In this document: positions 1-62,871 of the stretch, in pieces
How the letters are laid out: each line of letters opens with the position of its first letter
How positions within the stretch are numbered: position 1 is the stretch's first letter
DNA from: Opitutaceae bacterium
Lineage (GTDB): Bacteria; Verrucomicrobiota; Verrucomicrobiia; Opitutales; Opitutaceae
Assembly: GCA_018667915.1 (NCBI GenBank)
Contig: JABIRI010000153.1
Span: 1 to 62,871, forward strand
DNA length: 62,871 bases
Direction: 5' to 3'
Position numbers and translations under genes: made by a program
Notes under the pieces: generated by a model
Database searches by the model: none
The model's input: only the letters and a program-made list of their open reading frames with translations
Told to the model about the DNA's origin: nothing

Positions 1-2691
1 CAGCGCCAGCCCGCACTCCTCAAGGCGCAACGCCTGAATCGCTTGGTGCACCGCAACAAGCGACGAGGAACACGCCGTGTCGATCGCCAGTGCCGGCCCT
101 TCCAAGCCGAGGGTGTAGGCCAGTCGCCCCGCCGCCGCGCTCATCGCATTACCGGTGCCACCGTAGGCATCGATTCTCGCCAAATCTTCGGGAGGCAAAG
201 CTCGCCGCGCATAGTCTTGGGTGCTGATGCCCACAAACACGCCGGTATCGCTGCCGTTCAACGACGACGGCGCGATACCCGCATTCTCCAATGCGTGCCA
301 CGTCACTTCCAACAGCAGCCGATGTTGTGGATCCATCGCAGCCGCCTCGCGCGGAGCGATGCCAAAGAAGTCCGCATCAAAGTCCTCAATCCCATGCAGG
401 AACCCACCGAACCGCGAGTTGGTCTTGCCCGCTGTCGCTGCCTCCGGCGCATACACGGACTCCACGTCAAACCGTTCCGCCGGCACCTGCTCGATCGCAT
501 CCACACCGTCCCGCAAGATCTGCCAAAACGACGCCGCATCATGCGCCCCTCCGGGAAACCGTAACCCCAGCCCTACAATCGCGATATCATCGTTTGCCGT
601 TTTTGCGCCTCGCCCGCTCGAAGGCGGTGACGTTTCGCCCGCCGGCAACACCTCACCGGTCAAATGAGTAACCAAACGCGCCACACTCGGGAAGTCATAG
701 AGCAACATCGGCGGAACTTCGCGGCCGAGATGTTCCTGCAACTCTCCCGACAATCCGACCAGTGCCGCCGAGTCCAAACCGTGCGCCGAAAACGGTGCGT
801 GCACATCCACCGCCGCGGCGCCTCCGCCCAGTCGCTTCGCCAATCGGGCGCGCAACCATTCCGTCAACCCCTTCGCTTCCTTTTCCGCCATCTCAACCGG
901 TATCTCTGGCGTCGGAATAGAAACTGAAGACGGCGTCCACTCGCCCACCACATTGAGATTCTCCGCCAGGTAACTTCGTCGGGCGCCCTGCCGCTGGATC
1001 TTGCCCGAGGAGGTCTTCGGCACGGTCCCCGTTTTGATCAAGACCACCGCGTGGGGCTGCACTTCGTGCTCCTGTAAAATCGCCTGTGCCACCGCCAGGC
1101 CGATCGCATCCGTGTCCGCATGGCGTAATGCGGTGCGCAACAACTCCTGAATCACCACTAACCGTTCCTGCCCGTCCACATCCACCGAAAACGCCGCTCC
1201 ACCTCCGCTCTTCAATGCAGGGTGAGACCGCTCCATCGAGAATTCGATGTCCTGCGGATAATGATTCCGGCCGCGAATCACGATCAAGTCCTTGGTGCGA
1301 CCGCAGATATAAAGTTCCCCCTCCTCATCCACGTAACCTAGATCACCCGTGCGCAACCAGGCCGTCGGGTCACCCGGCAACCGCGCGCCAAAGGCCTTCG
1401 CAGTTTCCTCCGGCCGCTGCCAATATCCCGCCGCTACCGTGGGTCCCGCGACCCAGACCTCTCCGATCGTCCCCGGCGCCGACGGCCGACTCTGCTCCGG
1501 ATCGGCAATCACCACCCGTGTATCCAAAATCATACGACCCGAGCTGACTTGCGCTGAAATGGTGCCCGTCGTCGCCGCCTGCGCGGACGCTTCAAATCGT
1601 CCTGCCTCCAGCGCCACTCGGTCCACCACTTTCACCACGGGCTCGCGGTCAACCTCGCCACCCGAGACCATCAGTGTTGTCTCAGCCATACCGAAACAGG
1701 GGTAGTGTGCCTCCGGGCGAAATCCGCAATCCGCGAACGCCTCTGAAAACGCCGTCAAGGTCGCCGCGCGCACCGGCTCCGCCCCGTTGTAAGCGCTCTC
1801 CCACGTCGACAGATCAAGCCCTACTCGCGCCTCGGGCCCGATCCGTTCGACACACAGGTCAAATCCGAAATTCGGACCGCCCCCATGCGTGCCCTTGAAT
1901 CTCGTGATCGCCTCGAGCCACCGGCGTGGTCGCTGGATAAAACTCACCGGTGACATCAACACGCCCAGATGCCCGGTATAAACCGGCCCCAATACGCCAT
2001 CGATCAGGCCCATGTCGTGAAAGGAGGGTAACCAGCTTACTGAAACGCTTTTCCGGTGGAGCCGAAACGACTCCTGAATATAATGGGCATTATAAACGAT
2101 GTTGGCATGCGTCACCATCACACCCTTGGGCGCCCCGGTGGATCCCGAGGTGTATTGTAAAAAGGCCAATTCATCCGACGTCACAGCTATCGGCTCGAAT
2201 CCCCGCGGGGCCTTGGCCACGGTATCCGTCGTCAACCACCCTAAACCCGCCCAGTCCGGCAACGCGCGAATCTGCCGCTGCACCGCTTCGTGAGTGCGCT
2301 CATTTGTCAGCGCAATCTTCGCCCCGGCATCCGATGCCAGCGCCAACAACCGCGGCAAGTGACCGGGATTGCGCGGTGGGTAGGCCGGCACCGCCACCAT
2401 GCCCGCATAGAGGCAGCCAAAAAAGCCCGCGATAAAATCCAGCCCTGCCGGATAGAGCAGTAAAACCCGGTCGCCCCGCTCACCAATTCCTTGTAAAGCC
2501 GCCGCCACCGCCCTCGCCCGCTGGTCGAGTTCGGCATAGGTCATGCGCAATTCCTCACCCTCCTTGTCCGCCAAAAAAATGTGCGATGGGCGCTCCGCCT
2601 CGTTTCGTGCCCGCCAGGTCAGTATGTCTCCTAGCGTCGTGCCGACGGGTTGTTGCCACACGGGGGCGGGATTGGAGTGAGATGACGACAC
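1..2691 (-). CDS. Fatty-acyl-AMP ligase / ACP / ketosynthase polyketide synthase (partial, 3' end off the left edge)
   Basis: The reverse strand reads open from about 2830 to base 1. It encodes a fatty-acyl-AMP ligase (adenylation motif YTSGSTGAPKG near 2160, then the FAAL-type motif LPSFHDMGLI and GGPNFGFDLC), an acyl carrier domain (HGLDS, phosphopantetheine serine near 770), and a ketosynthase beginning near 590 with active-site motif DTACSSSLVAVH at about 46 to 81. The edge cuts the ketosynthase just after that cysteine. FAALs activate a free fatty acid as acyl-AMP and load it on the ACP, so this protein probably starts a lipid-tailed product. The GTG at 2691 is the preferred start because homology begins soon after it; GTG 2754 and ATG 2829 are in frame. 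It diverges from the NRPS gene. Confidence 0.93.
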   Translation of the reverse strand, partial: MSSSHSNPAPVWQQPVGTTLGDILTWRARNEAERPSHIFLADKEGEELRMTYAELDQRARAVAAALQGIGERGDRVLLLYPAGLDFIAGFFGCLYAGMVAVPAYPPRNPGHLPRLLALASDAGAKIALTNERTHEAVQRQIRALPDWAGLGWLTTDTVAKAPRGFEPIAVTSDELAFLQYTSGSTGAPKGVMVTHANIVYNAHYIQESFRLHRKSVSVSWLPSFHDMGLIDGVLGPVYTGHLGVLMSPVSFIQRPRRWLEAITRFKGTHGGGPNFGFDLCVERIGPEARVGLDLSTWESAYNGAEPVRAATLTAFSEAFADCGFRPEAHYPCFGMAETTLMVSGGEVDREPVVKVVDRVALEAGRFEASAQAATTGTISAQVSSGRMILDTRVVIADPEQSRPSAPGTIGEVWVAGPTVAAGYWQRPEETAKAFGARLPGDPTAWLRTGDLGYVDEEGELYICGRTKDLIVIRGRNHYPQDIEFSMERSHPALKSGGGAAFSVDVDGQERLVVIQELLRTALRHADTDAIGLAVAQAILQEHEVQPHAVVLIKTGTVPKTSSGKIQRQGARRSYLAENLNVVGEWTPSSVSIPTPEIPVEMAEKEAKGLTEWLRARLAKRLGGGAAAVDVHAPFSAHGLDSAALVGLSGELQEHLGREVPPMLLYDFPSVARLVTHLTGEVLPAGETSPPSSGRGAKTANDDIAIVGLGLRFPGGAHDAASFWQILRDGVDAIEQVPAERFDVESVYAPEAATAGKTNSRFGGFLHGIEDFDADFFGIAPREAAAMDPQHRLLLEVTWHALENAGIAPSSLNGSDTGVFVGISTQDYARRALPPEDLARIDAYGGTGNAMSAAAGRLAYTLGLEGPALAIDTACSSSLVAVHQAIQALRLEECGLAL

Positions 2692-2827
2692 GACCAGAAA
2701 AATGGCGAGCCGAGCGAACGCGGTGCAACAGGTAAATCCAGCGAACCGCTCCACGGGGCGATATGGGGTAAAAACTCGGTAAACCCATTGACACAAACGT
2801 CGCTCCGTCCTGCCTAAACGCCGCACC
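2692..2827. promoter_or_regulatory. Divergent promoter region between the FAAL-PKS and NRPS genes
   Basis: These 136 bases separate two divergently read biosynthetic genes and must hold both promoters unless the FAAL gene starts further upstream. On the plus strand a perfect TTGACA lies at 2788-2793, but the best -10 candidate (CCTAAA, 2813-2818) has a long 19-base spacer. A transcript from it would begin almost at the NRPS ATG. No clear ribosome-binding site precedes either start. Confidence 0.35.
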
Positions 2828-5800
2828 ATGCCCACGTCCCCGCCCAACGATTTTCTCGCTTTGCTGGATACTTGCTCCGCCCGAGGCATTGCCCTGGAAG
2901 TCGGACCCACCGGTAAACTGAAGGTTCGCGCTCCCGCTGGCGCGCTCACGCCGGATTTGCAGGCCGAACTGCGTATCCACAAAAGCGATCTCGTCGCCTT
3001 GCTCTTAAAGCCCAGCTCCGCCCCCGGAGAACAGGCGCCGATCCCCCGCCGACCTGCCGATGTCCCCGCGCAGCTTTCCTCCGCCCAATCGCGACTCTGG
3101 TTCCTCAACCAGCTCGACCCTCGCAGCGTCCCCGCCTACAACATCGTCGCCGCCGTGCGTATCCGCGGCCCCCTCCAGTCCGCCGCACTCCAGACTGCCG
3201 CGCAGGCTCTCGCGGCACGCCACGAAACCTTGCGCACAGGCTTCGTCACGACCGCCGGTCAGCCGGAACAACGCGTCCAGGACTCCGTCGAAGTGCCGTT
3301 CACCACGGTCGACTTGAGCTCCATGGCCACATCCGAACAGGAGACCGAAGTCGCCGCCCGGCTGCGCGCCGAAGCTCAACTCCCCTTCGACCTCACCACC
3401 GCTCCACTCCTGCGCACGACGTTGCTGCAACTCGCTCCGAACGACCACGCGTTCCTTTTCACCCTGCATCATCTCGTGTCCGACGGCTGGTCTTCCGGCG
3501 TGATCGTGCGGGACCTTGCCACGGCTTACCAAAATGCCGCGACCGGTCAGCCCGCCGCACTCCCGCCTCTTACGGTGCAGTTCGCCGACTACGCGGCCTG
3601 GCAGGGCAAACGCTTGGCCGGCCCGGAGGCCGCCGCCGACCTCGCGTATTGGACCGATCGACTCGCCGGCACCCCGGTCCTCGATCTACCGACCGACCAC
3701 CCCCGTCCAGCCGCCATGAGTTTCGCCGGCAGCACGGCCTACCAAACCTTCCCGCTCGACCTCTCCACCGGACTTCAGGATCTCGCTAGCCAAGAACAAG
3801 CCACCCTTTTCCAAGTGCTCCTGGCGGGCTTCAAGGCCGTGCTCTGGCACTATACCGGACAGGCCGATCTCGCGGTGGGCACCTCCATTGCCAATCGCAA
3901 CCACCCCGACCTGGAACCTTTGATCGGGTTTCTCACCAACACCCTCGTGCTCCGCACCCGTTTCAGCGAGGACGCGACGTTTGGCGAGCTGGTCCAACAG
4001 GTTCGCGCGGTGGCCACCGAAGCCTACGCCCACGCGGAAACCCCACTCGAACGCATCATCGAAACGCTGCAACCCGAACGCAGCATGAGCCAGAACCCCC
4101 TTTTCCAAGTCTGCTTTTCTCTCCTGCAGGCCCATCGGGATGGCCTTCAACTGGGTGAGGGACTCGAGCTCGAGCAACTTAATGTCGATAGCGCCACGGC
4201 CCGTTTCGACCTCACCGTCACCGTCGAAAATACCCGCACCGGACTGCTCGTCGCGGTCGAATACAGCCGGGACCTTTTTGAGCCGGAGACCATCACGCGG
4301 TTTCTCGCCCACTATCGCACACTGCTTGGCGCCGCCGTTGCCGCTCCCACCACCCCGCTTCGGGCCCTGCCGCTGCTCACGACCGATGACCGCCAGAACT
4401 TGCTCCACGACCGGAACCAGTCCGCCTCCCCGTATCCCCGGGAGGCCTGTATCCACGACCTGTTTTCCGCGTGTGTCCGCGCCGCACCCGATCAAATCGC
4501 GGTGCAAGCCGGCGAACTGCAACTGACCTACGGCGAGCTCAACGCTCATTCCAATCGCCTGTCCCATCGCCTCCGAGCCGCCGGCGTTACTACCGATATT
4601 CCCGTGGCCGTCTGTGCCGAACGCTCGCTCGAAATGATCGTCGCGCTCGTTGCCGTGCTCAAAGCCGGCGGGCACTACGTGCCATTCGACCCCGAGGATC
4701 CCTCTTCTCGCTTGCAACGGCTATTCGACCTCGCCCGCCCTTGCCTGGTGCTCGCCCCCGCGACCGCCGCTGACCGACTCCCCGAAACTCAGGTTAAAGT
4801 CCTGCCCATTGATCTCGCCGATCCCGCGTTTCTCGACGAACCCACCGACGAACTGCCGTCCGCCACCCGTCCCGAAAACCTCGCCTACACCACCTTCACC
4901 TCCGGCTCGACCGGCGTGCCAAAGGGGATCTGTATACCCCATCGGGGGGTCGTTCGCTTGGTGCGCGAAACCAACTATCTCGATTACGGCCCCGACCTGC
5001 GTATTCTCGAACTCGCTCCCGTCTCATTCGATGCTTCGACTTTCGAAATTTGGGGTGCCCTCTGCAACGGGGCCAGGCTCGTCATCTTTCGCCCCGGCCC
5101 GCCCTCGATTCGTGAACTGGCCGACACCATCGAAGCTCGGCGCATCACCACACTCTACCTGACATCGGCGCTGTTCAACCTGATGGTCGACGAACGCCTA
5201 CCCGCGTTTGCGAGCGTGCGCCATCTCCTCGTGGGCGGCGACATCATCTCAGTCCCGCACTCCCGGCGCCTGCTCGAGACGCACGATCAGATCACGCTCA
5301 TCAATGGCTACGGACCCACCGAAACCACGACCTTCGCCAGTTGCGGCATGTTGCGCACCCCGGCCGATCTCGGGCACTCCGTGACCATCGGTCCGCCGAT
5401 GTCCAACACGACCCTCTACATCCTCAATCGCGATCTCGAGCCCGTGCCCGTGGGTATACCTGGAGACCTCTACATCGGCGGCGACGGCAACGCGCGCGGC
5501 TATCTCGACCGACCTGATCTCACCGCTGAAAGCTTCGTGCCCCATCCCTTTCCCCGCACTTCAGGTGAGCGACTCTACCGCACCGGCGACTTGGCCCGCT
5601 GGGCTCCTGACGGCACGGCCGAATTCATTGGCCGCCGCGATTTTCAGGTCAAGGTCCGCGGCTTTCGGATCGAATTAGGCGAGATCGAAAGTGCGCTCTC
5701 GGCCCACCCCGGCGTCGAAAAGGCCCTCGTCCTGGTGATCGAAGATCGGCCCGGAGACAAACGACTCGTTGCCTGCATCCAAACGGTGCCTGGTCAAACC

Positions 5801-6322
5801 GCCCCCGACGATCCGGCGCTTCGCACCCATCTGCAGTCGCGGCTACCTGACTTCATGGTGCCCGGTGCCTTTCTGGCCGTCGACGCGTTCCCTCTCACCG
5901 CCCATGGCAAAGTGGATCGCGCCGCCCTGCGTGGAGCGGCCACCGCAGCTGCCGCGCCCTCCACGACCTACGCTCCGCCTCAAGGTGCGGTGGAGGAAAT
6001 CGTTGCCGACGTCTGGGCCAGTGTGCTCAAAGCCGAGCGCGTCGGACGCAATGACGGCTTCTTCGACCACGGCGGGCACTCGTTGCTCGCCACTCAAGTC
6101 ATGTGGCGGATTTTCGAAATATTCGACGTGGAATTACCCCTGCGCCTGCTCTTCGAATACCCGACGACGGCCGACTTCGCGGAAGCGGTCATTGACTCGG
6201 TCGATTCCGCAGCCGGACAGCCTGGTCGCGCTGAAAAAATTGCCCGCGTTCATCTGCGGGTCAAAGCGCTGTCCCCAGCAGAGGTAGAACGCTTACTCGC
6301 CGCCAAACGACAAAAAATCTGA
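2828..6322 (+). CDS. Single-module non-ribosomal peptide synthetase (docking-C-A-PCP)
   Basis: 1164 residues. Residues 5-60 look like a TubC-type N-terminal docking domain. A condensation domain follows (about 78-510) with HHLVSDG at 214-220, then an adenylation domain (about 520-1020) with TSGSTGVPKG, FDASTFEIW, YGPTETT, YRTGDLARW and the invariant Lys in HGKVDR, and a PCP with GGHSLL (Ser1085). The tail ends in a short charged helix (SPAEVERLLAAKR) that may dock to a partner. Reading the specificity pocket by hand gives about D-A-F-N-L-G-G-T-F-K, which I cannot assign; a hydrophobic or small residue is likely. There is no thioesterase or reductase domain, so chain release must occur on another protein. 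MbtH, thioesterase and PPTase genes lie downstream. Confidence 0.95.
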   Translation: MPTSPPNDFLALLDTCSARGIALEVGPTGKLKVRAPAGALTPDLQAELRIHKSDLVALLLKPSSAPGEQAPIPRRPADVPAQLSSAQSRLWFLNQLDPRSVPAYNIVAAVRIRGPLQSAALQTAAQALAARHETLRTGFVTTAGQPEQRVQDSVEVPFTTVDLSSMATSEQETEVAARLRAEAQLPFDLTTAPLLRTTLLQLAPNDHAFLFTLHHLVSDGWSSGVIVRDLATAYQNAATGQPAALPPLTVQFADYAAWQGKRLAGPEAAADLAYWTDRLAGTPVLDLPTDHPRPAAMSFAGSTAYQTFPLDLSTGLQDLASQEQATLFQVLLAGFKAVLWHYTGQADLAVGTSIANRNHPDLEPLIGFLTNTLVLRTRFSEDATFGELVQQVRAVATEAYAHAETPLERIIETLQPERSMSQNPLFQVCFSLLQAHRDGLQLGEGLELEQLNVDSATARFDLTVTVENTRTGLLVAVEYSRDLFEPETITRFLAHYRTLLGAAVAAPTTPLRALPLLTTDDRQNLLHDRNQSASPYPREACIHDLFSACVRAAPDQIAVQAGELQLTYGELNAHSNRLSHRLRAAGVTTDIPVAVCAERSLEMIVALVAVLKAGGHYVPFDPEDPSSRLQRLFDLARPCLVLAPATAADRLPETQVKVLPIDLADPAFLDEPTDELPSATRPENLAYTTFTSGSTGVPKGICIPHRGVVRLVRETNYLDYGPDLRILELAPVSFDASTFEIWGALCNGARLVIFRPGPPSIRELADTIEARRITTLYLTSALFNLMVDERLPAFASVRHLLVGGDIISVPHSRRLLETHDQITLINGYGPTETTTFASCGMLRTPADLGHSVTIGPPMSNTTLYILNRDLEPVPVGIPGDLYIGGDGNARGYLDRPDLTAESFVPHPFPRTSGERLYRTGDLARWAPDGTAEFIGRRDFQVKVRGFRIELGEIESALSAHPGVEKALVLVIEDRPGDKRLVACIQTVPGQTAPDDPALRTHLQSRLPDFMVPGAFLAVDAFPLTAHGKVDRAALRGAATAAAAPSTTYAPPQGAVEEIVADVWASVLKAERVGRNDGFFDHGGHSLLATQVMWRIFEIFDVELPLRLLFEYPTTADFAEAVIDSVDSAAGQPGRAEKIARVHLRVKALSPAEVERLLAAKRQKI

Positions 6323-6358
6323 AGCGCCCTCCCGTCGGGAGCACTCGCTCATTCGACG

Positions 6359-7213
6359 TCAGGTCCAGTAGATCGCAGTCTGTTCGTCTTTCATCCCCAT
6401 GAGGAATGAAATCGTCGACCGGAACTCACCGGCAGCAGCCTGCGCTTGCACCGCGTGGATCAATTTGCCGTTAAAAAAGTAAATGTCCCCGGGGCGAATA
6501 TCCAATTCGATGCAGTCGAATTTTTGCAACCACTCCGGCTGATACGGGTAACCCGTCTCTTCAATGCCAAGCGTCTTCCGGGTCGTCGCATCCGGTTCAA
6601 TATTCCAATAGAACAACTGTCCACCCGCCGCGCCATTTTGCAGGCACATGTTGGCCGCCGCGAGCGGATTACGGGCGACTTCCTGAATCTCGAAACCGGC
6701 CTGCGCCTGGGCTGAGAGCTGGGCCGCATCATCGTGAGCGGCTAAGGCAAAGGTGCCGTCTCCACTCCAGGCTCGCACCACAAATTCACCCGCCGACCGA
6801 CCCTCATGCTCCGCGACGCGCAATGCGACCCCGGTTTTAGCGAGCTCGTCCGCAACTTGATCCATCAGCTCCTGAAAGACATTGCGATGTCCTTCAAACA
6901 AGGCGTGGAGCGCTTCGCGCGTCTGACCAGCTTCGTTCACATAGTCGCTGAGCAGTTTGGCGTAATGGTAGGTCCCTACGTAATAGGCAGGCACGGCATC
7001 ACCACGTTGGCGCAACTCCGGGCTCGCCCAGAAATTTTCGGTCACGCCGGTGCAAAGTTCCGGTGCCATCGCACCGCGAAAGATGCATCCCGCCACCTCG
7101 CCGCGCATAACCCGCACGATCTCCCGAGGATCGAGCTTCGTAAATTCGTTGATCCGGAAATACTCAGGGGGGTAAGACCGGCCGGTGATGCTGACGTTTT
7201 CAGTGGCGTTCAT
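6359..7213 (-). CDS. Fe(II)/2-oxoglutarate-dependent oxygenase, probably an amino-acid hydroxylase
   Basis: 284 residues. A double-stranded beta-helix oxygenase signature can be read: His160 and Asp162 in AHDDAAQ form the HxD pair, His253 in LIHAVQ is the distal iron ligand, and Arg265 in FRSTISF would bind 2-oxoglutarate. GDIYFFNGKLIHAV is typical of the family. Because the Asp of HxD is present, hydroxylation rather than halogenation is expected. The gene converges on the NRPS gene with a 36-base gap and diverges from the exporter gene, so tailoring of the peptide or of a free amino-acid precursor is a reasonable inference. The substrate is not readable from sequence. Confidence 0.72.
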   Translation of the reverse strand: MNATENVSITGRSYPPEYFRINEFTKLDPREIVRVMRGEVAGCIFRGAMAPELCTGVTENFWASPELRQRGDAVPAYYVGTYHYAKLLSDYVNEAGQTREALHALFEGHRNVFQELMDQVADELAKTGVALRVAEHEGRSAGEFVVRAWSGDGTFALAAHDDAAQLSAQAQAGFEIQEVARNPLAAANMCLQNGAAGGQLFYWNIEPDATTRKTLGIEETGYPYQPEWLQKFDCIELDIRPGDIYFFNGKLIHAVQAQAAAGEFRSTISFLMGMKDEQTAIYWT

Positions 7214-7386
7214 TGAATCGCGCCGAGGCGCAGCTCGTTCTTTTCCTCCGCCCGCGCCATTGTCCAGTCGATCCGTTCCTAATCCCCGTAGAATTCGGCA
7301 AAATCAGGTATGTCCCCTAGGAAACCGGCAATGAGGGACTCTGTTCTTGCTTCACTCTGATCACGCGGGCTTCCTGCAAGTTCGCC

Positions 7387-9018
7387 ATGAATCTGCTGAA
7401 ATTTGTCAAGCAAGAGAGCTCTATCTCGCTGCAGTCGCTCATGGTTTTGACCCTCCTGTCCGGCATCGCGCAAGGCGTCCTGCTGGCGATCATCAATGCG
7501 GCGGCGACGTCCGCCAGTTTCCCGGACTTAAACTTCCGCTACCTGCTGATGTTCGCTCTGGCTATCGCCGTTTTCATCATCGCCAAGCGCGTCGCCCTCG
7601 AACGGTCCTTCGCCATCACCGAGGAAATCATCGCGAAGTTGCGTATTCGCATCATCGACAAGTTTCGCCGCTGCCACCTCTCGGTCGCCGAACGCATCGG
7701 CAAGGCCAACATCGAGTCCCGCCTCTCCCAGGACACGGTGACCATTTCCCAAGCCGCCGGCGAAATCGTCAATGCGGTGCAATCCGCCGTCATGATTGTG
7801 GTTTGCGTGCTCTATCTCGCCATCCTCTCCAAGATCGCATTTCTCATCACGTTGGTCATGATCCTCGGCGGCATTTCGATCTACCTCCGCAATCAGCGTC
7901 AGATCACGACGGAACTCCAAGCCGCCACGGAAAAGGAAACCGAGTTCTTCGGCTCACTCACCCAGGTCATCGAAGGGTTCAAAGAGATGAAGGTCAATCA
8001 GGCCAAGTCCGACGATCTCTTCGAAAACAACTTCACCCGCATTTGTCGGGACGCCGAGGACGTGAAGGTCCGCACCGGGCTCGCTTACGTGCGTAACTTC
8101 ATCTTCTCACAGACGTTTTTTTATGTCCTGATCGCGGTGCTGGTGTTTCTGCTCCCCAGTCTCAGCGACGCCTACGCCGACGTCGTGGTGAAGGCGACCG
8201 CGGTGATTCTCTTTATCATTGGCCCGCTCACGTCACTCGTCGGTTCCATTCCCATTTACGCCCGGGCCGAGGTCGCAATCGGTAATATTGCCGCCCTCGA
8301 TGCCTTTCTCGACACCCCGGAAGCCTCTGCTGAGCGACGCGTCGAACCCGCCGACATCAGCTTCACTGATTTCAAAACGCTCGCGGTCGAGAACGTCACC
8401 TTTTCCTACCCGAGCGAAACGGGCATCGGCGAAGGTTTCGCGGTGGGTCCGTTCAATCTCGAACTCCAAGCCGGAGAAGTCGTCTTCATTGTCGGCGGCA
8501 ACGGCTCCGGTAAATCCACGTTCTTAAAACTGCTCACCGGTCTCTACGCCCCCCATGAGGGCAGCCTCAAAGTCGACGGCCTCAGTCTGAAACCGGCCCA
8601 CTACGCCGCGTTCCGCGACCTGTATTCGATCATCTTTACTGATTTCCACCTCTTCGATCGCCTCTACGGAATCAATCACGTGGACGAAAAATCGGTCGCC
8701 CAACAGCTCCAACGCCTCGAACTCGCCGACAAGACCTCCTTCGAGGGTGGACGCTTTACCAATCTGAACCTCTCGACCGGTCAACGCAAACGCTTGGCCC
8801 TATTGATCGCCTCCCTTGAGGACCGCCCGATCCTTGCCTTGGATGAATTCGCCGCCGATCAGGATCCGGAGTTCCGTCAGTTCTTTTACGAAACGCTCGT
8901 CCCTGAGCTCAAGGCGGCCGGCAAAACGATCGTAGCCGTCACTCACGACGACCGTTACTTTCATTGCGCCGACCGCGTGATTAAGATGGAATACGGCCAG
9001 GTTCAATCCACCGTATAG
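7387..9018 (+). CDS. Cyclic-peptide/siderophore export ABC transporter (PvdE/SyrD type, fused membrane and ATPase domains)
   Basis: 543 residues. An N-terminal six-helix membrane domain (about 1-300) is followed by an ATPase domain with Walker A GGNGSGKST (370-378), signature LSTGQRKR (462-469) and Walker B ILALDE (482-487). The order and the unusual signature fit the half-transporters that export non-ribosomal peptides such as pyoverdine precursors. It would act as a dimer in the inner membrane, moving the product or a precursor to the periplasm. The gene lies divergent to the oxygenase gene and is followed after 19 bases by a prohibitin-like gene, so the two are probably co-transcribed. Confidence 0.9.
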   Translation: MNLLKFVKQESSISLQSLMVLTLLSGIAQGVLLAIINAAATSASFPDLNFRYLLMFALAIAVFIIAKRVALERSFAITEEIIAKLRIRIIDKFRRCHLSVAERIGKANIESRLSQDTVTISQAAGEIVNAVQSAVMIVVCVLYLAILSKIAFLITLVMILGGISIYLRNQRQITTELQAATEKETEFFGSLTQVIEGFKEMKVNQAKSDDLFENNFTRICRDAEDVKVRTGLAYVRNFIFSQTFFYVLIAVLVFLLPSLSDAYADVVVKATAVILFIIGPLTSLVGSIPIYARAEVAIGNIAALDAFLDTPEASAERRVEPADISFTDFKTLAVENVTFSYPSETGIGEGFAVGPFNLELQAGEVVFIVGGNGSGKSTFLKLLTGLYAPHEGSLKVDGLSLKPAHYAAFRDLYSIIFTDFHLFDRLYGINHVDEKSVAQQLQRLELADKTSFEGGRFTNLNLSTGQRKRLALLIASLEDRPILALDEFAADQDPEFRQFFYETLVPELKAAGKTIVAVTHDDRYFHCADRVIKMEYGQVQSTV

Positions 9019-9037
9019 CCCCTCCTTTTACTGTAGC

Positions 9038-10000
9038 ATGAGTGTCGCCTCCCCTGAACCCGAAAAAAATGCCTCCGCCCCGCGCCGTCAGCGACCGCAG
9101 GGTATCCAAGGTTTTCTACTAAGGTTACGTCGCTATGTTCGCGAGCATACCGTCCCTCTCCTTCTCAGTGGGTTGGTCTTCACCTTCTTCGTCGTCTATC
9201 TCGCCAATCGCATCTTCATCCTCATTGGACCCGGTGAGGCTGGCGTGCTCTTCCGCCGTCTGCAAAACGGCACCCAGACAGACCACATCTACGGTGAGGG
9301 CCTATCCATCATCGCGCCTTGGAACCACATGTATATCTACAATGTGCGGGTCCAAGAGCACCCTGAGACCGTTTTGGCCCTCAGTAGCAACGGCCTCACC
9401 ATCAAGGTCGATGTCTCGATGCGGTATTTTCCCGACTACCCCCAATTGCCCATCCTGCACCAGAAAGTTGGCCCGGAATACGCCGCCAGGGTGGTCATTC
9501 CCGAGGTCATAGCTGGCGCACGTGAAGTCATCGGCAAATATAAACCTGACGATCTCTACACGCTCCAAACCAGTGCTATCTCTGATGCGATCATTCGAAG
9601 CGTAGTGAGAAGTTTGAAGGAGAAATTCATCACGCTCGATGACGTAAATATCAAAAATATTTCCCTGCCCCCCATCGTAACCCTCGCGATCGAAAACAAA
9701 CTCAAGGAAGAGCAACTCGCCAAGGAATATGAGTTTCGGATCGAGCGGGAGCATTTCGAAGCCGAGCGGCTCTTCATTCAATCCGGCGGAATCGCCGAGT
9801 TCAATAAAGGCATCATCCCCACCCTCACCCCCGAGCTGCTCCGCTTCAAGGGTATCGAGGCAACCCTCGAACTGTCCGCCTCGCCCAACAGCAAGGTTAT
9901 CGTGATCGGCGGCGGCGGCGATGGCCTCCCCCTTATCCTCAACACTGACGGCGCGTCCCCCGCACCGGTTGATCTCTCGATCCCAGCCCCCAAGAAATAG
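9038..10000 (+). CDS. Membrane-anchored SPFH/prohibitin-family protein
   Basis: 320 residues with one transmembrane helix at about 39-63, followed by the SPFH fold (PGEAGVLFRR; then SLPPIVTLAIENKLKEEQLAKEYEF, which is typical of prohibitins, allowing for its length). Prohibitin-like proteins form large ring complexes on the membrane and act as scaffolds or membrane-protease regulators. The C-terminal 40 residues are Gly/Pro-rich. It starts 19 bases after the peptide-exporter gene, an uncommon pairing; it may stabilise the exporter or organise a membrane patch, but this is inference. It converges on the PotD-like gene. Confidence 0.82.
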   Translation: MSVASPEPEKNASAPRRQRPQGIQGFLLRLRRYVREHTVPLLLSGLVFTFFVVYLANRIFILIGPGEAGVLFRRLQNGTQTDHIYGEGLSIIAPWNHMYIYNVRVQEHPETVLALSSNGLTIKVDVSMRYFPDYPQLPILHQKVGPEYAARVVIPEVIAGAREVIGKYKPDDLYTLQTSAISDAIIRSVVRSLKEKFITLDDVNIKNISLPPIVTLAIENKLKEEQLAKEYEFRIEREHFEAERLFIQSGGIAEFNKGIIPTLTPELLRFKGIEATLELSASPNSKVIVIGGGGDGLPLILNTDGASPAPVDLSIPAPKK

Positions 10001-10063
10001 CCGGACTCAACTGCAGGAGGCGATATCGCAGTCGGGACCGCCAACTCACGAGACGGTTTTTGA

Positions 10064-11134
10064 TTAGTCACGATACGCGGCCCAGATCGAATCGTAGAAA
10101 TGTTGAGCGTCGTTTACGTCCTGAAGCATGAACGTTTTCTCCGGGAGGGGCTGGGCGTAGGACGGAGTGCTCTTTAAGGCTTCCGGCATGTCATCCACGT
10201 CATCGCTCAAACTGTTGGCGTAACTGCTGTGAATTGTGACACGACGGGCGATCTCCGGTCGAAGCACAAAATCAATAAACTGTTTGGCCAAAGCTTTCTG
10301 TGCCGGCTTCGAAGATCTCGGCACCGCTAAGGTATCAATCGTCAGAATCGAACCGTCCTGCGGCAGCACATATTTCACGTCAGCGTTCTGCTCCTTCGCA
10401 TCGGTGATCTCCGGGGACCACGTTGAAACCAACGCTATCTCTTCCTCCGCCAGCAGTTTCCTGCCTTCACTCAAAACAAAACGGGAAGGGCCTCGGGGTG
10501 ACCGGGGTTGAACGATAAATTCCCGCAGCTCCTGCAGCTCAGCTTCAATTTCTGTATTCGGCGAATACCCCAATCCGATCAGTGCCAGACCCAAGGTTTC
10601 ACGAGGCTCGTCCAGCACCGCCAGTCTATCGCCATATGTTCGCCGGAATACCGGTCCAAAATATTCTTTCCAAGTCGCCGGCGGTTCCGAGACGAGGCGC
10701 TCCACGTAGCCAATACCAGCGTAGTTGACCAAATAGGGTATCCCATACTCGAAGTTATCCCCCTGTCCCAAATCGGATTTGTAGTAAAACCGATCAATAT
10801 TCCGCTGATTCGGAATCTCCTCGGGCGGCAACCGTTCCAGCAGATACAAGCGGCGCATCTCAGAGAGCACGTAATTCGACGGCATGATGACATCAAATTC
10901 ACTCCAACTCACTTTAACCCGGGCCATCATCTCATCGTTGCTGCCATAGATGCTCAGTTTTATGCGCGCTCCTGATTCCGCCTCGAAATCAGCCAGCACG
11001 TCGGCGGGGAAATACCCCTCCCATACATAGAGACTCAAGACCGGACGAGGTGCGCGGAAATACCAAAAACCGACGAGAATCAATCCAACGAGGACGACCG
11101 CGACGGACAAAGCTTGGCGATTGGCTTGGGTCAT
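10064..11134 (-). CDS. Spermidine/putrescine-type (PotD-like) periplasmic binding protein
   Basis: 356 residues from the chosen ATG at 11134, which directly precedes an N-terminal membrane anchor (about residues 7-30). The mature part reads LYVWEGYFPADVLADFEAESGARI, MARVKVSWSEFDVIMPSNYV and later TLAVPRSSKPAQKALAKQFIDFVL, characteristic of the PotD/PotF class of solute-binding proteins for polyamines. The open frame continues upstream to 11464, but that would overlap the divergent mbtH gene and lacks homology. No polyamine permease or ATPase gene is next to it. It may be a bystander in the biosynthetic cluster or take up an amine building block. Confidence 0.85.
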   Translation of the reverse strand: MTQANRQALSVAVVLVGLILVGFWYFRAPRPVLSLYVWEGYFPADVLADFEAESGARIKLSIYGSNDEMMARVKVSWSEFDVIMPSNYVLSEMRRLYLLERLPPEEIPNQRNIDRFYYKSDLGQGDNFEYGIPYLVNYAGIGYVERLVSEPPATWKEYFGPVFRRTYGDRLAVLDEPRETLGLALIGLGYSPNTEIEAELQELREFIVQPRSPRGPSRFVLSEGRKLLAEEEIALVSTWSPEITDAKEQNADVKYVLPQDGSILTIDTLAVPRSSKPAQKALAKQFIDFVLRPEIARRVTIHSSYANSLSDDVDDMPEALKSTPSYAQPLPEKTFMLQDVNDAQHFYDSIWAAYRD

Positions 11135-11269
11135 TAAAAGACGAAGCAATAGTTCCCTCCGCACGGGCGCAACCCATGACTGCAACTCCCTTTCTATTTT
11201 GCTCTGGCCACCGCGTTCGCCGGACCAGTAAATCCTCATCGAGATCAACTCTGTATCTTTTATCCGTCC

Positions 11270-11500
11270 ATGACCACGCCCTCCCCCAACGCCGAAACCT
11301 ACAAGGTTGTGATCAATCACGAGGAACAATACTCGATCTGGCCCTCCTACCGGGAGAATGCACCCGGTTGGAATGACGAAGGGTTCAGCGGCCCCAAAGA
11401 CGCCTGCTTGGCGCATATCAAATCCGTCTGGACCGACATGCGCCCTCTCAGTCTGCGCAAGCACATGGCGGCCGCCGCCTCGACCGAGCTCAACAACTGA
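11270..11500 (+). CDS. MbtH-family NRPS accessory protein
   Basis: 76 residues. The family signature is clear: [10 protein letters not shown] near the N-terminus, a central GW, and the C-terminal block [18 protein letters not shown]. MbtH proteins bind adenylation domains and are needed for their solubility or activity, so the partner is probably the NRPS at 2828-6322 or another adenylation domain outside the window. The stop codon lies 8 bases before the thioesterase start, indicating one transcript. It diverges from the PotD-like gene across about 135 bases. Confidence 0.95.
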
Positions 11501-11508
11501 GCGACGGC

Positions 11509-12273
11509 ATGCTGTCCGTCCTACCCGCGAGCCCCTGGTTCAGCTGCCCCCGCCCGACTCCTGCGGCTCGGTTGAGGTATTGGTGTATGCCTTACGCCGG
11601 CGGCGGAGCCGCTGCCTGGTATCCGTGGGCCTCGCACGTCGGCCCCGTCGCCGAACTCGTAGCCATACGGCTCCCCGCCCGCGAAAGCCGACTGGCCGAA
11701 CCCGCAGCCACCGACCTCCTGACTCTCTCCCGCGACCTCGCGACCGCCATCGCTCCCCATACCGGTGAACCCTACGCCCTCGGCGGACACAGCATGGGCG
11801 CCTTGCTCGCCTTCGAAGTCGCTCGCGAGCTTCGCCGGCGCAGATCGCCGCCACCGGTAGCCCTGATCGCATCCGGCGCCCGCGCTCCCGACTGCCCCCG
11901 CACCGAGCCCGATCTTCACCACCTACCTGACGACGACTTCATTCGTGAAGTCGATCAACGCTACCAAGGGATTCCCCCTGCCTTGCTCGCCAATCGAGAG
12001 TTCCTCGATCTCTTCTTGCCGGCTTTGCGCGGCGACCTGACTGCCTTCGAAACCTACCGTCATCACACGGAACCTCCGCTCGACTTTCCCCTCTTATCGC
12101 TTTTGGGCGACCGCGACCCCCGCGTATCCCCAGATCAGGCGCAAGCGTGGCGCACTCACACCACCAGCGATTTTATGTCGGCAACGTTTCCCGCCGGACA
12201 TTTTTTTCTGCCCCAGCAAATCGCAGCGGTTACCGGAAAAATTCGGGAGTTTCTCGTCCGCGCCGTGGCTTGA
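11509..12273 (+). CDS. Type II (editing) thioesterase of the NRPS/PKS cluster
   Basis: 254 residues with an alpha/beta-hydrolase fold. The nucleophile elbow is GHSMGA with Ser95; the acid and base of the triad are likely Asp in LLGDRDPRV and His in PAGHFF. PYAGGGAAAWYPW near the N-terminus is typical of GrsT-like stand-alone thioesterases. Such enzymes remove misprimed acyl groups from carrier domains. Because the NRPS in view has no terminal thioesterase, this protein might also take part in release, although that is less usual. It is coupled to the mbtH gene. Confidence 0.92.
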   Translation: MLSVLPASPWFSCPRPTPAARLRYWCMPYAGGGAAAWYPWASHVGPVAELVAIRLPARESRLAEPAATDLLTLSRDLATAIAPHTGEPYALGGHSMGALLAFEVARELRRRRSPPPVALIASGARAPDCPRTEPDLHHLPDDDFIREVDQRYQGIPPALLANREFLDLFLPALRGDLTAFETYRHHTEPPLDFPLLSLLGDRDPRVSPDQAQAWRTHTTSDFMSATFPAGHFFLPQQIAAVTGKIREFLVRAVA

Positions 12274-12334
12274 TTGAGACGTTGTCACGATGAGCTCGTG
12301 GCCGACAGAAAGCGGCCTTTAAACTTGCGTCGTT

Positions 12335-12354
12335 GAGACTCAGCTCTGAGTCTC
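12335..12354. repeat. Perfect 9-bp inverted repeat, possible operator
   Basis: GAGACTCAG is followed after two bases by its exact complement CTGAGTCTC. The dyad lies 36 bases before the ATG of the first DUF697-like gene and 61 bases after the thioesterase stop. There is no T-run after it, so an operator is more likely than a terminator, but a hairpin terminator for the thioesterase transcript is not excluded. Confidence 0.4.
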
Positions 12355-12390
12355 GAGGTCAAAGCGCCATTCGACAACCATTTCTGAATT

Positions 12391-12903
12391 ATGTCCACCG
12401 CCACCCTATCCGTCTCAAAACAATCTGAAGCCGAGGAAATCGTAAACACCTACATTCCTTGGTCGATGGGAGTGGGATTAATTCCTGTTCCTATCGCCGA
12501 CGTTGCCGCGCTCACGGGTGTGCAAGTCAAAATGCTCGCCGAGCTCTCTAAGCACTATGGCGTCGAATTTTCTGAAAATCGGGGCAAGTCCATCGTACTT
12601 TCGCTGCTTGGCAGCTTGGGCACCACCACCCTCGCACTCGGCACGGTGGGAAGTATCGTGAAGAGCATCCCTGGCATCGGCACATGGTTGGGGGCCGCAA
12701 CGCTTCCGGTCTTCGGTGCCGCCGTCACCTACGCGGCCGGTAAAGTCTTCATCCAACACTTTGAATCCGGCGGAACCTTCCTCAATTTCGACGGAATGAA
12801 AGCAAAACAAGCTTTCGCTGAAACCTTCGAAGAAGGTAAGAAAGAAGCGGCGGCCATGGGTAAAAAAGTGGACGCCACACTCTCCAAGACTCTCGACATA
12901 TAA
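12391..12903 (+). CDS. DUF697-like membrane protein, copy 1
   Basis: 170 residues. The protein resembles the DUF697 (YcjF-like) family: an amphipathic start, LIPVPIADVAALTGVQVKML, two hydrophobic helical hairpins around 65-110, and the C-terminal mark HFESGGTFLNFD. It is the first of three paralogues within 2.6 kb; the other two share the VxxxGxQLK/RMLxELSxxY block and the GGxxLDFD end. A charged helical tail (KQAFAETFEEGKKEAAA) follows. The function of the family is unknown; the sequence indicates an inner-membrane protein. A dyad at 12335-12354 precedes it. Confidence 0.75.
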   Translation: MSTATLSVSKQSEAEEIVNTYIPWSMGVGLIPVPIADVAALTGVQVKMLAELSKHYGVEFSENRGKSIVLSLLGSLGTTTLALGTVGSIVKSIPGIGTWLGAATLPVFGAAVTYAAGKVFIQHFESGGTFLNFDGMKAKQAFAETFEEGKKEAAAMGKKVDATLSKTLDI

Positions 12904-12909
12904 GTCTCG

Positions 12910-12944
12910 TAATCAGACCATAACAAAACCTATATAATACTATC
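12910..12944 (+). promoter_or_regulatory. Promoter with a perfect -10 box for the small membrane protein gene
   Basis: TATAAT at 12933-12938 sits only six bases before the ATG at 12945. Transcription from this box would begin at or within a base or two of the start codon, giving a leaderless message. The -35 region near 12910-12915 (TAATCA) is poor. Confidence 0.45.
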
Positions 12945-13124
12945 ATGCTCGTTTCTTTCATTATCCTGCTCGTCCTCAGTGCAATCGTCGGCTATGTCGG
13001 CAAAGACCGTAAGTTCGGTTTCTGGGGTTACTTCTTTTTCTCCGTTCTCTTCACGCCAATCATCGGCTTGATCATCACCTTCGCTTCCGACAAGCGTCCC
13101 GCTCCTGAAGTCGCTTCGGCTTGA
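12945..13124 (+). CDS. Small membrane protein of 59 residues, function unknown
   Basis: The reading frame encodes MLVSFIILLVLSAIVGYVGK, then GFWGYFFFSVLFTPIIGLII and a short charged tail ending SDKRPAPEVASA. Two hydrophobic segments (about 1-17 and 25-48) flank a basic turn, which fits a hairpin in the inner membrane. The motif G-F-W-G followed by SxLFxPIIGLI is seen in many short uncharacterised bacterial membrane proteins. The gene has its own -10 box and a strong terminator, so it seems to be a single-gene unit inside the DUF697/ParA block. Confidence 0.7.
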   Translation: MLVSFIILLVLSAIVGYVGKDRKFGFWGYFFFSVLFTPIIGLIITFASDKRPAPEVASA

Positions 13125-13138
13125 TCGACACTTTTCTA

Positions 13139-13168
13139 ACTCCCGGGTTTGCGCCCGGGAGTTTTTTT
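13139..13168 (+). terminator. Rho-independent terminator
   Basis: The 8-bp stem CTCCCGGG/CCCGGGAG (13140-13147 with 13154-13161) has a 6-base loop and is followed by seven T residues. It lies 15 bases after the stop of the 59-residue membrane protein gene and separates that unit from the ParA operon. Confidence 0.92.
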
Positions 13169-13189
13169 ATGCCCTAAACCTAAGCCTCC

Positions 13190-13789
13190 ATGCCGCTGAC
13201 CATCACGATATGCAATGGCAAGGGCGGTGCCGGCAAGACCACCCTTTCAGTCTTACTGGCGACCGCATTTAATCACGCCGGTCACGCCGCGGCATTGCTC
13301 GATCGCGACCCGCAAGCTACCGCCAGCCGTTGGCTGAACGAAACGGGTGACGTGCCGGTTGCCCCAGCCGATGGCAGTGGAGACCATCGTCTCCTGATCA
13401 TCGACACGCCTCCCCGCCTTGATTCTCACCTGCTGCATGATGCACTGAGCCAGTCCCATATCGCGATCATCGTCACATCGCCGTCACCGGCCGATCTGTG
13501 GTCGTCGCAGGACACCGTCGCAACCGTTCGCCAGCATCTTCCCGCGGGTGGCCACGCCCGCCTTCTGTTCAATCAAGTGCAAGCCCGCACCGTGCTGGCA
13601 CGAGGTGTCGATAATCTCGCCGCCAGAATCGGTCTGCCCGCCCTCAAAACCCGTATCGGCCGGCGCCAAACGTTTCAACATGCCCCCCTGCTCGGCTGGT
13701 CCGCGCTCGACGCGGTGAGCCGCGAGGAGCTTCTCCAAGCCGCCCTCGAAATTGCCTCCCTTGCCCCTCCGCCCCCCGCATCGTCATGA
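13190..13789 (+). CDS. ParA/MinD-family partition ATPase
   Basis: 199 residues. The deviant Walker A motif KGGAGKTT is at 11-18 (signature Lys11), the A' motif LLDRDPQATASRW follows at about 35-47, and LLIIDTPP is Walker B. The length and simple architecture fit the small ParA proteins that position plasmids, chemoreceptor arrays or protein organelles rather than chromosomal ParA with a DNA-binding N-terminus. No parB or parS-like feature is near. Its stop overlaps the start of the second DUF697-like gene by four bases (ATGA), so the two products are translationally coupled and probably act together. Confidence 0.88.
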   Translation: MPLTITICNGKGGAGKTTLSVLLATAFNHAGHAAALLDRDPQATASRWLNETGDVPVAPADGSGDHRLLIIDTPPRLDSHLLHDALSQSHIAIIVTSPSPADLWSSQDTVATVRQHLPAGGHARLLFNQVQARTVLARGVDNLAARIGLPALKTRIGRRQTFQHAPLLGWSALDAVSREELLQAALEIASLAPPPPASS

Positions 13790-14460
13790 AGAAAAGCGAC
13801 AAACTCCTCGCCAAGCTGAACCAATCGTTAGCCCCGGAAAAAGAGGCGCCCACCCCTACGGTCAGTTCACCTTCTCCGAAACGGAACCCCCGTAAGCCTC
13901 GCCCGAAAAAACCGGCCGCGCCCCCCAAGACCACCCGTCGCAAGCCAGCTGCGACAGCGCCCGCCCCCGCACTTTCACCGATTCCCGAACCGCCGCCCGC
14001 TGCCTCCCCCCCGGATCGTGCGGCTCAGGCCCGCGATCTGGTCAATCAACACCTCGGGCTATCCCTGGGGGCGGGAATGATCCCCATGCCTATCGTCGAC
14101 GTTGTCGCCATTTCGGGGATACAACTGAAACTGATCACCGAACTCTCCCGTCTCTACGACGTGCCCTTCACCCGTCATCGGGCGCAAGCTATCCTGCTCT
14201 CCCTTTTCGCCGGAGTGGGTTCCTTCTCCTTGGCCACGGGGGTGTTCGGCAGCCTTCTAAAAACGCTGCCTGGAGCCGGGAGTCTTCTCGGCGCGGCGAC
14301 GCTCCCCGTGACGGCCACTGCCTTAACCTATGCGGTCGGTCACGTGTTTATTGAACACTTTGAAACGGGAGGCACATTGCTGGACTTCGATACCACCACC
14401 GCCAAGCGCAAGTTCGAGGGACTCGTCGCCGAGGGCCGCGAAAAATGGCAAAATCGGTAG
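13786..14460 (+). CDS. DUF697-like membrane protein, copy 2, with basic Pro-rich N-terminal extension
   Basis: 224 residues. The first 80 are rich in Lys, Arg, Pro and Ala (KPRPKKPAAPPKTTRRKPAA and similar) and look disordered. Residues from about 82 match copy 1: MIPMPIVDVVAISGIQLKL, a hydrophobic core, and HFETGGTLLDFD near the end. Positively charged disordered N-termini are how many ParA partner proteins stimulate the ATPase, so this protein is a candidate ParA partner; that is inference from layout. Overlaps: ATGA with parA before it and 16 bases with copy 3 after it. Confidence 0.72.
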   Translation: MKKSDKLLAKLNQSLAPEKEAPTPTVSSPSPKRNPRKPRPKKPAAPPKTTRRKPAATAPAPALSPIPEPPPAASPPDRAAQARDLVNQHLGLSLGAGMIPMPIVDVVAISGIQLKLITELSRLYDVPFTRHRAQAILLSLFAGVGSFSLATGVFGSLLKTLPGAGSLLGAATLPVTATALTYAVGHVFIEHFETGGTLLDFDTTTAKRKFEGLVAEGREKWQNR

Positions 14461-15005
14461 ACTCAATCACCGTCGAGACGCTGTCCTCGACCACCGAACC
14501 GCTGGCTCCGACTCCCCCTCCCGTGGTCTCGCCGGCACTAAGGGCTCATGCCCGCCGTCTCGTGCGCGATAACGCTGCAACTTGCGCGGTAATTTCTTTT
14601 GTGCCCGCGCCTTTTCTCGGCAGCGTCGGCATCTCGGCTCTACAACTCCGCATGCTCGCAGAATTGTCAGAACTTTACGGCGTGCCATTTTCTCAAAATG
14701 TGGCCCGTTCCTTGGTCGCGGCATCTGTGGGCGGTGTGCTCAACTCTGTTCTGGCCCGCAATCCCGTCTCCCATGCCCTGCGCGACTGGGTCAATGTGCA
14801 TCTCTCCGTCATTGCGCTCCCGTTACGACTGCTTACCGGACCGGTGCTCATGGCAGCCTACACCTACATTCTCGGAAATGCGTTTGTTCGCCACTACGAA
14901 AAAGGCGGAGCTTACTTGGACTTTGACTGGCAACTCTTTCGTTACGAGCTCGCCAGCAAACTCGGTCTTCCGCGGCCCTTGCTACTTAAAACGGTGAAAA
15001 CGTAA
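14445..15005 (+). CDS. DUF697-like membrane protein, copy 3 (divergent)
   Basis: 186 residues. It keeps the family frame (ISALQLRMLAELSELYGVPF, then two hydrophobic stretches, then HYEKGGAYLDFD) but differs more than copies 1 and 2 in the first membrane segment. The start overlaps the end of copy 2 by 16 bases. The 3' end overlaps the convergent phosphopantetheinyl transferase gene by 20 bases. Function unknown; membership of a ParA-linked membrane complex is inferred from the operon. Confidence 0.7.
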   Translation: MAKSVDSITVETLSSTTEPLAPTPPPVVSPALRAHARRLVRDNAATCAVISFVPAPFLGSVGISALQLRMLAELSELYGVPFSQNVARSLVAASVGGVLNSVLARNPVSHALRDWVNVHLSVIALPLRLLTGPVLMAAYTYILGNAFVRHYEKGGAYLDFDWQLFRYELASKLGLPRPLLLKTVKT

Positions 15006-15786
15006 AGGTCTCCATCCGCGGTTTCTGCAACGAGGCCACGGCTAAGGTCGCCGCGTAGCCTGCGTCGGGCGACACCGCCACCAACCGCCAATCAGTCCCT
15101 GCCTGCGGATGTTCACGATCCCACAAAATTGCAGGCTCCTCCCCCGGCGCCAATTCCACCGCAAAACTGTCCAGCGCCTTCATCAGACCCACTCCCAGAC
15201 CCTTCAGGTAGGATTCTTTTCGGGTCCATGCTTCAAAAAATACCTGCCGTTGGTGATCCATGGAGATGGTCGCCCAACTCGCCTGTTCCGGGGCGGAAAA
15301 GAATCCCGAGACCAGCTCGTCCCGCTCGATCTCGCGATGCTGTTCTACATCAATGCCCAAGGGCATCCCCGGAGAAAAGGCCATCATCACCCACGCCCCC
15401 GAGTGCGACACGTTGAACTCCACCCGCGGCACTCCGCGGTGCGACTCACCCAAAACGGGTTTACCCTTCATTTCCGCCGCAAAGGAAATTTCTCTGGGCT
15501 CCTGACTCAGGTATCCGCCAAGTAGCACGCGCAATCCCACGCGCGCTACCGCCTCGCGATCGGCATCTTCCCGCCGATGCTTGCGTTGGATTTTCTCCCG
15601 CTCCCGTGCCGTCAGCACTTCATATCGTTCGTTGGCCCAGCTTACCAACGGATCCACCGCCAACCGCCAGACGTGCACCCTCCCGGCCAAAAGATCACCT
15701 CCGCCCGCTTTCGCCGTCCAAAACTTGCTATCATTGCTCGGCACTCCTTTACGCTGTGAAAAGGAAGCCGTGCGAAGCGAGCGCAT
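14986..15786 (-). CDS. Sfp-type 4'-phosphopantetheinyl transferase
   Basis: 266 residues from the ATG at 15786; a TTG at 15804 is also in frame. The magnesium-binding motif GIDVE (Asp146, Glu148) and the second block FEAWTRKESYLKGLG (Trp187, Lys190, Glu191, Lys195) are intact, as is VEFNVSHSG. The enzyme transfers phosphopantetheine from coenzyme A to the conserved serine of carrier domains, here the ACP of the FAAL-PKS and the PCP of the NRPS. Its presence closes the right side of the biosynthetic cluster. The 3' end overlaps the convergent DUF697 copy 3 gene. Confidence 0.93.
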   Translation of the reverse strand: MRSLRTASFSQRKGVPSNDSKFWTAKAGGGDLLAGRVHVWRLAVDPLVSWANERYEVLTAREREKIQRKHRREDADREAVARVGLRVLLGGYLSQEPREISFAAEMKGKPVLGESHRGVPRVEFNVSHSGAWVMMAFSPGMPLGIDVEQHREIERDELVSGFFSAPEQASWATISMDHQRQVFFEAWTRKESYLKGLGVGLMKALDSFAVELAPGEEPAILWDREHPQAGTDWRLVAVSPDAGYAATLAVASLQKPRMETFTFSPF

Positions 15787-16133
15787 TTCACGATAACACG
15801 CCAATCCCCACCCACAGTTCGGTGCCGATCATATCAGGTCCCGACAGAGTAGTCCTCCTTCTCCGAAGACTTCGGCGGGCAAGTCAACGAGACATCTCGC
15901 CATAGTTTCACGAACTGAAACGACCGCGGATGGTGGAGGCCTGTGCGCCATAGCTTCAGGCGGGAATCGTCTATCCGGCGCCAGCCGGATGGTTTGACAC
16001 GCGCGACGAGCGCGAAGCGCTCGAGGATGTGGTTCGATGCCCGCCTTGGGCGAAGCGATTAAATCGCACGATTCAAAGCCCGCCTTCGTCAAGACTACGG
16101 CGGGCATTTTTCTTTCTAAATTAGAAAGAAAAA
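15787..16133. other. Gene-free stretch with GC-rich inverted repeats
   Basis: No credible gene is seen in these 347 bases. GCCCGCC/GGCGGGC motifs recur: near 15877-15885, 16039-16045, and as a hairpin at 16079-16106 (GCCCGCC...GGCGGGC followed by ATTTTT). A second, AT-rich hairpin (TTTCTTTCTAA/TTAGAAAGAAA) covers about 16109-16133, immediately after the tmRNA 3' end, and probably serves as the tmRNA terminator on the minus strand. The central part contains CATAGCTTCAGGCGGGAATCG, which reads like a degenerate repeat unit. Confidence 0.5.
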
Positions 16134-16491
16134 TGGTGGAGGTGGCGGGAATCGAACCCGCGTCCTCTCGGCATTCTCGCAACGCATCTACCGGCATAGG
16201 TTCAATTTAATATCGAGACTGGCAGGCGATGAACCCGGCCAAACCAGCCCCTAACCCCCGGGTCGAAGATACGACGCTAACTCCGCGGGTCGCAGAAAGC
16301 GCTATGCCTGAAGTCGGCGATCACGTCAGCTATCAGGTGTCACTGGGCGATCGTCACTGCGTTAATTAAGCAGCGAGGGGCATTTCTTCGTAGGTGCCAT
16401 TTATGTTTTTTTGAAGGAGTTTTAACGAGCAACCTTCATACTCGACCGGCAGCGAGACAATCCAACCAAGAGTCGAATCCAGAACACCCCC
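16134..16491 (-). ncRNA. ssrA: Transfer-messenger RNA (tmRNA)
   Basis: The 5' end GGGGGTGTTCTGGATTCGAC (from 16491) pairs with the 3' acceptor end CACCTCC-ACCA (to 16134), preceded by the T arm GCGGGTTCGATTCCCGC. The tag reading frame ends at the TAA at 16368-16366 and encodes a peptide finishing NGTYEEMPLAA, so the LAA degradation signal is present. The exact resume codon is not certain; it lies near 16401-16407. The molecule rescues stalled ribosomes with SmpB. Length 358 nt is normal for a one-piece tmRNA. A hairpin dyad lies just upstream at 16518-16538. Confidence 0.95.
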
Positions 16492-16517
16492 ATAGCCATC
16501 TACAGGTCATGTGTTCC

Positions 16518-16538
16518 GATTGAGTATCTCACTCAATC
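16518..16538. repeat. 8-bp inverted repeat upstream of tmRNA
   Basis: GATTGAGT and ACTCAATC are separated by five bases. The dyad lies 27 bases upstream of the tmRNA 5' end, roughly over the -35 region of its promoter, so it may be a regulator site. The rest of the 16492-16731 gap shows nothing recognisable apart from promoter space for the gene at 16732. Confidence 0.35.
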
Positions 16539-16731
16539 AAAGAACAGGACCGCAGAACGTGGCAGGCATTCGCCTAAATGCAAGTGCGACCTCTCAATCC
16601 CGTACCCGCTCGGTCCGCCTTATCCCCACCTGTAATCGCCTCAAAAATCATCCCTAAGAAACCCATTCCAATTTCGTAGGTCTAGTGATTAGATCCCTAC
16701 CGGCTGGCCGCCTCATCCTAAATCCCTCCCC

Positions 16732-19215
16732 GTGAACATTTCCCGATCACTCACCCTCCCAGCGATCGGTCTGGCCATTGCCGCGACCGCTTTTATCGCC
16801 GGTCGTTGGACCGCCCCGTCAACCGCTGACACCCCGCCCGATTTCTCATTGGGGAACCTGCCTCCCGTGCCCGCGATAGCTTCGCCCAACGAACGCGTCG
16901 ATATCGTCAACAAGCCCGACATCGACGACGTCGCCCGAGACGTCGAAGAGGTCGCCCGCCTCGGTTACTGGCAGATGACCAAACAATGGGAGATCGTGAT
17001 CAACGCCCTCGATGCCCAGGACATGCCTCGGCTGCTCAGTATCCTCGCCAAATACCCGTGGACCAACGCCCGCACGCAACTGAACCATGCGTTCTACTCT
17101 CGGTGGTCCGAAATGGAACCCGCCCGAGCGCTGGCTCATGCCCAGCGCCAACCCGCCGGACGTCACCGCGACCAAGCCGTGCAGTCCGCACTCCACGGTT
17201 GGGCCTACACCGATGCCGATAGCATGCGCCAATGGGTGCGATCCCTCCCCGAGGGTGAGCTCAAGACCAAGGCCAACCAAGCACTCGCCCCCCACCTCTC
17301 CGCCCAAGATCCCGCCGCCGCCTTCGCTCAAGCCGTTTCTGATGGAGCCACCATGGATCACCAACGTATGATGGGCATCTACACCGCCTGGGCCTCAACG
17401 GATCCCCTCAAAGCTCTCGCTGAGATCAATCGGCAAACCGATGGCCAAGTGCGCCAGAGCGGTCGCATGCAAATCGCCGCCAACTGGGCTAATCACGATC
17501 CCGCCGCCGCCTGGGAATGGACGTCGGCGCAACCACTCAGCGAAAGCAGCACCCTCGCTCAAGTCATCCTCGGCGCATGGGCCCAACAAGACCCCACCAC
17601 CGCCGCCTCCAAAGTCACCCAGATGCCTGCCGGACAACTCCGCGCCAACGCCATCAACAGCGTAGCCAATACGTGGGCTCAACAAGATGGCATGGCCGCA
17701 CTCAGCTGGCTCAAGAGTCTGCCCCCGGGCTCTTCGCAAGCCTGGCTATTTGGCAATATCGTGAACCAGATTGCGACCAAGGACCCCGAATTGGCCCTGC
17801 AAGTCAGCCAGGATCTGCCCGCGGGGCAGGCCCGCACCAATGCGATGTCCAACGCCGTCCGTGCCATGGCGCAAACCGATCCTGACCGTGCTCTGATCGC
17901 GCTCGCCGAGTTCCCCGAGGGGCAACAGAAAACCCAAGCCATGCAACAGCTCTTGGGCACGCTCGCGCAAACCGACCCTGAGAAAGCGCTGCAATTCATC
18001 GACCAGATTCCCGCCGGCCCCCAAGGCAACCAAATCCTCGCTCAAACCATCGGGCAACTCGCGCTCAAGGACCCCGAAGCTGCGATCGAATACGTGCAAA
18101 CCATGCCCGAAGGCACGCGCCAATACCAGACGCTCAGTCAAATCGCATCCACGCTCGCTCAACAGGACCCCGAGCTCGCCGGCATCTTCGCTTCCGCCCT
18201 GCCCCGCGGCCAATACTTCAACCAAGCGACTCAACAGATCGCCTGGCAATACGCTCAACAAGATCCGGTTGGCGCCGCCCAATGGTTACAAACCCTCCCC
18301 AATGGCCAAGCCCGCAGCCAGGCGACCAACCAAGTCATCAGTAACCTTGCCACCTCCAACTTCGACCTCGCCCTCCAACTCGCTAACGGCCTGCCCAGCG
18401 GACAATCCCGCAACAATGCGATCGGCACCTTGGCGAACCAAATCGCGCAGACCGACCTCTCGCGTGCCATCCAGTGGGTCGACGAACTCCCGCCAGGACC
18501 GAGTCGCCAGCAAGCGGTGCAGAATGTCCTTAATCCTTGGATACAAGTCGATCTCGCCGGTGCCGTGGACTACGTGCTCAACGATCTTTCGGCCAACGAA
18601 CAATCCCAGGCTCTGCAACAAATCAGCTACCAACTCGCCCAATCCGATCCGGCCGCGGCCATGCGACTCGCCGACTCGCTGCCCTCCGGTAATAGCAAGA
18701 CCAATTTCATCAGCAACATGGTGTCCAGTCTCGCCAATACCTCCCCCCGCGATGCGGCCGACTACATCAACACCCTTTCCGACGAAAAATCCCGTCTGGC
18801 AGCGAGCCAAAATCTAGTAGGCCAATGGGCCAACACCGACCCCGTCGCCGCGGCCCAATGGCTGGAGACTCAACCCCAATCAAACGGCACCGCCCATCAC
18901 TACGGCAACCTCGCCGGAAACTGGGCCAATATGGATCCCGATGGCGCGACCCGATGGGTGACCTCACTCCCCAACGGCTCCACCCGCGATCAAGCGGCTC
19001 AAAGCCTGATCAACAACCTGATGCAACACGACATGAACTCGGCAATCGGACGTCTGGACCTGATCGAAAATCCGCAACAGCGCGTCCAAACCCAGCAACG
19101 GATTGCTCACCGTTGGTTGCGTAACGATCCGGCGGCCGCTCGCCAATGGATCCACTCCACCGACCTTCCCGCCCAGGTAAAGACCCAGCTCCTCCAATCC
19201 AACCCCGACGGGTAA
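16732..19215 (+). CDS. Exported or membrane-anchored repeat solenoid protein
   Basis: 827 residues starting at a GTG after CCTCCCC. An N-terminal hydrophobic segment (about 8-24) anchors or exports it. From about residue 80 to the end it is made of roughly twenty helical repeats of about 33 residues with the pattern A-x-x-W-A-Q-x-D-P-x-A-A-x-x-W-x-x-x-L-P-x-G-x-x-R-x-x-A. This is an alpha-solenoid built like TPR or HEAT arrays, but the repeat consensus is its own; similar proteins are common in Verrucomicrobia. Protein-protein binding in the cell envelope is likely; no catalytic motif is visible. The repeat is Gln/Asn-rich. It stands alone between tmRNA and the convergent thioredoxin-like gene. 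Confidence 0.7.
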   Translation: MNISRSLTLPAIGLAIAATAFIAGRWTAPSTADTPPDFSLGNLPPVPAIASPNERVDIVNKPDIDDVARDVEEVARLGYWQMTKQWEIVINALDAQDMPRLLSILAKYPWTNARTQLNHAFYSRWSEMEPARALAHAQRQPAGRHRDQAVQSALHGWAYTDADSMRQWVRSLPEGELKTKANQALAPHLSAQDPAAAFAQAVSDGATMDHQRMMGIYTAWASTDPLKALAEINRQTDGQVRQSGRMQIAANWANHDPAAAWEWTSAQPLSESSTLAQVILGAWAQQDPTTAASKVTQMPAGQLRANAINSVANTWAQQDGMAALSWLKSLPPGSSQAWLFGNIVNQIATKDPELALQVSQDLPAGQARTNAMSNAVRAMAQTDPDRALIALAEFPEGQQKTQAMQQLLGTLAQTDPEKALQFIDQIPAGPQGNQILAQTIGQLALKDPEAAIEYVQTMPEGTRQYQTLSQIASTLAQQDPELAGIFASALPRGQYFNQATQQIAWQYAQQDPVGAAQWLQTLPNGQARSQATNQVISNLATSNFDLALQLANGLPSGQSRNNAIGTLANQIAQTDLSRAIQWVDELPPGPSRQQAVQNVLNPWIQVDLAGAVDYVLNDLSANEQSQALQQISYQLAQSDPAAAMRLADSLPSGNSKTNFISNMVSSLANTSPRDAADYINTLSDEKSRLAASQNLVGQWANTDPVAAAQWLETQPQSNGTAHHYGNLAGNWANMDPDGATRWVTSLPNGSTRDQAAQSLINNLMQHDMNSAIGRLDLIENPQQRVQTQQRIAHRWLRNDPAAARQWIHSTDLPAQVKTQLLQSNPDG

Positions 19216-19237
19216 GCAACTGAGACGAGGTGATTTT

Positions 19238-19741
19238 TCACCACTGCCCGGAGTGGCTGTCTTTGATCATCTGTTGGAGCATATCGAATCGAACCTCACC
19301 GTAGTTGATCGCATAACGCATCCGCGTATCACGCACCACCCAGGTGGTCGGCATCCAGGTGAATCGCACCCCGAGTAAAGACTCCGCCCGCTGCCCTTCG
19401 CGACTAGACTGATTGGGGTGCCGCCAAATCTCCAAATTGGGCAGATCCTTGGTCGTGATCCCATGACGACCGAGTAGCCCCACATCGTCTTTGTCGCTGC
19501 CCCACGTGGAGATGAAAATAAACTTAATCTCCGGATTCTCCTTAATGAAATCCGGCCAGCCTCCGTCTTGAAATTCGACAATGCAGTTGTGACACCACGA
19601 CGCCCAAATATGCACCACCGTCGGCGTCGACGAATCCGTCGCTTCCACGAGTCGGGCCTCAAACTCCGCTTCGGTTTCGGCAAAAGCAGGTATCACCAAA
19701 ATCAATGCGAACAGGAGTGCGGGCAAAAATCGTTTCATCAT
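19238..19741 (-). CDS. Secreted thioredoxin-fold protein
   Basis: 167 residues from ATG 19741. A cleavable signal sequence (about 1-21, ending AFAE) is followed by a thioredoxin fold with WASWCHNC (Cys50, Cys53) and a cis-proline in FTWMPTTWVV. The CHNC active site is unusual compared with CGPC or CPHC. It probably acts on cysteines or as a redox chaperone in the periplasm. It is the last gene of a minus-strand run that begins with the response regulator at 23344, 29 bases or more after the nitroreductase gene, so co-regulation is possible. Confidence 0.78.
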   Translation of the reverse strand: MMKRFLPALLFALILVIPAFAETEAEFEARLVEATDSSTPTVVHIWASWCHNCIVEFQDGGWPDFIKENPEIKFIFISTWGSDKDDVGLLGRHGITTKDLPNLEIWRHPNQSSREGQRAESLLGVRFTWMPTTWVVRDTRMRYAINYGEVRFDMLQQMIKDSHSGQW

Positions 19742-19773
19742 CACAAGAAACCCTGCACCGCCTTTCTATTCCC

Positions 19774-20439
19774 TCAAATGAAAGTGGCGATTTCTTCTAG
19801 GGGTTTGCGGGAGTTGCCGGGGACGCGGACCCCGTCGGCCGGATATCCGACGATCAGAAGGAGGAAAGGTTTTTCCGACGCGGGACGATTGAGGATACGA
19901 TTGAGGAAATTCATGGGACTCGGCGTATGCGTGAGCGTGACCAACCCCGCCGCATGGAGTGCATTAATAAGGAATCCCGTAGCGATACCTACGGACTCCT
20001 TGGGATAATAGGTCTGCTGTTTCCGACCCTGATCGTTGATGTAGGAGTTCACGGAAAATACCGGGATCAACCACGGGGCCTTTTCGATAAAGGGTTTGAT
20101 CGCGTCGGTCTGAAACGGCTTCAGCACGTTCAACCACTCTTCGGGCGCGCGGCTTTCGTAAAATTCTCGCTCCTCAACCTCACTTGCCTCGCGAATTTTT
20201 CGTTTCAACACCGGATTGCTCACGGCCGCAAAATGCCACGGCTGCAGATTCGCTCCGCTGGGCGCGGTTCCAGCCGCGCGAATACAGTCCTCGATGATCT
20301 CTCGCGGCACCGGATCGGTGGAAAATTCCCGCACCGTGCGACGGGTGCGGATCATTTCGTAATGCGCCTTGGCGGCATCACGCATCGCCGCTTCGTCGCG
20401 GCGTTTAAAATTTAAGGGCACCATGGGTTTGGAATCCAT
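19774..20439 (-). CDS. Nitroreductase-family flavoprotein
   Basis: 221 residues from ATG 20439; GTG 20457 and ATG 20424 are alternatives. IRTRRTVREFSTDPVP near the N-terminus and APSGANLQPWHFAAV are the FMN-binding blocks of the nitroreductase family, and HTPSPMNFLNRIL plus KPFLLLIVGYP close the fold. The spacing is nearer to the iodotyrosine-deiodinase/BluB-like branch than to NfsB. It would reduce a small substrate using NAD(P)H in the cytoplasm. Substrate unknown. It lies 17 to 35 bases after the EF-hand gene. Confidence 0.82.
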   Translation of the reverse strand: MDSKPMVPLNFKRRDEAAMRDAAKAHYEMIRTRRTVREFSTDPVPREIIEDCIRAAGTAPSGANLQPWHFAAVSNPVLKRKIREASEVEEREFYESRAPEEWLNVLKPFQTDAIKPFIEKAPWLIPVFSVNSYINDQGRKQQTYYPKESVGIATGFLINALHAAGLVTLTHTPSPMNFLNRILNRPASEKPFLLLIVGYPADGVRVPGNSRKPLEEIATFI

Positions 20440-20474
20440 GGTGCCCAGGATGGTCACTCCCCAGTGACGTGTCC

Positions 20475-20882
20475 CTAAAAATCGGCGCCTGGTGGTGGAC
20501 CCTCACGGCCGCCTAGACGTCCCATACGATGGTCGGGAGGCGGTGGGAGGGCATCGACGAGTTCACGATCTGAGACCGTGCCGTCTCCGTCGGTGTCCAT
20601 GGACAAAAGAGTCGCCACAGCGCCATCAATTTCAGTGGCTGATATGACCCCATCTTGATCGCTGTCGAATAACATCAACAGGGGATGTCCACCCGGAGGG
20701 GGACCTCCCGGACCACGACCCGCTTTCGACATCGGCGAGGCGCCGCGCTCCCAATCAGCTTCAACCGGTGCACCACTGGGTTGAGCCCAAAGCGAAATTG
20801 AAAAAGCACCCAATACAAGCCCGAGCATACCCAGAGTCCCGGCCAGAGCGGGATGTGAGCGGTGGGAGGTGATCGCATTCAT
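20475..20882 (-). CDS. Secreted EF-hand protein
   Basis: 135 residues. A hydrophobic stretch (about 13-33) acts as signal or anchor. Two canonical EF-hand loops are intact: Asp73-Glu84 (DSDQDGVISATE) and Asp96-Glu107 (DTDGDGTVSDRE). Gly/Pro-rich segments flank them (GRGPGGPPPGGHP; GREGPPPG). It should bind calcium in the periplasm. It follows the histidine kinase gene by 70 bases and the kinase has a Pro/Arg/Gly-rich periplasmic part, so it might be a sensor accessory for the kinase; that is inference. Confidence 0.8.
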   Translation of the reverse strand: MNAITSHRSHPALAGTLGMLGLVLGAFSISLWAQPSGAPVEADWERGASPMSKAGRGPGGPPPGGHPLLMLFDSDQDGVISATEIDGAVATLLSMDTDGDGTVSDRELVDALPPPPDHRMGRLGGREGPPPGADF

Positions 20883-20952
20883 AATGCCAATAATCTACCC
20901 CATGCTTGTTCAGGGAATGTGTGCACGACCTCCTTTTATTGTTAGGAATTCG

Positions 20953-22584
20953 TTAAGATTGCCGAGAATGGTCCTGCCTAAGTTTGATCTTCGCGATAAA
21001 TCCTCGGGGATTCCCATTAGCAAACGATACTTTGCCGCCCATGGCCTCAATGGATTCCCGCACAATGGATAAACCGAGACCCGTGCCTCCCAGCTCCCGC
21101 GAACGAGCCGAATCTGGTCGGTAAAAAGGTTCTCCCAAACGGGCTAAGGCTTCGGGAGGGACTCCCGGACCATCGTCGGTGATATTCAAGTCCACCCAAT
21201 CCGGAGCACGGTGAACTGCGTCGATGGAAATCTTCGCATCAGCGCCCGCGTAGCGCGTGGCGTTGCGGACCAAGTTACTCAAAACCTTTACCAATAAGTT
21301 AGCGTCGCCGCCTACCACCACTTCGGCCTCAACATCGATCGATATATCCATCCCCACTGCTTCCCGGCGCATAGCCTGATCGACCGCGTCCCGTAAAACC
21401 ACCGGTTGAATCACCGCCACTCGAGCCTGCAAGCCTGCGCGGGTGAAGGCTAATAACTCGCCCAACAAATCGCTCATCTGCTGCACCTCTTCCTGCACAT
21501 CCTGCACCGAATCCTGGAGGTCATCCGGCACCCGATCCTGCAGGATTGCCGCCCCCACTTGTAATCGTCCGAGAGGTGAGCCTAATTCGTGCGCTACATC
21601 TGCCAGAAATTTTTTCTGGCCATTGACCAAGCGATCCAACCGTTCCGCCATACGATTGATGCTTTCGCCCAGCAGTCCCAACTCATCGCGTCTATTCGTC
21701 TCGACCCGGACCTTGAAACGCCCTTGGGCGATTTCGGTGGTCGCGTAGGTCGCCTGCCGCAGCGCTCGCGTGATTCCTACCACCAGTGGCAACCAGAATA
21801 TCACCGATAACACTACGACGGCGGCGACCGCGTAAACCGCCGGTCTTAAATCCAAGAGACCACCAAAGGACCAAACGGAATCTGAGATAGCGAAGAGTGC
21901 ACCAGGCATCGGCCGGCCTTCGGTATCAAATACCGGGGCACGCACGCCCACCCACCATCTGCCTTCACTTCGATCATATTCAAAAATTCGACCATCTCTG
22001 CCAGAGGGGCCGCCACCTTCCATTCCGCGAGGACCACCAGGTCCGGCATCTGGCGGTTGCCGACGGGGAGGACCATCGCCCGGCTGGCGATTTCTTGGGT
22101 CGGGTGGAGGACGACGATCATCCGCTCGACGAGGCGGCCCTGGTCCCGGTCCCGGTCTCGCCATTCTCGGGTCATCTGCTCGGGGGGGCGCGCCTACTCC
22201 ATCTCCCGCCTCATCATTTTGCAGGATGTAACTAACCTCGTCAGGAATCGGGATTGTCGCTCCACCTTTCAACTCTCCTTCATTGGAATAAAATGCGAAC
22301 GAGAGATCATAGACTTCTTCATATCGAGCGATCACGGATTCGAGATCTTCCCCATTGCGCACGGCGGAATTCATCGCGACTCCGACCAGTTGCAAACGAT
22401 CTCCCACGGGACCGCCAATCCATCCCTGCAACCCTCCTCGCCCTAGCAAGACTCCCACCGCAATCGCGGCGATAAAAAGAAAATTCAGCCCCAACCAAAT
22501 TCCGATTTTAACCGAAAGCGGCACCCGTAATCCGGGTGCAATCCGAAATCCTGCAGGATTCTGATTTTCAGTCTGATCATCCAT
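20953..22584 (-). CDS. Membrane sensor histidine kinase with Pro/Arg/Gly-rich periplasmic segment
   Basis: 543 residues. Two transmembrane helices (about 24-48 and 250-275) enclose a periplasmic sensor. Its middle (about 135-200) is low-complexity, repeating Pro, Arg, Asp and Gly (RADDRRPPPDPRNRQPGDGPP). A HAMP linker follows, then the H-box HELGSPLGRL with His332, and N, G1 and G2 boxes (NLVRNATRY, DDGPGVP, GGTGLGLS). It is EnvZ/CpxA-like in layout. The cognate regulator gene is 22 bases upstream. The signal is unknown; the low-complexity insert could bind metal or anions or simply be a spacer. Confidence 0.92.
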   Translation of the reverse strand: MDDQTENQNPAGFRIAPGLRVPLSVKIGIWLGLNFLFIAAIAVGVLLGRGGLQGWIGGPVGDRLQLVGVAMNSAVRNGEDLESVIARYEEVYDLSFAFYSNEGELKGGATIPIPDEVSYILQNDEAGDGVGAPPRADDPRMARPGPGPGPPRRADDRRPPPDPRNRQPGDGPPRRQPPDAGPGGPRGMEGGGPSGRDGRIFEYDRSEGRWWVGVRAPVFDTEGRPMPGALFAISDSVWSFGGLLDLRPAVYAVAAVVVLSVIFWLPLVVGITRALRQATYATTEIAQGRFKVRVETNRRDELGLLGESINRMAERLDRLVNGQKKFLADVAHELGSPLGRLQVGAAILQDRVPDDLQDSVQDVQEEVQQMSDLLGELLAFTRAGLQARVAVIQPVVLRDAVDQAMRREAVGMDISIDVEAEVVVGGDANLLVKVLSNLVRNATRYAGADAKISIDAVHRAPDWVDLNITDDGPGVPPEALARLGEPFYRPDSARSRELGGTGLGLSIVRESIEAMGGKVSFANGNPRGFIAKIKLRQDHSRQS

Positions 22585-22606
22585 GGTTCAGAAAAAATCT
22601 CTTCGC

Positions 22607-23344
22607 TCAATGCGTGGAGGGATCGATGAAGAGGTAACCCACCGACCTGAGAGTCCGAATGTAGCGCGGGTTCCGCGCATCATCGCCAAGCTTCTTCCGC
22701 AACGCAGAGATGTGCACATCAATGGAACGATCAAACACGTCGTAGTTTCGCTCCCGCACTTCATCCAACAGGGATTCGCGCGACTTCACTCGACCTTTCG
22801 AATTGGCCAATCCTAAAAGCAGGTCAAACTCGACCGGCGTGAGATCGAGCACCTGATCACCCAACACCGCCGAGCGGGCTTCAGGCCGGATCCGTAATTC
22901 TTCAAAAACCAATTCCTCGGGCGGGGCTTCCTCCTTGGCGGTTCGGCTGCCTCGCCGCAATACCGCCCGCAATCGCGCGAGCAGCTCTCGGGTGGAAAAC
23001 GTCTTGGGCAGGTAATCATCGGCTCCAACTTCCAACCCTACTATCCGGTCCATTTCATCACCACGAGCGGTCAGCATGAGCACGGGAATATCTGAACTAC
23101 TACGAATGCGTTTGAGCACTTCAAATCCATCCATCCCCGGCAACATCACGTCCAGCAGCACGACATCCCATTCTTCCGCCAGTACGCGTTCAAGGCCGCT
23201 CGGACCATCATGCACGGCGGTCACATTAAAGCCCAGCGGGGCCAAATAGCTGGATACCAGACGACACAGTTTTTGGTCGTCATCGATCATCAAGAGTCGG
23301 GTCTGCACAGGATCGGAGTCGGGGGATGCGGCGGAAAGAGGCAT
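22607..23344 (-). CDS. OmpR-family response regulator
   Basis: 245 residues from ATG 23344 (a GTG at 23371 is in frame). The receiver domain has the acidic pair at about 21-22, phosphorylation site Asp65 in LLDVMLPGMDGF, and Lys in DDYLPKTFS. The C-terminal winged helix reads LTPVEFDLLLGLANSKGRV, then DRSIDVHISALRKKLGDD and IRTLRSVGYLF. It is closest in style to CpxR/OmpR. It is the first gene of the minus-strand run and is divergent from the YHYH gene. CTTAA repeats in the shared promoter are candidate binding sites, suggesting autoregulation plus control of the YHYH/MbnPH genes. Confidence 0.94.
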   Translation of the reverse strand: MPLSAASPDSDPVQTRLLMIDDDQKLCRLVSSYLAPLGFNVTAVHDGPSGLERVLAEEWDVVLLDVMLPGMDGFEVLKRIRSSSDIPVLMLTARGDEMDRIVGLEVGADDYLPKTFSTRELLARLRAVLRRGSRTAKEEAPPEELVFEELRIRPEARSAVLGDQVLDLTPVEFDLLLGLANSKGRVKSRESLLDEVRERNYDVFDRSIDVHISALRKKLGDDARNPRYIRTLRSVGYLFIDPSTH

Positions 23345-23394
23345 GAAGTCAATGGTGACTAAGCGAGTCACGCAACCGCCGTCTCCGCGACGAT

Positions 23395-23442
23395 CTTAAC
23401 CAAGTCTTAATAAATCTCCGAACAATATAAACATGGTCTTAA
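23395..23442 (+). promoter_or_regulatory. CTTAA direct repeats with a -10 box: likely response-regulator promoter
   Basis: CTTAA occurs at 23395, 23406 and 23438; the first two are 11 bases apart and the third is 32 further, so all lie near the same helix face. A -10-like TATAAA is at 23426-23431, and the second repeat ends 16 bases before it, where the -35 box should be. OmpR/PhoB-type regulators bind direct repeats of about 11 bp in that position. The regulator gene is divergent on the left and the YHYH gene starts at 23466. Confidence 0.55.
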
Positions 23443-23465
23443 CCTGATTCAGCCAACCTGAACTC

Positions 23466-26135
23466 ATGAAATCTATAACCCGCTCCAATCTGTTCACGTG
23501 CGTAGTTCTCGTCGTGGCAGTGATCCTCAGTGAGGCTGGCCTGAACGCCCAGAGTTCCGATCCCCGTTACACGAGTTGGCTCACTTCGCCTAGCGGAACC
23601 TACGCCCGTCTCTACGAGAGCACCAGCGACCTGACCGCCGGAAACTCCGTCACCACTTGGACCCGTGGGCAAGGCACCCAATCTACCCCGACCTACGCCG
23701 GCGTTACTGCGGTATCCTACTCCATTGATTGGGTCTACATCCTATCGTCCGGACTCGGTTACCACGTCATGGGCCCGTGGTATCTCAATGAGGCCAAGAC
23801 CAACAATTTTCCCAATTTTCCCGCCAACACCGACGTGCTCTACCGTATTCCTCGCAACCCCACTGTGCCGGCCAACAAAACGGCTACCGGAGGCGGCGCG
23901 GTTGGCTACTTCGTTGATGGAATCGCCATGTTCGATAACCGGGACACCTTTTCCTATATCAATTCAAGCGCCAGTGACGGCAGCCCCATGGGAGGCGGCC
24001 GCGGCGACGGAGTCTGGAATCGCGATGCTTACGTAAACGAGGGCGTCACGTTCGATCCCGCTCTGGCTCACCAGGCTGGAGCCCAATACCACTACCATGC
24101 CAACGCCCCGGCCCTCCGGTATCAATTGCAGGATCACGTGGACTACGATTCTTCCACGCGGACCTACTCCGAAAAATCCGGGACGCCAAGCCACTCCCCC
24201 ATTGTCGCCTGGGTAGCTGATGGTTATCCTGTGTATGGGCCATACGGATATAGCGATCCCAACAACGCCAGCAGCACCGTGCGCCGCATGATTTCGGGTT
24301 ACATCAAACGCGACGGCACCAGTGGCTCGACCAATCTCAACACCACAGGACGCACTACCCTGCCTACCTGGGCGGTCGAAGCCCAAGGCATCGGTCCCGC
24401 CCTCAGCTCTGGCCAAACCGGGCCCAACGTCAGCACCGCCTACCCGCTCGGACATTACCTCGAAGACTACGACTACCTTGGCGATCTCGGGCAAACCCTC
24501 GGCACCGATTTCGATTTGGATAAATACAATGGTCGTTTCTGTGTGACGCCCGACTTCCCGAGCGGCACCTACGCCTATTTCCTTTCCATCGAATCCGACG
24601 GCACCCCTAAATACCCTTACACCATGGGACGTTGGTATTACGGCAATCCCACGGGCGACTCGGTCAACAGCATCAGCGAAACCGTCACTCAACAGATTCA
24701 GGGGGCGCCGTCCGCCACCTTGATTGTCTCGGCCACCGCCGACGGGGCGAGCGTCGAGATCGGCTGGAACTCCGTGGAAGGCGCGACTTACCAGGTCGAA
24801 TCTTCTGCCGACGGTTCCGCATGGACCACCGTCGCCAACAGCGTCTCCAGCAGCGGCCTCACCACCACCCTCACTTCCGCCGAAGCCAACCAATACCGAG
24901 TGACCCTGACATCCATCAGCTCCTACGACACGGACGGCACGACCGGCACCGCCGTTGGCAGCACCGGCACTGTGGTTTGGTCGAGCCCTTCCACCGACAC
25001 TGCGCCCACCATTACCGCCCAACCGACCGCTATGTCTGTCGACGTAGGATCGAGTGCGAACTTCTCCGTCACCGCCACCGGCACAGATCCGCTGGCCTTT
25101 CAGTGGTCTCAAGATGGCGTGAACGTCAGTGGCGCCACCAACGCATCCTACACCATCGCCAGCGCCACCACCACCGATGCCGGCAACTACACTGTGACGA
25201 TTACGAACTCCCTCGGCTCGATCACCAGCAGTGCCGCCAACCTGACGGTAAACCCGGTCACCAACCCAGACCCTGACCCAGATCCCGAACCGGATCCGGA
25301 TCCCGACCCCGCAACCAACACGACACGCATCGCCAACCTGTCCACCCGCACTAAAGTTGGCGGCGAAGCAGGCACTCCCGTAATCGGTTTGGTCGTCGCC
25401 GGCACCGGCTCAAAATCCCTCATCGCCCGCGCCGTCGGCCCGACCTTGGGCGACTATGGCGTCACCGGATTCCTCACCGACCCCGAACTCAAACTTCAAC
25501 GCTCGTCCGACAACGTCGCCGTCGCCTACAACGACAACTGGCACCTCGCCCCCAACCGCGACGCCCTTGTCGCCAAGTCCACCCCCGTCGGGGCTTTCGC
25601 ACTCACCGCCAACAGCGCCGACGCCGCATGGTTCGGCAGCCTTCCCGCCGGCGGATACACCGCCCCAGTTCTCGACGATCGTGGCGAAGGCATCGTGCTC
25701 CTCGAGGTCTACGATGCCGGAACCGCATCCGACACCGCTCAGCTCTCCAACGCCTCAACTCGCGCTTGGGTAGGCACCGACGATTCCATTTTGATTACGG
25801 GCTTCGTCCTCGCTGGCACCGAATCACGCCAAGTCTTGCTCCGTGCCGTGGGACCAACGCTCGCTGATTTCGGCGTCACCGGCGTGCTCTCCGATCCTAC
25901 GGCCAGCCTCTACTCCGGCGGCACCTTGCTTCAAACCAACGACAACTGGAGCACCGCATCCAACACCGCCGCAATCACGAGCGCCGCCGCCACCGCGGGT
26001 GCGTTCACCATCCCATCCGGAAGCGCCGACTCGGCGCTCTTGGTCGATCTCGCACCCGGTGCCTACACCCTCCAGGTTTCGGGCGTCGGCGCGACGACCG
26101 GAACCGCGTTGGTCGAGATCTACTTGCTCGATTAA
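23466..26135 (+). CDS. Secreted YHYH-domain protein with Ig-like domain and verrucomicrobial C-terminal repeats
   Basis: 889 residues. A signal peptide (about 1-28) precedes a YHYH domain (about 35-420), with the naming motif at 208-211 (QYHYHA) and VAWVADGYPVYGPYGY after it. A fibronectin-like stretch (about 420-510) and an Ig-like domain (about 516-600, ITAQPTAMSVDVGSSANFSV) follow, then an Asp-Pro linker (NPDPDPDPEPDPDPDP) and two C-terminal repeats carrying ARAVGPTL and LRAVGPTL. YHYH proteins are secreted and uncharacterised; the His/Tyr motif suggests metal binding. The next gene, 22 bases on, is an MbnP-MbnH fusion, so the pair may handle copper or another redox metal outside the cytoplasm. 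Confidence 0.85.
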   Translation: MKSITRSNLFTCVVLVVAVILSEAGLNAQSSDPRYTSWLTSPSGTYARLYESTSDLTAGNSVTTWTRGQGTQSTPTYAGVTAVSYSIDWVYILSSGLGYHVMGPWYLNEAKTNNFPNFPANTDVLYRIPRNPTVPANKTATGGGAVGYFVDGIAMFDNRDTFSYINSSASDGSPMGGGRGDGVWNRDAYVNEGVTFDPALAHQAGAQYHYHANAPALRYQLQDHVDYDSSTRTYSEKSGTPSHSPIVAWVADGYPVYGPYGYSDPNNASSTVRRMISGYIKRDGTSGSTNLNTTGRTTLPTWAVEAQGIGPALSSGQTGPNVSTAYPLGHYLEDYDYLGDLGQTLGTDFDLDKYNGRFCVTPDFPSGTYAYFLSIESDGTPKYPYTMGRWYYGNPTGDSVNSISETVTQQIQGAPSATLIVSATADGASVEIGWNSVEGATYQVESSADGSAWTTVANSVSSSGLTTTLTSAEANQYRVTLTSISSYDTDGTTGTAVGSTGTVVWSSPSTDTAPTITAQPTAMSVDVGSSANFSVTATGTDPLAFQWSQDGVNVSGATNASYTIASATTTDAGNYTVTITNSLGSITSSAANLTVNPVTNPDPDPDPEPDPDPDPATNTTRIANLSTRTKVGGEAGTPVIGLVVAGTGSKSLIARAVGPTLGDYGVTGFLTDPELKLQRSSDNVAVAYNDNWHLAPNRDALVAKSTPVGAFALTANSADAAWFGSLPAGGYTAPVLDDRGEGIVLLEVYDAGTASDTAQLSNASTRAWVGTDDSILITGFVLAGTESRQVLLRAVGPTLADFGVTGVLSDPTASLYSGGTLLQTNDNWSTASNTAAITSAAATAGAFTIPSGSADSALLVDLAPGAYTLQVSGVGATTGTALVEIYLLD

Positions 26136-26157
26136 ACGAATCACGACGCCATCAACC

Positions 26158-27897
26158 ATGCTTCCCGTTCGCCGATTTGTTCTACTCGTTTTGAGTCTGA
26201 GCCTCACTGGCGGTGGAGCGGGCGCCGCCGATGTGGTGCTTGATCTCTCCTTCGGCTGGAACAAGTCGCCCATCGAGGTTCCTTCCCATTCCCTGCAATC
26301 GCCCGCCGACCAATCCCTGCGCTTCACCCGCGTTGCGGGGCTGATTTCGGAAATCGCTTTGGTCCGCTCCGACGGCAGCAGCGTGCACCTGCCGGGCCAA
26401 TACGGCTTTTTCTCCGCCGACGAAAATCGAAACAAAATTCGCCTGCACAACGTGCCCGACGGAGACTACACGGGCCTAAGCATGCGCATAGGAGTGCCGC
26501 CCAAAGTAAACCACGGGGACCCTGCGCAATGGCCCGCCGGTCACGCGCTCAACCCTTTGGTGAACAGTCTGCACTGGGGATGGACCGGAGGTTACGTTTT
26601 CCTCGCGGTTGAAGGAAAATTCGGTGCGTCACCCGAAACGTTGGATCAAGGGTTCTCCTTCCATCTCGCGACTGACGAACTTGCCATGCCCGTGCGTTTC
26701 AACCGCAAGTTCAGCATCACGGGCGATAGCCGCATCCTGCTGATGTTTGATCTCGCCGACTGGCTTGGCGACTTGGAGATGGATTCCGACAGGGGCACCA
26801 CCTCCTCCCATTCCCGCGAAAACGATCCTACCGCACGTGAACTCGCGGATCGCACCGGCCCCGCCTTTTGGTTCGGCAACGCCATCGCTGATTCCAGCAT
26901 CGCCGCTCAAATCGAAGAAACGCCCTCCACGACTTCCGCAACCGCGCTCCTCTTCGACATTCCCGCAGGATGGCCCCAGCCCGAGCTCCCCGCCGACAAT
27001 CTACCCACCGCCGCCGGCGTTGCTCTCGGCGAATCCCTTTTCCACGACCCCCGCCTATCAGGGAACGGCACACAATCTTGCTCCGAATGCCACCAAGCCA
27101 AACTCGCCTTTGGCGACAATATAGCCCTGAGTATCGGCATCAACGGCGACCTCGGTGAACGCAATTCCATGCCCCTGTTCAACCTCGCGTGGAATCCCAA
27201 CTTCGCGTGGGACGGATCCCAACCTCGTATCCGTGACCAAGCCATTGCAGCGATGACCAACCCCATCGAGATGGACGCCAATCCCGCCGTCGTCGTCGCC
27301 ACCCTCGAAACCGACGAGACCGTCCGCGCCGCCTTCGCTACCGCATTTGGTGACGACGAAATCACCACCATTCGCATCGGACGCGCCCTTGAACAATTCC
27401 TCCTTACCCTAGTTTCCTCCGACTCTAAATTCGATCAGATGGTCGCCGGCCATACCGAACTCACGGCTCAGGAGACCCGTGGCATGGAGCTGTTCAATAC
27501 CGAGTTTGATCCCCGCCAACGCCAATTCGGCGCCGACTGTTTTCACTGCCACGGCGGGTCACTTTTTACCGATTTTGCCGCCAAAAACAACGGACTCGAT
27601 TTGCGCTCCATCGACGCGGGCCGGGCCAAAGTAACGGGCGAGCAATCCGATTATGGAAAATTCAAAACACCCTCCCTCCGCAATGTCGCCCTCACCGCGC
27701 CCTATATGCACGACGGACGTTTCGATACCCTGGAAGACGTGATGAATCACTACGTCGGCGGCGTGCAGCGACCCGACCAACTCGACCCCAATCTCGCCAA
27801 ACACCCCGGCCCCGGTGTGCCCCTCAGCCTTGAAGACCGCGACGCCCTGATCGCATTTCTAAAAACCCTCACCGATCCTAAATTCGCCGCCAACTAG
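26158..27897 (+). CDS. MbnP-like domain fused to an MbnH-like di-haem cytochrome c peroxidase
   Basis: 579 residues. After a signal peptide (about 1-23) comes an MbnP-like domain (about 24-260), recognised by LDLSFGW, ISEIALVRSDGS, and NPLVNSLHWGWTGGYVFLAVEG near 137-155. A di-haem peroxidase domain follows, with haem sites CSECH at 308-312 and CFHCH at 461-465 and the block TPSLRNVALTAPYMHDGRF. In characterised systems MbnH is a separate protein that oxidises a Trp of MbnP to kynurenine to make a copper site. Here both parts are one chain, which is unusual. The open frame extends upstream to 25843, but that segment lacks homology and overlaps the YHYH gene; the ATG precedes a clear signal peptide. 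Confidence 0.85.
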   Translation: MLPVRRFVLLVLSLSLTGGGAGAADVVLDLSFGWNKSPIEVPSHSLQSPADQSLRFTRVAGLISEIALVRSDGSSVHLPGQYGFFSADENRNKIRLHNVPDGDYTGLSMRIGVPPKVNHGDPAQWPAGHALNPLVNSLHWGWTGGYVFLAVEGKFGASPETLDQGFSFHLATDELAMPVRFNRKFSITGDSRILLMFDLADWLGDLEMDSDRGTTSSHSRENDPTARELADRTGPAFWFGNAIADSSIAAQIEETPSTTSATALLFDIPAGWPQPELPADNLPTAAGVALGESLFHDPRLSGNGTQSCSECHQAKLAFGDNIALSIGINGDLGERNSMPLFNLAWNPNFAWDGSQPRIRDQAIAAMTNPIEMDANPAVVVATLETDETVRAAFATAFGDDEITTIRIGRALEQFLLTLVSSDSKFDQMVAGHTELTAQETRGMELFNTEFDPRQRQFGADCFHCHGGSLFTDFAAKNNGLDLRSIDAGRAKVTGEQSDYGKFKTPSLRNVALTAPYMHDGRFDTLEDVMNHYVGGVQRPDQLDPNLAKHPGPGVPLSLEDRDALIAFLKTLTDPKFAAN

Positions 27898-27953
27898 TCT
27901 TTCCAGTTTCTTACCATTTTTCAGCCCTCACCGCTCCACCAACTTTACCCTTC

Positions 27954-28016
27954 CTTAACAATTCCGCCCAACCCGCTTAATCATCGCTTAACCCATCGCG
28001 CTTAAGCTCTCCTTAG
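27954..28016 (+). repeat. Array of phased CTTAA repeats
   Basis: CTTAA starts at 27954, 27976, 27987 and 28001, and CTTAG at 28012. The intervals are 22, 11, 14 and 11 bases, so most copies fall on one helix face. The same word occurs in the promoter of the YHYH gene at 23395-23442. The array lies in the 276-base gap after the MbnPH fusion gene and 45 bases before a strong terminator. It may be a second binding region for the same response regulator. Confidence 0.5.
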
Positions 28017-28060
28017 AAATCAGAAGGTCTTACCACTTTCGAAGTTTCATCAAATCAATC

Positions 28061-28098
28061 CCCGCCTGCGTGATGGCCCTCTCGCAGGCGGGTTTTTT
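28061..28098 (+). terminator. Rho-independent terminator
   Basis: A perfect 10-bp stem CCCGCCTGCG/CGCAGGCGGG (28061-28070 with 28083-28092) is followed by six T residues. It could end the YHYH-MbnPH transcript, although it lies 164 bases after the stop, or a short RNA starting after the CTTAA array. Confidence 0.93.
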
Positions 28099-28173
28099 GT
28101 GAAAATACCCGTCAACGGCCTGACCCACTCTCGACGGAGTTGTAAACGAGAAGGATCCCCGCATGATGCTCTC

Positions 28174-28395
28174 ATGCGAAAAGTGAAACTCTACGGCATC
28201 CTAGCCGCCGTTCTACTCGCGGCTGTTGTCATCATGCAGAATACGACAGTCGTAGAAACGAAGGTCTTGTTCATGACTATAGCGATGCCCCGGGCCGCCT
28301 TACTGGCCCTCACCTTCGGACTCGGCATCGTAATCGGCGTCACGATTCCCTTTATCTGGAGCCGCAAAAAAGAAAAATCCGCTCCCCTCGAATGA
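28174..28395 (+). CDS. Small LapA-domain (DUF1049-like) membrane protein
   Basis: 73 residues from ATG 28174. Two transmembrane helices (about 6-20 and 38-62) are separated by NTTVVETKVLFMTIAMPRAAL, and the protein ends in WSRKKEKS. This arrangement matches the LapA family, involved in lipopolysaccharide assembly in Enterobacteria, but similar short proteins occur widely with unknown roles. A longer frame from 28099 is open but lacks homology. The neighbours give no clear context. Confidence 0.7.
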   Translation: MRKVKLYGILAAVLLAAVVIMQNTTVVETKVLFMTIAMPRAALLALTFGLGIVIGVTIPFIWSRKKEKSAPLE

Positions 28396-28511
28396 AACGG
28401 AACCCGACCTCGCCTCATTGGGTCAAGTTACCCTGAACCGACCCGATCTCTTCCGCAGCGAAATCACTATTTGATTCGTCTCGCAACCTTACCGCTCAAT
28501 ATTCTTTGACC

Positions 28512-29249
28512 ATGACCGCAACGCCCTTCCTTTCCCGCCGAGTCGGTCTACTTCTATGCTGTGTGTTGGTGGCGATATCCGCCCTCGCGGAAACCACCCC
28601 CATATCCGTGCAGGGTTCACTCGATGCCAGGATTCCCGCCAACCTTCGATCCCTGCAAATCGATCATCCCTATGTGGATTTCAAAATCGATCTTGGAGCC
28701 GACGGCACCCTGTTCGACGCCATGGCGATTGAGTCCAATCACCGCGACCTGTTGCCCGCCGCCCACAAGGTGCTCGAGTCGGTGACTTTCGTCCCCGCCA
28801 CAAAGGACGGCCAATCGATCCGCCAGCGGGCGAATGTCCGCGTCAGATTTTACGACCCCAGCCAGGAAGCGTGGCGCAGCGGGGCCAGTATGATGCCCTT
28901 CGCCGACACCCCCTCCGAAGCCGCCCGACGCCGGATCTATTCAAACTCGGCCAGTAATTTTTTCTTCGAACTCAGCACCAAGGAGGAGCTCGACAGCCCG
29001 CTCACTCAGCTCCTCACCACCCGTCGTATTTACAGCTCACAAAACGGCGTCAGCACCAAGGGTAAATGCCTGGTGGAATTCTACGTCGGCCCCAACGGCC
29101 GCGCCCGCTTTCCCCGCGCGATCGAAAGCGACAGCGACGACGTCGCCCTAAGCGCCGCCCTGACCTTGCTCAAAACCCGTTTCGAACCACCCCGCAAAAA
29201 CGGTCAGCCGACCTACGTGAAGATCCAACAGGAATTCGAGTTTAGGTAA
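28512..29249 (+). CDS. Secreted TonB C-terminal-like protein
   Basis: 245 residues with a signal peptide (about 1-23, ending SALAE). Two halves (about 25-115 and 150-245) resemble the TonB C-terminal fold: DLGADGTLFDAMAIESNHRDLLPAAHKVLESVTFVPA, split here only as an outline, and VEFYVGPNGRARFPRAIES followed by ALSAALTLLKTRFEPPRKNG. There is no Pro-rich TonB spacer or membrane anchor, so it is a periplasmic relative rather than an energy transducer. The ATG at 28512 is preferred over the TTG at 28506. Confidence 0.65.
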   Translation: MTATPFLSRRVGLLLCCVLVAISALAETTPISVQGSLDARIPANLRSLQIDHPYVDFKIDLGADGTLFDAMAIESNHRDLLPAAHKVLESVTFVPATKDGQSIRQRANVRVRFYDPSQEAWRSGASMMPFADTPSEAARRRIYSNSASNFFFELSTKEELDSPLTQLLTTRRIYSSQNGVSTKGKCLVEFYVGPNGRARFPRAIESDSDDVALSAALTLLKTRFEPPRKNGQPTYVKIQQEFEFR

Positions 29250-29252
29250 GAC

Positions 29253-30644
29253 TTAGAATTCCGCATTGCCCGGGGTGCGGGCGAAAGGGATGACGTCGCG
29301 GATGTTAGCCATACCGGTGACGAACATGAGCATACGTTCGAAGCCGAGACCAAAACCCGAGTGCGGCACGCTGCCGTAGCGGCGCAGGTCGAGATACCAA
29401 CTGTAGTCTTCCTTGCTCAGACCGTGACGCTCCATGTTCGCTTCGAGCACGTCGAGGCGCTCTTCACGTTGGCTACCACCGACGATCTCACCGATTCCCG
29501 GCACCAACACGTCCATGGCCGTGACCGTTTTGTCGTCATCATTGAGGCGCATGTAGAAGGGTTTAATTTCCTTCGGGTAGTTGTAGACCGTAACCGGGCA
29601 CTTGAAGTGCTCCTCGGCGAGGAAACGTTCGTGTTCGGACTGCAGGTTGTCGCCCCACTTCACGGGCATTTCCCATTCCCGGCCACTCGCCAAAAGAATA
29701 TCCATCGCCTCCGTGTAGCTTACGCGTTGGAACGGGCGCTCGAGCACAAACGCCAACCGCTCGTTCAGTCCTTTGTCCACAAATTTCCCAAAAATCGCGA
29801 GGTCGTCCGCGCAGTGTTCGCGCACATCGGCGATGAGGTATTTCACAAACGCTTCGGCGAGGTCCATGTTGCCTTGCAAGTCAGTGAATGCCATCTCCGG
29901 TTCGATCATCCAGAACTCACTCGCGTGACGAGAGGTGTTGGAATTCTCCGCCCTGAATGTCGGACCGAACGTGTAAACATTACCGAGCGCGCAGGCGAAT
30001 ACCTCCGCCTCAAGCTGACCTGAAACCGTGAGGTAAGTTGGACGCGCAAAGAAGTCCTGTCCATAATCCACCGCACCCTCTTCGGTCTTTGGTGGGTTCG
30101 ACGGGTCGAGCGTGGATACGCGAAACAACTCACCCGCACCTTCGCAGTCGCTTCCCGTAACAATCGGCGTGTGCACATAAACAAATCCGCGATCCTGGTA
30201 AAACTGATGCACCGCATACGACAGACGGCTGCGCACCCGAAAAACCGCGCCAAAGAGATTTGCCCGCGGCCGCAGATGAGCGATCTCCCGCAAGAACTCC
30301 ATCGAGTGTCCCTTCTTTTGCAGCGGATAACTCGCATCGGACGCTCCGACCAAGGTGACCTCGGTGGCTTTCACCTCCCAGGATTGCCCGCCGCCCTTTG
30401 ACGCCACCAACTCACCTTTGACCGAAACCGCGGCACCCGTGGTGATTTGCTGCACCGTGTCAGCGTAGTTCGGCAGCTCGGCATCGGCGATGATTTGTAG
30501 ATTTTTCAGGCAGGACCCATCGTTGATCTCGATGAAGGAAAACGCTTTGGCATCACGACGCGTGCGCACCCAACCATTGACCAAAATGGAATCGGCGGCT
30601 TCGGACGCGGCGAGCGCTGCTTTGACGGAAGTAGCTTTTATCAT
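29253..30644 (-). CDS. asnS: Asparaginyl-tRNA synthetase
   Basis: 463 residues from ATG 30644. The N-terminal OB-fold anticodon-binding domain ([21 protein letters not shown]) is followed by a class II catalytic core: motif 2 [21 protein letters not shown] shortened here, and motif 3 [15 protein letters not shown]. The [10 protein letters not shown] and [14 protein letters not shown] blocks identify AsnRS rather than AspRS. It charges tRNA-Asn in the cytoplasm. A GTG three codons upstream is possible. It converges on the TonB-like gene with only a three-base gap and diverges from the alcohol dehydrogenase gene. Confidence 0.96.
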
Positions 30645-30768
30645 GCCTCCCACCCAAGTCCTCCGCTGCGCACTCGCAAACCGAAAGACCCTTCAATCAG
30701 CAAAACTCCCCACCCTCCTATATCCCGACCCGATCCATACCCAACGCCTCCTCCCTCACGAATCGGTC

Positions 30769-30782
30769 TTAAACATGTTTAA
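30769..30782. repeat. 14-bp perfect palindrome, possible operator
   Basis: TTAAACATGTTTAA lies in the divergent gap between asnS and the iron alcohol dehydrogenase gene, 75 bases before the latter. Its symmetry and position suit a dimeric regulator. No regulator gene is adjacent. Confidence 0.35.
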
Positions 30783-30856
30783 AGCGTGGAAGCGGAGGAG
30801 GTATTTGGGATGGTGAGGGTTGCAGGGAGGGGTCGTTCTTCTATGGTGCGGCTACA

Positions 30857-32014
30857 ATGGATAATTTCACGTTTCACAACCCTACCCGGCTCCATTTCGG
30901 ACGCGGACAAATTGAACAAATCAGCAGCGAAATTCCAACCGACGCCAAGGTCCTGCTTCTCGCCGGCGGAGGTTCGGTCAAATCCAACGGAGTTTATGAT
31001 CAAGTAAAAGCGGCGCTCAGCGAACGCACGGTCATCGAGCATTGGGGCGTCGAGGCCAATCCTGATTTCGATACGCTTATGCCCGCCGTGAGGATCTGCC
31101 GGGAGAAGAAGATCGATTGGGTCCTGGCGGTCGGCGGAGGCTCGGTCCTCGACGGAGCAAAATTTGTCTGCGCCGCGGCTCCCTACGCAGGCGACCCGTG
31201 GTCACTGGTGGAAGACTTCGGGAGCTCCATCACCTCCGCCCTTCCTCTGGGCACCGTGCTCACCTTACCGGCCACGGGATCCGAGGCCAATTCGGCGTCG
31301 GTGATCAGTCGCCGTGCGATGAGCCTTAAGCTTCCGTTTATGAGCCCGCACGTGTTTCCCCAGTTCTCCATCCTCGATCCTGAGACCACGTTTTCGCTCC
31401 CTCCCCGCCAAGTCGCCAACGGTATCGGCGACGCATTTTGCCACGTAGTTGAGCAATACCTGACTTTCCCGACCCACGCAGCGGTGCAGGATGAATTTGC
31501 TGAGTCCATTTTTCGCGTGCTGATCAAAGTAGGCCCCAAGACCCTGGCCGACCCCACCGACTACGACGCCCGAGCCAATCTCGTTTGGGCGGCAACCTGC
31601 GCTTTACAGGGACTGGTCGGTTGTGGGGTGCCGCACGATTGGTCGAGTCACATGATCGGCCACGAGCTGACCGCCCTTCATGGTATCGACCATGCGCGGA
31701 CCTTAGCCATCGTTTTGCCGAATTTGCTCGAAGCTCAACGCGCCACCAAACGCGAAAAGCTACTGCAATACGCCGAACGCGTTTGGGGAATCAACGCAGG
31801 TTGTGAAGATGAACGCATCTCCCAAGGCATCGAGAAAACCCGTGAGTTCTACGAGACCATCGGAATCCCGACACGGCTCAAAGACTACGAAGTCACGGCT
31901 GACGTGGCGCCGATTGTCGCGGCCCGGTTGGCCGGACGTGGCATGGGCGCGATCGGTGAGCATGCGGACCTCACGCCGGATCGCATCGAAGCGATCCTGC
32001 GCGCGGCAGCCTAA
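30857..32014 (+). CDS. Iron-containing alcohol dehydrogenase (YqhD/BDH-like)
   Basis: 385 residues. FHNPTRLHFGRGQIEQI at the N-terminus and VGGGSVLDGAKFV are the nucleotide-binding blocks of group III dehydrogenases; GSEANSASVI follows. Metal ligands are likely Asp in NGIGDAFCHVVEQY and the His residues of that block, HDWSSHMIGHEL and HGIDHART. YqhD-type enzymes are NADPH-dependent aldehyde reductases that detoxify short aldehydes. The gene converges on the Lys/Pro-rich protein gene. Confidence 0.92.
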   Translation: MDNFTFHNPTRLHFGRGQIEQISSEIPTDAKVLLLAGGGSVKSNGVYDQVKAALSERTVIEHWGVEANPDFDTLMPAVRICREKKIDWVLAVGGGSVLDGAKFVCAAAPYAGDPWSLVEDFGSSITSALPLGTVLTLPATGSEANSASVISRRAMSLKLPFMSPHVFPQFSILDPETTFSLPPRQVANGIGDAFCHVVEQYLTFPTHAAVQDEFAESIFRVLIKVGPKTLADPTDYDARANLVWAATCALQGLVGCGVPHDWSSHMIGHELTALHGIDHARTLAIVLPNLLEAQRATKREKLLQYAERVWGINAGCEDERISQGIEKTREFYETIGIPTRLKDYEVTADVAPIVAARLAGRGMGAIGEHADLTPDRIEAILRAAA

Positions 32015-32059
32015 ACCCCTAGATTTCAAGGAGACGGCGCGCTCGGAGCGCATCTCTCC

Positions 32060-33457
32060 TCAGTAGCGTTTTCCGACGATGGCGCCGGTGCGATCTTTGA
32101 AGATGACCAAATTGCGCTCCGCATCGACGTTATCGAAGATAATCCCGAGTTGAGCATCGACGGTATCGCCTCTCTTCACCAACAGACTGTTGATAAAGGC
32201 ACGCGGTTCGGTGCTTTCACGGACACCGCTAATCACGGCGCTGCTGACCCACGTTTGAAAGGCCTGCGACGGTTGCACCGCTGTCGGCGTCACGGACTCA
32301 ACAGAGGTATCAATGATGACTCGAGGCGTCTCCGCCACGAGGGTGTCTTCAACGGGCACGTCACCGTCGATCGCTGTGTCGACAGCGTCGGTAACGTCAT
32401 CGTGCGCCGCCGCCGCGTCTTGCGCCTGCTGGATTAATTGGCCGGCGACGGAACTGGGACCCGCGGATTCAGTCGTTGCCGGAGGGGCCGACACCGGAGT
32501 CGCCGGAGTAGCTACCTCATCGGGACCACCGAACATGATGTTATAAGCCATGTATCCGCCGGCACCGAGCGCGCCGATGAGCAGGAAGATGATGACAACG
32601 ACGGCGACTTTGAAAATCGGCCGTTGCTCGGGACGCAGCCGTTTGCGCGCGGGAGCTTCCGAATCATCATCATCATCGTCATCCACATCATCCTCGGACG
32701 GTAGCGGCATCGGCGGCGTGGTGGCCGATTTGCCATTCTCGTCGGTTACGACGGGAACGGGGGGAGGTAAATTTGAAGGATCTTTGGCGGAAGGTGGCGG
32801 GAGATTGGGAGGTGCAGCATCTGCTGATTTCGCTTCCGACTCGGGAGTATCGGCTGTCTTGCTGATATTGAGCTTCAGCTTCGGTTTCTCAGCCTTGGCT
32901 TTCTTGAGTGCTTCAAGCACCGCTGGGTCGAGTGCTGGATTGGATTCATCGCTGTGCTCGACTTCCGGAGCGGTTTTGGTCACGGGCGCTTCCTCAGCGA
33001 TAGCTGGTGGTTCCGAAACCGCCGGTGGGGGTTCGGGAGCCGGCGCCGGCGCTGGGTCGGCCGGTTTCTCTGCCTCGGGCTTCTCGGTGGCATCATCCGT
33101 GCCGAGGGAAAGTTTTGGCTTCAACCGCGGTTTGGATTCGGCCACGGGCTCGGGTTCAGGCGCGGCGGGTTCCTGCTTCGCGTCGTCTCCGAGTTTAATC
33201 GAGAGCTTGGGCTTGGCGCGGGGCTTGGCCGGCTCCGCCACGGGTTCGGCCTGGGCGGGAGCTTTCTCGGCCGGTTCGGCAGATTTTGGTTTGAGCGAAA
33301 GCGAGGGCGCTTCCGTCGCGTCACCGTTGGTTTTCGACTTCAGCGAAAGCTTAGGCTTTTCTGCCTGAGTGTCTTTGGCGTCAGATGCTGCTTCCTCGCC
33401 CTCCGGTTTTTTGCGCGGACGAAGACTTAAAGCAGGGGGATCTTGCTCATCACTCAT
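32060..33457 (-). CDS. Lys/Pro/Ala-rich repeat protein with single membrane span
   Basis: 465 residues. The first 280 are low-complexity and acidic-basic mixed, with recurring short units such as PKLSLKSK, PSLSLKPK, PKLSIKLG and PKLSLGTD. An acidic run (DDVDDDDDDDSE) and basic RKRLRPEQRP precede one transmembrane helix (about 292-315, VAVVVIIFLLIGALGAGGYMAY). The outer part ends in a short folded region (about 395-465, SQAFQTWVSSAVISGVRE, VIFKDRTGAIVGKRY). I do not recognise the family. It may link the cytoplasm to an envelope partner. Confidence 0.6.
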   Translation of the reverse strand: MSDEQDPPALSLRPRKKPEGEEAASDAKDTQAEKPKLSLKSKTNGDATEAPSLSLKPKSAEPAEKAPAQAEPVAEPAKPRAKPKLSIKLGDDAKQEPAAPEPEPVAESKPRLKPKLSLGTDDATEKPEAEKPADPAPAPAPEPPPAVSEPPAIAEEAPVTKTAPEVEHSDESNPALDPAVLEALKKAKAEKPKLKLNISKTADTPESEAKSADAAPPNLPPPSAKDPSNLPPPVPVVTDENGKSATTPPMPLPSEDDVDDDDDDDSEAPARKRLRPEQRPIFKVAVVVIIFLLIGALGAGGYMAYNIMFGGPDEVATPATPVSAPPATTESAGPSSVAGQLIQQAQDAAAAHDDVTDAVDTAIDGDVPVEDTLVAETPRVIIDTSVESVTPTAVQPSQAFQTWVSSAVISGVRESTEPRAFINSLLVKRGDTVDAQLGIIFDNVDAERNLVIFKDRTGAIVGKRY

Positions 33458-33570
33458 ATCCTGAATTTCACCAACGTCCGGTCGGGTTGCGATTTATTTT
33501 TTTCCTCAAGGGGACCCAATTCCTCCAACATTGATCACCACGGTTGACGGTCCGTTAGCAGAATCAAATC

Positions 33571-34512
33571 GTGACGACACTGAATTCTCCTGATTCCAAT
33601 GACTTATCAGAGGCCCGCCGCGGGGTCGGCGCCGCATTCACCGCATATCTGCTGTGGGGCACTCTCCCGGCATATTGGAAGATGTTGGCAGGAATCCCGG
33701 TGGTGGAACTCATGGCCCACCGCGTTTTATGGACCTTGCTGGTCGTAGTGGGGTTTCAAGCTATGCGGGGCCGGCTGGGCGCATTGCGGGGAACCTGGAG
33801 CAATTCCCGGAATCGCATGGCCCATCTGCGCGGTGGCGTATTGATCGCCATCAATTGGGGGTGTTTCGTCTGGGCACTGCTCAATGACCGAATTATCGAG
33901 GCAAGTCTTGGTTACTTTTTAGTGCCCTTACTGAACGCCGCTCTGGGCCGCGTGGTTTTCCAAGAACGGCTCGATCGACTGCAAAAAGCAGCACTGGCCC
34001 TTGCCGGGCTCGGAGTCGCAGTGCTTTTCACCCAGGTCGATAATCCACCTTGGGTCGCTCTAGGGATCGCCGCGAGTTGGAGCCTTTATGGGGTCGGTCG
34101 CAAACAATCCAGCGCGAGCGCCATCAATGGTTTGGCCCTAGAAATGACTTTCGCTGCACCCGTCGCACTCACTTACCTCATCTGGGCGCATGCCCAGGGC
34201 GGCGGGGCGTTTGGCGGGATGTCTCGTCAAATCGATCTCACCATCGCGGGCACCGGTATCATGAGCATGATTCCGTTGGTGCTCTTCGCCTACGCGACCC
34301 GCCGACTCACCTACACGACGATTGGCTTGCTCCAATACGTGGCCCCCACCTGCCAGTTCTTGATGGGCTGGTTGATTTTCGGGGAAGTGTTCAGCGGCAT
34401 GCGCGTCTTCGGGTTCTCCCTGATATGGCTGGGACTGGTCTGCTACGTCTACAGCACCCTGCGCGCCCATCGCGTGGCGGCCGCTGCCGCCTACACTACT
34501 CCCGCGGTGTGA
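33571..34512 (+). CDS. rarD: RarD-family EamA permease
   Basis: 313 residues from a GTG start. Ten predicted helices in two EamA repeats; AYLLWGTLPAYWKML and GVLIAINWGCFVWALLN with SLGYFLVPLLNAALG are typical of RarD (chloramphenicol-sensitivity protein). The substrate is not established for the family; metabolite export is expected. The 3' end overlaps the convergent FKBP gene by 17 bases. Confidence 0.88.
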   Translation: MTTLNSPDSNDLSEARRGVGAAFTAYLLWGTLPAYWKMLAGIPVVELMAHRVLWTLLVVVGFQAMRGRLGALRGTWSNSRNRMAHLRGGVLIAINWGCFVWALLNDRIIEASLGYFLVPLLNAALGRVVFQERLDRLQKAALALAGLGVAVLFTQVDNPPWVALGIAASWSLYGVGRKQSSASAINGLALEMTFAAPVALTYLIWAHAQGGGAFGGMSRQIDLTIAGTGIMSMIPLVLFAYATRRLTYTTIGLLQYVAPTCQFLMGWLIFGEVFSGMRVFGFSLIWLGLVCYVYSTLRAHRVAAAAAYTTPAV

Positions 34513-34963
34513 CCTTCAACATCTCCACTTCGAAGACGAGCGTGGCCATGCGGGGAATATCAGGGGCTCGTCCGCGGGTGCCATAACCCATTTCGTAAGG
34601 CACGATGATGAGACGTTTCTCGCCTTCGCGCATCATGAGCATGCCGTATTCCCAACCGGGAATAACTTTGCCGCGATCCAGTTGGAAGGTGAAGGGATCC
34701 TCCCGGTCTTCGGCCGAGTCAAACTGCGTGCCGTTGAGCAAACTGCCTTTGTAGAGCACCGATACCGTGTCACCTCGGGCGGGCAATCTACCCGTGCCCT
34801 CTTCCAACAGAACCGTCCACAAACCGGTGGAAGTCCGTTCGGCATTGGGCCACTTTAGCTCCACTTGAATCAAATCGCGCGGAGGCAACTTCTCGCGCTG
34901 GGCCGAAGCCAAGGCAGGTAAAAGGAGGGCTGATACAAACAACAGCAGAAAAATTCGGCGCAT
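34496..34963 (-). CDS. Periplasmic FKBP-type peptidyl-prolyl isomerase
   Basis: 155 residues with a signal peptide (about 1-22, ALASAQ). The FKBP fold is seen in GDTVSVLYKGSLLNGTQFDS, VIPGWEYGMLMMREGEKR and IVPYEMGYGTRG. The usual Ile-Pro of FKBP active sites is kept in VIPGWE. It should catalyse prolyl isomerisation during folding of exported proteins. The 3' end overlaps rarD. A terminator-flanked RNA-binding protein gene lies upstream. Confidence 0.92.
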   Translation of the reverse strand: MRRIFLLLFVSALLLPALASAQREKLPPRDLIQVELKWPNAERTSTGLWTVLLEEGTGRLPARGDTVSVLYKGSLLNGTQFDSAEDREDPFTFQLDRGKVIPGWEYGMLMMREGEKRLIIVPYEMGYGTRGRAPDIPRMATLVFEVEMLKVTPRE

Positions 34964-35045
34964 GATTACAGGTTAGAACACTTATTCGCTGGGGCGGAAG
35001 CCCGATCTGCCCCGGCCGTGAATTCATTCGCTCGGACCGGGGCAC

Positions 35046-35076
35046 AAAAAAACGGAGTCCATACAGGACTCCGTTT
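35046..35076 (-). terminator. Rho-independent terminator of the RRM protein gene
   Basis: An 11-bp stem AAACGGAGTCC/GGACTCCGTTT with a 5-base loop, followed on the minus strand by seven or more T residues. It lies 36 bases after the stop of the RRM protein gene. On the plus strand only three T residues follow, so it favours minus-strand termination. Confidence 0.9.
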
Positions 35077-35111
35077 GAAATTAAGATCGGATGGATAATC
35101 CGGTCGAATGC

Positions 35112-35504
35112 TTAGTAGCGATCGCGGCCACCGCCGCAACCACCGCCGCCGCCGCCGCGACGATCTCCGCCGCCACCGCCACGACGATCTCCGCCACGAC
35201 CACCGCCGCCGAATCCGCCGCCGCCGCCGAATCCACCGCCACGAGGACGATCTTCTTTCGGACGGGCTTCGTTGACGGTCAATGCACGACCACCGAAGTC
35301 TTGACCATTCAAGGACTCAGCTGCTTTGGCAGCATTCTCGGGAGTGTCCATGGTGACAAATGCGAAGCCGCGAGGGCGACCGGTCATTTTGTCCATGGCG
35401 ACAAAAACGTCGGTGACATCACCGAATTCGGCGAACGCATCGCGCAGCTCGTCTTCGGTGGTTTTAAAGGACATGTTTCCTACGTATAGTTTGGAGTTAC
35501 TCAT
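35112..35504 (-). CDS. RRM-domain RNA-binding protein with Gly-rich tail
   Basis: 130 residues from ATG 35504. A single RRM has RNP2 LYVGNM at 6-11 and RNP1 RGFAFVTM at about 46-53. The last 45 residues are nearly all Gly, Arg and Asp (GGFGGGG, GGDRRGGGGG). Such short glycine-rich RRM proteins occur in cyanobacteria and Verrucomicrobia and are often cold-induced RNA chaperones. The upstream 5' region of more than 200 bases up to the OppA gene stop could hold a regulated leader, but nothing specific is recognised there. Confidence 0.93.
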   Translation of the reverse strand: MSNSKLYVGNMSFKTTEDELRDAFAEFGDVTDVFVAMDKMTGRPRGFAFVTMDTPENAAKAAESLNGQDFGGRALTVNEARPKEDRPRGGGFGGGGGFGGGGRGGDRRGGGGGDRRGGGGGGCGGGRDRY

Positions 35505-35742
35505 GATGTTGATGATTTTCGTCGATACTCGTCTGCTTTCAGTCCGTTCCCGACCATCGGGTTTCAAATCATCACCTAAGCCTAACCCAAACGACGATCT
35601 ACCAGTTCCTGTTGCCTAACGCTTTTCTAACGAACAGGGGGCCAGAAGAAGCATCACCAACCCAAATGCAACAACAAATCTAGGGGCTCCGGGGCGGTGA
35701 AACCCACGGGTAACTTGAGTCAAATCCCCCACAGGAAAGCGT

Positions 35743-37374
35743 TTACTCGTTTCTTTCGATCCAGATGTCGTGCAAGGGATGGATGTCCAGCAAAGTGCCG
35801 TGCCAGCCTTTTACGTCGGTGCTGACCGCATTAACGCTCGTGTAGAAATAAAGGGGGATCACGGGACATTCTTCACCGAGAATGCGTTCCATCTCGTAGA
35901 ACAATTCAGCTCGGGCCATGGGATCGCGCACCGCTTGGACGTCTTGGACAAGTTGATCATAACGAGAATTTGACCAGCCCGTCCGGTTATTTCCACCGTC
36001 AGTGACCATCACATCAAGAAATGTCATGGGATCCACGTAGTCGCCAATCCAAGCACTCCAAGCTACATCGTAGTCCTGATTATTCGTAGAATCCAAATAG
36101 ACCTTCCACTCTTGATTATAAAGTTGCACATCGATGCCGAGATTAGCCGTCCACATCGACTGTAGCGCCTCCGTAACGATTCGGCCGGAGTCGGAGGTCG
36201 GATATAATATCTCGATCGCCGGGAAATCTTCCACCCGGTCGATCTCCGCATCGGCCATCGCTGCCGCGAGCAATGCCCGGGCCTCCGCCACATCATCCTC
36301 AAAGGTATCCGCAGGTTCGAATCCAGGCATCTTAGGCGAAAAATGCCAGGCGGGGAACTTTGCCCCTCGTAGAACTTCCTCGGTCAGGCCCACTCGATCG
36401 ACTGCGAGAGCAAGCGCGCGTCGGACCCGAGGGTCCTTCAGTTGCGGTCGATTTACATTCATCTTGTAAAAGGCGGCGGCCAAATACGGTTCAACCCGGA
36501 GAACATCCTGACGGTTTTCCCGGTATTCATCGATTTTATTCAACGGCATGCCATTGGTCACATCCAACTGTCCCGCCCGGAACATGCGTTCCTCCGTATC
36601 GGTGTTCTCGATCGGGTAAAAGCGCACTCCGTCGATCTTGACGTCCGCCGCACCCCAATAGGTTGGACTGCGTTTCACATCGATATGTTGATTCGGATTC
36701 CACTCGGTGAGAATAAACGGACCGTTGCCGACGTAGTTCTCTGGCCGAGTCCAACGCGTGCCCTTTCGCTCCAGTCCCCCGAATTTTTCGATCGTGGGGA
36801 GATGCACCGGATGCCAACTGTAGTGCAGGAGCAAATTCAGGAAATAACTGGTAGGATTGCGCAACTGCACGGTGAGCGTGAGGTCATCCACAACCTTGAA
36901 ACCTACCGTGCTGAAATCCGTAGTTTCGCCTTTGTTGAACGCCTCGGCCCCTTCCACAATATGCAGTTGGTAAGCGTATTCAGAAGCTAATGACGGCGTG
37001 AGAATACGTTTCCAAGACCCGACGAAATCATGGGCGGTCACCGCATCGCCATTGGACCATTTAGCATCGGGGCGGATATAAAACGTATAAGTTTTACCAT
37101 CGTCGGAGACTTCCCATCGTTCCGCCTGCCCCGGGAGAGGCTCCAACGTCTTCGGATCATGCCGCACCAAGCCCTGGATAAGCGTGCGCAGAATCGTGCT
37201 CTCCGGGCGCCCGGTGACCGTTTGCGGGTCGAGGTCGGCCGGTTCAGTTCCGTTGGCCATGTGTAGAATGTTGCCTTTGGCCGCGGGTGCTTTGCCACCG
37301 CATCCGGCCAGCCCCAAGCCAAGCAGGGTGGTCGCGAGCAACGAAGCGAAGAGTCGAAATGGGGAAGTGTTCAT
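35743..37374 (-). CDS. Oligopeptide ABC transporter substrate-binding lipoprotein (OppA-like), paralogue 1
   Basis: 543 residues from ATG 37374. The signal peptide ends in the lipobox LAGC, so it is a lipoprotein. GTEPADLDPQTVTG, RPDAKWSNGDAVTAHDFVGSW and the C-terminal half (DQLVQDVQAVRDPMARAELFYEME) are typical of the OppA/DppA family. It would deliver peptides to an Opp permease. No permease gene is adjacent; a second copy is at 47449-49092. A hotdog thioesterase gene lies 5 bases upstream. Confidence 0.93.
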   Translation of the reverse strand: MNTSPFRLFASLLATTLLGLGLAGCGGKAPAAKGNILHMANGTEPADLDPQTVTGRPESTILRTLIQGLVRHDPKTLEPLPGQAERWEVSDDGKTYTFYIRPDAKWSNGDAVTAHDFVGSWKRILTPSLASEYAYQLHIVEGAEAFNKGETTDFSTVGFKVVDDLTLTVQLRNPTSYFLNLLLHYSWHPVHLPTIEKFGGLERKGTRWTRPENYVGNGPFILTEWNPNQHIDVKRSPTYWGAADVKIDGVRFYPIENTDTEERMFRAGQLDVTNGMPLNKIDEYRENRQDVLRVEPYLAAAFYKMNVNRPQLKDPRVRRALALAVDRVGLTEEVLRGAKFPAWHFSPKMPGFEPADTFEDDVAEARALLAAAMADAEIDRVEDFPAIEILYPTSDSGRIVTEALQSMWTANLGIDVQLYNQEWKVYLDSTNNQDYDVAWSAWIGDYVDPMTFLDVMVTDGGNNRTGWSNSRYDQLVQDVQAVRDPMARAELFYEMERILGEECPVIPLYFYTSVNAVSTDVKGWHGTLLDIHPLHDIWIERNE

Positions 37375-37378
37375 AAGT

Positions 37379-37804
37379 TCAAATGCTGTATTGGGTCCGG
37401 ATATCTTCAGGAATGGCGATCGCCCGACTAGTAGAAAGGTCAATCAGCGCGTAATCGCAAAAACCATCGCACGATCGTTTACCCGTCGGTTGCCGATCGA
37501 TCTCGAACGCCACCCGACAACCTCGATCGGCAAAAGACTCAATCCAGCAGCGGACAATCATGCTGTCGCCCAAGCCGAGCGGCCGTTTGTAGTTCACCGT
37601 CGAGCTCGTCATGAACCAGCCCAAACCGCGATCAGCAAAATCCTGCATCGACATGCCGTAATCCCGTTCCATCTGAATGAAACGGGCGGCCAACACATAA
37701 TCGAGATACCGCGTGCTGTGCACGTGTTGGTAGAGATCGATGTCGTCCGGGCGGACGGTCAGCTCGGTCTCAAATTTGGAAAAAATATCAGCGGACTCAC
37801 TCAT
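37379..37804 (-). CDS. Hotdog-fold acyl-CoA thioesterase (4-hydroxybenzoyl-CoA/YbgC type)
   Basis: 141 residues from ATG 37804. TVRPDDIDLYQHVHSTRYLDYVLAAR carries the Asp-His region of the 4HBT family (catalytic Asp in the D-x-x-x-H-V block), and MTSSTVNYKRPLGLGDSM follows. It would hydrolyse small acyl-CoA esters in the cytoplasm. Its start overlaps the stop of the S4 protein gene (ATGA) and its end is 5 bases before the OppA gene, so the three form one minus-strand unit. Confidence 0.88.
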   Translation of the reverse strand: MSESADIFSKFETELTVRPDDIDLYQHVHSTRYLDYVLAARFIQMERDYGMSMQDFADRGLGWFMTSSTVNYKRPLGLGDSMIVRCWIESFADRGCRVAFEIDRQPTGKRSCDGFCDYALIDLSTSRAIAIPEDIRTQYSI

Positions 37805-38208
37805 GGTTGTTCGATGATATCCACCAACCGGCGACGGTCGCGTTTGGTGGGGCGCCCGGCCCCGGGCTGGCGCGCCCACACCGCTTCACCGTTGGCCATC
37901 TGCTGTTCGGGCTTGGGTTTGGAGGGAGTTTTATCTTCTAGGTAATCCGGCACCAATTTCGCCCCAACTCGCTTCACTGGAAAATCGCGCACGATAAAGA
38001 TGCGTTTATCCGGACCGTCGCGCACCGTAACGATTTCGCCGGGCTGCAGTTCACGGGCGGGTTTTACGGTTGTCTCCCCCACCGTGACTCGATTGCTGCG
38101 ACAAGCCCCTGCCGCCAATGCGCGGGTTTTAAATACGCGTGTCGTCCATAGCCACCGATCCACGCGGTGCAGGTTAGCGGCAATTTTTGGAGCGGAAGAG
38201 GAATTCAA
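37801..38208 (-). CDS. S4-domain RNA-binding protein (Hsp15-like)
   Basis: About 135 residues. HRVDRWLWTTRVFKTRALAAGACRSNRVTVGE is the S4 motif, followed by VKPARELQPGEIVTV and a basic Pro-rich tail (GRPTKRDRRR). Hsp15 binds stalled 50S subunits carrying peptidyl-tRNA. The start is uncertain: no ATG is in frame, TTG 38208 is chosen, TTG 38253 or GTG 38163 are possible. It is translationally coupled to the thioesterase gene. Confidence 0.85.
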   Translation of the reverse strand: MNSSSAPKIAANLHRVDRWLWTTRVFKTRALAAGACRSNRVTVGETTVKPARELQPGEIVTVRDGPDKRIFIVRDFPVKRVGAKLVPDYLEDKTPSKPKPEQQMANGEAVWARQPGAGRPTKRDRRRLVDIIEQP

Positions 38209-38268
38209 AACGAAAAACAGCCGCCACCCTAACGGGTCGGCGGCCGGTATCAAATCAAACGCGACGCT

Positions 38269-38772
38269 TTAAGTGAGAGCTGATTGACGGAACTCGCGCC
38301 GGATCCAGTCAGAGAGCAACTGCTTCTCGTGCTGTAGGGGATCAGAGTTTGTGGTGCGCACGCCGAACATGAAGTTCAGGTCCCGCAATTTACGGTCTCC
38401 CTGGGCAACGATATCACCATTCTCATTCACGACCCGGAAGCTCAAATTGATCCGCGGCGGGTAAAGGTCTTTGACGATGCGCACATCATCAAAACCTCCG
38501 CCGCGCCAGGGCTCGAACTCTCCGGCCATATCAACGTCAGTGATGACAACTTCCGCCTTATATCCGGGCGGTAAACGATCCTCCGTCTTACGAACAATGA
38601 ACTTCGAAAGCTCTTGGACGTAAATCGCTTGCGCGGTGCTCGCGGAACGTTTCGCGGTGAAATCGGTGAAATTATCCGAATCCACGAAATTCACCTCAAC
38701 TGCATTGGTGGCAGAAGCGGAGATACATCCGAGTGCAAGACCGAGGACTATATATAATTTTGATGTTTTCAT
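38269..38772 (-). CDS. Secreted DUF3016-family protein
   Basis: 167 residues with a signal peptide (about 1-24). The mature part reads VEVNFVDSDNFTDF, DRLPPGYKAEVVITDVDMAGEFEPWRGG with RIVKDLYPPRINLSF, matching DUF3016. The family is periplasmic and of unknown function. It sits between the S4 gene and a plus-strand gene, with its own promoter region upstream. Confidence 0.82.
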   Translation of the reverse strand: MKTSKLYIVLGLALGCISASATNAVEVNFVDSDNFTDFTAKRSASTAQAIYVQELSKFIVRKTEDRLPPGYKAEVVITDVDMAGEFEPWRGGGFDDVRIVKDLYPPRINLSFRVVNENGDIVAQGDRKLRDLNFMFGVRTTNSDPLQHEKQLLSDWIRREFRQSALT

Positions 38773-38946
38773 GACTTAGCTTGTTTTCCCGTCCGACCCG
38801 CCAAAGCACCCCATTGTTTCCTTCTCACCATCGATTTTTGCGCGACATGCGTGAATCCAGATTCACTTCACTCCCGAAACAAGTGGACTTATTATCGTTA
38901 CCTTCCCTTTCCATCGGTTCCGAAATCAAATAAGGTCACTGCTTTT

Positions 38947-39219
38947 ATGTTCGCCAACCTACTTCCCTTTCTCCGCAAGCCGCCTCAGGTCTCCCCCGAG
39001 ACTGCATTCGTGCGGGAGGTAAATATTCACCAACCGGTGGGCCGGAGTCGTCGATCGGAATTTTGGATCATAGTGGGATGGGTGCTCATCGGATTCAAAA
39101 CGTGGGGCACATTTTGGTTGGTCGAACGCTATGAGATGCCTTTCAACCCATGGTGGATCGTGCTTCCCACGATCTTCGCCGCAGGCGTCTGCACATGGAT
39201 CTACTGGCGCCGAAACTAA
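38947..39219 (+). CDS. Small membrane protein of unknown function
   Basis: 90 residues from ATG 38947 (an open frame begins at 38851). Two hydrophobic helices (about 38-56 and 65-85, ending WIYWRRN) follow a polar N-terminus with HQPVGRSRRSEFWII. The family is not recognised. It lies 21 bases before a DUF5069 gene. Confidence 0.6.
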   Translation: MFANLLPFLRKPPQVSPETAFVREVNIHQPVGRSRRSEFWIIVGWVLIGFKTWGTFWLVERYEMPFNPWWIVLPTIFAAGVCTWIYWRRN

Positions 39220-39240
39220 GCCACCCTCTCTCTTTTTCTT

Positions 39241-39678
39241 ATGCCTGCCATTCCCGGTCTCCGCAGTCCGCACGACAAGCTCGGTTCATTGGTCTATGTC
39301 GGCCGCATGTTCGACAAGATTCGGCTGCATGACCGCGGCGAATTGCCGGAGGAGTATCAGGTGGCCCTCGGAGTCGGATTTGACCAACGGGCCTGCACTT
39401 TCCTCGGAGTGGCTTACGACGATCTAAAAGCAAAAGTGCTCACCGGTGCGTCCGATGTTGAAATCCTCGCTTGGTGTTTCGCTACCGGCCAGACGCGCGA
39501 TGAACACGACTGCATCACTTGGAGCGCATTTCTACAAAAACTCGGTTGGCGCGATCACCGCGAAGAAGCTCTCCTTCGCCGCGTCGCCAAAGCCGGACTC
39601 GGCGATCGCGGTATCAACACATTCTGCGATCTTATTGAAGTCGATGAAGACCGCCCAATTCGTTCCACCTATGTCTGA
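39241..39678 (+). CDS. DUF5069 protein, paralogue 1
   Basis: 145 residues. IPGLRSPHDKLGSLVYVGRMFDKIRLHDRG at the N-terminus and ILAWCF, ITWSAFLQKLGWRD further on are the DUF5069 pattern. The family is cytoplasmic, often found in Verrucomicrobia, without known function. The stop overlaps the gluconokinase start by eight bases. A second paralogue is at 45400-45861. Confidence 0.83.
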   Translation: MPAIPGLRSPHDKLGSLVYVGRMFDKIRLHDRGELPEEYQVALGVGFDQRACTFLGVAYDDLKAKVLTGASDVEILAWCFATGQTRDEHDCITWSAFLQKLGWRDHREEALLRRVAKAGLGDRGINTFCDLIEVDEDRPIRSTYV

Positions 39679-40189
39679 CCCCACTCCCACGCATGCCATC
39701 GTTGTGATGGGGGTCTGCGGCACCGGTAAATCCACTATCGGCCGCGGGCTCGCCCAAGGCCTCGACTGCACCTATGCCGACGCCGACGACTATCATCCTG
39801 AAGCCAATGTCGCCAAAATGCGCGTCGGTATCGCCCTCAACGATGAAGACCGTGAACCTTGGCTCGATCGACTCCGGCAGTTGATCGAACAGCATCAAGC
39901 CGACGGCCAGAGTATCGTGCTGGCTTGTTCAGCCCTGCGCGAGATTTACCGCGAACGCCTCCAGCCCGTTTCCGGCAAGTTGAGGTTTATTTTCCTGTGC
40001 GGTGATCGCGACCTCCTCGCAGAACGCATGGCCGCTCGCACCGATCACTACATGCCGTCGACATTGCTCGATTCGCAACTGGCCACACTGGAGGTGCCTG
40101 CCCCGCGCGACGCATTGTGGTGCGACGTTGCGGATACTCCGGAAACAATCATCGCCAACGCCCACCGTTACGTCATCGAATCTGCCTAG
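39671..40189 (+). CDS. gntK: Gluconokinase (thermoresistant GntK type)
   Basis: 172 residues from ATG 39671. P-loop GVCGTGKST at 14-22, then DADDYHPEANVAKMRVGIALND, which is diagnostic of gluconokinase, and LACSALREIYRERL. It phosphorylates gluconate to 6-phosphogluconate. It overlaps the preceding DUF5069 gene by eight bases. A penicillin acylase gene follows after 71 bases. Confidence 0.92.
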   Translation: MSDPTPTHAIVVMGVCGTGKSTIGRGLAQGLDCTYADADDYHPEANVAKMRVGIALNDEDREPWLDRLRQLIEQHQADGQSIVLACSALREIYRERLQPVSGKLRFIFLCGDRDLLAERMAARTDHYMPSTLLDSQLATLEVPAPRDALWCDVADTPETIIANAHRYVIESA

Positions 40190-40260
40190 CCTTCCTCGTA
40201 ACGTTCAAACTGTGCCACATCTCCCTACATCCGTTCTGAACCACAATACCGGCTCGACCC

Positions 40261-42657
40261 ATGAATAAAATACGCGTGATTCGCCGGTCTGGTTTCATCG
40301 GCTGTGGTTCGGTTTTTCTGGTTCTGTTGGCCTTCGCGTGGATCTGGAATCGCATCGAGTCCAGCCTGCCTCAACTTGACGGTGAACACCGGGTTGCTGG
40401 ACTTTCCGCTCCGGTCGAAATCAATCGAGATGCCCAAGGGATCGTCTCCATTAAGGCAGCCACCCGCGACGATGCCGCTCAGGCACTCGGATTCGCCCAC
40501 GGGCAGGATCGTTTCTTTCAAATGGATCTGACCCGCCGCCACGCCGCCGGCGAACTCGCCCAGCTCTTCGGCGATGCCGCTTTGCCACTCGACCGCGCTT
40601 CCGTCGGACACCGCTTCCGCCAGCTTTCCGAAACCGGTCTCGCCAACCTGCCGGAGGACCAACGCGCGGAACTCGAAGCCTACACCAAAGGCGTAAACGC
40701 AGGCCTCCGTTCGTTGCCAAAGACTCCGTGGGAATACGCTGTGCTCCGATCTGAACCGCGCGAATGGACGCCGGCCGATTGTGGCTTGGTTTTCTTCGCC
40801 ATGGTCTTGGAATTGCAGGACGAGCACGGAAGCTACGAACGCACCCTAAATACGTTGCGCGACATTCTGGGCTCATCGGCCGCCAATTTTTTCAACCCTC
40901 TCATCGGCCCTCACGACAGCGCATTCGATAACAGCACACAGCCTCTGCCTCCCCCACCTACCTCTGCTGTGATTGACCTGCGCACCGGCGGCGATATGCC
41001 CGCGATCGAGATTTCGTGGGATCGTTCGGAGATGCCCACCATCGGATCGAACGCCATGGCCGTGAGCGGCGACGCAACCGCGTCTATCCGCAGTGTGATA
41101 GCGGGTGATCCACACCTTGCTTTGGCGGTTCCGAATACATGGTATCGTGCCCAAATCGAATGGACGGCACCGGACGGTGAAACCCATTGGGTCAGTGGCG
41201 TTTCCTTGCCGGGCGTTCCCGGCATCATCATCGGCTCAAACGGCAAAGTCGCTTGGACGTTTACCAACGCGACCGTCGATACCGGCGACTTGGTGCCCGT
41301 TGATTTGAACCAAGCGGCGCCCGAACTTCTCTATCACTTCAAAGGCGAATCCCTCGAATTCGAAGAGCGCGTCGACGTGATAAAACTCAAAAACGGCGAC
41401 ACCGAAGATGTCCTCTCCACCTGGACCATCTTCGGTCCGATCGTCGCACGCACCGCAAAGGGTAAATCACTCGCTTACAAATGGACGTTTCACGATGCCG
41501 CCGCGATCAACTTTGATATTCTCAACCTCGCAACCGCGAGCACGGTAAATGAAGCCATCGCTATCGCCGGAACGGCCGGTATGCCCAACCAAAACCTTTT
41601 CGTTACGGATCAAGCGGGTCGCACGGCTTGGACGCTAACGGGCAAACTCCCGCGTCGCTTCGGCTTTGATGGCCGCTATCCGGTCTCATGGACATTTGGT
41701 GATCGCGGCTGGGATGGGTTTATCGCTCCGACTGAAAGGCCGGTTTTGCACGGCTCGGCGGCGCTGCCGCTGTGGTCAGGCAATCAACGCAAAGTCTCCG
41801 GTGAAGTGCTCGCGCTGCTCGGTGACTCGGGCTATGATGGCCCCTCCCGAGCGGGGCAAATTGCCGATGCGTTACTTAACTTGGATGCGCCCGCCTTGCC
41901 CGAAGATATGTTGCGCATCCAGTTGGATGATCGTGGAGCATGGATCGAGCGTTGGCGCGAGCTGCTCATTGGCAGTTTAGAAGCGATCGGCGTGGAACGC
42001 GGCATCGACAAGCGCGGGGAAGTGCTGGCGCTCGTCGAGGACTGGACCGGCCACGCCTCAGCCGACTCCGCGGCCTATCGGATTCTCCGCGAATGGCGGT
42101 TCAGATTGGCCGCCCGCACCCTCGAGCCGATCTTTATCAAATGCCTCCGTAATGACCCAGCGTTTCGTTACCAACGACTGCGCTACGGAGAGGCGTTGTG
42201 GGCCCTTCATCGGGAAGAACCCGCCCACCTGTTGACCCCCGACTATGCCAACTGGGTAGACCTACGCATCGCGGCAATCGATGATGTCATAGCCGCAGCT
42301 GAAGACTCCGACGAGGCGCTGGCTGACTATCATTGGGGTGAGGCCAATCGCCTCTCCATGCTTCATCCGTTCGCTAACATCCTACCGGAATCGGTGGCTG
42401 AAATCCTGAACATGCCCGATGACCCGCAACCAGGCGACAGTCGCATGCCTCGCGTGGCTCGCCCCTCCCATGGTGCCTCCATGCGTTTCGCCGTTTCTCC
42501 CGGCGACGAAGAATCCGGTTACCTGCACCTACCCGGTGGACAAAGCGGCAACCCCATCTCGCCATTCTACCGAGCCGGTCATTACGATTGGGTCACCGGC
42601 AATCCCACGCCCTTCCTGCCCGGTGAACCTCAACATTTCCTCGTGCTGCAGCCATAG
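40261..42657 (+). CDS. Penicillin acylase-family Ntn hydrolase
   Basis: 798 residues with a membrane-anchor or signal helix at about 11-30. The family frame is clear: VEINRDAQGIVSIKAATRDDAAQALGFAHGQDRFFQMD, split here for length, then the autoproteolysis site G-Ser263 in IGSNAMAVSG, where the new N-terminal serine is the nucleophile. Later GLPGVPGIIIGSNGKVAWTFTNATVD holds the oxyanion Asn region in part. It would hydrolyse amides, perhaps acyl-homoserine lactones or peptide side chains, in the periplasm. A product N-acylated by the FAAL cluster could be a substrate, which is speculation. Confidence 0.9.
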   Translation: MNKIRVIRRSGFIGCGSVFLVLLAFAWIWNRIESSLPQLDGEHRVAGLSAPVEINRDAQGIVSIKAATRDDAAQALGFAHGQDRFFQMDLTRRHAAGELAQLFGDAALPLDRASVGHRFRQLSETGLANLPEDQRAELEAYTKGVNAGLRSLPKTPWEYAVLRSEPREWTPADCGLVFFAMVLELQDEHGSYERTLNTLRDILGSSAANFFNPLIGPHDSAFDNSTQPLPPPPTSAVIDLRTGGDMPAIEISWDRSEMPTIGSNAMAVSGDATASIRSVIAGDPHLALAVPNTWYRAQIEWTAPDGETHWVSGVSLPGVPGIIIGSNGKVAWTFTNATVDTGDLVPVDLNQAAPELLYHFKGESLEFEERVDVIKLKNGDTEDVLSTWTIFGPIVARTAKGKSLAYKWTFHDAAAINFDILNLATASTVNEAIAIAGTAGMPNQNLFVTDQAGRTAWTLTGKLPRRFGFDGRYPVSWTFGDRGWDGFIAPTERPVLHGSAALPLWSGNQRKVSGEVLALLGDSGYDGPSRAGQIADALLNLDAPALPEDMLRIQLDDRGAWIERWRELLIGSLEAIGVERGIDKRGEVLALVEDWTGHASADSAAYRILREWRFRLAARTLEPIFIKCLRNDPAFRYQRLRYGEALWALHREEPAHLLTPDYANWVDLRIAAIDDVIAAAEDSDEALADYHWGEANRLSMLHPFANILPESVAEILNMPDDPQPGDSRMPRVARPSHGASMRFAVSPGDEESGYLHLPGGQSGNPISPFYRAGHYDWVTGNPTPFLPGEPQHFLVLQP

Positions 42658-42754
42658 GCCGCCCTCAAGGTTCGCCCTCTTCCCCCCCCCCAAAGAAAGA
42701 ACTCCCAATCCCCTGCTATTAAGCAACCTAAGGGGTTATTTTGCCTATGGGGAG

Positions 42755-42772
42755 ATATTGAATTCTCAATAT
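42755..42772. promoter_or_regulatory. Likely VapB operator: 7-bp dyad with nearby direct repeats
   Basis: ATATTGA-ATTC-TCAATAT is a perfect dyad 45 bases before the antitoxin start. Downstream, TTGATGCTT occurs at 42774-42782 and again at 42799-42807. Ribbon-helix-helix antitoxins bind such dyads to repress their own operon. The 42658-42816 gap also holds a run of ten C residues near 42685. Confidence 0.5.
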
Positions 42773-42816
42773 TTTGATGCTTTGACATCACCTACTATTG
42801 ATGCTTGATGCCTAAT

Positions 42817-43074
42817 ATGAGGACCACCCTTACTTTGGAGCCGGATGTAGCGGAAAAGCTAAAACGTGAAGCTGACCTCCATCAGAAATCATTCAAAGAA
42901 ACCGTGAACACGGCCTTGAAACGCGGCCTCGGAATCACCCCGCCAAAACGCAAAAAACCTTTCCGAGTTAAACCCCGTGCGATGGGTCTGGTTGCGGGCG
43001 TGGATGCACTGCATTTGAACCGACTCGCCGACGATCTGGAAGTCGAAGCATGGAAGGACAAACAACCCCGTTGA
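42817..43074 (+). CDS. VapB-like ribbon-helix-helix antitoxin
   Basis: 85 residues from ATG 42817; ATG 42808 is also in frame. MRTTLTLEPDVAEKLKREAD begins a ribbon-helix-helix fold, followed by FKETVNTALKRGL. The C-terminal part is basic then acidic (RKKPFRVKPRAMGLV, DDLEVEAWKD), as in VapB proteins that wrap their toxin. It precedes the PIN-domain gene by 66 bases, somewhat more than usual for such pairs. Confidence 0.82.
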   Translation: MRTTLTLEPDVAEKLKREADLHQKSFKETVNTALKRGLGITPPKRKKPFRVKPRAMGLVAGVDALHLNRLADDLEVEAWKDKQPR

Positions 43075-43140
43075 ACTGCGCGGTGAGTGCGACCGTAAAG
43101 CATCTACGGTGGTCGCTATCCGTTCCACCCCCCCAACGCC

Positions 43141-43575
43141 ATGATAATTCCCGACACCAATTTACTGATCTACGCCTACGACTCCGACAGCAAACAACAC
43201 GACGCCTCCCGGGCCTGGCTGGAAGACTGCTTGAATGGCGAAGAAACCGTCGGACTACCATGGGTAGTGGTTTGCGCGTTCATCCGTATCTCCACCAATC
43301 GAGCTGCCGTGAGATCTGCGTTCTCAGCCGACGAAGCTGCTGATATCGTTCAAAGCTGGTTGGACCAGCCGGTCGTTCGGTTGATTTCGTCGGGCGAAGA
43401 CTTTTCCCAACATTTTCTTCGCCTCATCAGAGAACTCGGCACCGCCGGGAATCTTACCACCGATGCTCAAATAGCTGCCCATGCCATCGAAAATCAGGCT
43501 ACCGTCTATTCAAACGACTCCGAATTCGACCGCTTCCCCGGCTTGCGCTGGCGCAACCCCATCAAGTCCGCCTGA
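43141..43575 (+). CDS. VapC-like PIN-domain toxin
   Basis: 144 residues. PIN acidic residues can be placed: Asp5 in PDTNLLIYAYD, Asp108 in TTDAQIAAHA, and Asp126 and Asp130 in SNDSEFDRFPGLRW. The family cleaves RNA, commonly tRNA or rRNA, when freed from VapB. The gene has its own ATG and no overlap with the antitoxin. It lies 21 bases before the nucleoside deoxyribosyltransferase-like gene. Confidence 0.88.
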   Translation: MIIPDTNLLIYAYDSDSKQHDASRAWLEDCLNGEETVGLPWVVVCAFIRISTNRAAVRSAFSADEAADIVQSWLDQPVVRLISSGEDFSQHFLRLIRELGTAGNLTTDAQIAAHAIENQATVYSNDSEFDRFPGLRWRNPIKSA

Positions 43576-43596
43576 CATCACCTCGCCCTTCTCCCC

Positions 43597-44316
43597 GTGA
43601 AAAAGAAACAACCCAAAGCATCTACCTCTTATTCCGTCTATTTCGCCGGCGAGCTGTTTGACATCAAACATCTGGCCGGAAACGCCATCCTCGCCGAATC
43701 GATCTACTCTCAATCCAAAGGCAAATACCTCTGCCACCTGCCCCAGGATTTTGAGATGCGTGGGCTCAACCCGCACATCATCCGCGACCAAGATATCATC
43801 GCACTGTTTGAATCCGATTTGGCGGTGTTTAACTTCGACGGCACCGAACTCGATAGTGGCACCGTCGTTGAATTCATGTTGGCCAAATTCGCTGATATTC
43901 CATCCGTCCTTTTACGTTCCGATTTGCGCGCCGCAGGAGATCAGGGTAGCGCCAAAAAGGACCCGTGGAACCTCATGGCGAGTTTTTATCCGCGCACCGA
44001 AGTCGTGCGGGCACTCAGTCTGGTCGATTATCGGGTGCTACAGCAAAAGACCCTAAGGAAAAAACCGAGTGTTACCACGCGCCTGTCCAGCCAACACGCG
44101 TCCAAGACCGCTCAAGCAGTCGGCCAGGACCTCGCTAAACGAGTAATCGGTGCGCTCGACAACGTTCGCCAAGTCCCCCCGGCGTTGAAACCCGAACTGA
44201 GGGCCGATGTTTACGCATGGCTCGCTCAAATGCCGGGCCTAAAAGGCCGCTCGAAAGCGCTTCACGAACAGCTTGCTACAGTGCTAGAATCCAAAATCCA
44301 ACGCGACTTGCTTTAA
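43597..44316 (+). CDS. Nucleoside 2-deoxyribosyltransferase-like protein
   Basis: 239 residues from a GTG start. SVYFAGELFDIKHLAGN and ADLAVFNFDG-like text (SDLAVFNFDGTELDSGTVVEFMLAK) match the family, with the likely nucleophile Glu in SGTVVEF. A C-terminal extension (about 140-239) is rich in Lys/Arg and helical and is not typical. It may cleave or swap bases of deoxynucleosides. The next gene, 13 bases on, is uracil phosphoribosyltransferase, which supports a nucleoside salvage role. Confidence 0.72.
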   Translation: MKKKQPKASTSYSVYFAGELFDIKHLAGNAILAESIYSQSKGKYLCHLPQDFEMRGLNPHIIRDQDIIALFESDLAVFNFDGTELDSGTVVEFMLAKFADIPSVLLRSDLRAAGDQGSAKKDPWNLMASFYPRTEVVRALSLVDYRVLQQKTLRKKPSVTTRLSSQHASKTAQAVGQDLAKRVIGALDNVRQVPPALKPELRADVYAWLAQMPGLKGRSKALHEQLATVLESKIQRDLL

Positions 44317-44329
44317 TCCTCACCCCATC

Positions 44330-44944
44330 ATGCACCACGTGCTCCAACATCCTCTCTCGTCACATGTGCTCACCCACTTGCGCGACCGCACCACTAAACC
44401 CGCCACGTTTCGCACGCTGAGCCATCAGGTCGGTTTGTTGCTCGCACTCGAAGCGACCAAGGACTTGCCCACGAAAGATGTGGCCATCGAAACCCCTCTC
44501 GAGCCAATGCAGGCTCCGATCCTCGCCCAAAGTCTAGTAGTCGTGCCAATCCTGCGCGCGGGCTTGGGCATGCTGCAGCCTTACACCGATTTATTCCCGT
44601 CCGTGAGTGTAGGCTATGTTGGCATGGAACGGGATCACGATACCGCCGAGGCACGGAGTTACTACTGCAAACTGCCGCCCCTTGAGGGTCGTCGGGTCCT
44701 GTGTGTGGACCCCATGCTCGCGACCGGTGGTTCGGCCATTCAGGCGCTAAACGTGATCAAAGAAGCCGGCGCAACCGATCTGCGCCTCGTCACAATCCTA
44801 AGTTCACCCGAAGGAGTTTCCGCCCTCGAATCTGCCCACCCCGACGTGCCGCTGATCACCGCCGCCGTCGATCGGGAACTCAACGACCAGAGCTACATTA
44901 TGCCGGGTCTGGGCGACTTCGGTGACCGGCTCTACGGCACCTGA
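44330..44944 (+). CDS. upp: Uracil phosphoribosyltransferase
   Basis: 204 residues. The PRPP-binding loop VDPMLATGGSA is at about 126-136, and the uracil-binding end GDFGDRLYGT is intact. VVPILRAGLGML is also diagnostic. It converts uracil and PRPP to UMP. It follows the deoxyribosyltransferase gene by 13 bases and precedes an acetyltransferase gene by 10 bases, so this is a compact operon. Confidence 0.96.
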   Translation: MHHVLQHPLSSHVLTHLRDRTTKPATFRTLSHQVGLLLALEATKDLPTKDVAIETPLEPMQAPILAQSLVVVPILRAGLGMLQPYTDLFPSVSVGYVGMERDHDTAEARSYYCKLPPLEGRRVLCVDPMLATGGSAIQALNVIKEAGATDLRLVTILSSPEGVSALESAHPDVPLITAAVDRELNDQSYIMPGLGDFGDRLYGT

Positions 44945-44954
44945 AATCAAAACA

Positions 44955-45407
44955 GTGTCCAATTTTCAAATACGTGCTGCCACCCCTGAGGACGACGCGT
45001 CTTGGATGCGCCTGCGGAAGGCACTGTGGCCAGACTGTTCTCCCGATCGCTTCGCCGTGGAACGAGAGCTCTACCAGCGTTGCGCTGGAGTAATCGCACT
45101 GGCGTTCGACGAAAATAATCATGCCTTCGGTTTTGCGGAGGTCACAATTCGGCGGGAGCATGTATCCGGTTCTCGCCACGATGTGATCCCTTACCTGGAG
45201 GGTTGGTATGTTGATCCCTTGCGGCAGGGCGAAGGTGTCGGCCGTGCATTGATTGACTTCGTCTCGGATTGGGCGCGCTCCGCCGGATACACGGAACTTG
45301 CCAGCGATACGGAACTGGAAAACGTTCTCAGCCAACACGCCCACAAACGGCTGGGGTTCAGGGAGGTCGAACGCGTGGTTTCCTTTATCAAGGATCTCGA
45401 TGAGTGA
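44955..45407 (+). CDS. AAC(6')-like GNAT acetyltransferase
   Basis: 150 residues from a GTG start at 44955. The order of motifs fits aminoglycoside 6'-N-acetyltransferases: SWMRLRKALWPD near the N-terminus, GWYVDPLRQGEGVGRALID (acetyl-CoA binding) and ASDTELENVLSQHAHKRLGF with EVERVVSFIKDL at the end. Whether it confers resistance cannot be judged; many chromosomal relatives have other amine substrates. Its stop overlaps the second DUF5069 gene by eight bases. Confidence 0.78.
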   Translation: MSNFQIRAATPEDDASWMRLRKALWPDCSPDRFAVERELYQRCAGVIALAFDENNHAFGFAEVTIRREHVSGSRHDVIPYLEGWYVDPLRQGEGVGRALIDFVSDWARSAGYTELASDTELENVLSQHAHKRLGFREVERVVSFIKDLDE

Positions 45408-45861
45408 ACGACCAAAACTGCGCCGGCCCTGGGATCAGGATGTGGCTGACTGTATGTGGTTGGCTCGTTTAACCGATAAAGTGCGGCTGCACCTGACCGG
45501 GAATCTCAACGAAGATTTTGAACCCTTCTTTGGGCATAGGCTCGCGACTGATGGAGCCTTCATTGATTTTTTCGAAATTGAACTGAAGGACCTCATCGCC
45601 GTAGTGCAATCTGAGCCGACCAACGATCAGGCCGTTACCACTTGGTTTCTCCAACAACCCGGCGCCACGCCGGACCAAATCAAGACATGGAACGACGAAG
45701 CCTTCGATCTGGGAAAGACAGGAAAACCCATGGCTCGCGCCTTCTCGTGGGCGCGGCGCAAATACTACGGCGGCACCAACGCTGATCCGGGTGTCGTCAG
45801 CGTTTTTAGCGGAATCGCTTGGGACGAAGGTTATCTCGATGAAATGCCTGATTCCGTATGA
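45400..45861 (+). CDS. DUF5069 protein, paralogue 2
   Basis: 153 residues from ATG 45400. DVADCMWLARLTDKVRLHLTGNL mirrors the N-terminal block of the first copy, and DIDDFEIELKDLIAVVQ-like text (DFFEIELKDLIAVVQSE) follows. The C-terminal part (GKTGKPMARAFSWARRKYYG) differs. The start overlaps the preceding acetyltransferase gene by eight bases, and its end overlaps the next gene by four (ATGA). Confidence 0.78.
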   Translation: MSERPKLRRPWDQDVADCMWLARLTDKVRLHLTGNLNEDFEPFFGHRLATDGAFIDFFEIELKDLIAVVQSEPTNDQAVTTWFLQQPGATPDQIKTWNDEAFDLGKTGKPMARAFSWARRKYYGGTNADPGVVSVFSGIAWDEGYLDEMPDSV

Positions 45862-46697
45862 GTGCTGTTTCCTTTCGTGAGGCAACCGTCGACGACCTCG
45901 ACGCCCTTTCCGCCATCTACATCGATGCCGTAGACACCCTCGGACCACGCGCCTATACCCCGGGCCAAATTGCGGCCTGGCGACGCTGGCCCATCGATTC
46001 GCCCGAGGAGGTCAAACAACGTGTCTTCGCCGGAACGTGTCGACTAGCAGAATACGACGGCGCCTCGGTAGCGTTCGCCGTTTTCACCCCACCCGATCAC
46101 CTCGATTTTCTCTACACCAAAGGACCATTCGCGGGTCGCGGTTTGGCGACCCAACTCCACCACCAACTTGAGGCAATTGCCCGCGAACAGAACGCGGTGA
46201 TGCTCCGCACGGAGGCGAGTTATCTGAGTCGCCCGGTATTCAATCGACTCGGATATGAGGTGACCGAAATCGAAGACATCGAACGCTTCGGAGAAACCTT
46301 TCGGCGTTTCCTGATGCGTAAGATTCTACGTCCGGATCCACCGGCCACCCGACCGTTCGCCCCGTGTCGTGCCGCACATCAACGGTCATTTGAGGTTGCC
46401 CCGAACGTTATCGCGGAAGAAGAGGTCACTTTTCTGGAATATGGGCCAAATAACCCCGGCTGGTTCAAGGGGATCTCCCACCAGCAAATCGAAGGCTACT
46501 TCCCATCTACTTGGTTCTCCCTCGACCCAACCACTAAAAAAGCGGCCGCCCAGCGGGACTATGACTCCATCGAACTCACGGTAGCGGCTGGCGATCTCGT
46601 GGCGGTTATCGAAACGGAAGCCAATTGGGTCAGGGTTATGGATCAAAATTCGGAAATCGGATGGATTCCTACAAACTGCGCGCCCGACCAAGCTTAG
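45858..46697 (+). CDS. GNAT acetyltransferase fused to an SH3-like domain
   Basis: 279 residues. Residues 1-150 are a GNAT domain (SFREATVDDLDALSAIY, then LYTKGPFAGRGLATQLHHQLEAIA as the acetyl-CoA loop, and VFNRLGYEVTE). After a linker, residues 185-279 read like a variant SH3 fold (ITVAAGDLVAVIETEANWVRVM-type text, ending EIGWIPTNCAPD). SH3-like bacterial domains often bind cell-wall or peptide ligands, but this protein has no signal peptide. The combination is unusual. It overlaps the preceding gene by four bases and precedes the carbonic anhydrase gene by 44 bases. Confidence 0.7.
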   Translation: MSAVSFREATVDDLDALSAIYIDAVDTLGPRAYTPGQIAAWRRWPIDSPEEVKQRVFAGTCRLAEYDGASVAFAVFTPPDHLDFLYTKGPFAGRGLATQLHHQLEAIAREQNAVMLRTEASYLSRPVFNRLGYEVTEIEDIERFGETFRRFLMRKILRPDPPATRPFAPCRAAHQRSFEVAPNVIAEEEVTFLEYGPNNPGWFKGISHQQIEGYFPSTWFSLDPTTKKAAAQRDYDSIELTVAAGDLVAVIETEANWVRVMDQNSEIGWIPTNCAPDQA

Positions 46698-46741
46698 GCT
46701 TGGCCCACCGGCCTGATTCCCAAGTATCGCCAGCCAACTCC

Positions 46742-47401
46742 ATGAAACGATTCCAACAGCTCTTCTCTCAAAATCGCGCTTGGGCCGAAAAAATAACGCG
46801 TAACGATCCTGATTTTTTTAGTCGGTTGGTCGGCCAACAGAATCCCGATTACTTATGGATAGGTTGCTCGGACAGTCGCGTTCCAGCTAACCAAATTCTT
46901 GGCCTCGATCCCGGAGAGGTGTTCGTGCATCGCAACATCGCAAATGTCGTGGCGCCGGGAGACTTGAACTGCGCATCGGTGGTTCAATTTGCGATCGACC
47001 ACCTTAAGGTCGAACATGTTTTGGTGGGAGGCCATTACGGTTGTGGCGGTGTAAAAGCCGCCTTGGACGAAACTCCATTGGGCCTTGCTGATCAGTGGTT
47101 GGTGCACGTCGACGCCGTGAAAAAACAACACCTCGAGTGCTTGCGAGTCCTGCCCGACGAGCAAGCGAAACACGATCGACTTTGTGAACTCAACGTTATC
47201 GCCCAAGTCCAAAATCTTTGCAAAACCGACACCGTCCAGGCCGCCTGGGCTCGCGGTCAATTCGTCGTCGTTCACGGCTGTATCTACGATCTGAAAAATG
47301 GATTATTGAAAGACTTGGAAGTGAACATTTCGACGGCAGCGGAGGTGGAGTCCTCCTGCAAAGCGGCGATACGGAAACTCGATTACGGGGAAGCCGCTTG
47401 A
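46742..47401 (+). CDS. Beta-class carbonic anhydrase
   Basis: 219 residues from ATG 46742. Zinc ligands Cys42, His98 and Cys101 with the Asp44-Arg46 dyad are intact (WIGCSDSRV; GHYGCGG). It interconverts CO2 and bicarbonate. Length and motifs are close to Escherichia coli Can. A longer open frame from 46625 overlaps the preceding gene and is rejected. Confidence 0.95.
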   Translation: MKRFQQLFSQNRAWAEKITRNDPDFFSRLVGQQNPDYLWIGCSDSRVPANQILGLDPGEVFVHRNIANVVAPGDLNCASVVQFAIDHLKVEHVLVGGHYGCGGVKAALDETPLGLADQWLVHVDAVKKQHLECLRVLPDEQAKHDRLCELNVIAQVQNLCKTDTVQAAWARGQFVVVHGCIYDLKNGLLKDLEVNISTAAEVESSCKAAIRKLDYGEAA

Positions 47402-47448
47402 CCTGAGTCACCTGCTCTTGGCCCAGATCAGACATCGCGACGGTCCTG

Positions 47449-49092
47449 CTAATCTTCTAATCGCACGTATTTATAGAGACGTTTGTCGAGCGGCCCGGGA
47501 GCCCAGTTTTTCACTCGGGAATCGATCAAATACGGGTTCGTATAGTGGTAAATCGGAGCGATGATCGCCTCATCCACTAGCATCGTATCGAGTTCGCGAA
47601 GCAGCTCGAGACGACGCTCCACATTCGATTCTCTCATCGATGCGGCATGAAGTTGATCGTATTCCTGACTACTAAATCCGGTATGGTTATTAGGGTTTCC
47701 AGCCGTGAAAATTTCTAGGAATTGATTGGCGTCATCGTAAACGGCGACCCATCCCGACCTAGCCACACTGAAGTCCAACGTATCAAGTGAATCGAGATAC
47801 ACCTTCCACTCCTGATTGTAGAGCTGAAGCTCGATCCCCAGCTCGGTTTCCCACATCTGTTGAATGGCTTCCGCAATCGTGCGATGTCCTTCCGAGGTGT
47901 TGAACAACAGCTCCACATCTGGAAAATTCGCACCGCCTGGAAAGCCAGCTTCGGCCAGCAAACGACGCGCTTCTTTAGGATCAAACCGAACGCTGAAGGA
48001 GGGTTCAAAACCACCGGCGCCCGGCGGGGCAAAACTACCCGCCGGCGATTCCCCTCTGCGCGTGACCTTTGCCACGATCGCTTCTCGATCAATGGCTAGG
48101 GAGAGTGCCTTTCGAACTCTTGCGTCGTTAAAGGGCGGACGCGTCACATTAAATCGATAGAAATACGTGCCCAATTGGGGATCTACCCGAAGCGGCGAAT
48201 CGGGCATTTCCTGATAGGTCGGCAATTTCGTAATCGGCACTTCGTTGGTAATGTGGAGTTGTCCCGAACGGAACATCCGCTCCTCCGTATCAATGCTCTC
48301 CACCGGGTAAAAATGGATCGCATTGAGCGAGACCGTTTCGGCATCCCAATAGTGCGGATTCCGTTCCACCACCAAAACCCGATCCTGATCCCAACGCGTA
48401 AGCTGAAACGCGCCACTGCTTACCAGATTTCCCGCGCGAGTCCACCCGGTGCCTCGGCGTCTCAAGCCATCGTGCGAGGCGATGACATCGATCGGTAACG
48501 GACGCCAACAGGGGTAGGTCATCAGCGACAAGAAATAAGGGACCGGGTGCGCGAGCTGAATTTCCAAGGTTCGACTATCCAGAGCCTTGGCCCCCACCGT
48601 TTCAAAATCTGTCGTGTCGCCACGCAAATAGGCTGAACCACCGGCGATGATCTCGAACAAATAAGCGTAGTCGGCCGCCAGCAGCGGATTTAGCGTTCGT
48701 TCGTAGGATCGCACAAAATCCGACGCCACCAACGGACTGCCATCAGACCACTTGAGCCCAGGCCTGAGCTTGAACGTAAATTTAGTCAGATCTGCCGAAA
48801 CCTCCCAACTCTCTGCCAGTGCGGGGCGAATCTCGCGCGTGATCGGATCCTGCTCTACCAGACCCTCAAACAAAGCATCCATGATATGGAATTCCGGAGT
48901 GCCCGTCACCACGTGCGGATCCAGATCCGGCACCTCCGAGCCATTATTGATATGCAGCACGCCATCTCGCACGCCGCTATCCACCGCTCGCTCCGAGCGG
49001 CTACATCCCGCGAGCACCAGCGCGATCATAAAACCGCCGCCCATTAACCCGCGGCCACCGGCTCTCGTTCTTTGCCGCAATCGTTTTAACAT
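47449..49092 (-). CDS. Oligopeptide ABC transporter substrate-binding lipoprotein (OppA-like), paralogue 2
   Basis: 547 residues from ATG 49092, preceded by AAGGGATGGGG. The lipobox is LVLAGC. LHINNGSEVPDLDPHVVTG, KFTFKLRPGLKWSDGSPLVASDFV and the end block mirror the first copy at 35743-37374, so the two are paralogues. No permease or ATPase gene is adjacent. Upstream ATG codons at 49098 and 49143 are possible. It diverges from the methyltransferase gene. Confidence 0.92.
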   Translation of the reverse strand: MLKRLRQRTRAGGRGLMGGGFMIALVLAGCSRSERAVDSGVRDGVLHINNGSEVPDLDPHVVTGTPEFHIMDALFEGLVEQDPITREIRPALAESWEVSADLTKFTFKLRPGLKWSDGSPLVASDFVRSYERTLNPLLAADYAYLFEIIAGGSAYLRGDTTDFETVGAKALDSRTLEIQLAHPVPYFLSLMTYPCWRPLPIDVIASHDGLRRRGTGWTRAGNLVSSGAFQLTRWDQDRVLVVERNPHYWDAETVSLNAIHFYPVESIDTEERMFRSGQLHITNEVPITKLPTYQEMPDSPLRVDPQLGTYFYRFNVTRPPFNDARVRKALSLAIDREAIVAKVTRRGESPAGSFAPPGAGGFEPSFSVRFDPKEARRLLAEAGFPGGANFPDVELLFNTSEGHRTIAEAIQQMWETELGIELQLYNQEWKVYLDSLDTLDFSVARSGWVAVYDDANQFLEIFTAGNPNNHTGFSSQEYDQLHAASMRESNVERRLELLRELDTMLVDEAIIAPIYHYTNPYLIDSRVKNWAPGPLDKRLYKYVRLED

Positions 49093-49208
49093 CCCCATCC
49101 CTTGCCGCCCGAACCGCCAGACCGCAAACCCCATCGGGTCCAAAATACTCGGGAACCACCTTGAACCCGTGGCCCAACAGTGAACGCTCAGAGCGACAGC
49201 GAATATCT

Positions 49209-49952
49209 ATGCGATTGTGGCACACAAAAACGGTATGGGAAAAACTCGCCCGGGAGGACCCCTTTTGGGCGGTCCTCACCGATCCCGACAAATCCAATAA
49301 CCGGTGGAAACTGGATGAGTTTTTCGAGACTGGTCGTAAAACCGTCGACGATAATATGGTCACCATCAAAGCGGCATTGCCCGATCTATGTCTCAATACT
49401 GCGTTAGATTTCGGCTGTGGCGTCGGTCGATTGAGCCAAGCGTTGGGCGAACATTTCCATCGGGTAACCGGTATTGATGTCGCCGCTCCCATGATCGAAC
49501 TGGCCGAAACTCACAATCGTGCACCCGAAAAAATAGCGTATCGGCACAATCCCGCCAGCGACCTCCGTCAACTTCCTGACGACAGTTTTGACCTAGTCTA
49601 CAGCGTAATCACGCTACAGCACATTCCCCCGAGTCTGATTCGAGGATATTTGCGAGAATTCTGCCGGGTTTGTCGTCCTGGAGGTGCGATATTCTTTCAG
49701 CTCCCCGCTACTGCACCTTCAAAACGCTGGCGCTTCCCATGGTATTTGCCGACAACGTGGATGAGGGTTAAGCGATTTTTCCTCAAAACGACCGCGATTC
49801 AGGCCGAAATGTCCATGAATGCCCTCAAAAAGGACGAAGTTCTGGCAATATTGGCCAAAAATGGGGTAAAAACCGTGCAAACCAGCCCCTACGCCGCCGC
49901 CGGCGACCTAGAATCCTTCTCCTACCTCGCCCAAAAGGGGGTCAGGTCGTGA
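49209..49952 (+). CDS. Class I SAM-dependent methyltransferase
   Basis: 247 residues from ATG 49209. SAM motif I LDFGCGVGRLS at 66-76, motif II region GIDVAAPMIELAE, and post-motif block LPDDSFDLVYSVITLQHIP. It resembles small-molecule or lipid methyltransferases of the Methyltransf_11/25 type. The final codons and stop (TGA, 49950-49952) lie in the left inverted repeat of the neighbouring transposase element, so the C-terminus may have been altered by insertion of that repeat. Confidence 0.85.
   Translation: MRLWHTKTVWEKLAREDPFWAVLTDPDKSNNRWKLDEFFETGRKTVDDNMVTIKAALPDLCLNTALDFGCGVGRLSQALGEHFHRVTGIDVAAPMIELAETHNRAPEKIAYRHNPASDLRQLPDDSFDLVYSVITLQHIPPSLIRGYLREFCRVCRPGGAIFFQLPATAPSKRWRFPWYLPTTWMRVKRFFLKTTAIQAEMSMNALKKDEVLAILAKNGVKTVQTSPYAAAGDLESFSYLAQKGVRS
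49933..49951 (+). repeat. Left inverted repeat of the RAYT element
   Basis: This 19-bp repeat contains most of the stop codon of the methyltransferase gene. Its exact complement is at 50933-50951. Confidence 0.85.
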
Positions 49953-49956
49953 TTAT

Positions 49957-50886
49957 CTAATTATTTCGGAGCTTCCAAAGATATGCCCGAACCGAGTTGG
50001 GTTTGCCCATCCGAAGTTCAGCTGCGATCCAAGTAACAGAGGCTCCATTTTCCCGTTGTAGACGGTCAGCCAATTGAATCTTCCACGCCGCGCTTTTTCG
50101 ATCGGCCTCCAGATCTGCCCGTGATTTCCCGAAATCCTCTAGTTCCTGATCCAGCCGCAACTTCCATTTAACCCGCAACATCTCCGGGGGAACCTGCAGA
50201 CCTTCGGAGGATAGGGTGGTCTCATCCGAAGGTAACGCTTCCTTCAGCGTCTGCACCTTCCAAGCGTCGGACCCAACGGCCCATCCCGACGAAAGCGCGC
50301 GGTCTTCATCTTCCATGCCTGCGCCTCCTTCGCCATGCTTACGCTTCAAGATTTCGATATAGTCGTCCCATCCTTTCGGCGTGTCTTCAAGACCATGCGT
50401 ATTGAGCCAACCTAGTGACGATAGGCCATTGAATTTCATGTTTTTATGAAATCTCGCTAAGCTACTCCATCGAAATTGACCCATATGGTCCGGGGTAACA
50501 ATTCCAGCTCGAATTGGATTAAGATGAATGTAATCTACCACTCGCGCCCAATCCTGATCCGTCTCCAACAGGATCGCTTTGTAGCGCCCTTGAAAGAGAT
50601 GACCACGCTCATTTCGAAGTCGGTTAAATCGGGTGGCGAAAGTGCATTGGAGCCAATGCATGCCTGCCGCCAGATTGGGCTCCGGGGTCTGAAATGACAG
50701 GTGGTAGTGATTTCGCATCACGACGTAGGCGCCTAACCTCCAACCGAACCGCTCTACCGCTTCCTCGAGCGTCTGCACAAACGCGTGGGCGGCGCCTTGG
50801 TCAGCGAATATGTCCGACTTATAATTCCCACGATTCAGAACGTGGTAGATGGCGCCAGGGTATTGGATACGAAGTTTTCGAGCCAT
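49957..50886 (-). CDS. REP-associated tyrosine transposase (RAYT, Y1_Tnp family)
   Basis: 309 residues. The HUH pair is His60 and His62 in VMRNHYHL, and the catalytic tyrosine is probably Tyr119 in DYIHLNPIRAG. YHVLNRG near the start and HLFQGRYKAILLE are also typical. The C-terminal third (about 215-309) carries a helix-turn-helix-like end (TWIAAELRMGKPNSVRAYLWKL). Such proteins bind and cleave REP hairpins as single strands. It seems intact. It is bounded by inverted repeats. Confidence 0.93.
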   Translation of the reverse strand: MARKLRIQYPGAIYHVLNRGNYKSDIFADQGAAHAFVQTLEEAVERFGWRLGAYVVMRNHYHLSFQTPEPNLAAGMHWLQCTFATRFNRLRNERGHLFQGRYKAILLETDQDWARVVDYIHLNPIRAGIVTPDHMGQFRWSSLARFHKNMKFNGLSSLGWLNTHGLEDTPKGWDDYIEILKRKHGEGGAGMEDEDRALSSGWAVGSDAWKVQTLKEALPSDETTLSSEGLQVPPEMLRVKWKLRLDQELEDFGKSRADLEADRKSAAWKIQLADRLQRENGASVTWIAAELRMGKPNSVRAYLWKLRNN

Positions 50887-50932
50887 GGCTCAGGCAAGTA
50901 TATGGGGCTTAGTTTTGCAATAATATAGAAAA

Positions 50933-50951
50933 CACGACCTGACCCCCTTTT
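50933..50951 (-). repeat. Right inverted repeat of the RAYT element
   Basis: Exact reverse complement of 49933-49951. It lies 46 bases upstream of the transposase ATG and 37 bases before the pseudouridine synthase gene. Confidence 0.85.
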
Positions 50952-50988
50952 GAAGTGACTCTAATTTGAAACTGAGTCTACTCAAAAT

Positions 50989-51642
50989 ATGACTGCCGAA
51001 CTCCCAACCCTGTTTGAGGATCAGGATTTACTCATTTTGAACAAACCGTCCGGTTTGCTCAGCGAGGGAGCGGATGGGGGCAATTCCAGTGTGGAATCAC
51101 TAGCGAGCGATGCGCTTAGGAAGGACGTTCGCTGCTGTCATCGGCTAGATAAGCTCACCTCTGGAGCAATTCTTTTACGTAAAAACAAACGATTTACCCG
51201 CGAGTTGGCCCAAATCATCGAAAACCACCGGCTCAGAAAAACCTACTGGGCGTTGACGCGCGGTATCTGGCCAAAGCCCTTGAATCGGATCGAAAGCCAC
51301 CTCTCCCACCGCGCCGGCCGGACCTTCGTCGCTCCGGAGGGAAAACCCGCCCTTACCACCGTCCGCGTGTTAGCCCACGATACCGCTCAAGAGCGCTCAT
51401 TGATTGAACTCCTACTTAAGACCGGGCGCACCCATCAGGCCCGGGTGCATTGTGCTGAAGCAGGGCACCCCGTTGTCGGCGACCCCCAATACGGAGCGGG
51501 AGAAGCGGACGACTTCTTTGGTCTTCATGCCAGAGAACTTAAATTCAGGCACCCTGGATCCGGTGAGAATATCACGATTGTAGCCGCTCCGCCCATTAAC
51601 TGGGAACCTTGCCTCAGAGCGTTTGGCCTCGAGAATAATTAA
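50989..51642 (+). CDS. RluA-family pseudouridine synthase
   Basis: 217 residues. The catalytic motif is CHRLDKLTSG with Asp54, and NKPSGLLSEG, LLKTGRTHQARVHCAEAGHPVVGDPQYG follow. There is no S4 domain, so it resembles the short RluA/TruC branch. It isomerises uridines in rRNA or tRNA. It lies between two REP-like repeats (50933-50951 and 51648-51673), so its stop is six bases before the second one. Confidence 0.93.
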   Translation: MTAELPTLFEDQDLLILNKPSGLLSEGADGGNSSVESLASDALRKDVRCCHRLDKLTSGAILLRKNKRFTRELAQIIENHRLRKTYWALTRGIWPKPLNRIESHLSHRAGRTFVAPEGKPALTTVRVLAHDTAQERSLIELLLKTGRTHQARVHCAEAGHPVVGDPQYGAGEADDFFGLHARELKFRHPGSGENITIVAAPPINWEPCLRAFGLENN

Positions 51643-51647
51643 GAAAA

Positions 51648-51673
51648 CACGACCTGACTCCATTTAGGTCAGG
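51648..51673. repeat. Third REP-like copy with hairpin
   Basis: CACGACCTGAC matches the right RAYT repeat and continues TCCATTTAGGTCAGG. CCTGAC (51653-51658) and GTCAGG (51668-51673) can pair. The stop codon of the TRAP permease gene (51664-51666 on the minus strand) lies in its loop. Confidence 0.7.
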
Positions 51674-53535
51674 AAGAGCGTGAGGCTCGGCCAGAAGGTG
51701 ATGATAATCACGGCCACGAATTGCAGACCGAAATATGGCAACGACGCTTTCAACACTTCGCCCATCGGTTTGTTGAACCGATAGGAGGAAATGAAGAGGT
51801 TCATGCCCACCGGCGGGGTCAGGAATCCGAGGCCGAGATTGGCGAGGAAAAGGATGCCGAGATGAATGGGATCGATTTCGTAGGCGATTCCCAAAGGAAC
51901 CAACAAAGGCACCACGATGATGATCGCGGAGAACACATCCATCATGCAGCCCAGCAGGAGCAGAATCACAACCAAGCACAGCAGGAACACCGTCTTCGAA
52001 GTGACGTGCTCCGTGACATAGTCGACGAGCAGCGACGGCACTTCCGCATCCACCAGGTAATTGGTCAGCCCTTGCGCCACGCCCAGAATCAGCAGCACCC
52101 CGCCAATCAACAATCCGCACTCGCGCATCACGCCCAACAGTTTTCCCCACTTCAGGTCGCGATAAATCAGCGTTTGGGTGAGCAGCGCATACAGCGCCGT
52201 TAGCGCCGCCGCCTCCACGGGTGTAGCGAGCCCACTGAAGATTCCGCCTAAGCTCACGACCGGAATTAATAGCTCCCACTTCGCGTCCCAAAATGCCGAC
52301 CACGCCTCACCGCCATTGAAATGCCAGAGCGGTGCCGCCGTATCTGCCTTGGGTCGCGAGTAAGTTGCCCACGCGATTGTTGCACCGGCCAACAACAGTC
52401 CCGGACCGATCCCGGCCAAGAACATCGTCTTAATCTCCACATGTGCCACGATCGCGTAAAGAATCAGCGGCAAACACGGCGCAAACAACATGCCGATCGA
52501 ACCCGATCCCGTCAGCAAACCGATCGACGCCCGCTCGCTGTAACGCCCTTCCATCAGGAATGGCACGATCAGACCACCCAACGCCAGAATAGTCACCCCC
52601 GACGCCCCCGTCAGCGAAGTGAAAAACGCACACGCCATCACCGTCACGATCGCTGGTCCCGATCGCATGTCCCCGGTCATCGCCTGAAGCAGCCGTACCA
52701 TACGCGCAGACGTGCCTCCTTCCGCCAGAAAATACCCTGCCAACGTAAACAACGGCAGCGCGGGAATCGTTGGGTTGGTCGATAAACTATAGTGCGAAAG
52801 CGCCACCGACTCCAACGGGTTCCATGATCCCCAAAAGAGAAACACGGCCGCCCCACCCAGCAGCGTAAAAATCGGTGCGCCCAACACGCCACTCACGAAC
52901 ACCGCCACGAGCAGCACAATCGCCGGCGTCCACGTCTCCGGTTCGATCGTATAGCGCAAAACATACCAAGCAATCGCCCCCGCCACCGCCATCGCCGCCA
53001 CTCGCATCCACCATTCCGCGCCCACGTGCCGCACCAACCGCATCGCCACGATAGCAAACCCCGCGGCCAGCGCGATCAACGCCACCCAAACCGGCACGCC
53101 ATACGCGATCTCTTTACCTCCACCTTTCTCAAATAACAAAAACTGCCAACTCGCCCACGCCAGCAGCACACACACCCCTGTTGAAATTCCCACGCGCAGC
53201 ACTTCGCAAATCTTTCCCCAAGGTGAAGCCAACCCCGCAAAGCCCTGCGACAATGTCAGCAGTCGCGCCTCCCGGGCCGCCACCGCTCCCCCCAACATAC
53301 TCACCATCAATGTGAAATGCTGGGTCAACGCATTGCCGCCCACCAATCCCGACGAGAAAAACGACCGCAACACCATCTCGAGCAACGGCACGACCAAAAT
53401 ACCAGCAAGGGCGAGCGCCAGCAGCCCATCTTCTCCGCCGTGAACTACCCGCCAAAATTTGTTCGGCGGCAGCACCGCCGCTTCGCTCGCCGCTCCCACT
53501 CCCGACGCTTTCGTCGTTGAATCCGAATCAGCCAC
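51664..53535 (-). CDS. TRAP transporter permease, fused DctQ and DctM
   Basis: 623 residues from the GTG at 53535. The N-terminal part (about 25-190) is a four-helix DctQ-like small subunit; the rest is the large DctM permease with TFTLAGYFLAEG-like text (LPLFTLAGYFLAEGG), ASGVTILALGGLIVPFL and FLTPPVGMNLFISSYRF. TRAP permeases import carboxylates or sugar acids with sodium. The start overlaps the DctP gene by eight bases. Its stop lies in a REP-like repeat. Order TatT-DctP-DctQM indicates a TatT-type TRAP system. Confidence 0.92.
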   Translation of the reverse strand: MADSDSTTKASGVGAASEAAVLPPNKFWRVVHGGEDGLLALALAGILVVPLLEMVLRSFFSSGLVGGNALTQHFTLMVSMLGGAVAAREARLLTLSQGFAGLASPWGKICEVLRVGISTGVCVLLAWASWQFLLFEKGGGKEIAYGVPVWVALIALAAGFAIVAMRLVRHVGAEWWMRVAAMAVAGAIAWYVLRYTIEPETWTPAIVLLVAVFVSGVLGAPIFTLLGGAAVFLFWGSWNPLESVALSHYSLSTNPTIPALPLFTLAGYFLAEGGTSARMVRLLQAMTGDMRSGPAIVTVMACAFFTSLTGASGVTILALGGLIVPFLMEGRYSERASIGLLTGSGSIGMLFAPCLPLILYAIVAHVEIKTMFLAGIGPGLLLAGATIAWATYSRPKADTAAPLWHFNGGEAWSAFWDAKWELLIPVVSLGGIFSGLATPVEAAALTALYALLTQTLIYRDLKWGKLLGVMRECGLLIGGVLLILGVAQGLTNYLVDAEVPSLLVDYVTEHVTSKTVFLLCLVVILLLLGCMMDVFSAIIIVVPLLVPLGIAYEIDPIHLGILFLANLGLGFLTPPVGMNLFISSYRFNKPMGEVLKASLPYFGLQFVAVIIITFWPSLTLFLT

Positions 53536-54553
53536 CGTTCGTCTCTCGGTATTCTTCGAGCAAACGCATGATCTCGTCGAACTCTGCTTCCGGCACGACC
53601 CCGCCACGGATCTGTGGATGCAGTCCGAGGCCAAATTCCATCCACTCCTCTAGCAACTCGCCCTCAATCGGCGTCACGTTGAGACCGCGCTTCACCATCG
53701 CATCAATCGATTCCTGCATTTCGACCCGTGCCCGATCGGTTAGTTTGCGCCCGGCTTCGGCTGCGCTCGTTTTAACGACTTCACGCTGGCCTTCCGTCAA
53801 TCGATCCCAGCTTTTCTGGCTCATCACGATCGCTCCGGAGAGCGGCAGCCAATTCACATCCAACATGTAGGGAGCCGGCTGATAAAACTGTGCCGCCAGC
53901 GCATAAATCGGCGGAGCCGGCGCGATATTTACCAGACCGGTCTGCAAGCTCACCAACACATCGGTAGGCTCCAGCTCAACCGGCTGCGTGCCGATCGATC
54001 GTGCGATCTCCATGGTGCCCGGGCTACCCGGCACGATAAATACCTTACCACCCCGCATATCTTCCGGCCGTTCAATCGGCTCTTTGGAGAAAATTTTTAC
54101 CCACCCGGTGTCGAACCAACCCAGCACCACGTAACCCTTATCCGCGAGAATCTTCGCATACTTGGGGCCGAGCTTAGCCCGAACGTATTCGACTTCTTCA
54201 TACGACTGGTAGGCGACTGGGATATTCTGCAGTCCACTCACGCTGTTATCGATTTCGGTCAGTCCCGACGTCGTCAGTAGCCCGGCCTGTAATTGGCCCA
54301 GACCCATGCGCCGCACGACATCCCCTTCGCCCCCCATGGTGCCATCGGTAAATATGGTCAACCGCACGCCACCGTCCGGCGCCTCGCGCCATGCCTGACC
54401 CATTTCCTGGAGGATCAGGTGAAACGAGGTTCCCTTCGGGGCGAGGGTCGCGAGTTTGACCCGCGCTTGTCGCGCACTCAACGACCACACCCCCACCAAG
54501 CCGGTGAGCACCAGCAACGCTACTAAACGACGGATCACTAATCGGTTCATCAT
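53528..54553 (-). CDS. TRAP transporter solute-binding protein (DctP-like)
   Basis: 341 residues with an N-terminal signal or anchor (about 8-26). VKLATLAPKGTSFHLILQEMGQAWRE, FTDGTMGGEGDVVRRMGLGQLQAG and PEDMRGGKVFIVPGSP show the TRAP binding-protein fold. It captures the substrate for the DctQM permease. The gene is 19 bases after the TatT gene and overlaps the permease gene. Substrate unknown; the family member with TatT in Treponema binds hydrophobic ligands. Confidence 0.92.
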   Translation of the reverse strand: MMNRLVIRRLVALLVLTGLVGVWSLSARQARVKLATLAPKGTSFHLILQEMGQAWREAPDGGVRLTIFTDGTMGGEGDVVRRMGLGQLQAGLLTTSGLTEIDNSVSGLQNIPVAYQSYEEVEYVRAKLGPKYAKILADKGYVVLGWFDTGWVKIFSKEPIERPEDMRGGKVFIVPGSPGTMEIARSIGTQPVELEPTDVLVSLQTGLVNIAPAPPIYALAAQFYQPAPYMLDVNWLPLSGAIVMSQKSWDRLTEGQREVVKTSAAEAGRKLTDRARVEMQESIDAMVKRGLNVTPIEGELLEEWMEFGLGLHPQIRGGVVPEAEFDEIMRLLEEYRETNGG

Positions 54554-54572
54554 AATCTAGGTCCTACTGCCA

Positions 54573-55499
54573 TCATTCCAAAAAGAGATCGTCAACCCGT
54601 CCGAGCAGCCATTCGGCACGTTGCTGGGCGATCAAAATAGCTAGGCGGTTGTCCACATGAGTATTCGCATCGATCGCCAATGCCTGCCCGAGGAGGCGTT
54701 CGTAGCCGGCTCGGTCTTGATCCTGAATGCTCACCGCCTCCGCCAGATTCACGTAGGCACTCGCACTCGCGCCGCCCGAAATCCGCACAGCTTCATTAAA
54801 ATGTCCAATCACCGCTTCGCGGATCAAGTCAGGGTCACCCGTGCCTGCCGCCTTGAGTGTAATCATCAATTCGTGAATCGCCCCCCAACTCCAATCCGGC
54901 TCCAACGCGAGCGCCCGATCGGCCAACGCATTCACCGCCGGCAACTGAGCAAGCAACTCCGGATCGGTCCGGCTGTGCGAGATCGCCGACCCCAATGCCG
55001 CCGCGGTCCAATAGGCCAATTCAACATCATCCGCGCCTAGGCGACTGACTGTTGCCATCGGATCGGATCGGAATCCTGCCCGAAAACCCGGATGAGTCGC
55101 CTCTAGCCCGCTCAAACCGTATTCGAACGCCCGAAGGTAAAACGCCACGGCGCGCTTATACTGAACCTGCGACGCAAAAAAATCGTCATCCGCCTCGAAG
55201 TCGGCCGGCTGCTCCACCCAGCCCTTCGCATATTGCGTGAATCCCGCGGAGGCTGCCAGCAGCAGATCAGGATTGTCGGGTTGGGCCGCCAAGAGCGACT
55301 CGACCAACTTCAGGCTAAACGGAATTGCCTGCCCCGCGAACGCGATGTCGGCCTCCTGGGCGAATGCACTGCCCGAGCCTTCCGCCAAAGACGACGCGAT
55401 TTCCTTGATTGCGAAGTTTTTCACCGAGCACCCAGCCAGCCCGAGGCTCAAAACGGCCCCGGCAATCCCCCGCCCAATGTTATTCTGCAAAGTCTTCAT
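54573..55499 (-). CDS. TatT-family TRAP-associated lipoprotein
   Basis: 308 residues. The signal peptide ends in LAGCS, so a lipoprotein. The helical body (SLKLVESLLAAQPDNPDLLLAASAGFTQYAKGWVE, then DRALALEPDWSWGAIHELMITLKA) matches the T component of TRAP systems, which forms a pore-lined trimer around the binding protein. It is the first gene of the three-gene TRAP unit. The 55500-55564 gap before it holds its promoter. Confidence 0.87.
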   Translation of the reverse strand: MKTLQNNIGRGIAGAVLSLGLAGCSVKNFAIKEIASSLAEGSGSAFAQEADIAFAGQAIPFSLKLVESLLAAQPDNPDLLLAASAGFTQYAKGWVEQPADFEADDDFFASQVQYKRAVAFYLRAFEYGLSGLEATHPGFRAGFRSDPMATVSRLGADDVELAYWTAAALGSAISHSRTDPELLAQLPAVNALADRALALEPDWSWGAIHELMITLKAAGTGDPDLIREAVIGHFNEAVRISGGASASAYVNLAEAVSIQDQDRAGYERLLGQALAIDANTHVDNRLAILIAQQRAEWLLGRVDDLFLE

Positions 55500-55564
55500 G
55501 ATTTCTAACCGCTACCATGTGAAGAAGGCGCGACGTCAAAAGGACATATTTTGTTAAAAAATGT

Positions 55565-55975
55565 TCATTCGCTGATTGTCATGCAGGTGCACGTCGCCGT
55601 CGCCACCAATTTACCGCGTGCGTCATGGATTTCGCAGTCCAAAAATCCGATGCGTAGTCCGCGTTGCACCATCCGCGCCGTCGCCACAATACGGCCCATT
55701 TTTACGGGACGCATGAAATTTACCTTCAACTCGATGGTCGAAAAATCCTCCGATTCCAGCAGCACCCTCCCATAAGCCGTGCCCATGGCGGCATCGGCCA
55801 GCGCACTTATCACCCCGCCGTGCACGCGACCCATTGGGTTGGCGTGTTTTTCTCCCGCGTCCAAAGCCACCAGCGTCGATCCATCATCCCCGGCTGGAGC
55901 GACCTCAAACCCGATCAGACGGGAGATCGGAGCTTCGCTAAAACGATCGCTGGAGGGAGACGGAATCAATGACAT
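55565..55975 (-). CDS. PaaI-type hotdog thioesterase
   Basis: 136 residues from ATG 55975 (GTG 55993 is possible). HANPMGRVHGGVISALADAAMGTAYG is the PaaI motif with Gly-rich helix and the catalytic region, and FMRPVKMGRIVATARMVQRGLRI follows. It should hydrolyse aromatic or medium-chain acyl-CoA. It lies downstream of the deacetylase gene by 52 bases and may share its transcript. Confidence 0.9.
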   Translation of the reverse strand: MSLIPSPSSDRFSEAPISRLIGFEVAPAGDDGSTLVALDAGEKHANPMGRVHGGVISALADAAMGTAYGRVLLESEDFSTIELKVNFMRPVKMGRIVATARMVQRGLRIGFLDCEIHDARGKLVATATCTCMTISE

Positions 55976-56027
55976 CGCCGCAACAGGTATCACCCGGTTA
56001 ACGGTAGCAAGCGGAAGCCGCGAATCG

Positions 56028-56999
56028 TCAGCGGCGCAGCAGGTCGCGGAGCGCCCGATTATCGATGAGAATGATCCCTTCCTCTTCCATGATCGCCTTT
56101 GTCGCCGGGCTCATGGCCCAGTCGTAGTCGATCTGACGCCACTGCGCCCCCCACAGCGGGTGTTCCACCATGATCGCCTGCATCTCGGGGTCGTCGAAAC
56201 CGAGGTGCAAAACCATCAAGTTCAAACCGGGTTCCAGGTTCCTCAGCGCTTTGTTGTAATAGGCCTCCATGCCGTCCGGGTAGCTATCAGGCGGCGCGCC
56301 ATCGATCGTGGTGTAGTTCACGGGATAATTCGCCAACTTCATCTTGAGATCAACATCTGCAACCGGGTCTCCTTGATGCTGATGCACCCGGATGGGTAGA
56401 CGATATTCCTCCCCGATACGCACATACAGCGCGGCGATTTCATCCGTCGCCAACATCGAGCCCATGTGACCATCGAGGTGCGTGACATCTAAACCCACCG
56501 CGAGTGCCCGGTCGATCTGCTCTCGAATTTCCGCTTCCACTTCGGCAACCGACGCTGCCGCCGCGAAGTCGGGCACATTGTCATGAAAAACACCCTCGGC
56601 CGTGACAAGGCTCGGCACGTCATCCGCGCCCAAGAGCGGTCCCCATTTGTAGTGTTTCCACTCTGCGGTGAGCGTGAGGTGCACGCCCAAATCCAGCTCC
56701 GGATGAGCCTGCGAAAGTTCCAAGGCCTCGCTCACCCACGGTGTCGGCATCATCACGCTGGCCGAGGTCACCACGCCTTCCCGCATCGCTTCCACCGTCG
56801 CAACGTTCTTGGAGTGCGACATGCCCAAATCATCCGCGTGGATGATCAACAGCTTCGCATCCGCCGGATATCCCAACCGCTCCTGCACCGAAATCTCCGA
56901 ATCGTGACTATGCCCGTGCTCATGACCAAACGACTTCCCTCCAAACGCACATATCAGCCCTAATGCCACCAAGATCCTCAACATCGGAATAGCTTTCAT
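56028..56999 (-). CDS. ChbG/YdjC-like carbohydrate deacetylase, exported
   Basis: 323 residues. A signal peptide (about 1-25) is followed by a His-rich stretch (HEHGHSHDSE). LLIIHADDLGMSHSKNVATVEAMREGVVTSASVM is the metal-binding start of YdjC proteins, and DVTHLDGHMGSM and GLNLMVLHLGFDDPEM contain further ligands. These enzymes remove acetyl groups from N-acetylated oligosaccharides. The periplasmic location is less usual; most relatives are cytoplasmic. The His-rich N-terminus may bind zinc. Confidence 0.87.
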   Translation of the reverse strand: MKAIPMLRILVALGLICAFGGKSFGHEHGHSHDSEISVQERLGYPADAKLLIIHADDLGMSHSKNVATVEAMREGVVTSASVMMPTPWVSEALELSQAHPELDLGVHLTLTAEWKHYKWGPLLGADDVPSLVTAEGVFHDNVPDFAAAASVAEVEAEIREQIDRALAVGLDVTHLDGHMGSMLATDEIAALYVRIGEEYRLPIRVHQHQGDPVADVDLKMKLANYPVNYTTIDGAPPDSYPDGMEAYYNKALRNLEPGLNLMVLHLGFDDPEMQAIMVEHPLWGAQWRQIDYDWAMSPATKAIMEEEGIILIDNRALRDLLRR

Positions 57000-57139
57000 G
57001 TCCTCACCCTACTCAACCTTCCTACCACGAGTAGAGCCCGAAACATCTTCACGTTAAACGCCCCGCCTCAAACCGCCCCTCCCAATAACGGACGAAGTTG
57101 AAGGTTCCAAATCCGGCCAACACCCGTCATCGCCAGACT

Positions 57140-58591
57140 ATGCCGTTTTCCGCTCTCGGACTTTCAGCCCCTTTAACCCGCGCCCTCACCGCGCGGCACT
57201 ACGTCATGCCTACGCCCGTGCAGGCTGAGGCCATTCCCACGATCTTGCGGGGCGGCGACGTGTGGGCACAGGCCCAGACCGGTTCCGGTAAAACCGCTGC
57301 ATTTGCCCTGCCTATCCTGGAACACCTCAGCGCTCAAGACCGCCCCGCCGGCCGCACCATCTCCATTCTCGTTCTCGTGCCCACCCGTGAACTCGCCGCT
57401 CAAGTCACCGAATCCTTTCAACACTACGGCGAACACCTCCCTATTTCCCCCAAAATCATCACGGCGGTGGGCGGCGTCTCCATCAATCCCCAGATGATGG
57501 ACCTGCGTGGCGGCGCCGATATCGTCGTCGCGACGCCCGGACGCTTGATCGATCTCGTCGAAAAAAACGCCCTAAAACTCGATGCGGTCGAAACCCTCGT
57601 CCTCGATGAAGCCGACCAACTCTTCGCCCTCGGGTTTGCCGTAGAACTGGGACGTATCCTCGGCCTACTCCCCCGCCGCCGCCAGAACCTACTCTTCTCG
57701 GCGACCTTTCCCAAAGAGGTCACCGCTCTCGCGAACGAACTCTTGCACGAACCGCATCGCATCGCAATCGAAGCTGCGCCGGAAACCACCCCCGATATCG
57801 TCGAGCGAGCCATTGAAGTCGACGCACCGCGACGCACCCAACTCCTAAACCATCTCATTGTCGAAAACGATTGGGCGCGCGTGTTGATCTTCGTCGCCAC
57901 CAAGTATTCCACCGGCCACGTCGCCGAAAAACTCCGTCGTCTCGGGATCGATGCCGGAGAGCTCCACGGCGAGCTCAGCCAAGGAGCCCGCACCCGCACG
58001 CTTGCCGAATTTCACGAGGGCAAGATCACCGCTCTCGTCGCCACCGATCTCGCCGCCCGTGGCCTCGACTTCGAAAAATTGCCTGTGGTGGTCAACTACG
58101 ACCTGCCCCGATCCGCCATCGTCTACACCCACCGTATCGGCCGCACCGGTCGCGCCGGCGAATCCGGCGAGGCAGTAAGCTTCGTGAGCGCATCCACGTT
58201 TGCTCACTTTCAACTCATCGAAAAACGCCACGAATCGCCGATTTCGCGTGAGCAAATTCCCGGCTTCGAACCCGCGATGGTGATGGCTGCTCCGCCACCC
58301 GCATCCGGCGGCGTAAAAGGAAAACGCAAAAGCAAAAAGGATAAACTCCGCGAAGCCGCGGGGCTCGCCCCGGGCCAACCCCTCAACGACCCCAGACAAC
58401 CCGCGAAGCCTAAACCGAAACCTGCGGCCAGACCTCAAGTTTCGGCCAGACCACACCCCAGGCCCGCACCAAAACCTCGCCGGGCTCCGCCCAAAAGGTC
58501 CGACCCTGCGCCCGACAATTCTGCGTTTGATGAGAAACCCAGCTCATTCAGCTGGCGTCGGGTGGATCGCAACCAACACGGTCTCCGCTAG
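57140..58591 (+). CDS. DEAD-box RNA helicase (RhlE-like)
   Basis: 483 residues from ATG 57140. Motifs are in order: Q motif with YVMPTPVQAEAIP, motif I AQTGSGKT (45-52), PTRELA, TPGR, DEAD at 156-159 (LVLDEADQLFALGF), SAT at 187-189, and RIGRTGRAG. The C-terminal 95 residues are basic and Pro-rich (KGKRKSKKDKLREAAGL, PKPKPAARP). It unwinds RNA in ribosome assembly or decay. The next gene starts six bases after its stop, so the two are co-transcribed. Confidence 0.95.
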   Translation: MPFSALGLSAPLTRALTARHYVMPTPVQAEAIPTILRGGDVWAQAQTGSGKTAAFALPILEHLSAQDRPAGRTISILVLVPTRELAAQVTESFQHYGEHLPISPKIITAVGGVSINPQMMDLRGGADIVVATPGRLIDLVEKNALKLDAVETLVLDEADQLFALGFAVELGRILGLLPRRRQNLLFSATFPKEVTALANELLHEPHRIAIEAAPETTPDIVERAIEVDAPRRTQLLNHLIVENDWARVLIFVATKYSTGHVAEKLRRLGIDAGELHGELSQGARTRTLAEFHEGKITALVATDLAARGLDFEKLPVVVNYDLPRSAIVYTHRIGRTGRAGESGEAVSFVSASTFAHFQLIEKRHESPISREQIPGFEPAMVMAAPPPASGGVKGKRKSKKDKLREAAGLAPGQPLNDPRQPAKPKPKPAARPQVSARPHPRPAPKPRRAPPKRSDPAPDNSAFDEKPSSFSWRRVDRNQHGLR

Positions 58592-58597
58592 TCGATC

Positions 58598-59080
58598 GTG
58601 ACACCTCTGGCTCTCTTCACCGATGGCAGCGTGCACCCGCCGACGGGCGCCGGGTATGCCGCATATTTTGCCTGCCGAGAAGACGAACTCGCCGCCCCTC
58701 CTCCATCTGAGGAAATCATGGTCAAACGATTCGAAAAAACCAACGCCGCGAGACTCGAATTGTCCGCGCTTCTCTGGGCTTTGGAGGAACTCGGTGAACA
58801 GGCCCAAAACGCGACAATCTACACCGACTCGCAAACGATCACCGGATTGCCCGACCGCCGCACTCGGATCGAATCCACCGACTTTCACGCCAAGACCGGA
58901 CGCCTCCTCAACAACCACGATCTCTACCGCGCGTTCTACCAAACTTGGGACAAACGCCAATTCACCGTTGTGAAATTGGAAGGTCACACGAGCACCGCCC
59001 GCTCGACAGCATTGCAACGCATCTTCGCTCAAGTCGATCAAGCGGCCCGCAAAACGCTTCGCTGTAGCCGGGGTCGCTGA
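58598..59080 (+). CDS. RNase H-like protein
   Basis: 160 residues from a GTG. Asp9 in LFTDGSV, Glu54 in RLELSALLWAL, Asp77 in IYTDSQTI and Asp147 in AQVDQAAR can form the four-acid RNase H site. The usual KGH loop is replaced by LEGHTSTARST. It probably cleaves RNA of RNA-DNA hybrids or is a related nuclease, coupled to the DEAD-box helicase gene six bases upstream. Confidence 0.75.
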   Translation: MTPLALFTDGSVHPPTGAGYAAYFACREDELAAPPPSEEIMVKRFEKTNAARLELSALLWALEELGEQAQNATIYTDSQTITGLPDRRTRIESTDFHAKTGRLLNNHDLYRAFYQTWDKRQFTVVKLEGHTSTARSTALQRIFAQVDQAARKTLRCSRGR

Positions 59081-59169
59081 CCCCGGTATCCTGCCTCGCC
59101 GAACCAACCCACTCCTCTGGGGTCAACGGCTCCAGCTGCAATTCAACCCCGCACCAAATCCCTCGCCCT

Positions 59170-59391
59170 CTAGAAAAAACCTTCGTCGAAACCGTGGTTG
59201 ATACCCGGCTGAGGCGGTGCTTTGCGGCGGCGACTTGCGGGGGTCGCGCTCTTTGGTTTCGCACTTTCTGAAATCGATTGCGCTCCCGTCAGTCGTGATC
59301 CCACGGCCAGTCCAATCAACGATGCACCTGTCCGTTTAAACCAGGTTCGGCGATTCAAGACGGAGTCGATATTTTGGGAATGAAAATTCAT
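59170..59391 (-). CDS. Small protein with twin-arginine-like N-terminus
   Basis: 73 residues. NRRTWFKRTGASLIGLAVGSRLTGAQ resembles a Tat signal: twin Arg, a hydrophobic stretch and a possible AQ cleavage. The remaining 35 residues are polar and basic, ending GINHGFDEGFF. No family is recognised. It is either a short exported peptide or a remnant. It diverges from the heparinase-like gene. Confidence 0.45.
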   Translation of the reverse strand: MNFHSQNIDSVLNRRTWFKRTGASLIGLAVGSRLTGAQSISESAKPKSATPASRRRKAPPQPGINHGFDEGFF

Positions 59392-59506
59392 CGCGAAACA
59401 GTTTCCTCAGCAAGCCACCACCGAACGGATCACGCAAGACTCGAACACTGTAATTCGATGCCGGTCTCCCTTGCTTTTCCGACCTAATTCACGTCACGGT
59501 TTCGAC

Positions 59507-61360
59507 ATGGGTGCTCTTGACTTCAATTTCGAAATTCCCGCGGGCGAACGTTACTACGCGAGCCCGGAACGCGTGAAGGCCTGGCAGAAGATCCTGCCCG
59601 ATGAAAACTTCGATTTTGCCCCACCCGTCACTGACCGCGCGGCGTGGTCCCGCTGGCAGGACGATGTGTTTGGCCGTCAGATTCTGGCCCGCGCCCGTGA
59701 GCTCGTTGCCATGGGTTGGCCGGACTACAACGACGCGACATACATCGATTGTCTGGAGACCGAGTCCGTTACCAAAATCAACACCGTCCTGCCGCTCGTG
59801 CGCGAACGCCAAGGCGTATTTTTGTTAGCCGAAGCCATCTTCGACGAAGGCGAGTTTCTCGACGTCATTGCCTCCGATTTTAGAAACCTGACCAAGCTCA
59901 GTTCCTGGGTGCACCCCAACAACGATCTCGAACGGCGTAACCTAAATGGCGATACGATCGAAATCGATCTCGTCACCGCCCACTACTCCGCCCAGCTCGG
60001 TCACACCGTTTACATTCTAGGCGCGCGACTCGATGCCAGCCTCGTTCGCGACATCCGCGCCGAAGTCGACCGCCGCGCCTTTCACCCTTTACGCAAAAGG
60101 CTCGAGACCGGTGAGGACGTTTACTGGTGGGTGGATGTCACCCACAACTGGAACTCGGTCAACCTCGCCTGCATGGTGCAAGCCGCCGCCGCGCTGTTGC
60201 CCGCGGAGGAACGCGCCTGGTGGTTCGCCACCGGTGAGATGCTCGTGAAATACTTCCGCGAGAGCTTTAACAACGATGGATTCTGCACCGAAGGCGTGAG
60301 CTACTGGTCCTACGGCGTCGCCAATTATATTTTTATCTCCGAAATGTTTCGCCTTGGCACCAACGGCCTCGTCGATCTCTTCGACGAACCGAAAATGTCC
60401 CGCGTCGCGCTGTATCCTGAGCGGGTCGAGATCCAACCCGGACTCTTCCCAACCTATGCCGACTGCCGACTCGGCGCCCAACCCGTCTTCTGGGCTCAAT
60501 ATTGGTTGGACAATCGTCGCGGCGCATCGACCGACGAATCCCAGCCGATTGCCCATCCCCCCGACGCGTTAAATTCCGACAAACTCGCCTATCTGGCGCA
60601 GGCGATTCTCTGGATGTTTCACACCATCGACCCTCGGGCTCCTCGCGCTACCAATCGCCCCGTCGAACTACGGAATTGGTTTAAGGATTCATCGTTGCTC
60701 ATCGCCCGCCCCGGTCCGCAAACCAAACGTAAGTTGTCCGCAACGTTGCTCGGCGGTCACAACGGCGTGAACCACAATCACAACGACCTCGGAACCTTCA
60801 CCGTCATCCTCGACGGGCGTGCGCTCATCGTGGATCCCGGACTGGAGATCTACAGCTTCCGCACCTTCAGCCTCCAACGCTACGAAAGCCAGTTGCTCAA
60901 CTCCTATGGCCATCCCGTGCCCCGCGTCGCCGGTCAACTCCAAGAAGACGGTCCCGAGTGGCAAACCAGTGTGCTCGAAACCGAATTCACGGATGATGTC
61001 GATCGCGTGGTCTTCGATCTGCGCCGCGCCTACGATGTGCCCAGCCTGCGTTCTCTCGAACGCGAGTTCATCTACGATCGCCGCGGCGACGGCAGCGTTA
61101 CGGTGATCGACCGTGTCGAGTTTTCCGAACCCGCCGAGTTCGAATCGGCACTCATCTCCTTCGGCAAAGCCAGCATTTCGGGTCATCGAGTCACCTTGGT
61201 CGACGGACCGACCACCCTTCACGCCGACGTCTCCATTGACGGCGCCGATCTCGAATTCGAAGAAGATACGATCAACCAGCCTCCGCACCCCATTCGCGTC
61301 GCCCTGCGCTGCGCGAAACCGGTCCGAGCCGCAACCGTGACGACCGTGCTCCACGCTTAG
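59507..61360 (+). CDS. Heparinase II/III-like protein
   Basis: 617 residues from ATG 59507. The N-terminal alpha-toroid includes VYWWVDVTHNWNSVNLACMVQAAA and CTEGVSYWSYG; the C-terminal beta-sandwich includes GVNHNHNDLGTFTVILDGRALIVDPG, typical of heparinase II/III and alginate-lyase relatives. No signal peptide is seen, so it may act in the cytoplasm on imported oligosaccharides. Substrate unknown. It lies alone between the Tat-like peptide and tex. Confidence 0.83.
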   Translation: MGALDFNFEIPAGERYYASPERVKAWQKILPDENFDFAPPVTDRAAWSRWQDDVFGRQILARARELVAMGWPDYNDATYIDCLETESVTKINTVLPLVRERQGVFLLAEAIFDEGEFLDVIASDFRNLTKLSSWVHPNNDLERRNLNGDTIEIDLVTAHYSAQLGHTVYILGARLDASLVRDIRAEVDRRAFHPLRKRLETGEDVYWWVDVTHNWNSVNLACMVQAAAALLPAEERAWWFATGEMLVKYFRESFNNDGFCTEGVSYWSYGVANYIFISEMFRLGTNGLVDLFDEPKMSRVALYPERVEIQPGLFPTYADCRLGAQPVFWAQYWLDNRRGASTDESQPIAHPPDALNSDKLAYLAQAILWMFHTIDPRAPRATNRPVELRNWFKDSSLLIARPGPQTKRKLSATLLGGHNGVNHNHNDLGTFTVILDGRALIVDPGLEIYSFRTFSLQRYESQLLNSYGHPVPRVAGQLQEDGPEWQTSVLETEFTDDVDRVVFDLRRAYDVPSLRSLEREFIYDRRGDGSVTVIDRVEFSEPAEFESALISFGKASISGHRVTLVDGPTTLHADVSIDGADLEFEEDTINQPPHPIRVALRCAKPVRAATVTTVLHA

Positions 61361-61450
61361 GCAGCCAACTGGAATCGATCGGATTAAAATAATACGGTTT
61401 GGCCTTGAGCCGTGACGGAGAGCCTCTCTGCTCGTCCGCTTTCCCACCAC

Positions 61451-62871
61451 ATGGCCGATACTCCTAACCCCGATCACATCCTTCAAATTGCCGCTGAGCT
61501 CGATGTCACCATCGCGCAGGTCGCCGCCACCGCGCAGCTACTGTTGGAGGGCGCGACCGTTCCGTTTATCGCCCGCTATCGCAAAGAAGTCACGGGATCA
61601 CTTGACGAGGTCGCCGTAACCGCCATCCGCGATCGCATGGAGGCGCTGGCTTCTCTCGACGCTCGCCGGAAGAGCATCCTATCCGGCCTCAAGGATCGCG
61701 GTCTTCTCACCGCGGAATTGGAAAAGGTCCTCACCGCCGCCACCACCCTCACCCAACTCGAAGACATCTACCTGCCGTTTCGCCCCAAGAAACGCACCCG
61801 GGCCACCATCGCCAGGGAACTCGGTCTTGAGCCGCTCTCCGAATCCCTCTGGTCCCAGGATCCCACTTTCGACCCGGTGGCCGCCGCCGAAGCCTTCGTC
61901 GGCAACTCCGTCACCCACGAGACCAAGACCAACACGCTGGAAACCGTCGAAGACGCCTTGGCCGGCGCCCGCGACATCTTAGCCGAGCGCATCAGCGACG
62001 ACGCCACCGCCCGCACGAAGCTACGGCGCATCTACGAGGAAGACGGAATCGTCTCCTCCAAGGTCCTCTACGGCAAGGAAGAGGAAGCCGCCAAATTCAA
62101 AGACTACTTCGGGTGGTCAGAATCGTTCGCCAAAGCGCCTTCCCACCGCATCCTCGCGATGCGACGCGGCGAGAAGGAAGGCATGCTCATGATGCGTGTG
62201 CAACTCCCCGACGAAGAACTCGCCTTCGCCGAACTCGAGCGTCTCTACGTCACCGGTGGCATCACCCCTGCCGCCCAACAGGTGCGCCTCGCCACACAGG
62301 ATTCCGCCAAACGACTTCTCTTTCCCGCGATGGAAACTGAGATGCGTCTCGGCTCCAAAAAGCGCGCGGATTCCGACGCGATCAAAGTCTTCGCCGATAA
62401 CATTCGTGAGCTCTTGCTCGCATCTCCGTTGGGTCAAAAATCCGTCATGGCCATCGACCCCGGATTCCGCACGGGCTGCAAAACGGTGCTACTGGATCAA
62501 CAAGGTAAATTGCTGCATCACGACGTAATTTTCCCTGATCGCCACGAGGCGGATTCGGCCGAAAAGGTGCGAGGATTCATCGACTTCTTCAAAGTCGAAG
62601 CCATCGCCATCGGCAACGGCACCGCCGGCCGCGAAACCGAATCCTTCATCAAGGGCCTAAAGCTGCCGCCGGCCATTCCCGTCGTGCTCGTCAATGAATC
62701 CGGTGCCTCGATCTACTCCGCCTCCGAAGTCGCCCGCGAAGAGTTTCCCGACCACGACATCACCGTGCGTGGCGCGGTCTCCATCGGTCGCCGGCTCATG
62801 GATCCGCTCGCCGAACTCGTGAAACTCGATCCGAAATCAATCGGGGTCGGCCAATACCAACACGACGTCGA
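61451..62871 (+). CDS. tex: Tex-family RNA-binding transcription accessory protein (partial, 3' end off the right edge)
   Basis: The first 473 codons are present. The Tex start ADTPNPDHILQIAAELDVT, GATVPFIARYRKEVTG, LEDIYLPFRPKKRTRATIARE, then the YqgF-like domain MAIDPGFRTGCKTVLLD and VNESGASIYSASEVA are all diagnostic. The window ends at SIGVGQYQHDV. The missing part should hold the helix-hairpin-helix and S1 domains. Tex acts in transcription and RNA handling. Confidence 0.96.
   Translation, partial: MADTPNPDHILQIAAELDVTIAQVAATAQLLLEGATVPFIARYRKEVTGSLDEVAVTAIRDRMEALASLDARRKSILSGLKDRGLLTAELEKVLTAATTLTQLEDIYLPFRPKKRTRATIARELGLEPLSESLWSQDPTFDPVAAAEAFVGNSVTHETKTNTLETVEDALAGARDILAERISDDATARTKLRRIYEEDGIVSSKVLYGKEEEAAKFKDYFGWSESFAKAPSHRILAMRRGEKEGMLMMRVQLPDEELAFAELERLYVTGGITPAAQQVRLATQDSAKRLLFPAMETEMRLGSKKRADSDAIKVFADNIRELLLASPLGQKSVMAIDPGFRTGCKTVLLDQQGKLLHHDVIFPDRHEADSAEKVRGFIDFFKVEAIAIGNGTAGRETESFIKGLKLPPAIPVVLVNESGASIYSASEVAREEFPDHDITVRGAVSIGRRLMDPLAELVKLDPKSIGVGQYQHDV

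Follow-up and report, generated by a model that had tools for sequence, protein, structure and literature searches.

The best-described counterparts of the protein considered here are MbnP and MbnH of Methylosinus trichosporium (structures 7l6g and 6e1c), which are two chains. In the MbnP study that appeared in PNAS in 2021, Cu(I) is reportedly coordinated by one His, one Met, a solvent ligand, and the kynurenine that forms from the first Trp of a WxW motif; which Met and which His bind the metal we infer from the conservation pattern. MauG, which shares the di-haem fold, acts in trans on methylamine dehydrogenase. Classical cytochrome c peroxidases have a Met ligand where the MauG/MbnH type has a Tyr, and their N-terminal segment lies against the second-haem domain.

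In the methanotroph systems CorA/CorB and MopE/SACCP, the copper protein and its di-haem peroxidase partner are two separate proteins, with two His and a kynurenine in the copper protein; for CorA, two His, a water, and a kynurenine at second-sphere distance are described (PMC3912023). Proteins with a YHYH domain (PF14240) occur in phages (PMC7824862) and diatoms (PMC11992049). In PMC7824862, the YHYH motif and a His triad are predicted to form a metal site, and for phages a Zn site and a hydrolase function are predicted. No title describing an MbnP-MbnH fusion, or YHYH with MbnP, is among the literature matches listed, in which subscription literature is poorly covered, and the words "fusion" and "fused" do not occur in the available part of PMC3621798.

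A single-chain MbnP-MbnH fusion beside a YHYH gene

We analyzed a stretch of 62,871 nucleotides (hereafter the window) from an Opitutaceae bacterium. The source is a 4.28-Mb draft genome in 361 contigs, of which the window is contig C148 (JABIRI010000153.1). On its forward strand, the stop of a YHYH gene is separated by 22 bases from the start of a gene that encodes an MbnP domain and a di-haem domain in a single frame, with no stop between the two domains:

23466..26135, + strand: YHYH protein gene (889 aa; YHYH domain, Ig-like domain at 514-594, C-terminal repeats)
23841..24593, + strand: YHYH domain (PF14240, 122.2 bits and, in a second scan, 124.7 bits; E 3.5e-35, cut-off 25)
26158..27897, + strand: MbnP-MbnH single-chain fusion gene (579 aa, signal-peptide-like start)
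26230..26790, + strand: MbnP domain, residues 25-211 (PF20243, E 3.2e-28; fold match to 7l6g)
26572..26583, + strand: H139-W140-G-W142 motif; W140, the first Trp of WxW, is the predicted kynurenine
26662..26664, + strand: His169, predicted copper ligand, invariant in fused and split MbnP
26809..26811, + strand: His218, predicted copper ligand, in the column of the split-MbnP "C-M" Met
27013..27897, + strand: MauG/MbnH-type di-haem domain, residues 286-579 (PF03150, 6e1c fold)
27079..27093, + strand: haem site 1, C308SECH312, read in translation
27538..27552, + strand: haem site 2, C461FHCH465, read in translation
27751..27753, + strand: Tyr532, predicted haem 2 axial ligand, in the column aligned with the Tyr of MbnH

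The open reading frame of the fusion is listed from 25843, and its likely start is the ATG at 26158, which is followed by a signal peptide, with the stop at 27897. The signal peptide and the C-terminal repeats of the YHYH protein were read by eye. An initial annotation, made from the letters alone, had described a YHYH protein next to a single-chain fusion of an MbnP-like domain, bearing a Trp-rich motif near residues 137-155, and an MbnH-like peroxidase with haem sites at residues 308 and 461. This description was borne out, coordinates included.

Profile searches assign both halves. The first scores 99.4 bits against the MbnP profile PF20243, above the gathering cut-off of 27, and W140-G-W142 aligns with the WxW motif of split MbnP. 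By sequence its match to the solved MbnP 7l6g is weak (E 0.089), and among PDB sequence matches to E 10, 7l6g alone was listed and no CorA or MopE chain was found. The second half matches CCP_MauG (PF03150) at residues 286-433 (E 3.8e-51, 174.1 bits) and has both the two CxxCH motifs and the fold of that superfamily. The chain is under the NCBIfam equivalog cut-offs for MbnP (TIGR04052, 41.6 versus 140 bits) and MbnH (TIGR04039, 227.2 versus 362.85 bits), and both results rule out a plain join of the canonical equivalogs.

An AlphaFold2 model of the fusion, computed from 30 sequences, has a pLDDT of 83.9 and a pTM of 0.80; such a pTM for a two-domain chain suggests a defined domain arrangement. 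Compared by VIA, the model matches MbnP 7l6g with Z 17.7 (rmsd 3.0, 212 residues aligned), MbnH 6e1c with Z 32.5 (rmsd 2.0, 304 residues), and MauG with Z about 28 (rmsd 2.4, 284 residues). These alignments are known by their first and last aligned residues only; 20 of the 50 listed begin at residues 138-142 of the model, the HWGW loop. All 20 are to bacterial cytochrome c peroxidases, and in these rows the loop pairs with a position close to the beginning of the peroxidase chain, which would place it on the di-haem domain. The alignments to 3o5c, 9qdt, YhjA, BthA, MauG, and MbnH begin outside the loop. Thus, in the model, the HWGW loop (mean pLDDT 82 and 79 in its two blocks) seems to sit where peroxidases have their N terminus, which indirectly supports, without proving, the self-maturation that the initial annotation had suggested.

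Residues of the copper and haem sites

We aligned the MbnP domains of five fused and six split proteins. Invariant in all 11 are P100, W140, W142, G145, H169, and D198. A larger alignment of fusions (108 sequences, reduced to 105 distinct) leans to near relatives because of the ranking by likeness to the window that is described below. There, H169 is present in 105/105. The HWxW motif is likewise found in 105/105, but this conservation is partly built in, because the motif was the search pattern and extraction anchor of the set.

The fused and split proteins differ in their Cys residues. Split MbnP proteins share Cys columns, including a C-M motif that reads C-M-S in five proteins and C-M-G in one, and 7l6g is named a "four-Cys motif protein". 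None of these columns is kept by the fused proteins; the first domain of the window protein has zero Cys, and some relatives (e.g., L035) have Cys at other positions. In the column of the C-M Met, all six split proteins have Met, whereas all five fused proteins have His (His218), as do 105/105 distinct fusions. From this replacement of Met by an invariant His we predict a copper site of two His and a kynurenine, as in CorA. H129 (102/105 fusions) and H139 (105/105) are also absent from the split proteins, and because they too are specific to fusions, the ligand set is uncertain.

In the di-haem half, Tyr532 aligns with the Tyr of MbnH 6e1c, is shared by all of three fused and six split proteins compared, and is found in 101/101 fusion rows that reach the column; it is predicted to be the haem 2 axial ligand of the MauG/MbnH type. 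Trp351, Gln361, and Glu371 do not vary among the 103 fusion rows that extend to them. Together with Tyr532, they presumably correspond to Trp93, Gln103, Glu113, and Tyr294 of MauG. The residue two positions ahead of the second haem motif is Ala459 in the window protein (Ala in 96 and Gly in 5 of 101 rows); its assumed counterpart in MauG, likewise two positions ahead of that motif, is Trp199.

Overall, the fusion shares with the Methylosinus pair both folds, the WxW Trp, the H169 column, and, in the di-haem half, the Tyr and Trp columns of MbnH, but it is one chain. The earlier claim that MbnP and MbnH are joined is upheld for the two domains but not for their canonical form: the two missed cut-offs, the absent Cys columns, and the His in place of Met show that this is no plain join of canonical proteins. 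The fusion is a variant of the MbnP/MbnH kind and an equivalog of neither, and is predicted to combine a CorA-like ligand set (W140, His169, and His218) with an MbnP fold.

Distribution of the fusion

In a Pfam profile survey of the phylum Verrucomicrobiota, MbnP was matched in 22/387 genomes. Among 34 loci from the window genome and this survey, which were found by profile and then read by a script that kept only frames holding W-x-W, HWxW and two CxxCH motifs lie in one frame in 32; the two exceptions are L036, which the script did not resolve (664-codon frame), and L037, whose frame has 153 codons. The set includes the window itself (L006), and two entries (L032 and L041) derive from a single gene that is interrupted.

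Scanning named genomes gave 423 confirmed relatives. Of these, the best 80 by similarity to the window were combined with 8 neighborhoods and, after removal of the duplicates L043 and L045, gave 86 distinct loci; 8 of these are wider views of loci among the first 34, so the sets overlap. Counts from the 86 loci, like those from the fusion alignment, lean to near relatives because of the ranking. The proteins are fused in 84 of the 86 loci, and in the other two (L048 and L115) the gene is cut by a contig end. This rules out a chance or assembly join in the window, and the fused form is the usual one in Verrucomicrobiota.

The nearest named relatives among the best 80 of 423 are Verrucomicrobia and Opitutae MAGs. 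Fusions also occur outside Verrucomicrobiota, in a Fimbriimonadia MAG (L072), a Planctomycetota MAG (L075), and a Phycisphaeraceae MAG (L106). MbnP is rare in Planctomycetota (1/294 genomes, the one being the centre genome of the survey itself). On plasmids, 355 records match the fusion and none covers >80% of the query; all six plasmid loci that were read have a split pair in which mbnP is directly followed by mbnH. The fusion thus keeps the gene order of the split pairs.

Association with YHYH proteins

The YHYH domain of the window protein shares the YHYH motif (residues 208-211) and the His triad with PF14240 proteins of phages and bacteria, and belongs to that family by its score. In an alignment of 63 sequences, limited to those with at least 85% coverage and 100 bits, H202, H209, H211, H243, and several Asp are invariant, as are the aromatic residues W155, Y228, Y231, and Y342 (model numbering). 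Its structure is modelled with high confidence (pLDDT 86.2, pTM 0.85). Foldseek found no PDB match at E 0.001 or better, and the best VIA match had Z 3.0 over 57 residues, which does not in itself show the fold to be novel. A likeness to propeller blades, seen in a few weak matches (Z 2.1-2.7), was dismissed as noise. No plasmid match to the YHYH protein was found.

The initial annotation had suggested a search for co-occurrence of YHYH and MbnP-MbnH genes, and this search was positive. YHYH was found in 48/387 genomes of the phylum and in 22/22 of those with MbnP (Fisher 6.6e-23, a significance inflated by relatedness); 26 of the 48 YHYH genomes are without MbnP. The two lie within 6 kb in 17 of the 22 genomes, on opposite strands in three of these pairs (G279, G350, and G418), and apart in five genomes (G019, G186, G232, G235, and G244). 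YHYH and the fusion therefore do not always form one operon.

In 60/86 loci, a YHYH gene is on the strand of the fusion, within 1.5 kb in 57 loci and within 300 bases in 44 (distances between stop-to-stop frames). Two culturable relatives, Haloferula rosea (L095) and Rubritalea marina (L097), also have the YHYH gene together with the fusion. The remaining 26 have no YHYH gene at threshold. Five of these have <700 bases upstream, six have a galactose-oxidase partner, and 13 have other or unseen neighbors; L108 has an apparent YHYH end fragment at a contig edge, and L059 has just a 32-bit match. In the L075 genome the fusion is present and YHYH was not found.

Copies of YHYH near MbnP score 78-155 bits in the phylum survey, with one exception at 231 bits. 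Of 28 places that score at least 175 bits, 27 are away from MbnP; the lower range also holds unlinked copies. Overall, the module is more widespread and coherent than the single sequence showed. The linked YHYH proteins are probably cell-surface metal enzymes, and the recurring pair in relatives raises the prospect that they may also use copper.

An alternative partner and the copper context

In six loci (L013, L015, L099, L113, L118, and L105), a giant gene lies directly 3' of the fusion. Its product has an N-terminal galactose-oxidase (copper radical oxidase) domain, which in L013 matches 9g8h with E 4.3e-92; the other five were recognized by their likeness to L013, and L105 is cut by a contig end. 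The columns of Cys (in MFC) and Tyr (in RWY) are conserved in 6/6 of these proteins, and those of Tyr-His (in RNYHS) and His (in TH) in the 5/5 that are not cut. The columns match the residues that serve the copper and the cofactor in galactose oxidase, an enzyme that builds its own cofactor with copper and makes hydrogen peroxide. None of the 86 loci has a galactose-oxidase protein and a YHYH protein together. The genome of L013 (G019) has YHYH matches on a separate contig. In L082, a gene for a CusA/CzcA-family pump overlaps the frame of the fusion. The galactose-oxidase partner and this pump are the main independent signs of a copper module.

Proposed function and rival explanations

We propose that in the exported chain a copper domain would lie against the chain's own di-haem domain of the MauG type; the model supports the two folds directly and their packing indirectly. 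By analogy with MauG and MbnH, the di-haem domain would use peroxide and store oxidizing power. MauG acts on a second protein, but here the presumed substrate would be part of the same chain: kynurenine could form from Trp140 of HWxW, either in cis or inside a dimer. Kyn140, His169, and His218 may then hold Cu(I), as the replacement of Met by His suggests. Since the module occurs with either a YHYH protein or a copper radical oxidase, the most likely role of the chain is to provide or retain copper for its secreted partner. We give an even chance to the reading that the chain is a Cu(I) protein that matures itself and serves a dedicated secreted partner, probably a copper enzyme. It is more tentative, and on balance doubtful, that the fusion-linked YHYH proteins as a group are unrecognized secreted copper enzymes, interchangeable with the galactose-oxidase type, and the fusions self-maturing copper donors with a two-His-kynurenine site.

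The frequent pairing with one secreted partner would also be expected if the di-haem domain oxidized a Tyr or Trp in the YHYH protein, much as MauG does with its substrate, and the MbnP-like part were a dock for the partner. The MauG-type Tyr532, in place of a peroxidase-type ligand, and the invariant YHYH aromatics named above are consistent with this. However, fusions of this kind occur with two unrelated partners, one of which, galactose oxidase, forms its own cofactor with copper, and no role would remain for the WxW Trp and H169, which are retained from split MbnP; we consider such partner modification unlikely.

We judge it rather less likely still that the di-haem domain consumes hydrogen peroxide made by a partner oxidase, with the MbnP-like domain as an attachment part. 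The fold is shared with cytochrome c peroxidases and an oxidase is the partner in 6/86 loci, but by alignment Tyr replaces the Met ligand of the classical peroxidases, and WxW, His169, and His218 are conserved. Improbable to a somewhat greater degree is a surface device for copper uptake like CorA/MopE, with YHYH as an anchor or receptor and no enzyme function. CorA is a copper-repressed, surface-bound protein with two His and a kynurenine at the copper, and its gene shares a transcript with that of a di-haem peroxidase-like protein (PMC3912023). However, some fusions have as partner a protein with an entire copper radical oxidase domain, and no TonB-dependent receptor was seen among the genes scanned beside the fusion in the window. 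A protein with a TonB-C domain is encoded at 28506-29249.

If the preferred reading of a self-maturing copper chain is correct, substrate and maturase in one polypeptide would provide a simple system for the study of kynurenine formation, and the copper site would be a natural Met-to-His variant of that of MbnP. The widespread YHYH family would gain a testable metal and helper. The occurrence of YHYH or galactose oxidase by the fusion, and never both, makes the copper hypothesis directly checkable.

Regulation and neighboring elements

Upstream of the YHYH gene are genes for a two-component system and a candidate operator:

20475..20882, - strand: EF-hand protein gene, adjoining the kinase gene (one-mismatch repeat copy at 20942-20957)
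20953..22584, - strand: sensor histidine kinase gene (profile match)
22607..23371, - strand: OmpR-family response regulator gene, divergent from YHYH (profile match)
23395..23410, + strand: CTTAA-N6-CTTAA direct repeat with an 11-base period, predicted operator, between the regulator and YHYH genes

The initial annotation had envisaged a three-part metal system that includes this regulator. A shared direct repeat supports a regulatory tie to the two-component genes, but these accompany the fusion in only part of the loci (regulator in 38/86, kinase in 27/86). Clustering of neighbors gave mostly shadow frames and was used solely for the recurrence of YHYH and two-component genes.

With up to one mismatch, the repeat occurs five times in the window (0.82 expected; five copies were reached in 1/100 shuffles). 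The 86 loci (1.18 Mb) together hold 17 exact copies, and 16 of these, in 16 loci, lie no more than 150 bases from the 5' end of a frame for YHYH, the regulator, or the fusion, a zone that makes up 4.4% of the bases. Five Markov shuffles gave zero or one copy across all loci together. This statistic is generous because the pattern was derived from the window before it was counted elsewhere and the loci are related. The repeat lies between the regulator and fusion genes in several Opitutae, and between the regulator and YHYH genes in others. A close regulator homologue (at least 300 bits) is present in 29 loci, of which 11 have an exact repeat and 18 do not; five loci without such a homologue also hold a copy. 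The 11-base period fits an OmpR-family regulator. Via this conserved site, the two-component system may control the module.

Scans of the window found one promoter (1.3 expected) and four terminators (4.6 expected). A further element was read from the sequence downstream of the fusion:

28061..28098, + strand: terminator-like hairpin (10-bp stem, 12-base loop, T6)

The terminator scan did not list this hairpin because its loop is longer than the scan allows.

Other possible partners of the fusion and related haem-copper proteins

Copper and haem parts are also combined in the giant galactose-oxidase proteins encoded at five of the fusion loci (L013, 8907-16076; L015; L099; L113; L118), because these proteins themselves contain two CxxCH motifs. 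Choice-of-anchor B family proteins are a possible third partner class. One adjoins the fusion in locus L012 (4571-8154), and another adjoins the separate mbnP and mbnH genes in Pseudoalteromonas (L133, 1-1418).

In one genome of the phylum survey (G156, loci L032/L041), the fusion gene is spread over two frames, which is a frameshift or sequencing error; a stop likewise interrupts the YHYH match next to it. The MbnH di-haem proteins of plasmid loci L128-L132 are annotated in the plasmid records as "methanobactin export MATE transporter MbnM". This label is a naming error, given that the two of these proteins scanned score 494 and 559 bits against the MbnH profile.

The source genome encodes a second YHYH protein (L126, 2206-3582, contig C22), which scores above the copy in the window. 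The adjoining ORF on this contig of just 4.6 kb reads as sulfatase-like.

Additional copies of the predicted operator and a repeat protein

The CTTAA-N6-CTTAA direct repeat, a predicted operator, also occurs elsewhere in the window:

27943-28016: three copies (one exact, two with one mismatch), directly 3' of the fusion gene and ahead of a small ORF (~28174-28395)
20942-20957: one copy with one mismatch, lying ~60 bases 5' of the EF-hand gene

The latter copy suggests that the EF-hand gene belongs to the same regulon as the fusion/YHYH module. The small ORF reads as a membrane protein of the LapA type.

The window also encodes a protein that reads as ~30-residue repeats:

16732-19215: exported protein, 827 residues, repeats of DPxxAxxWLxxLPxGxxRxxA type
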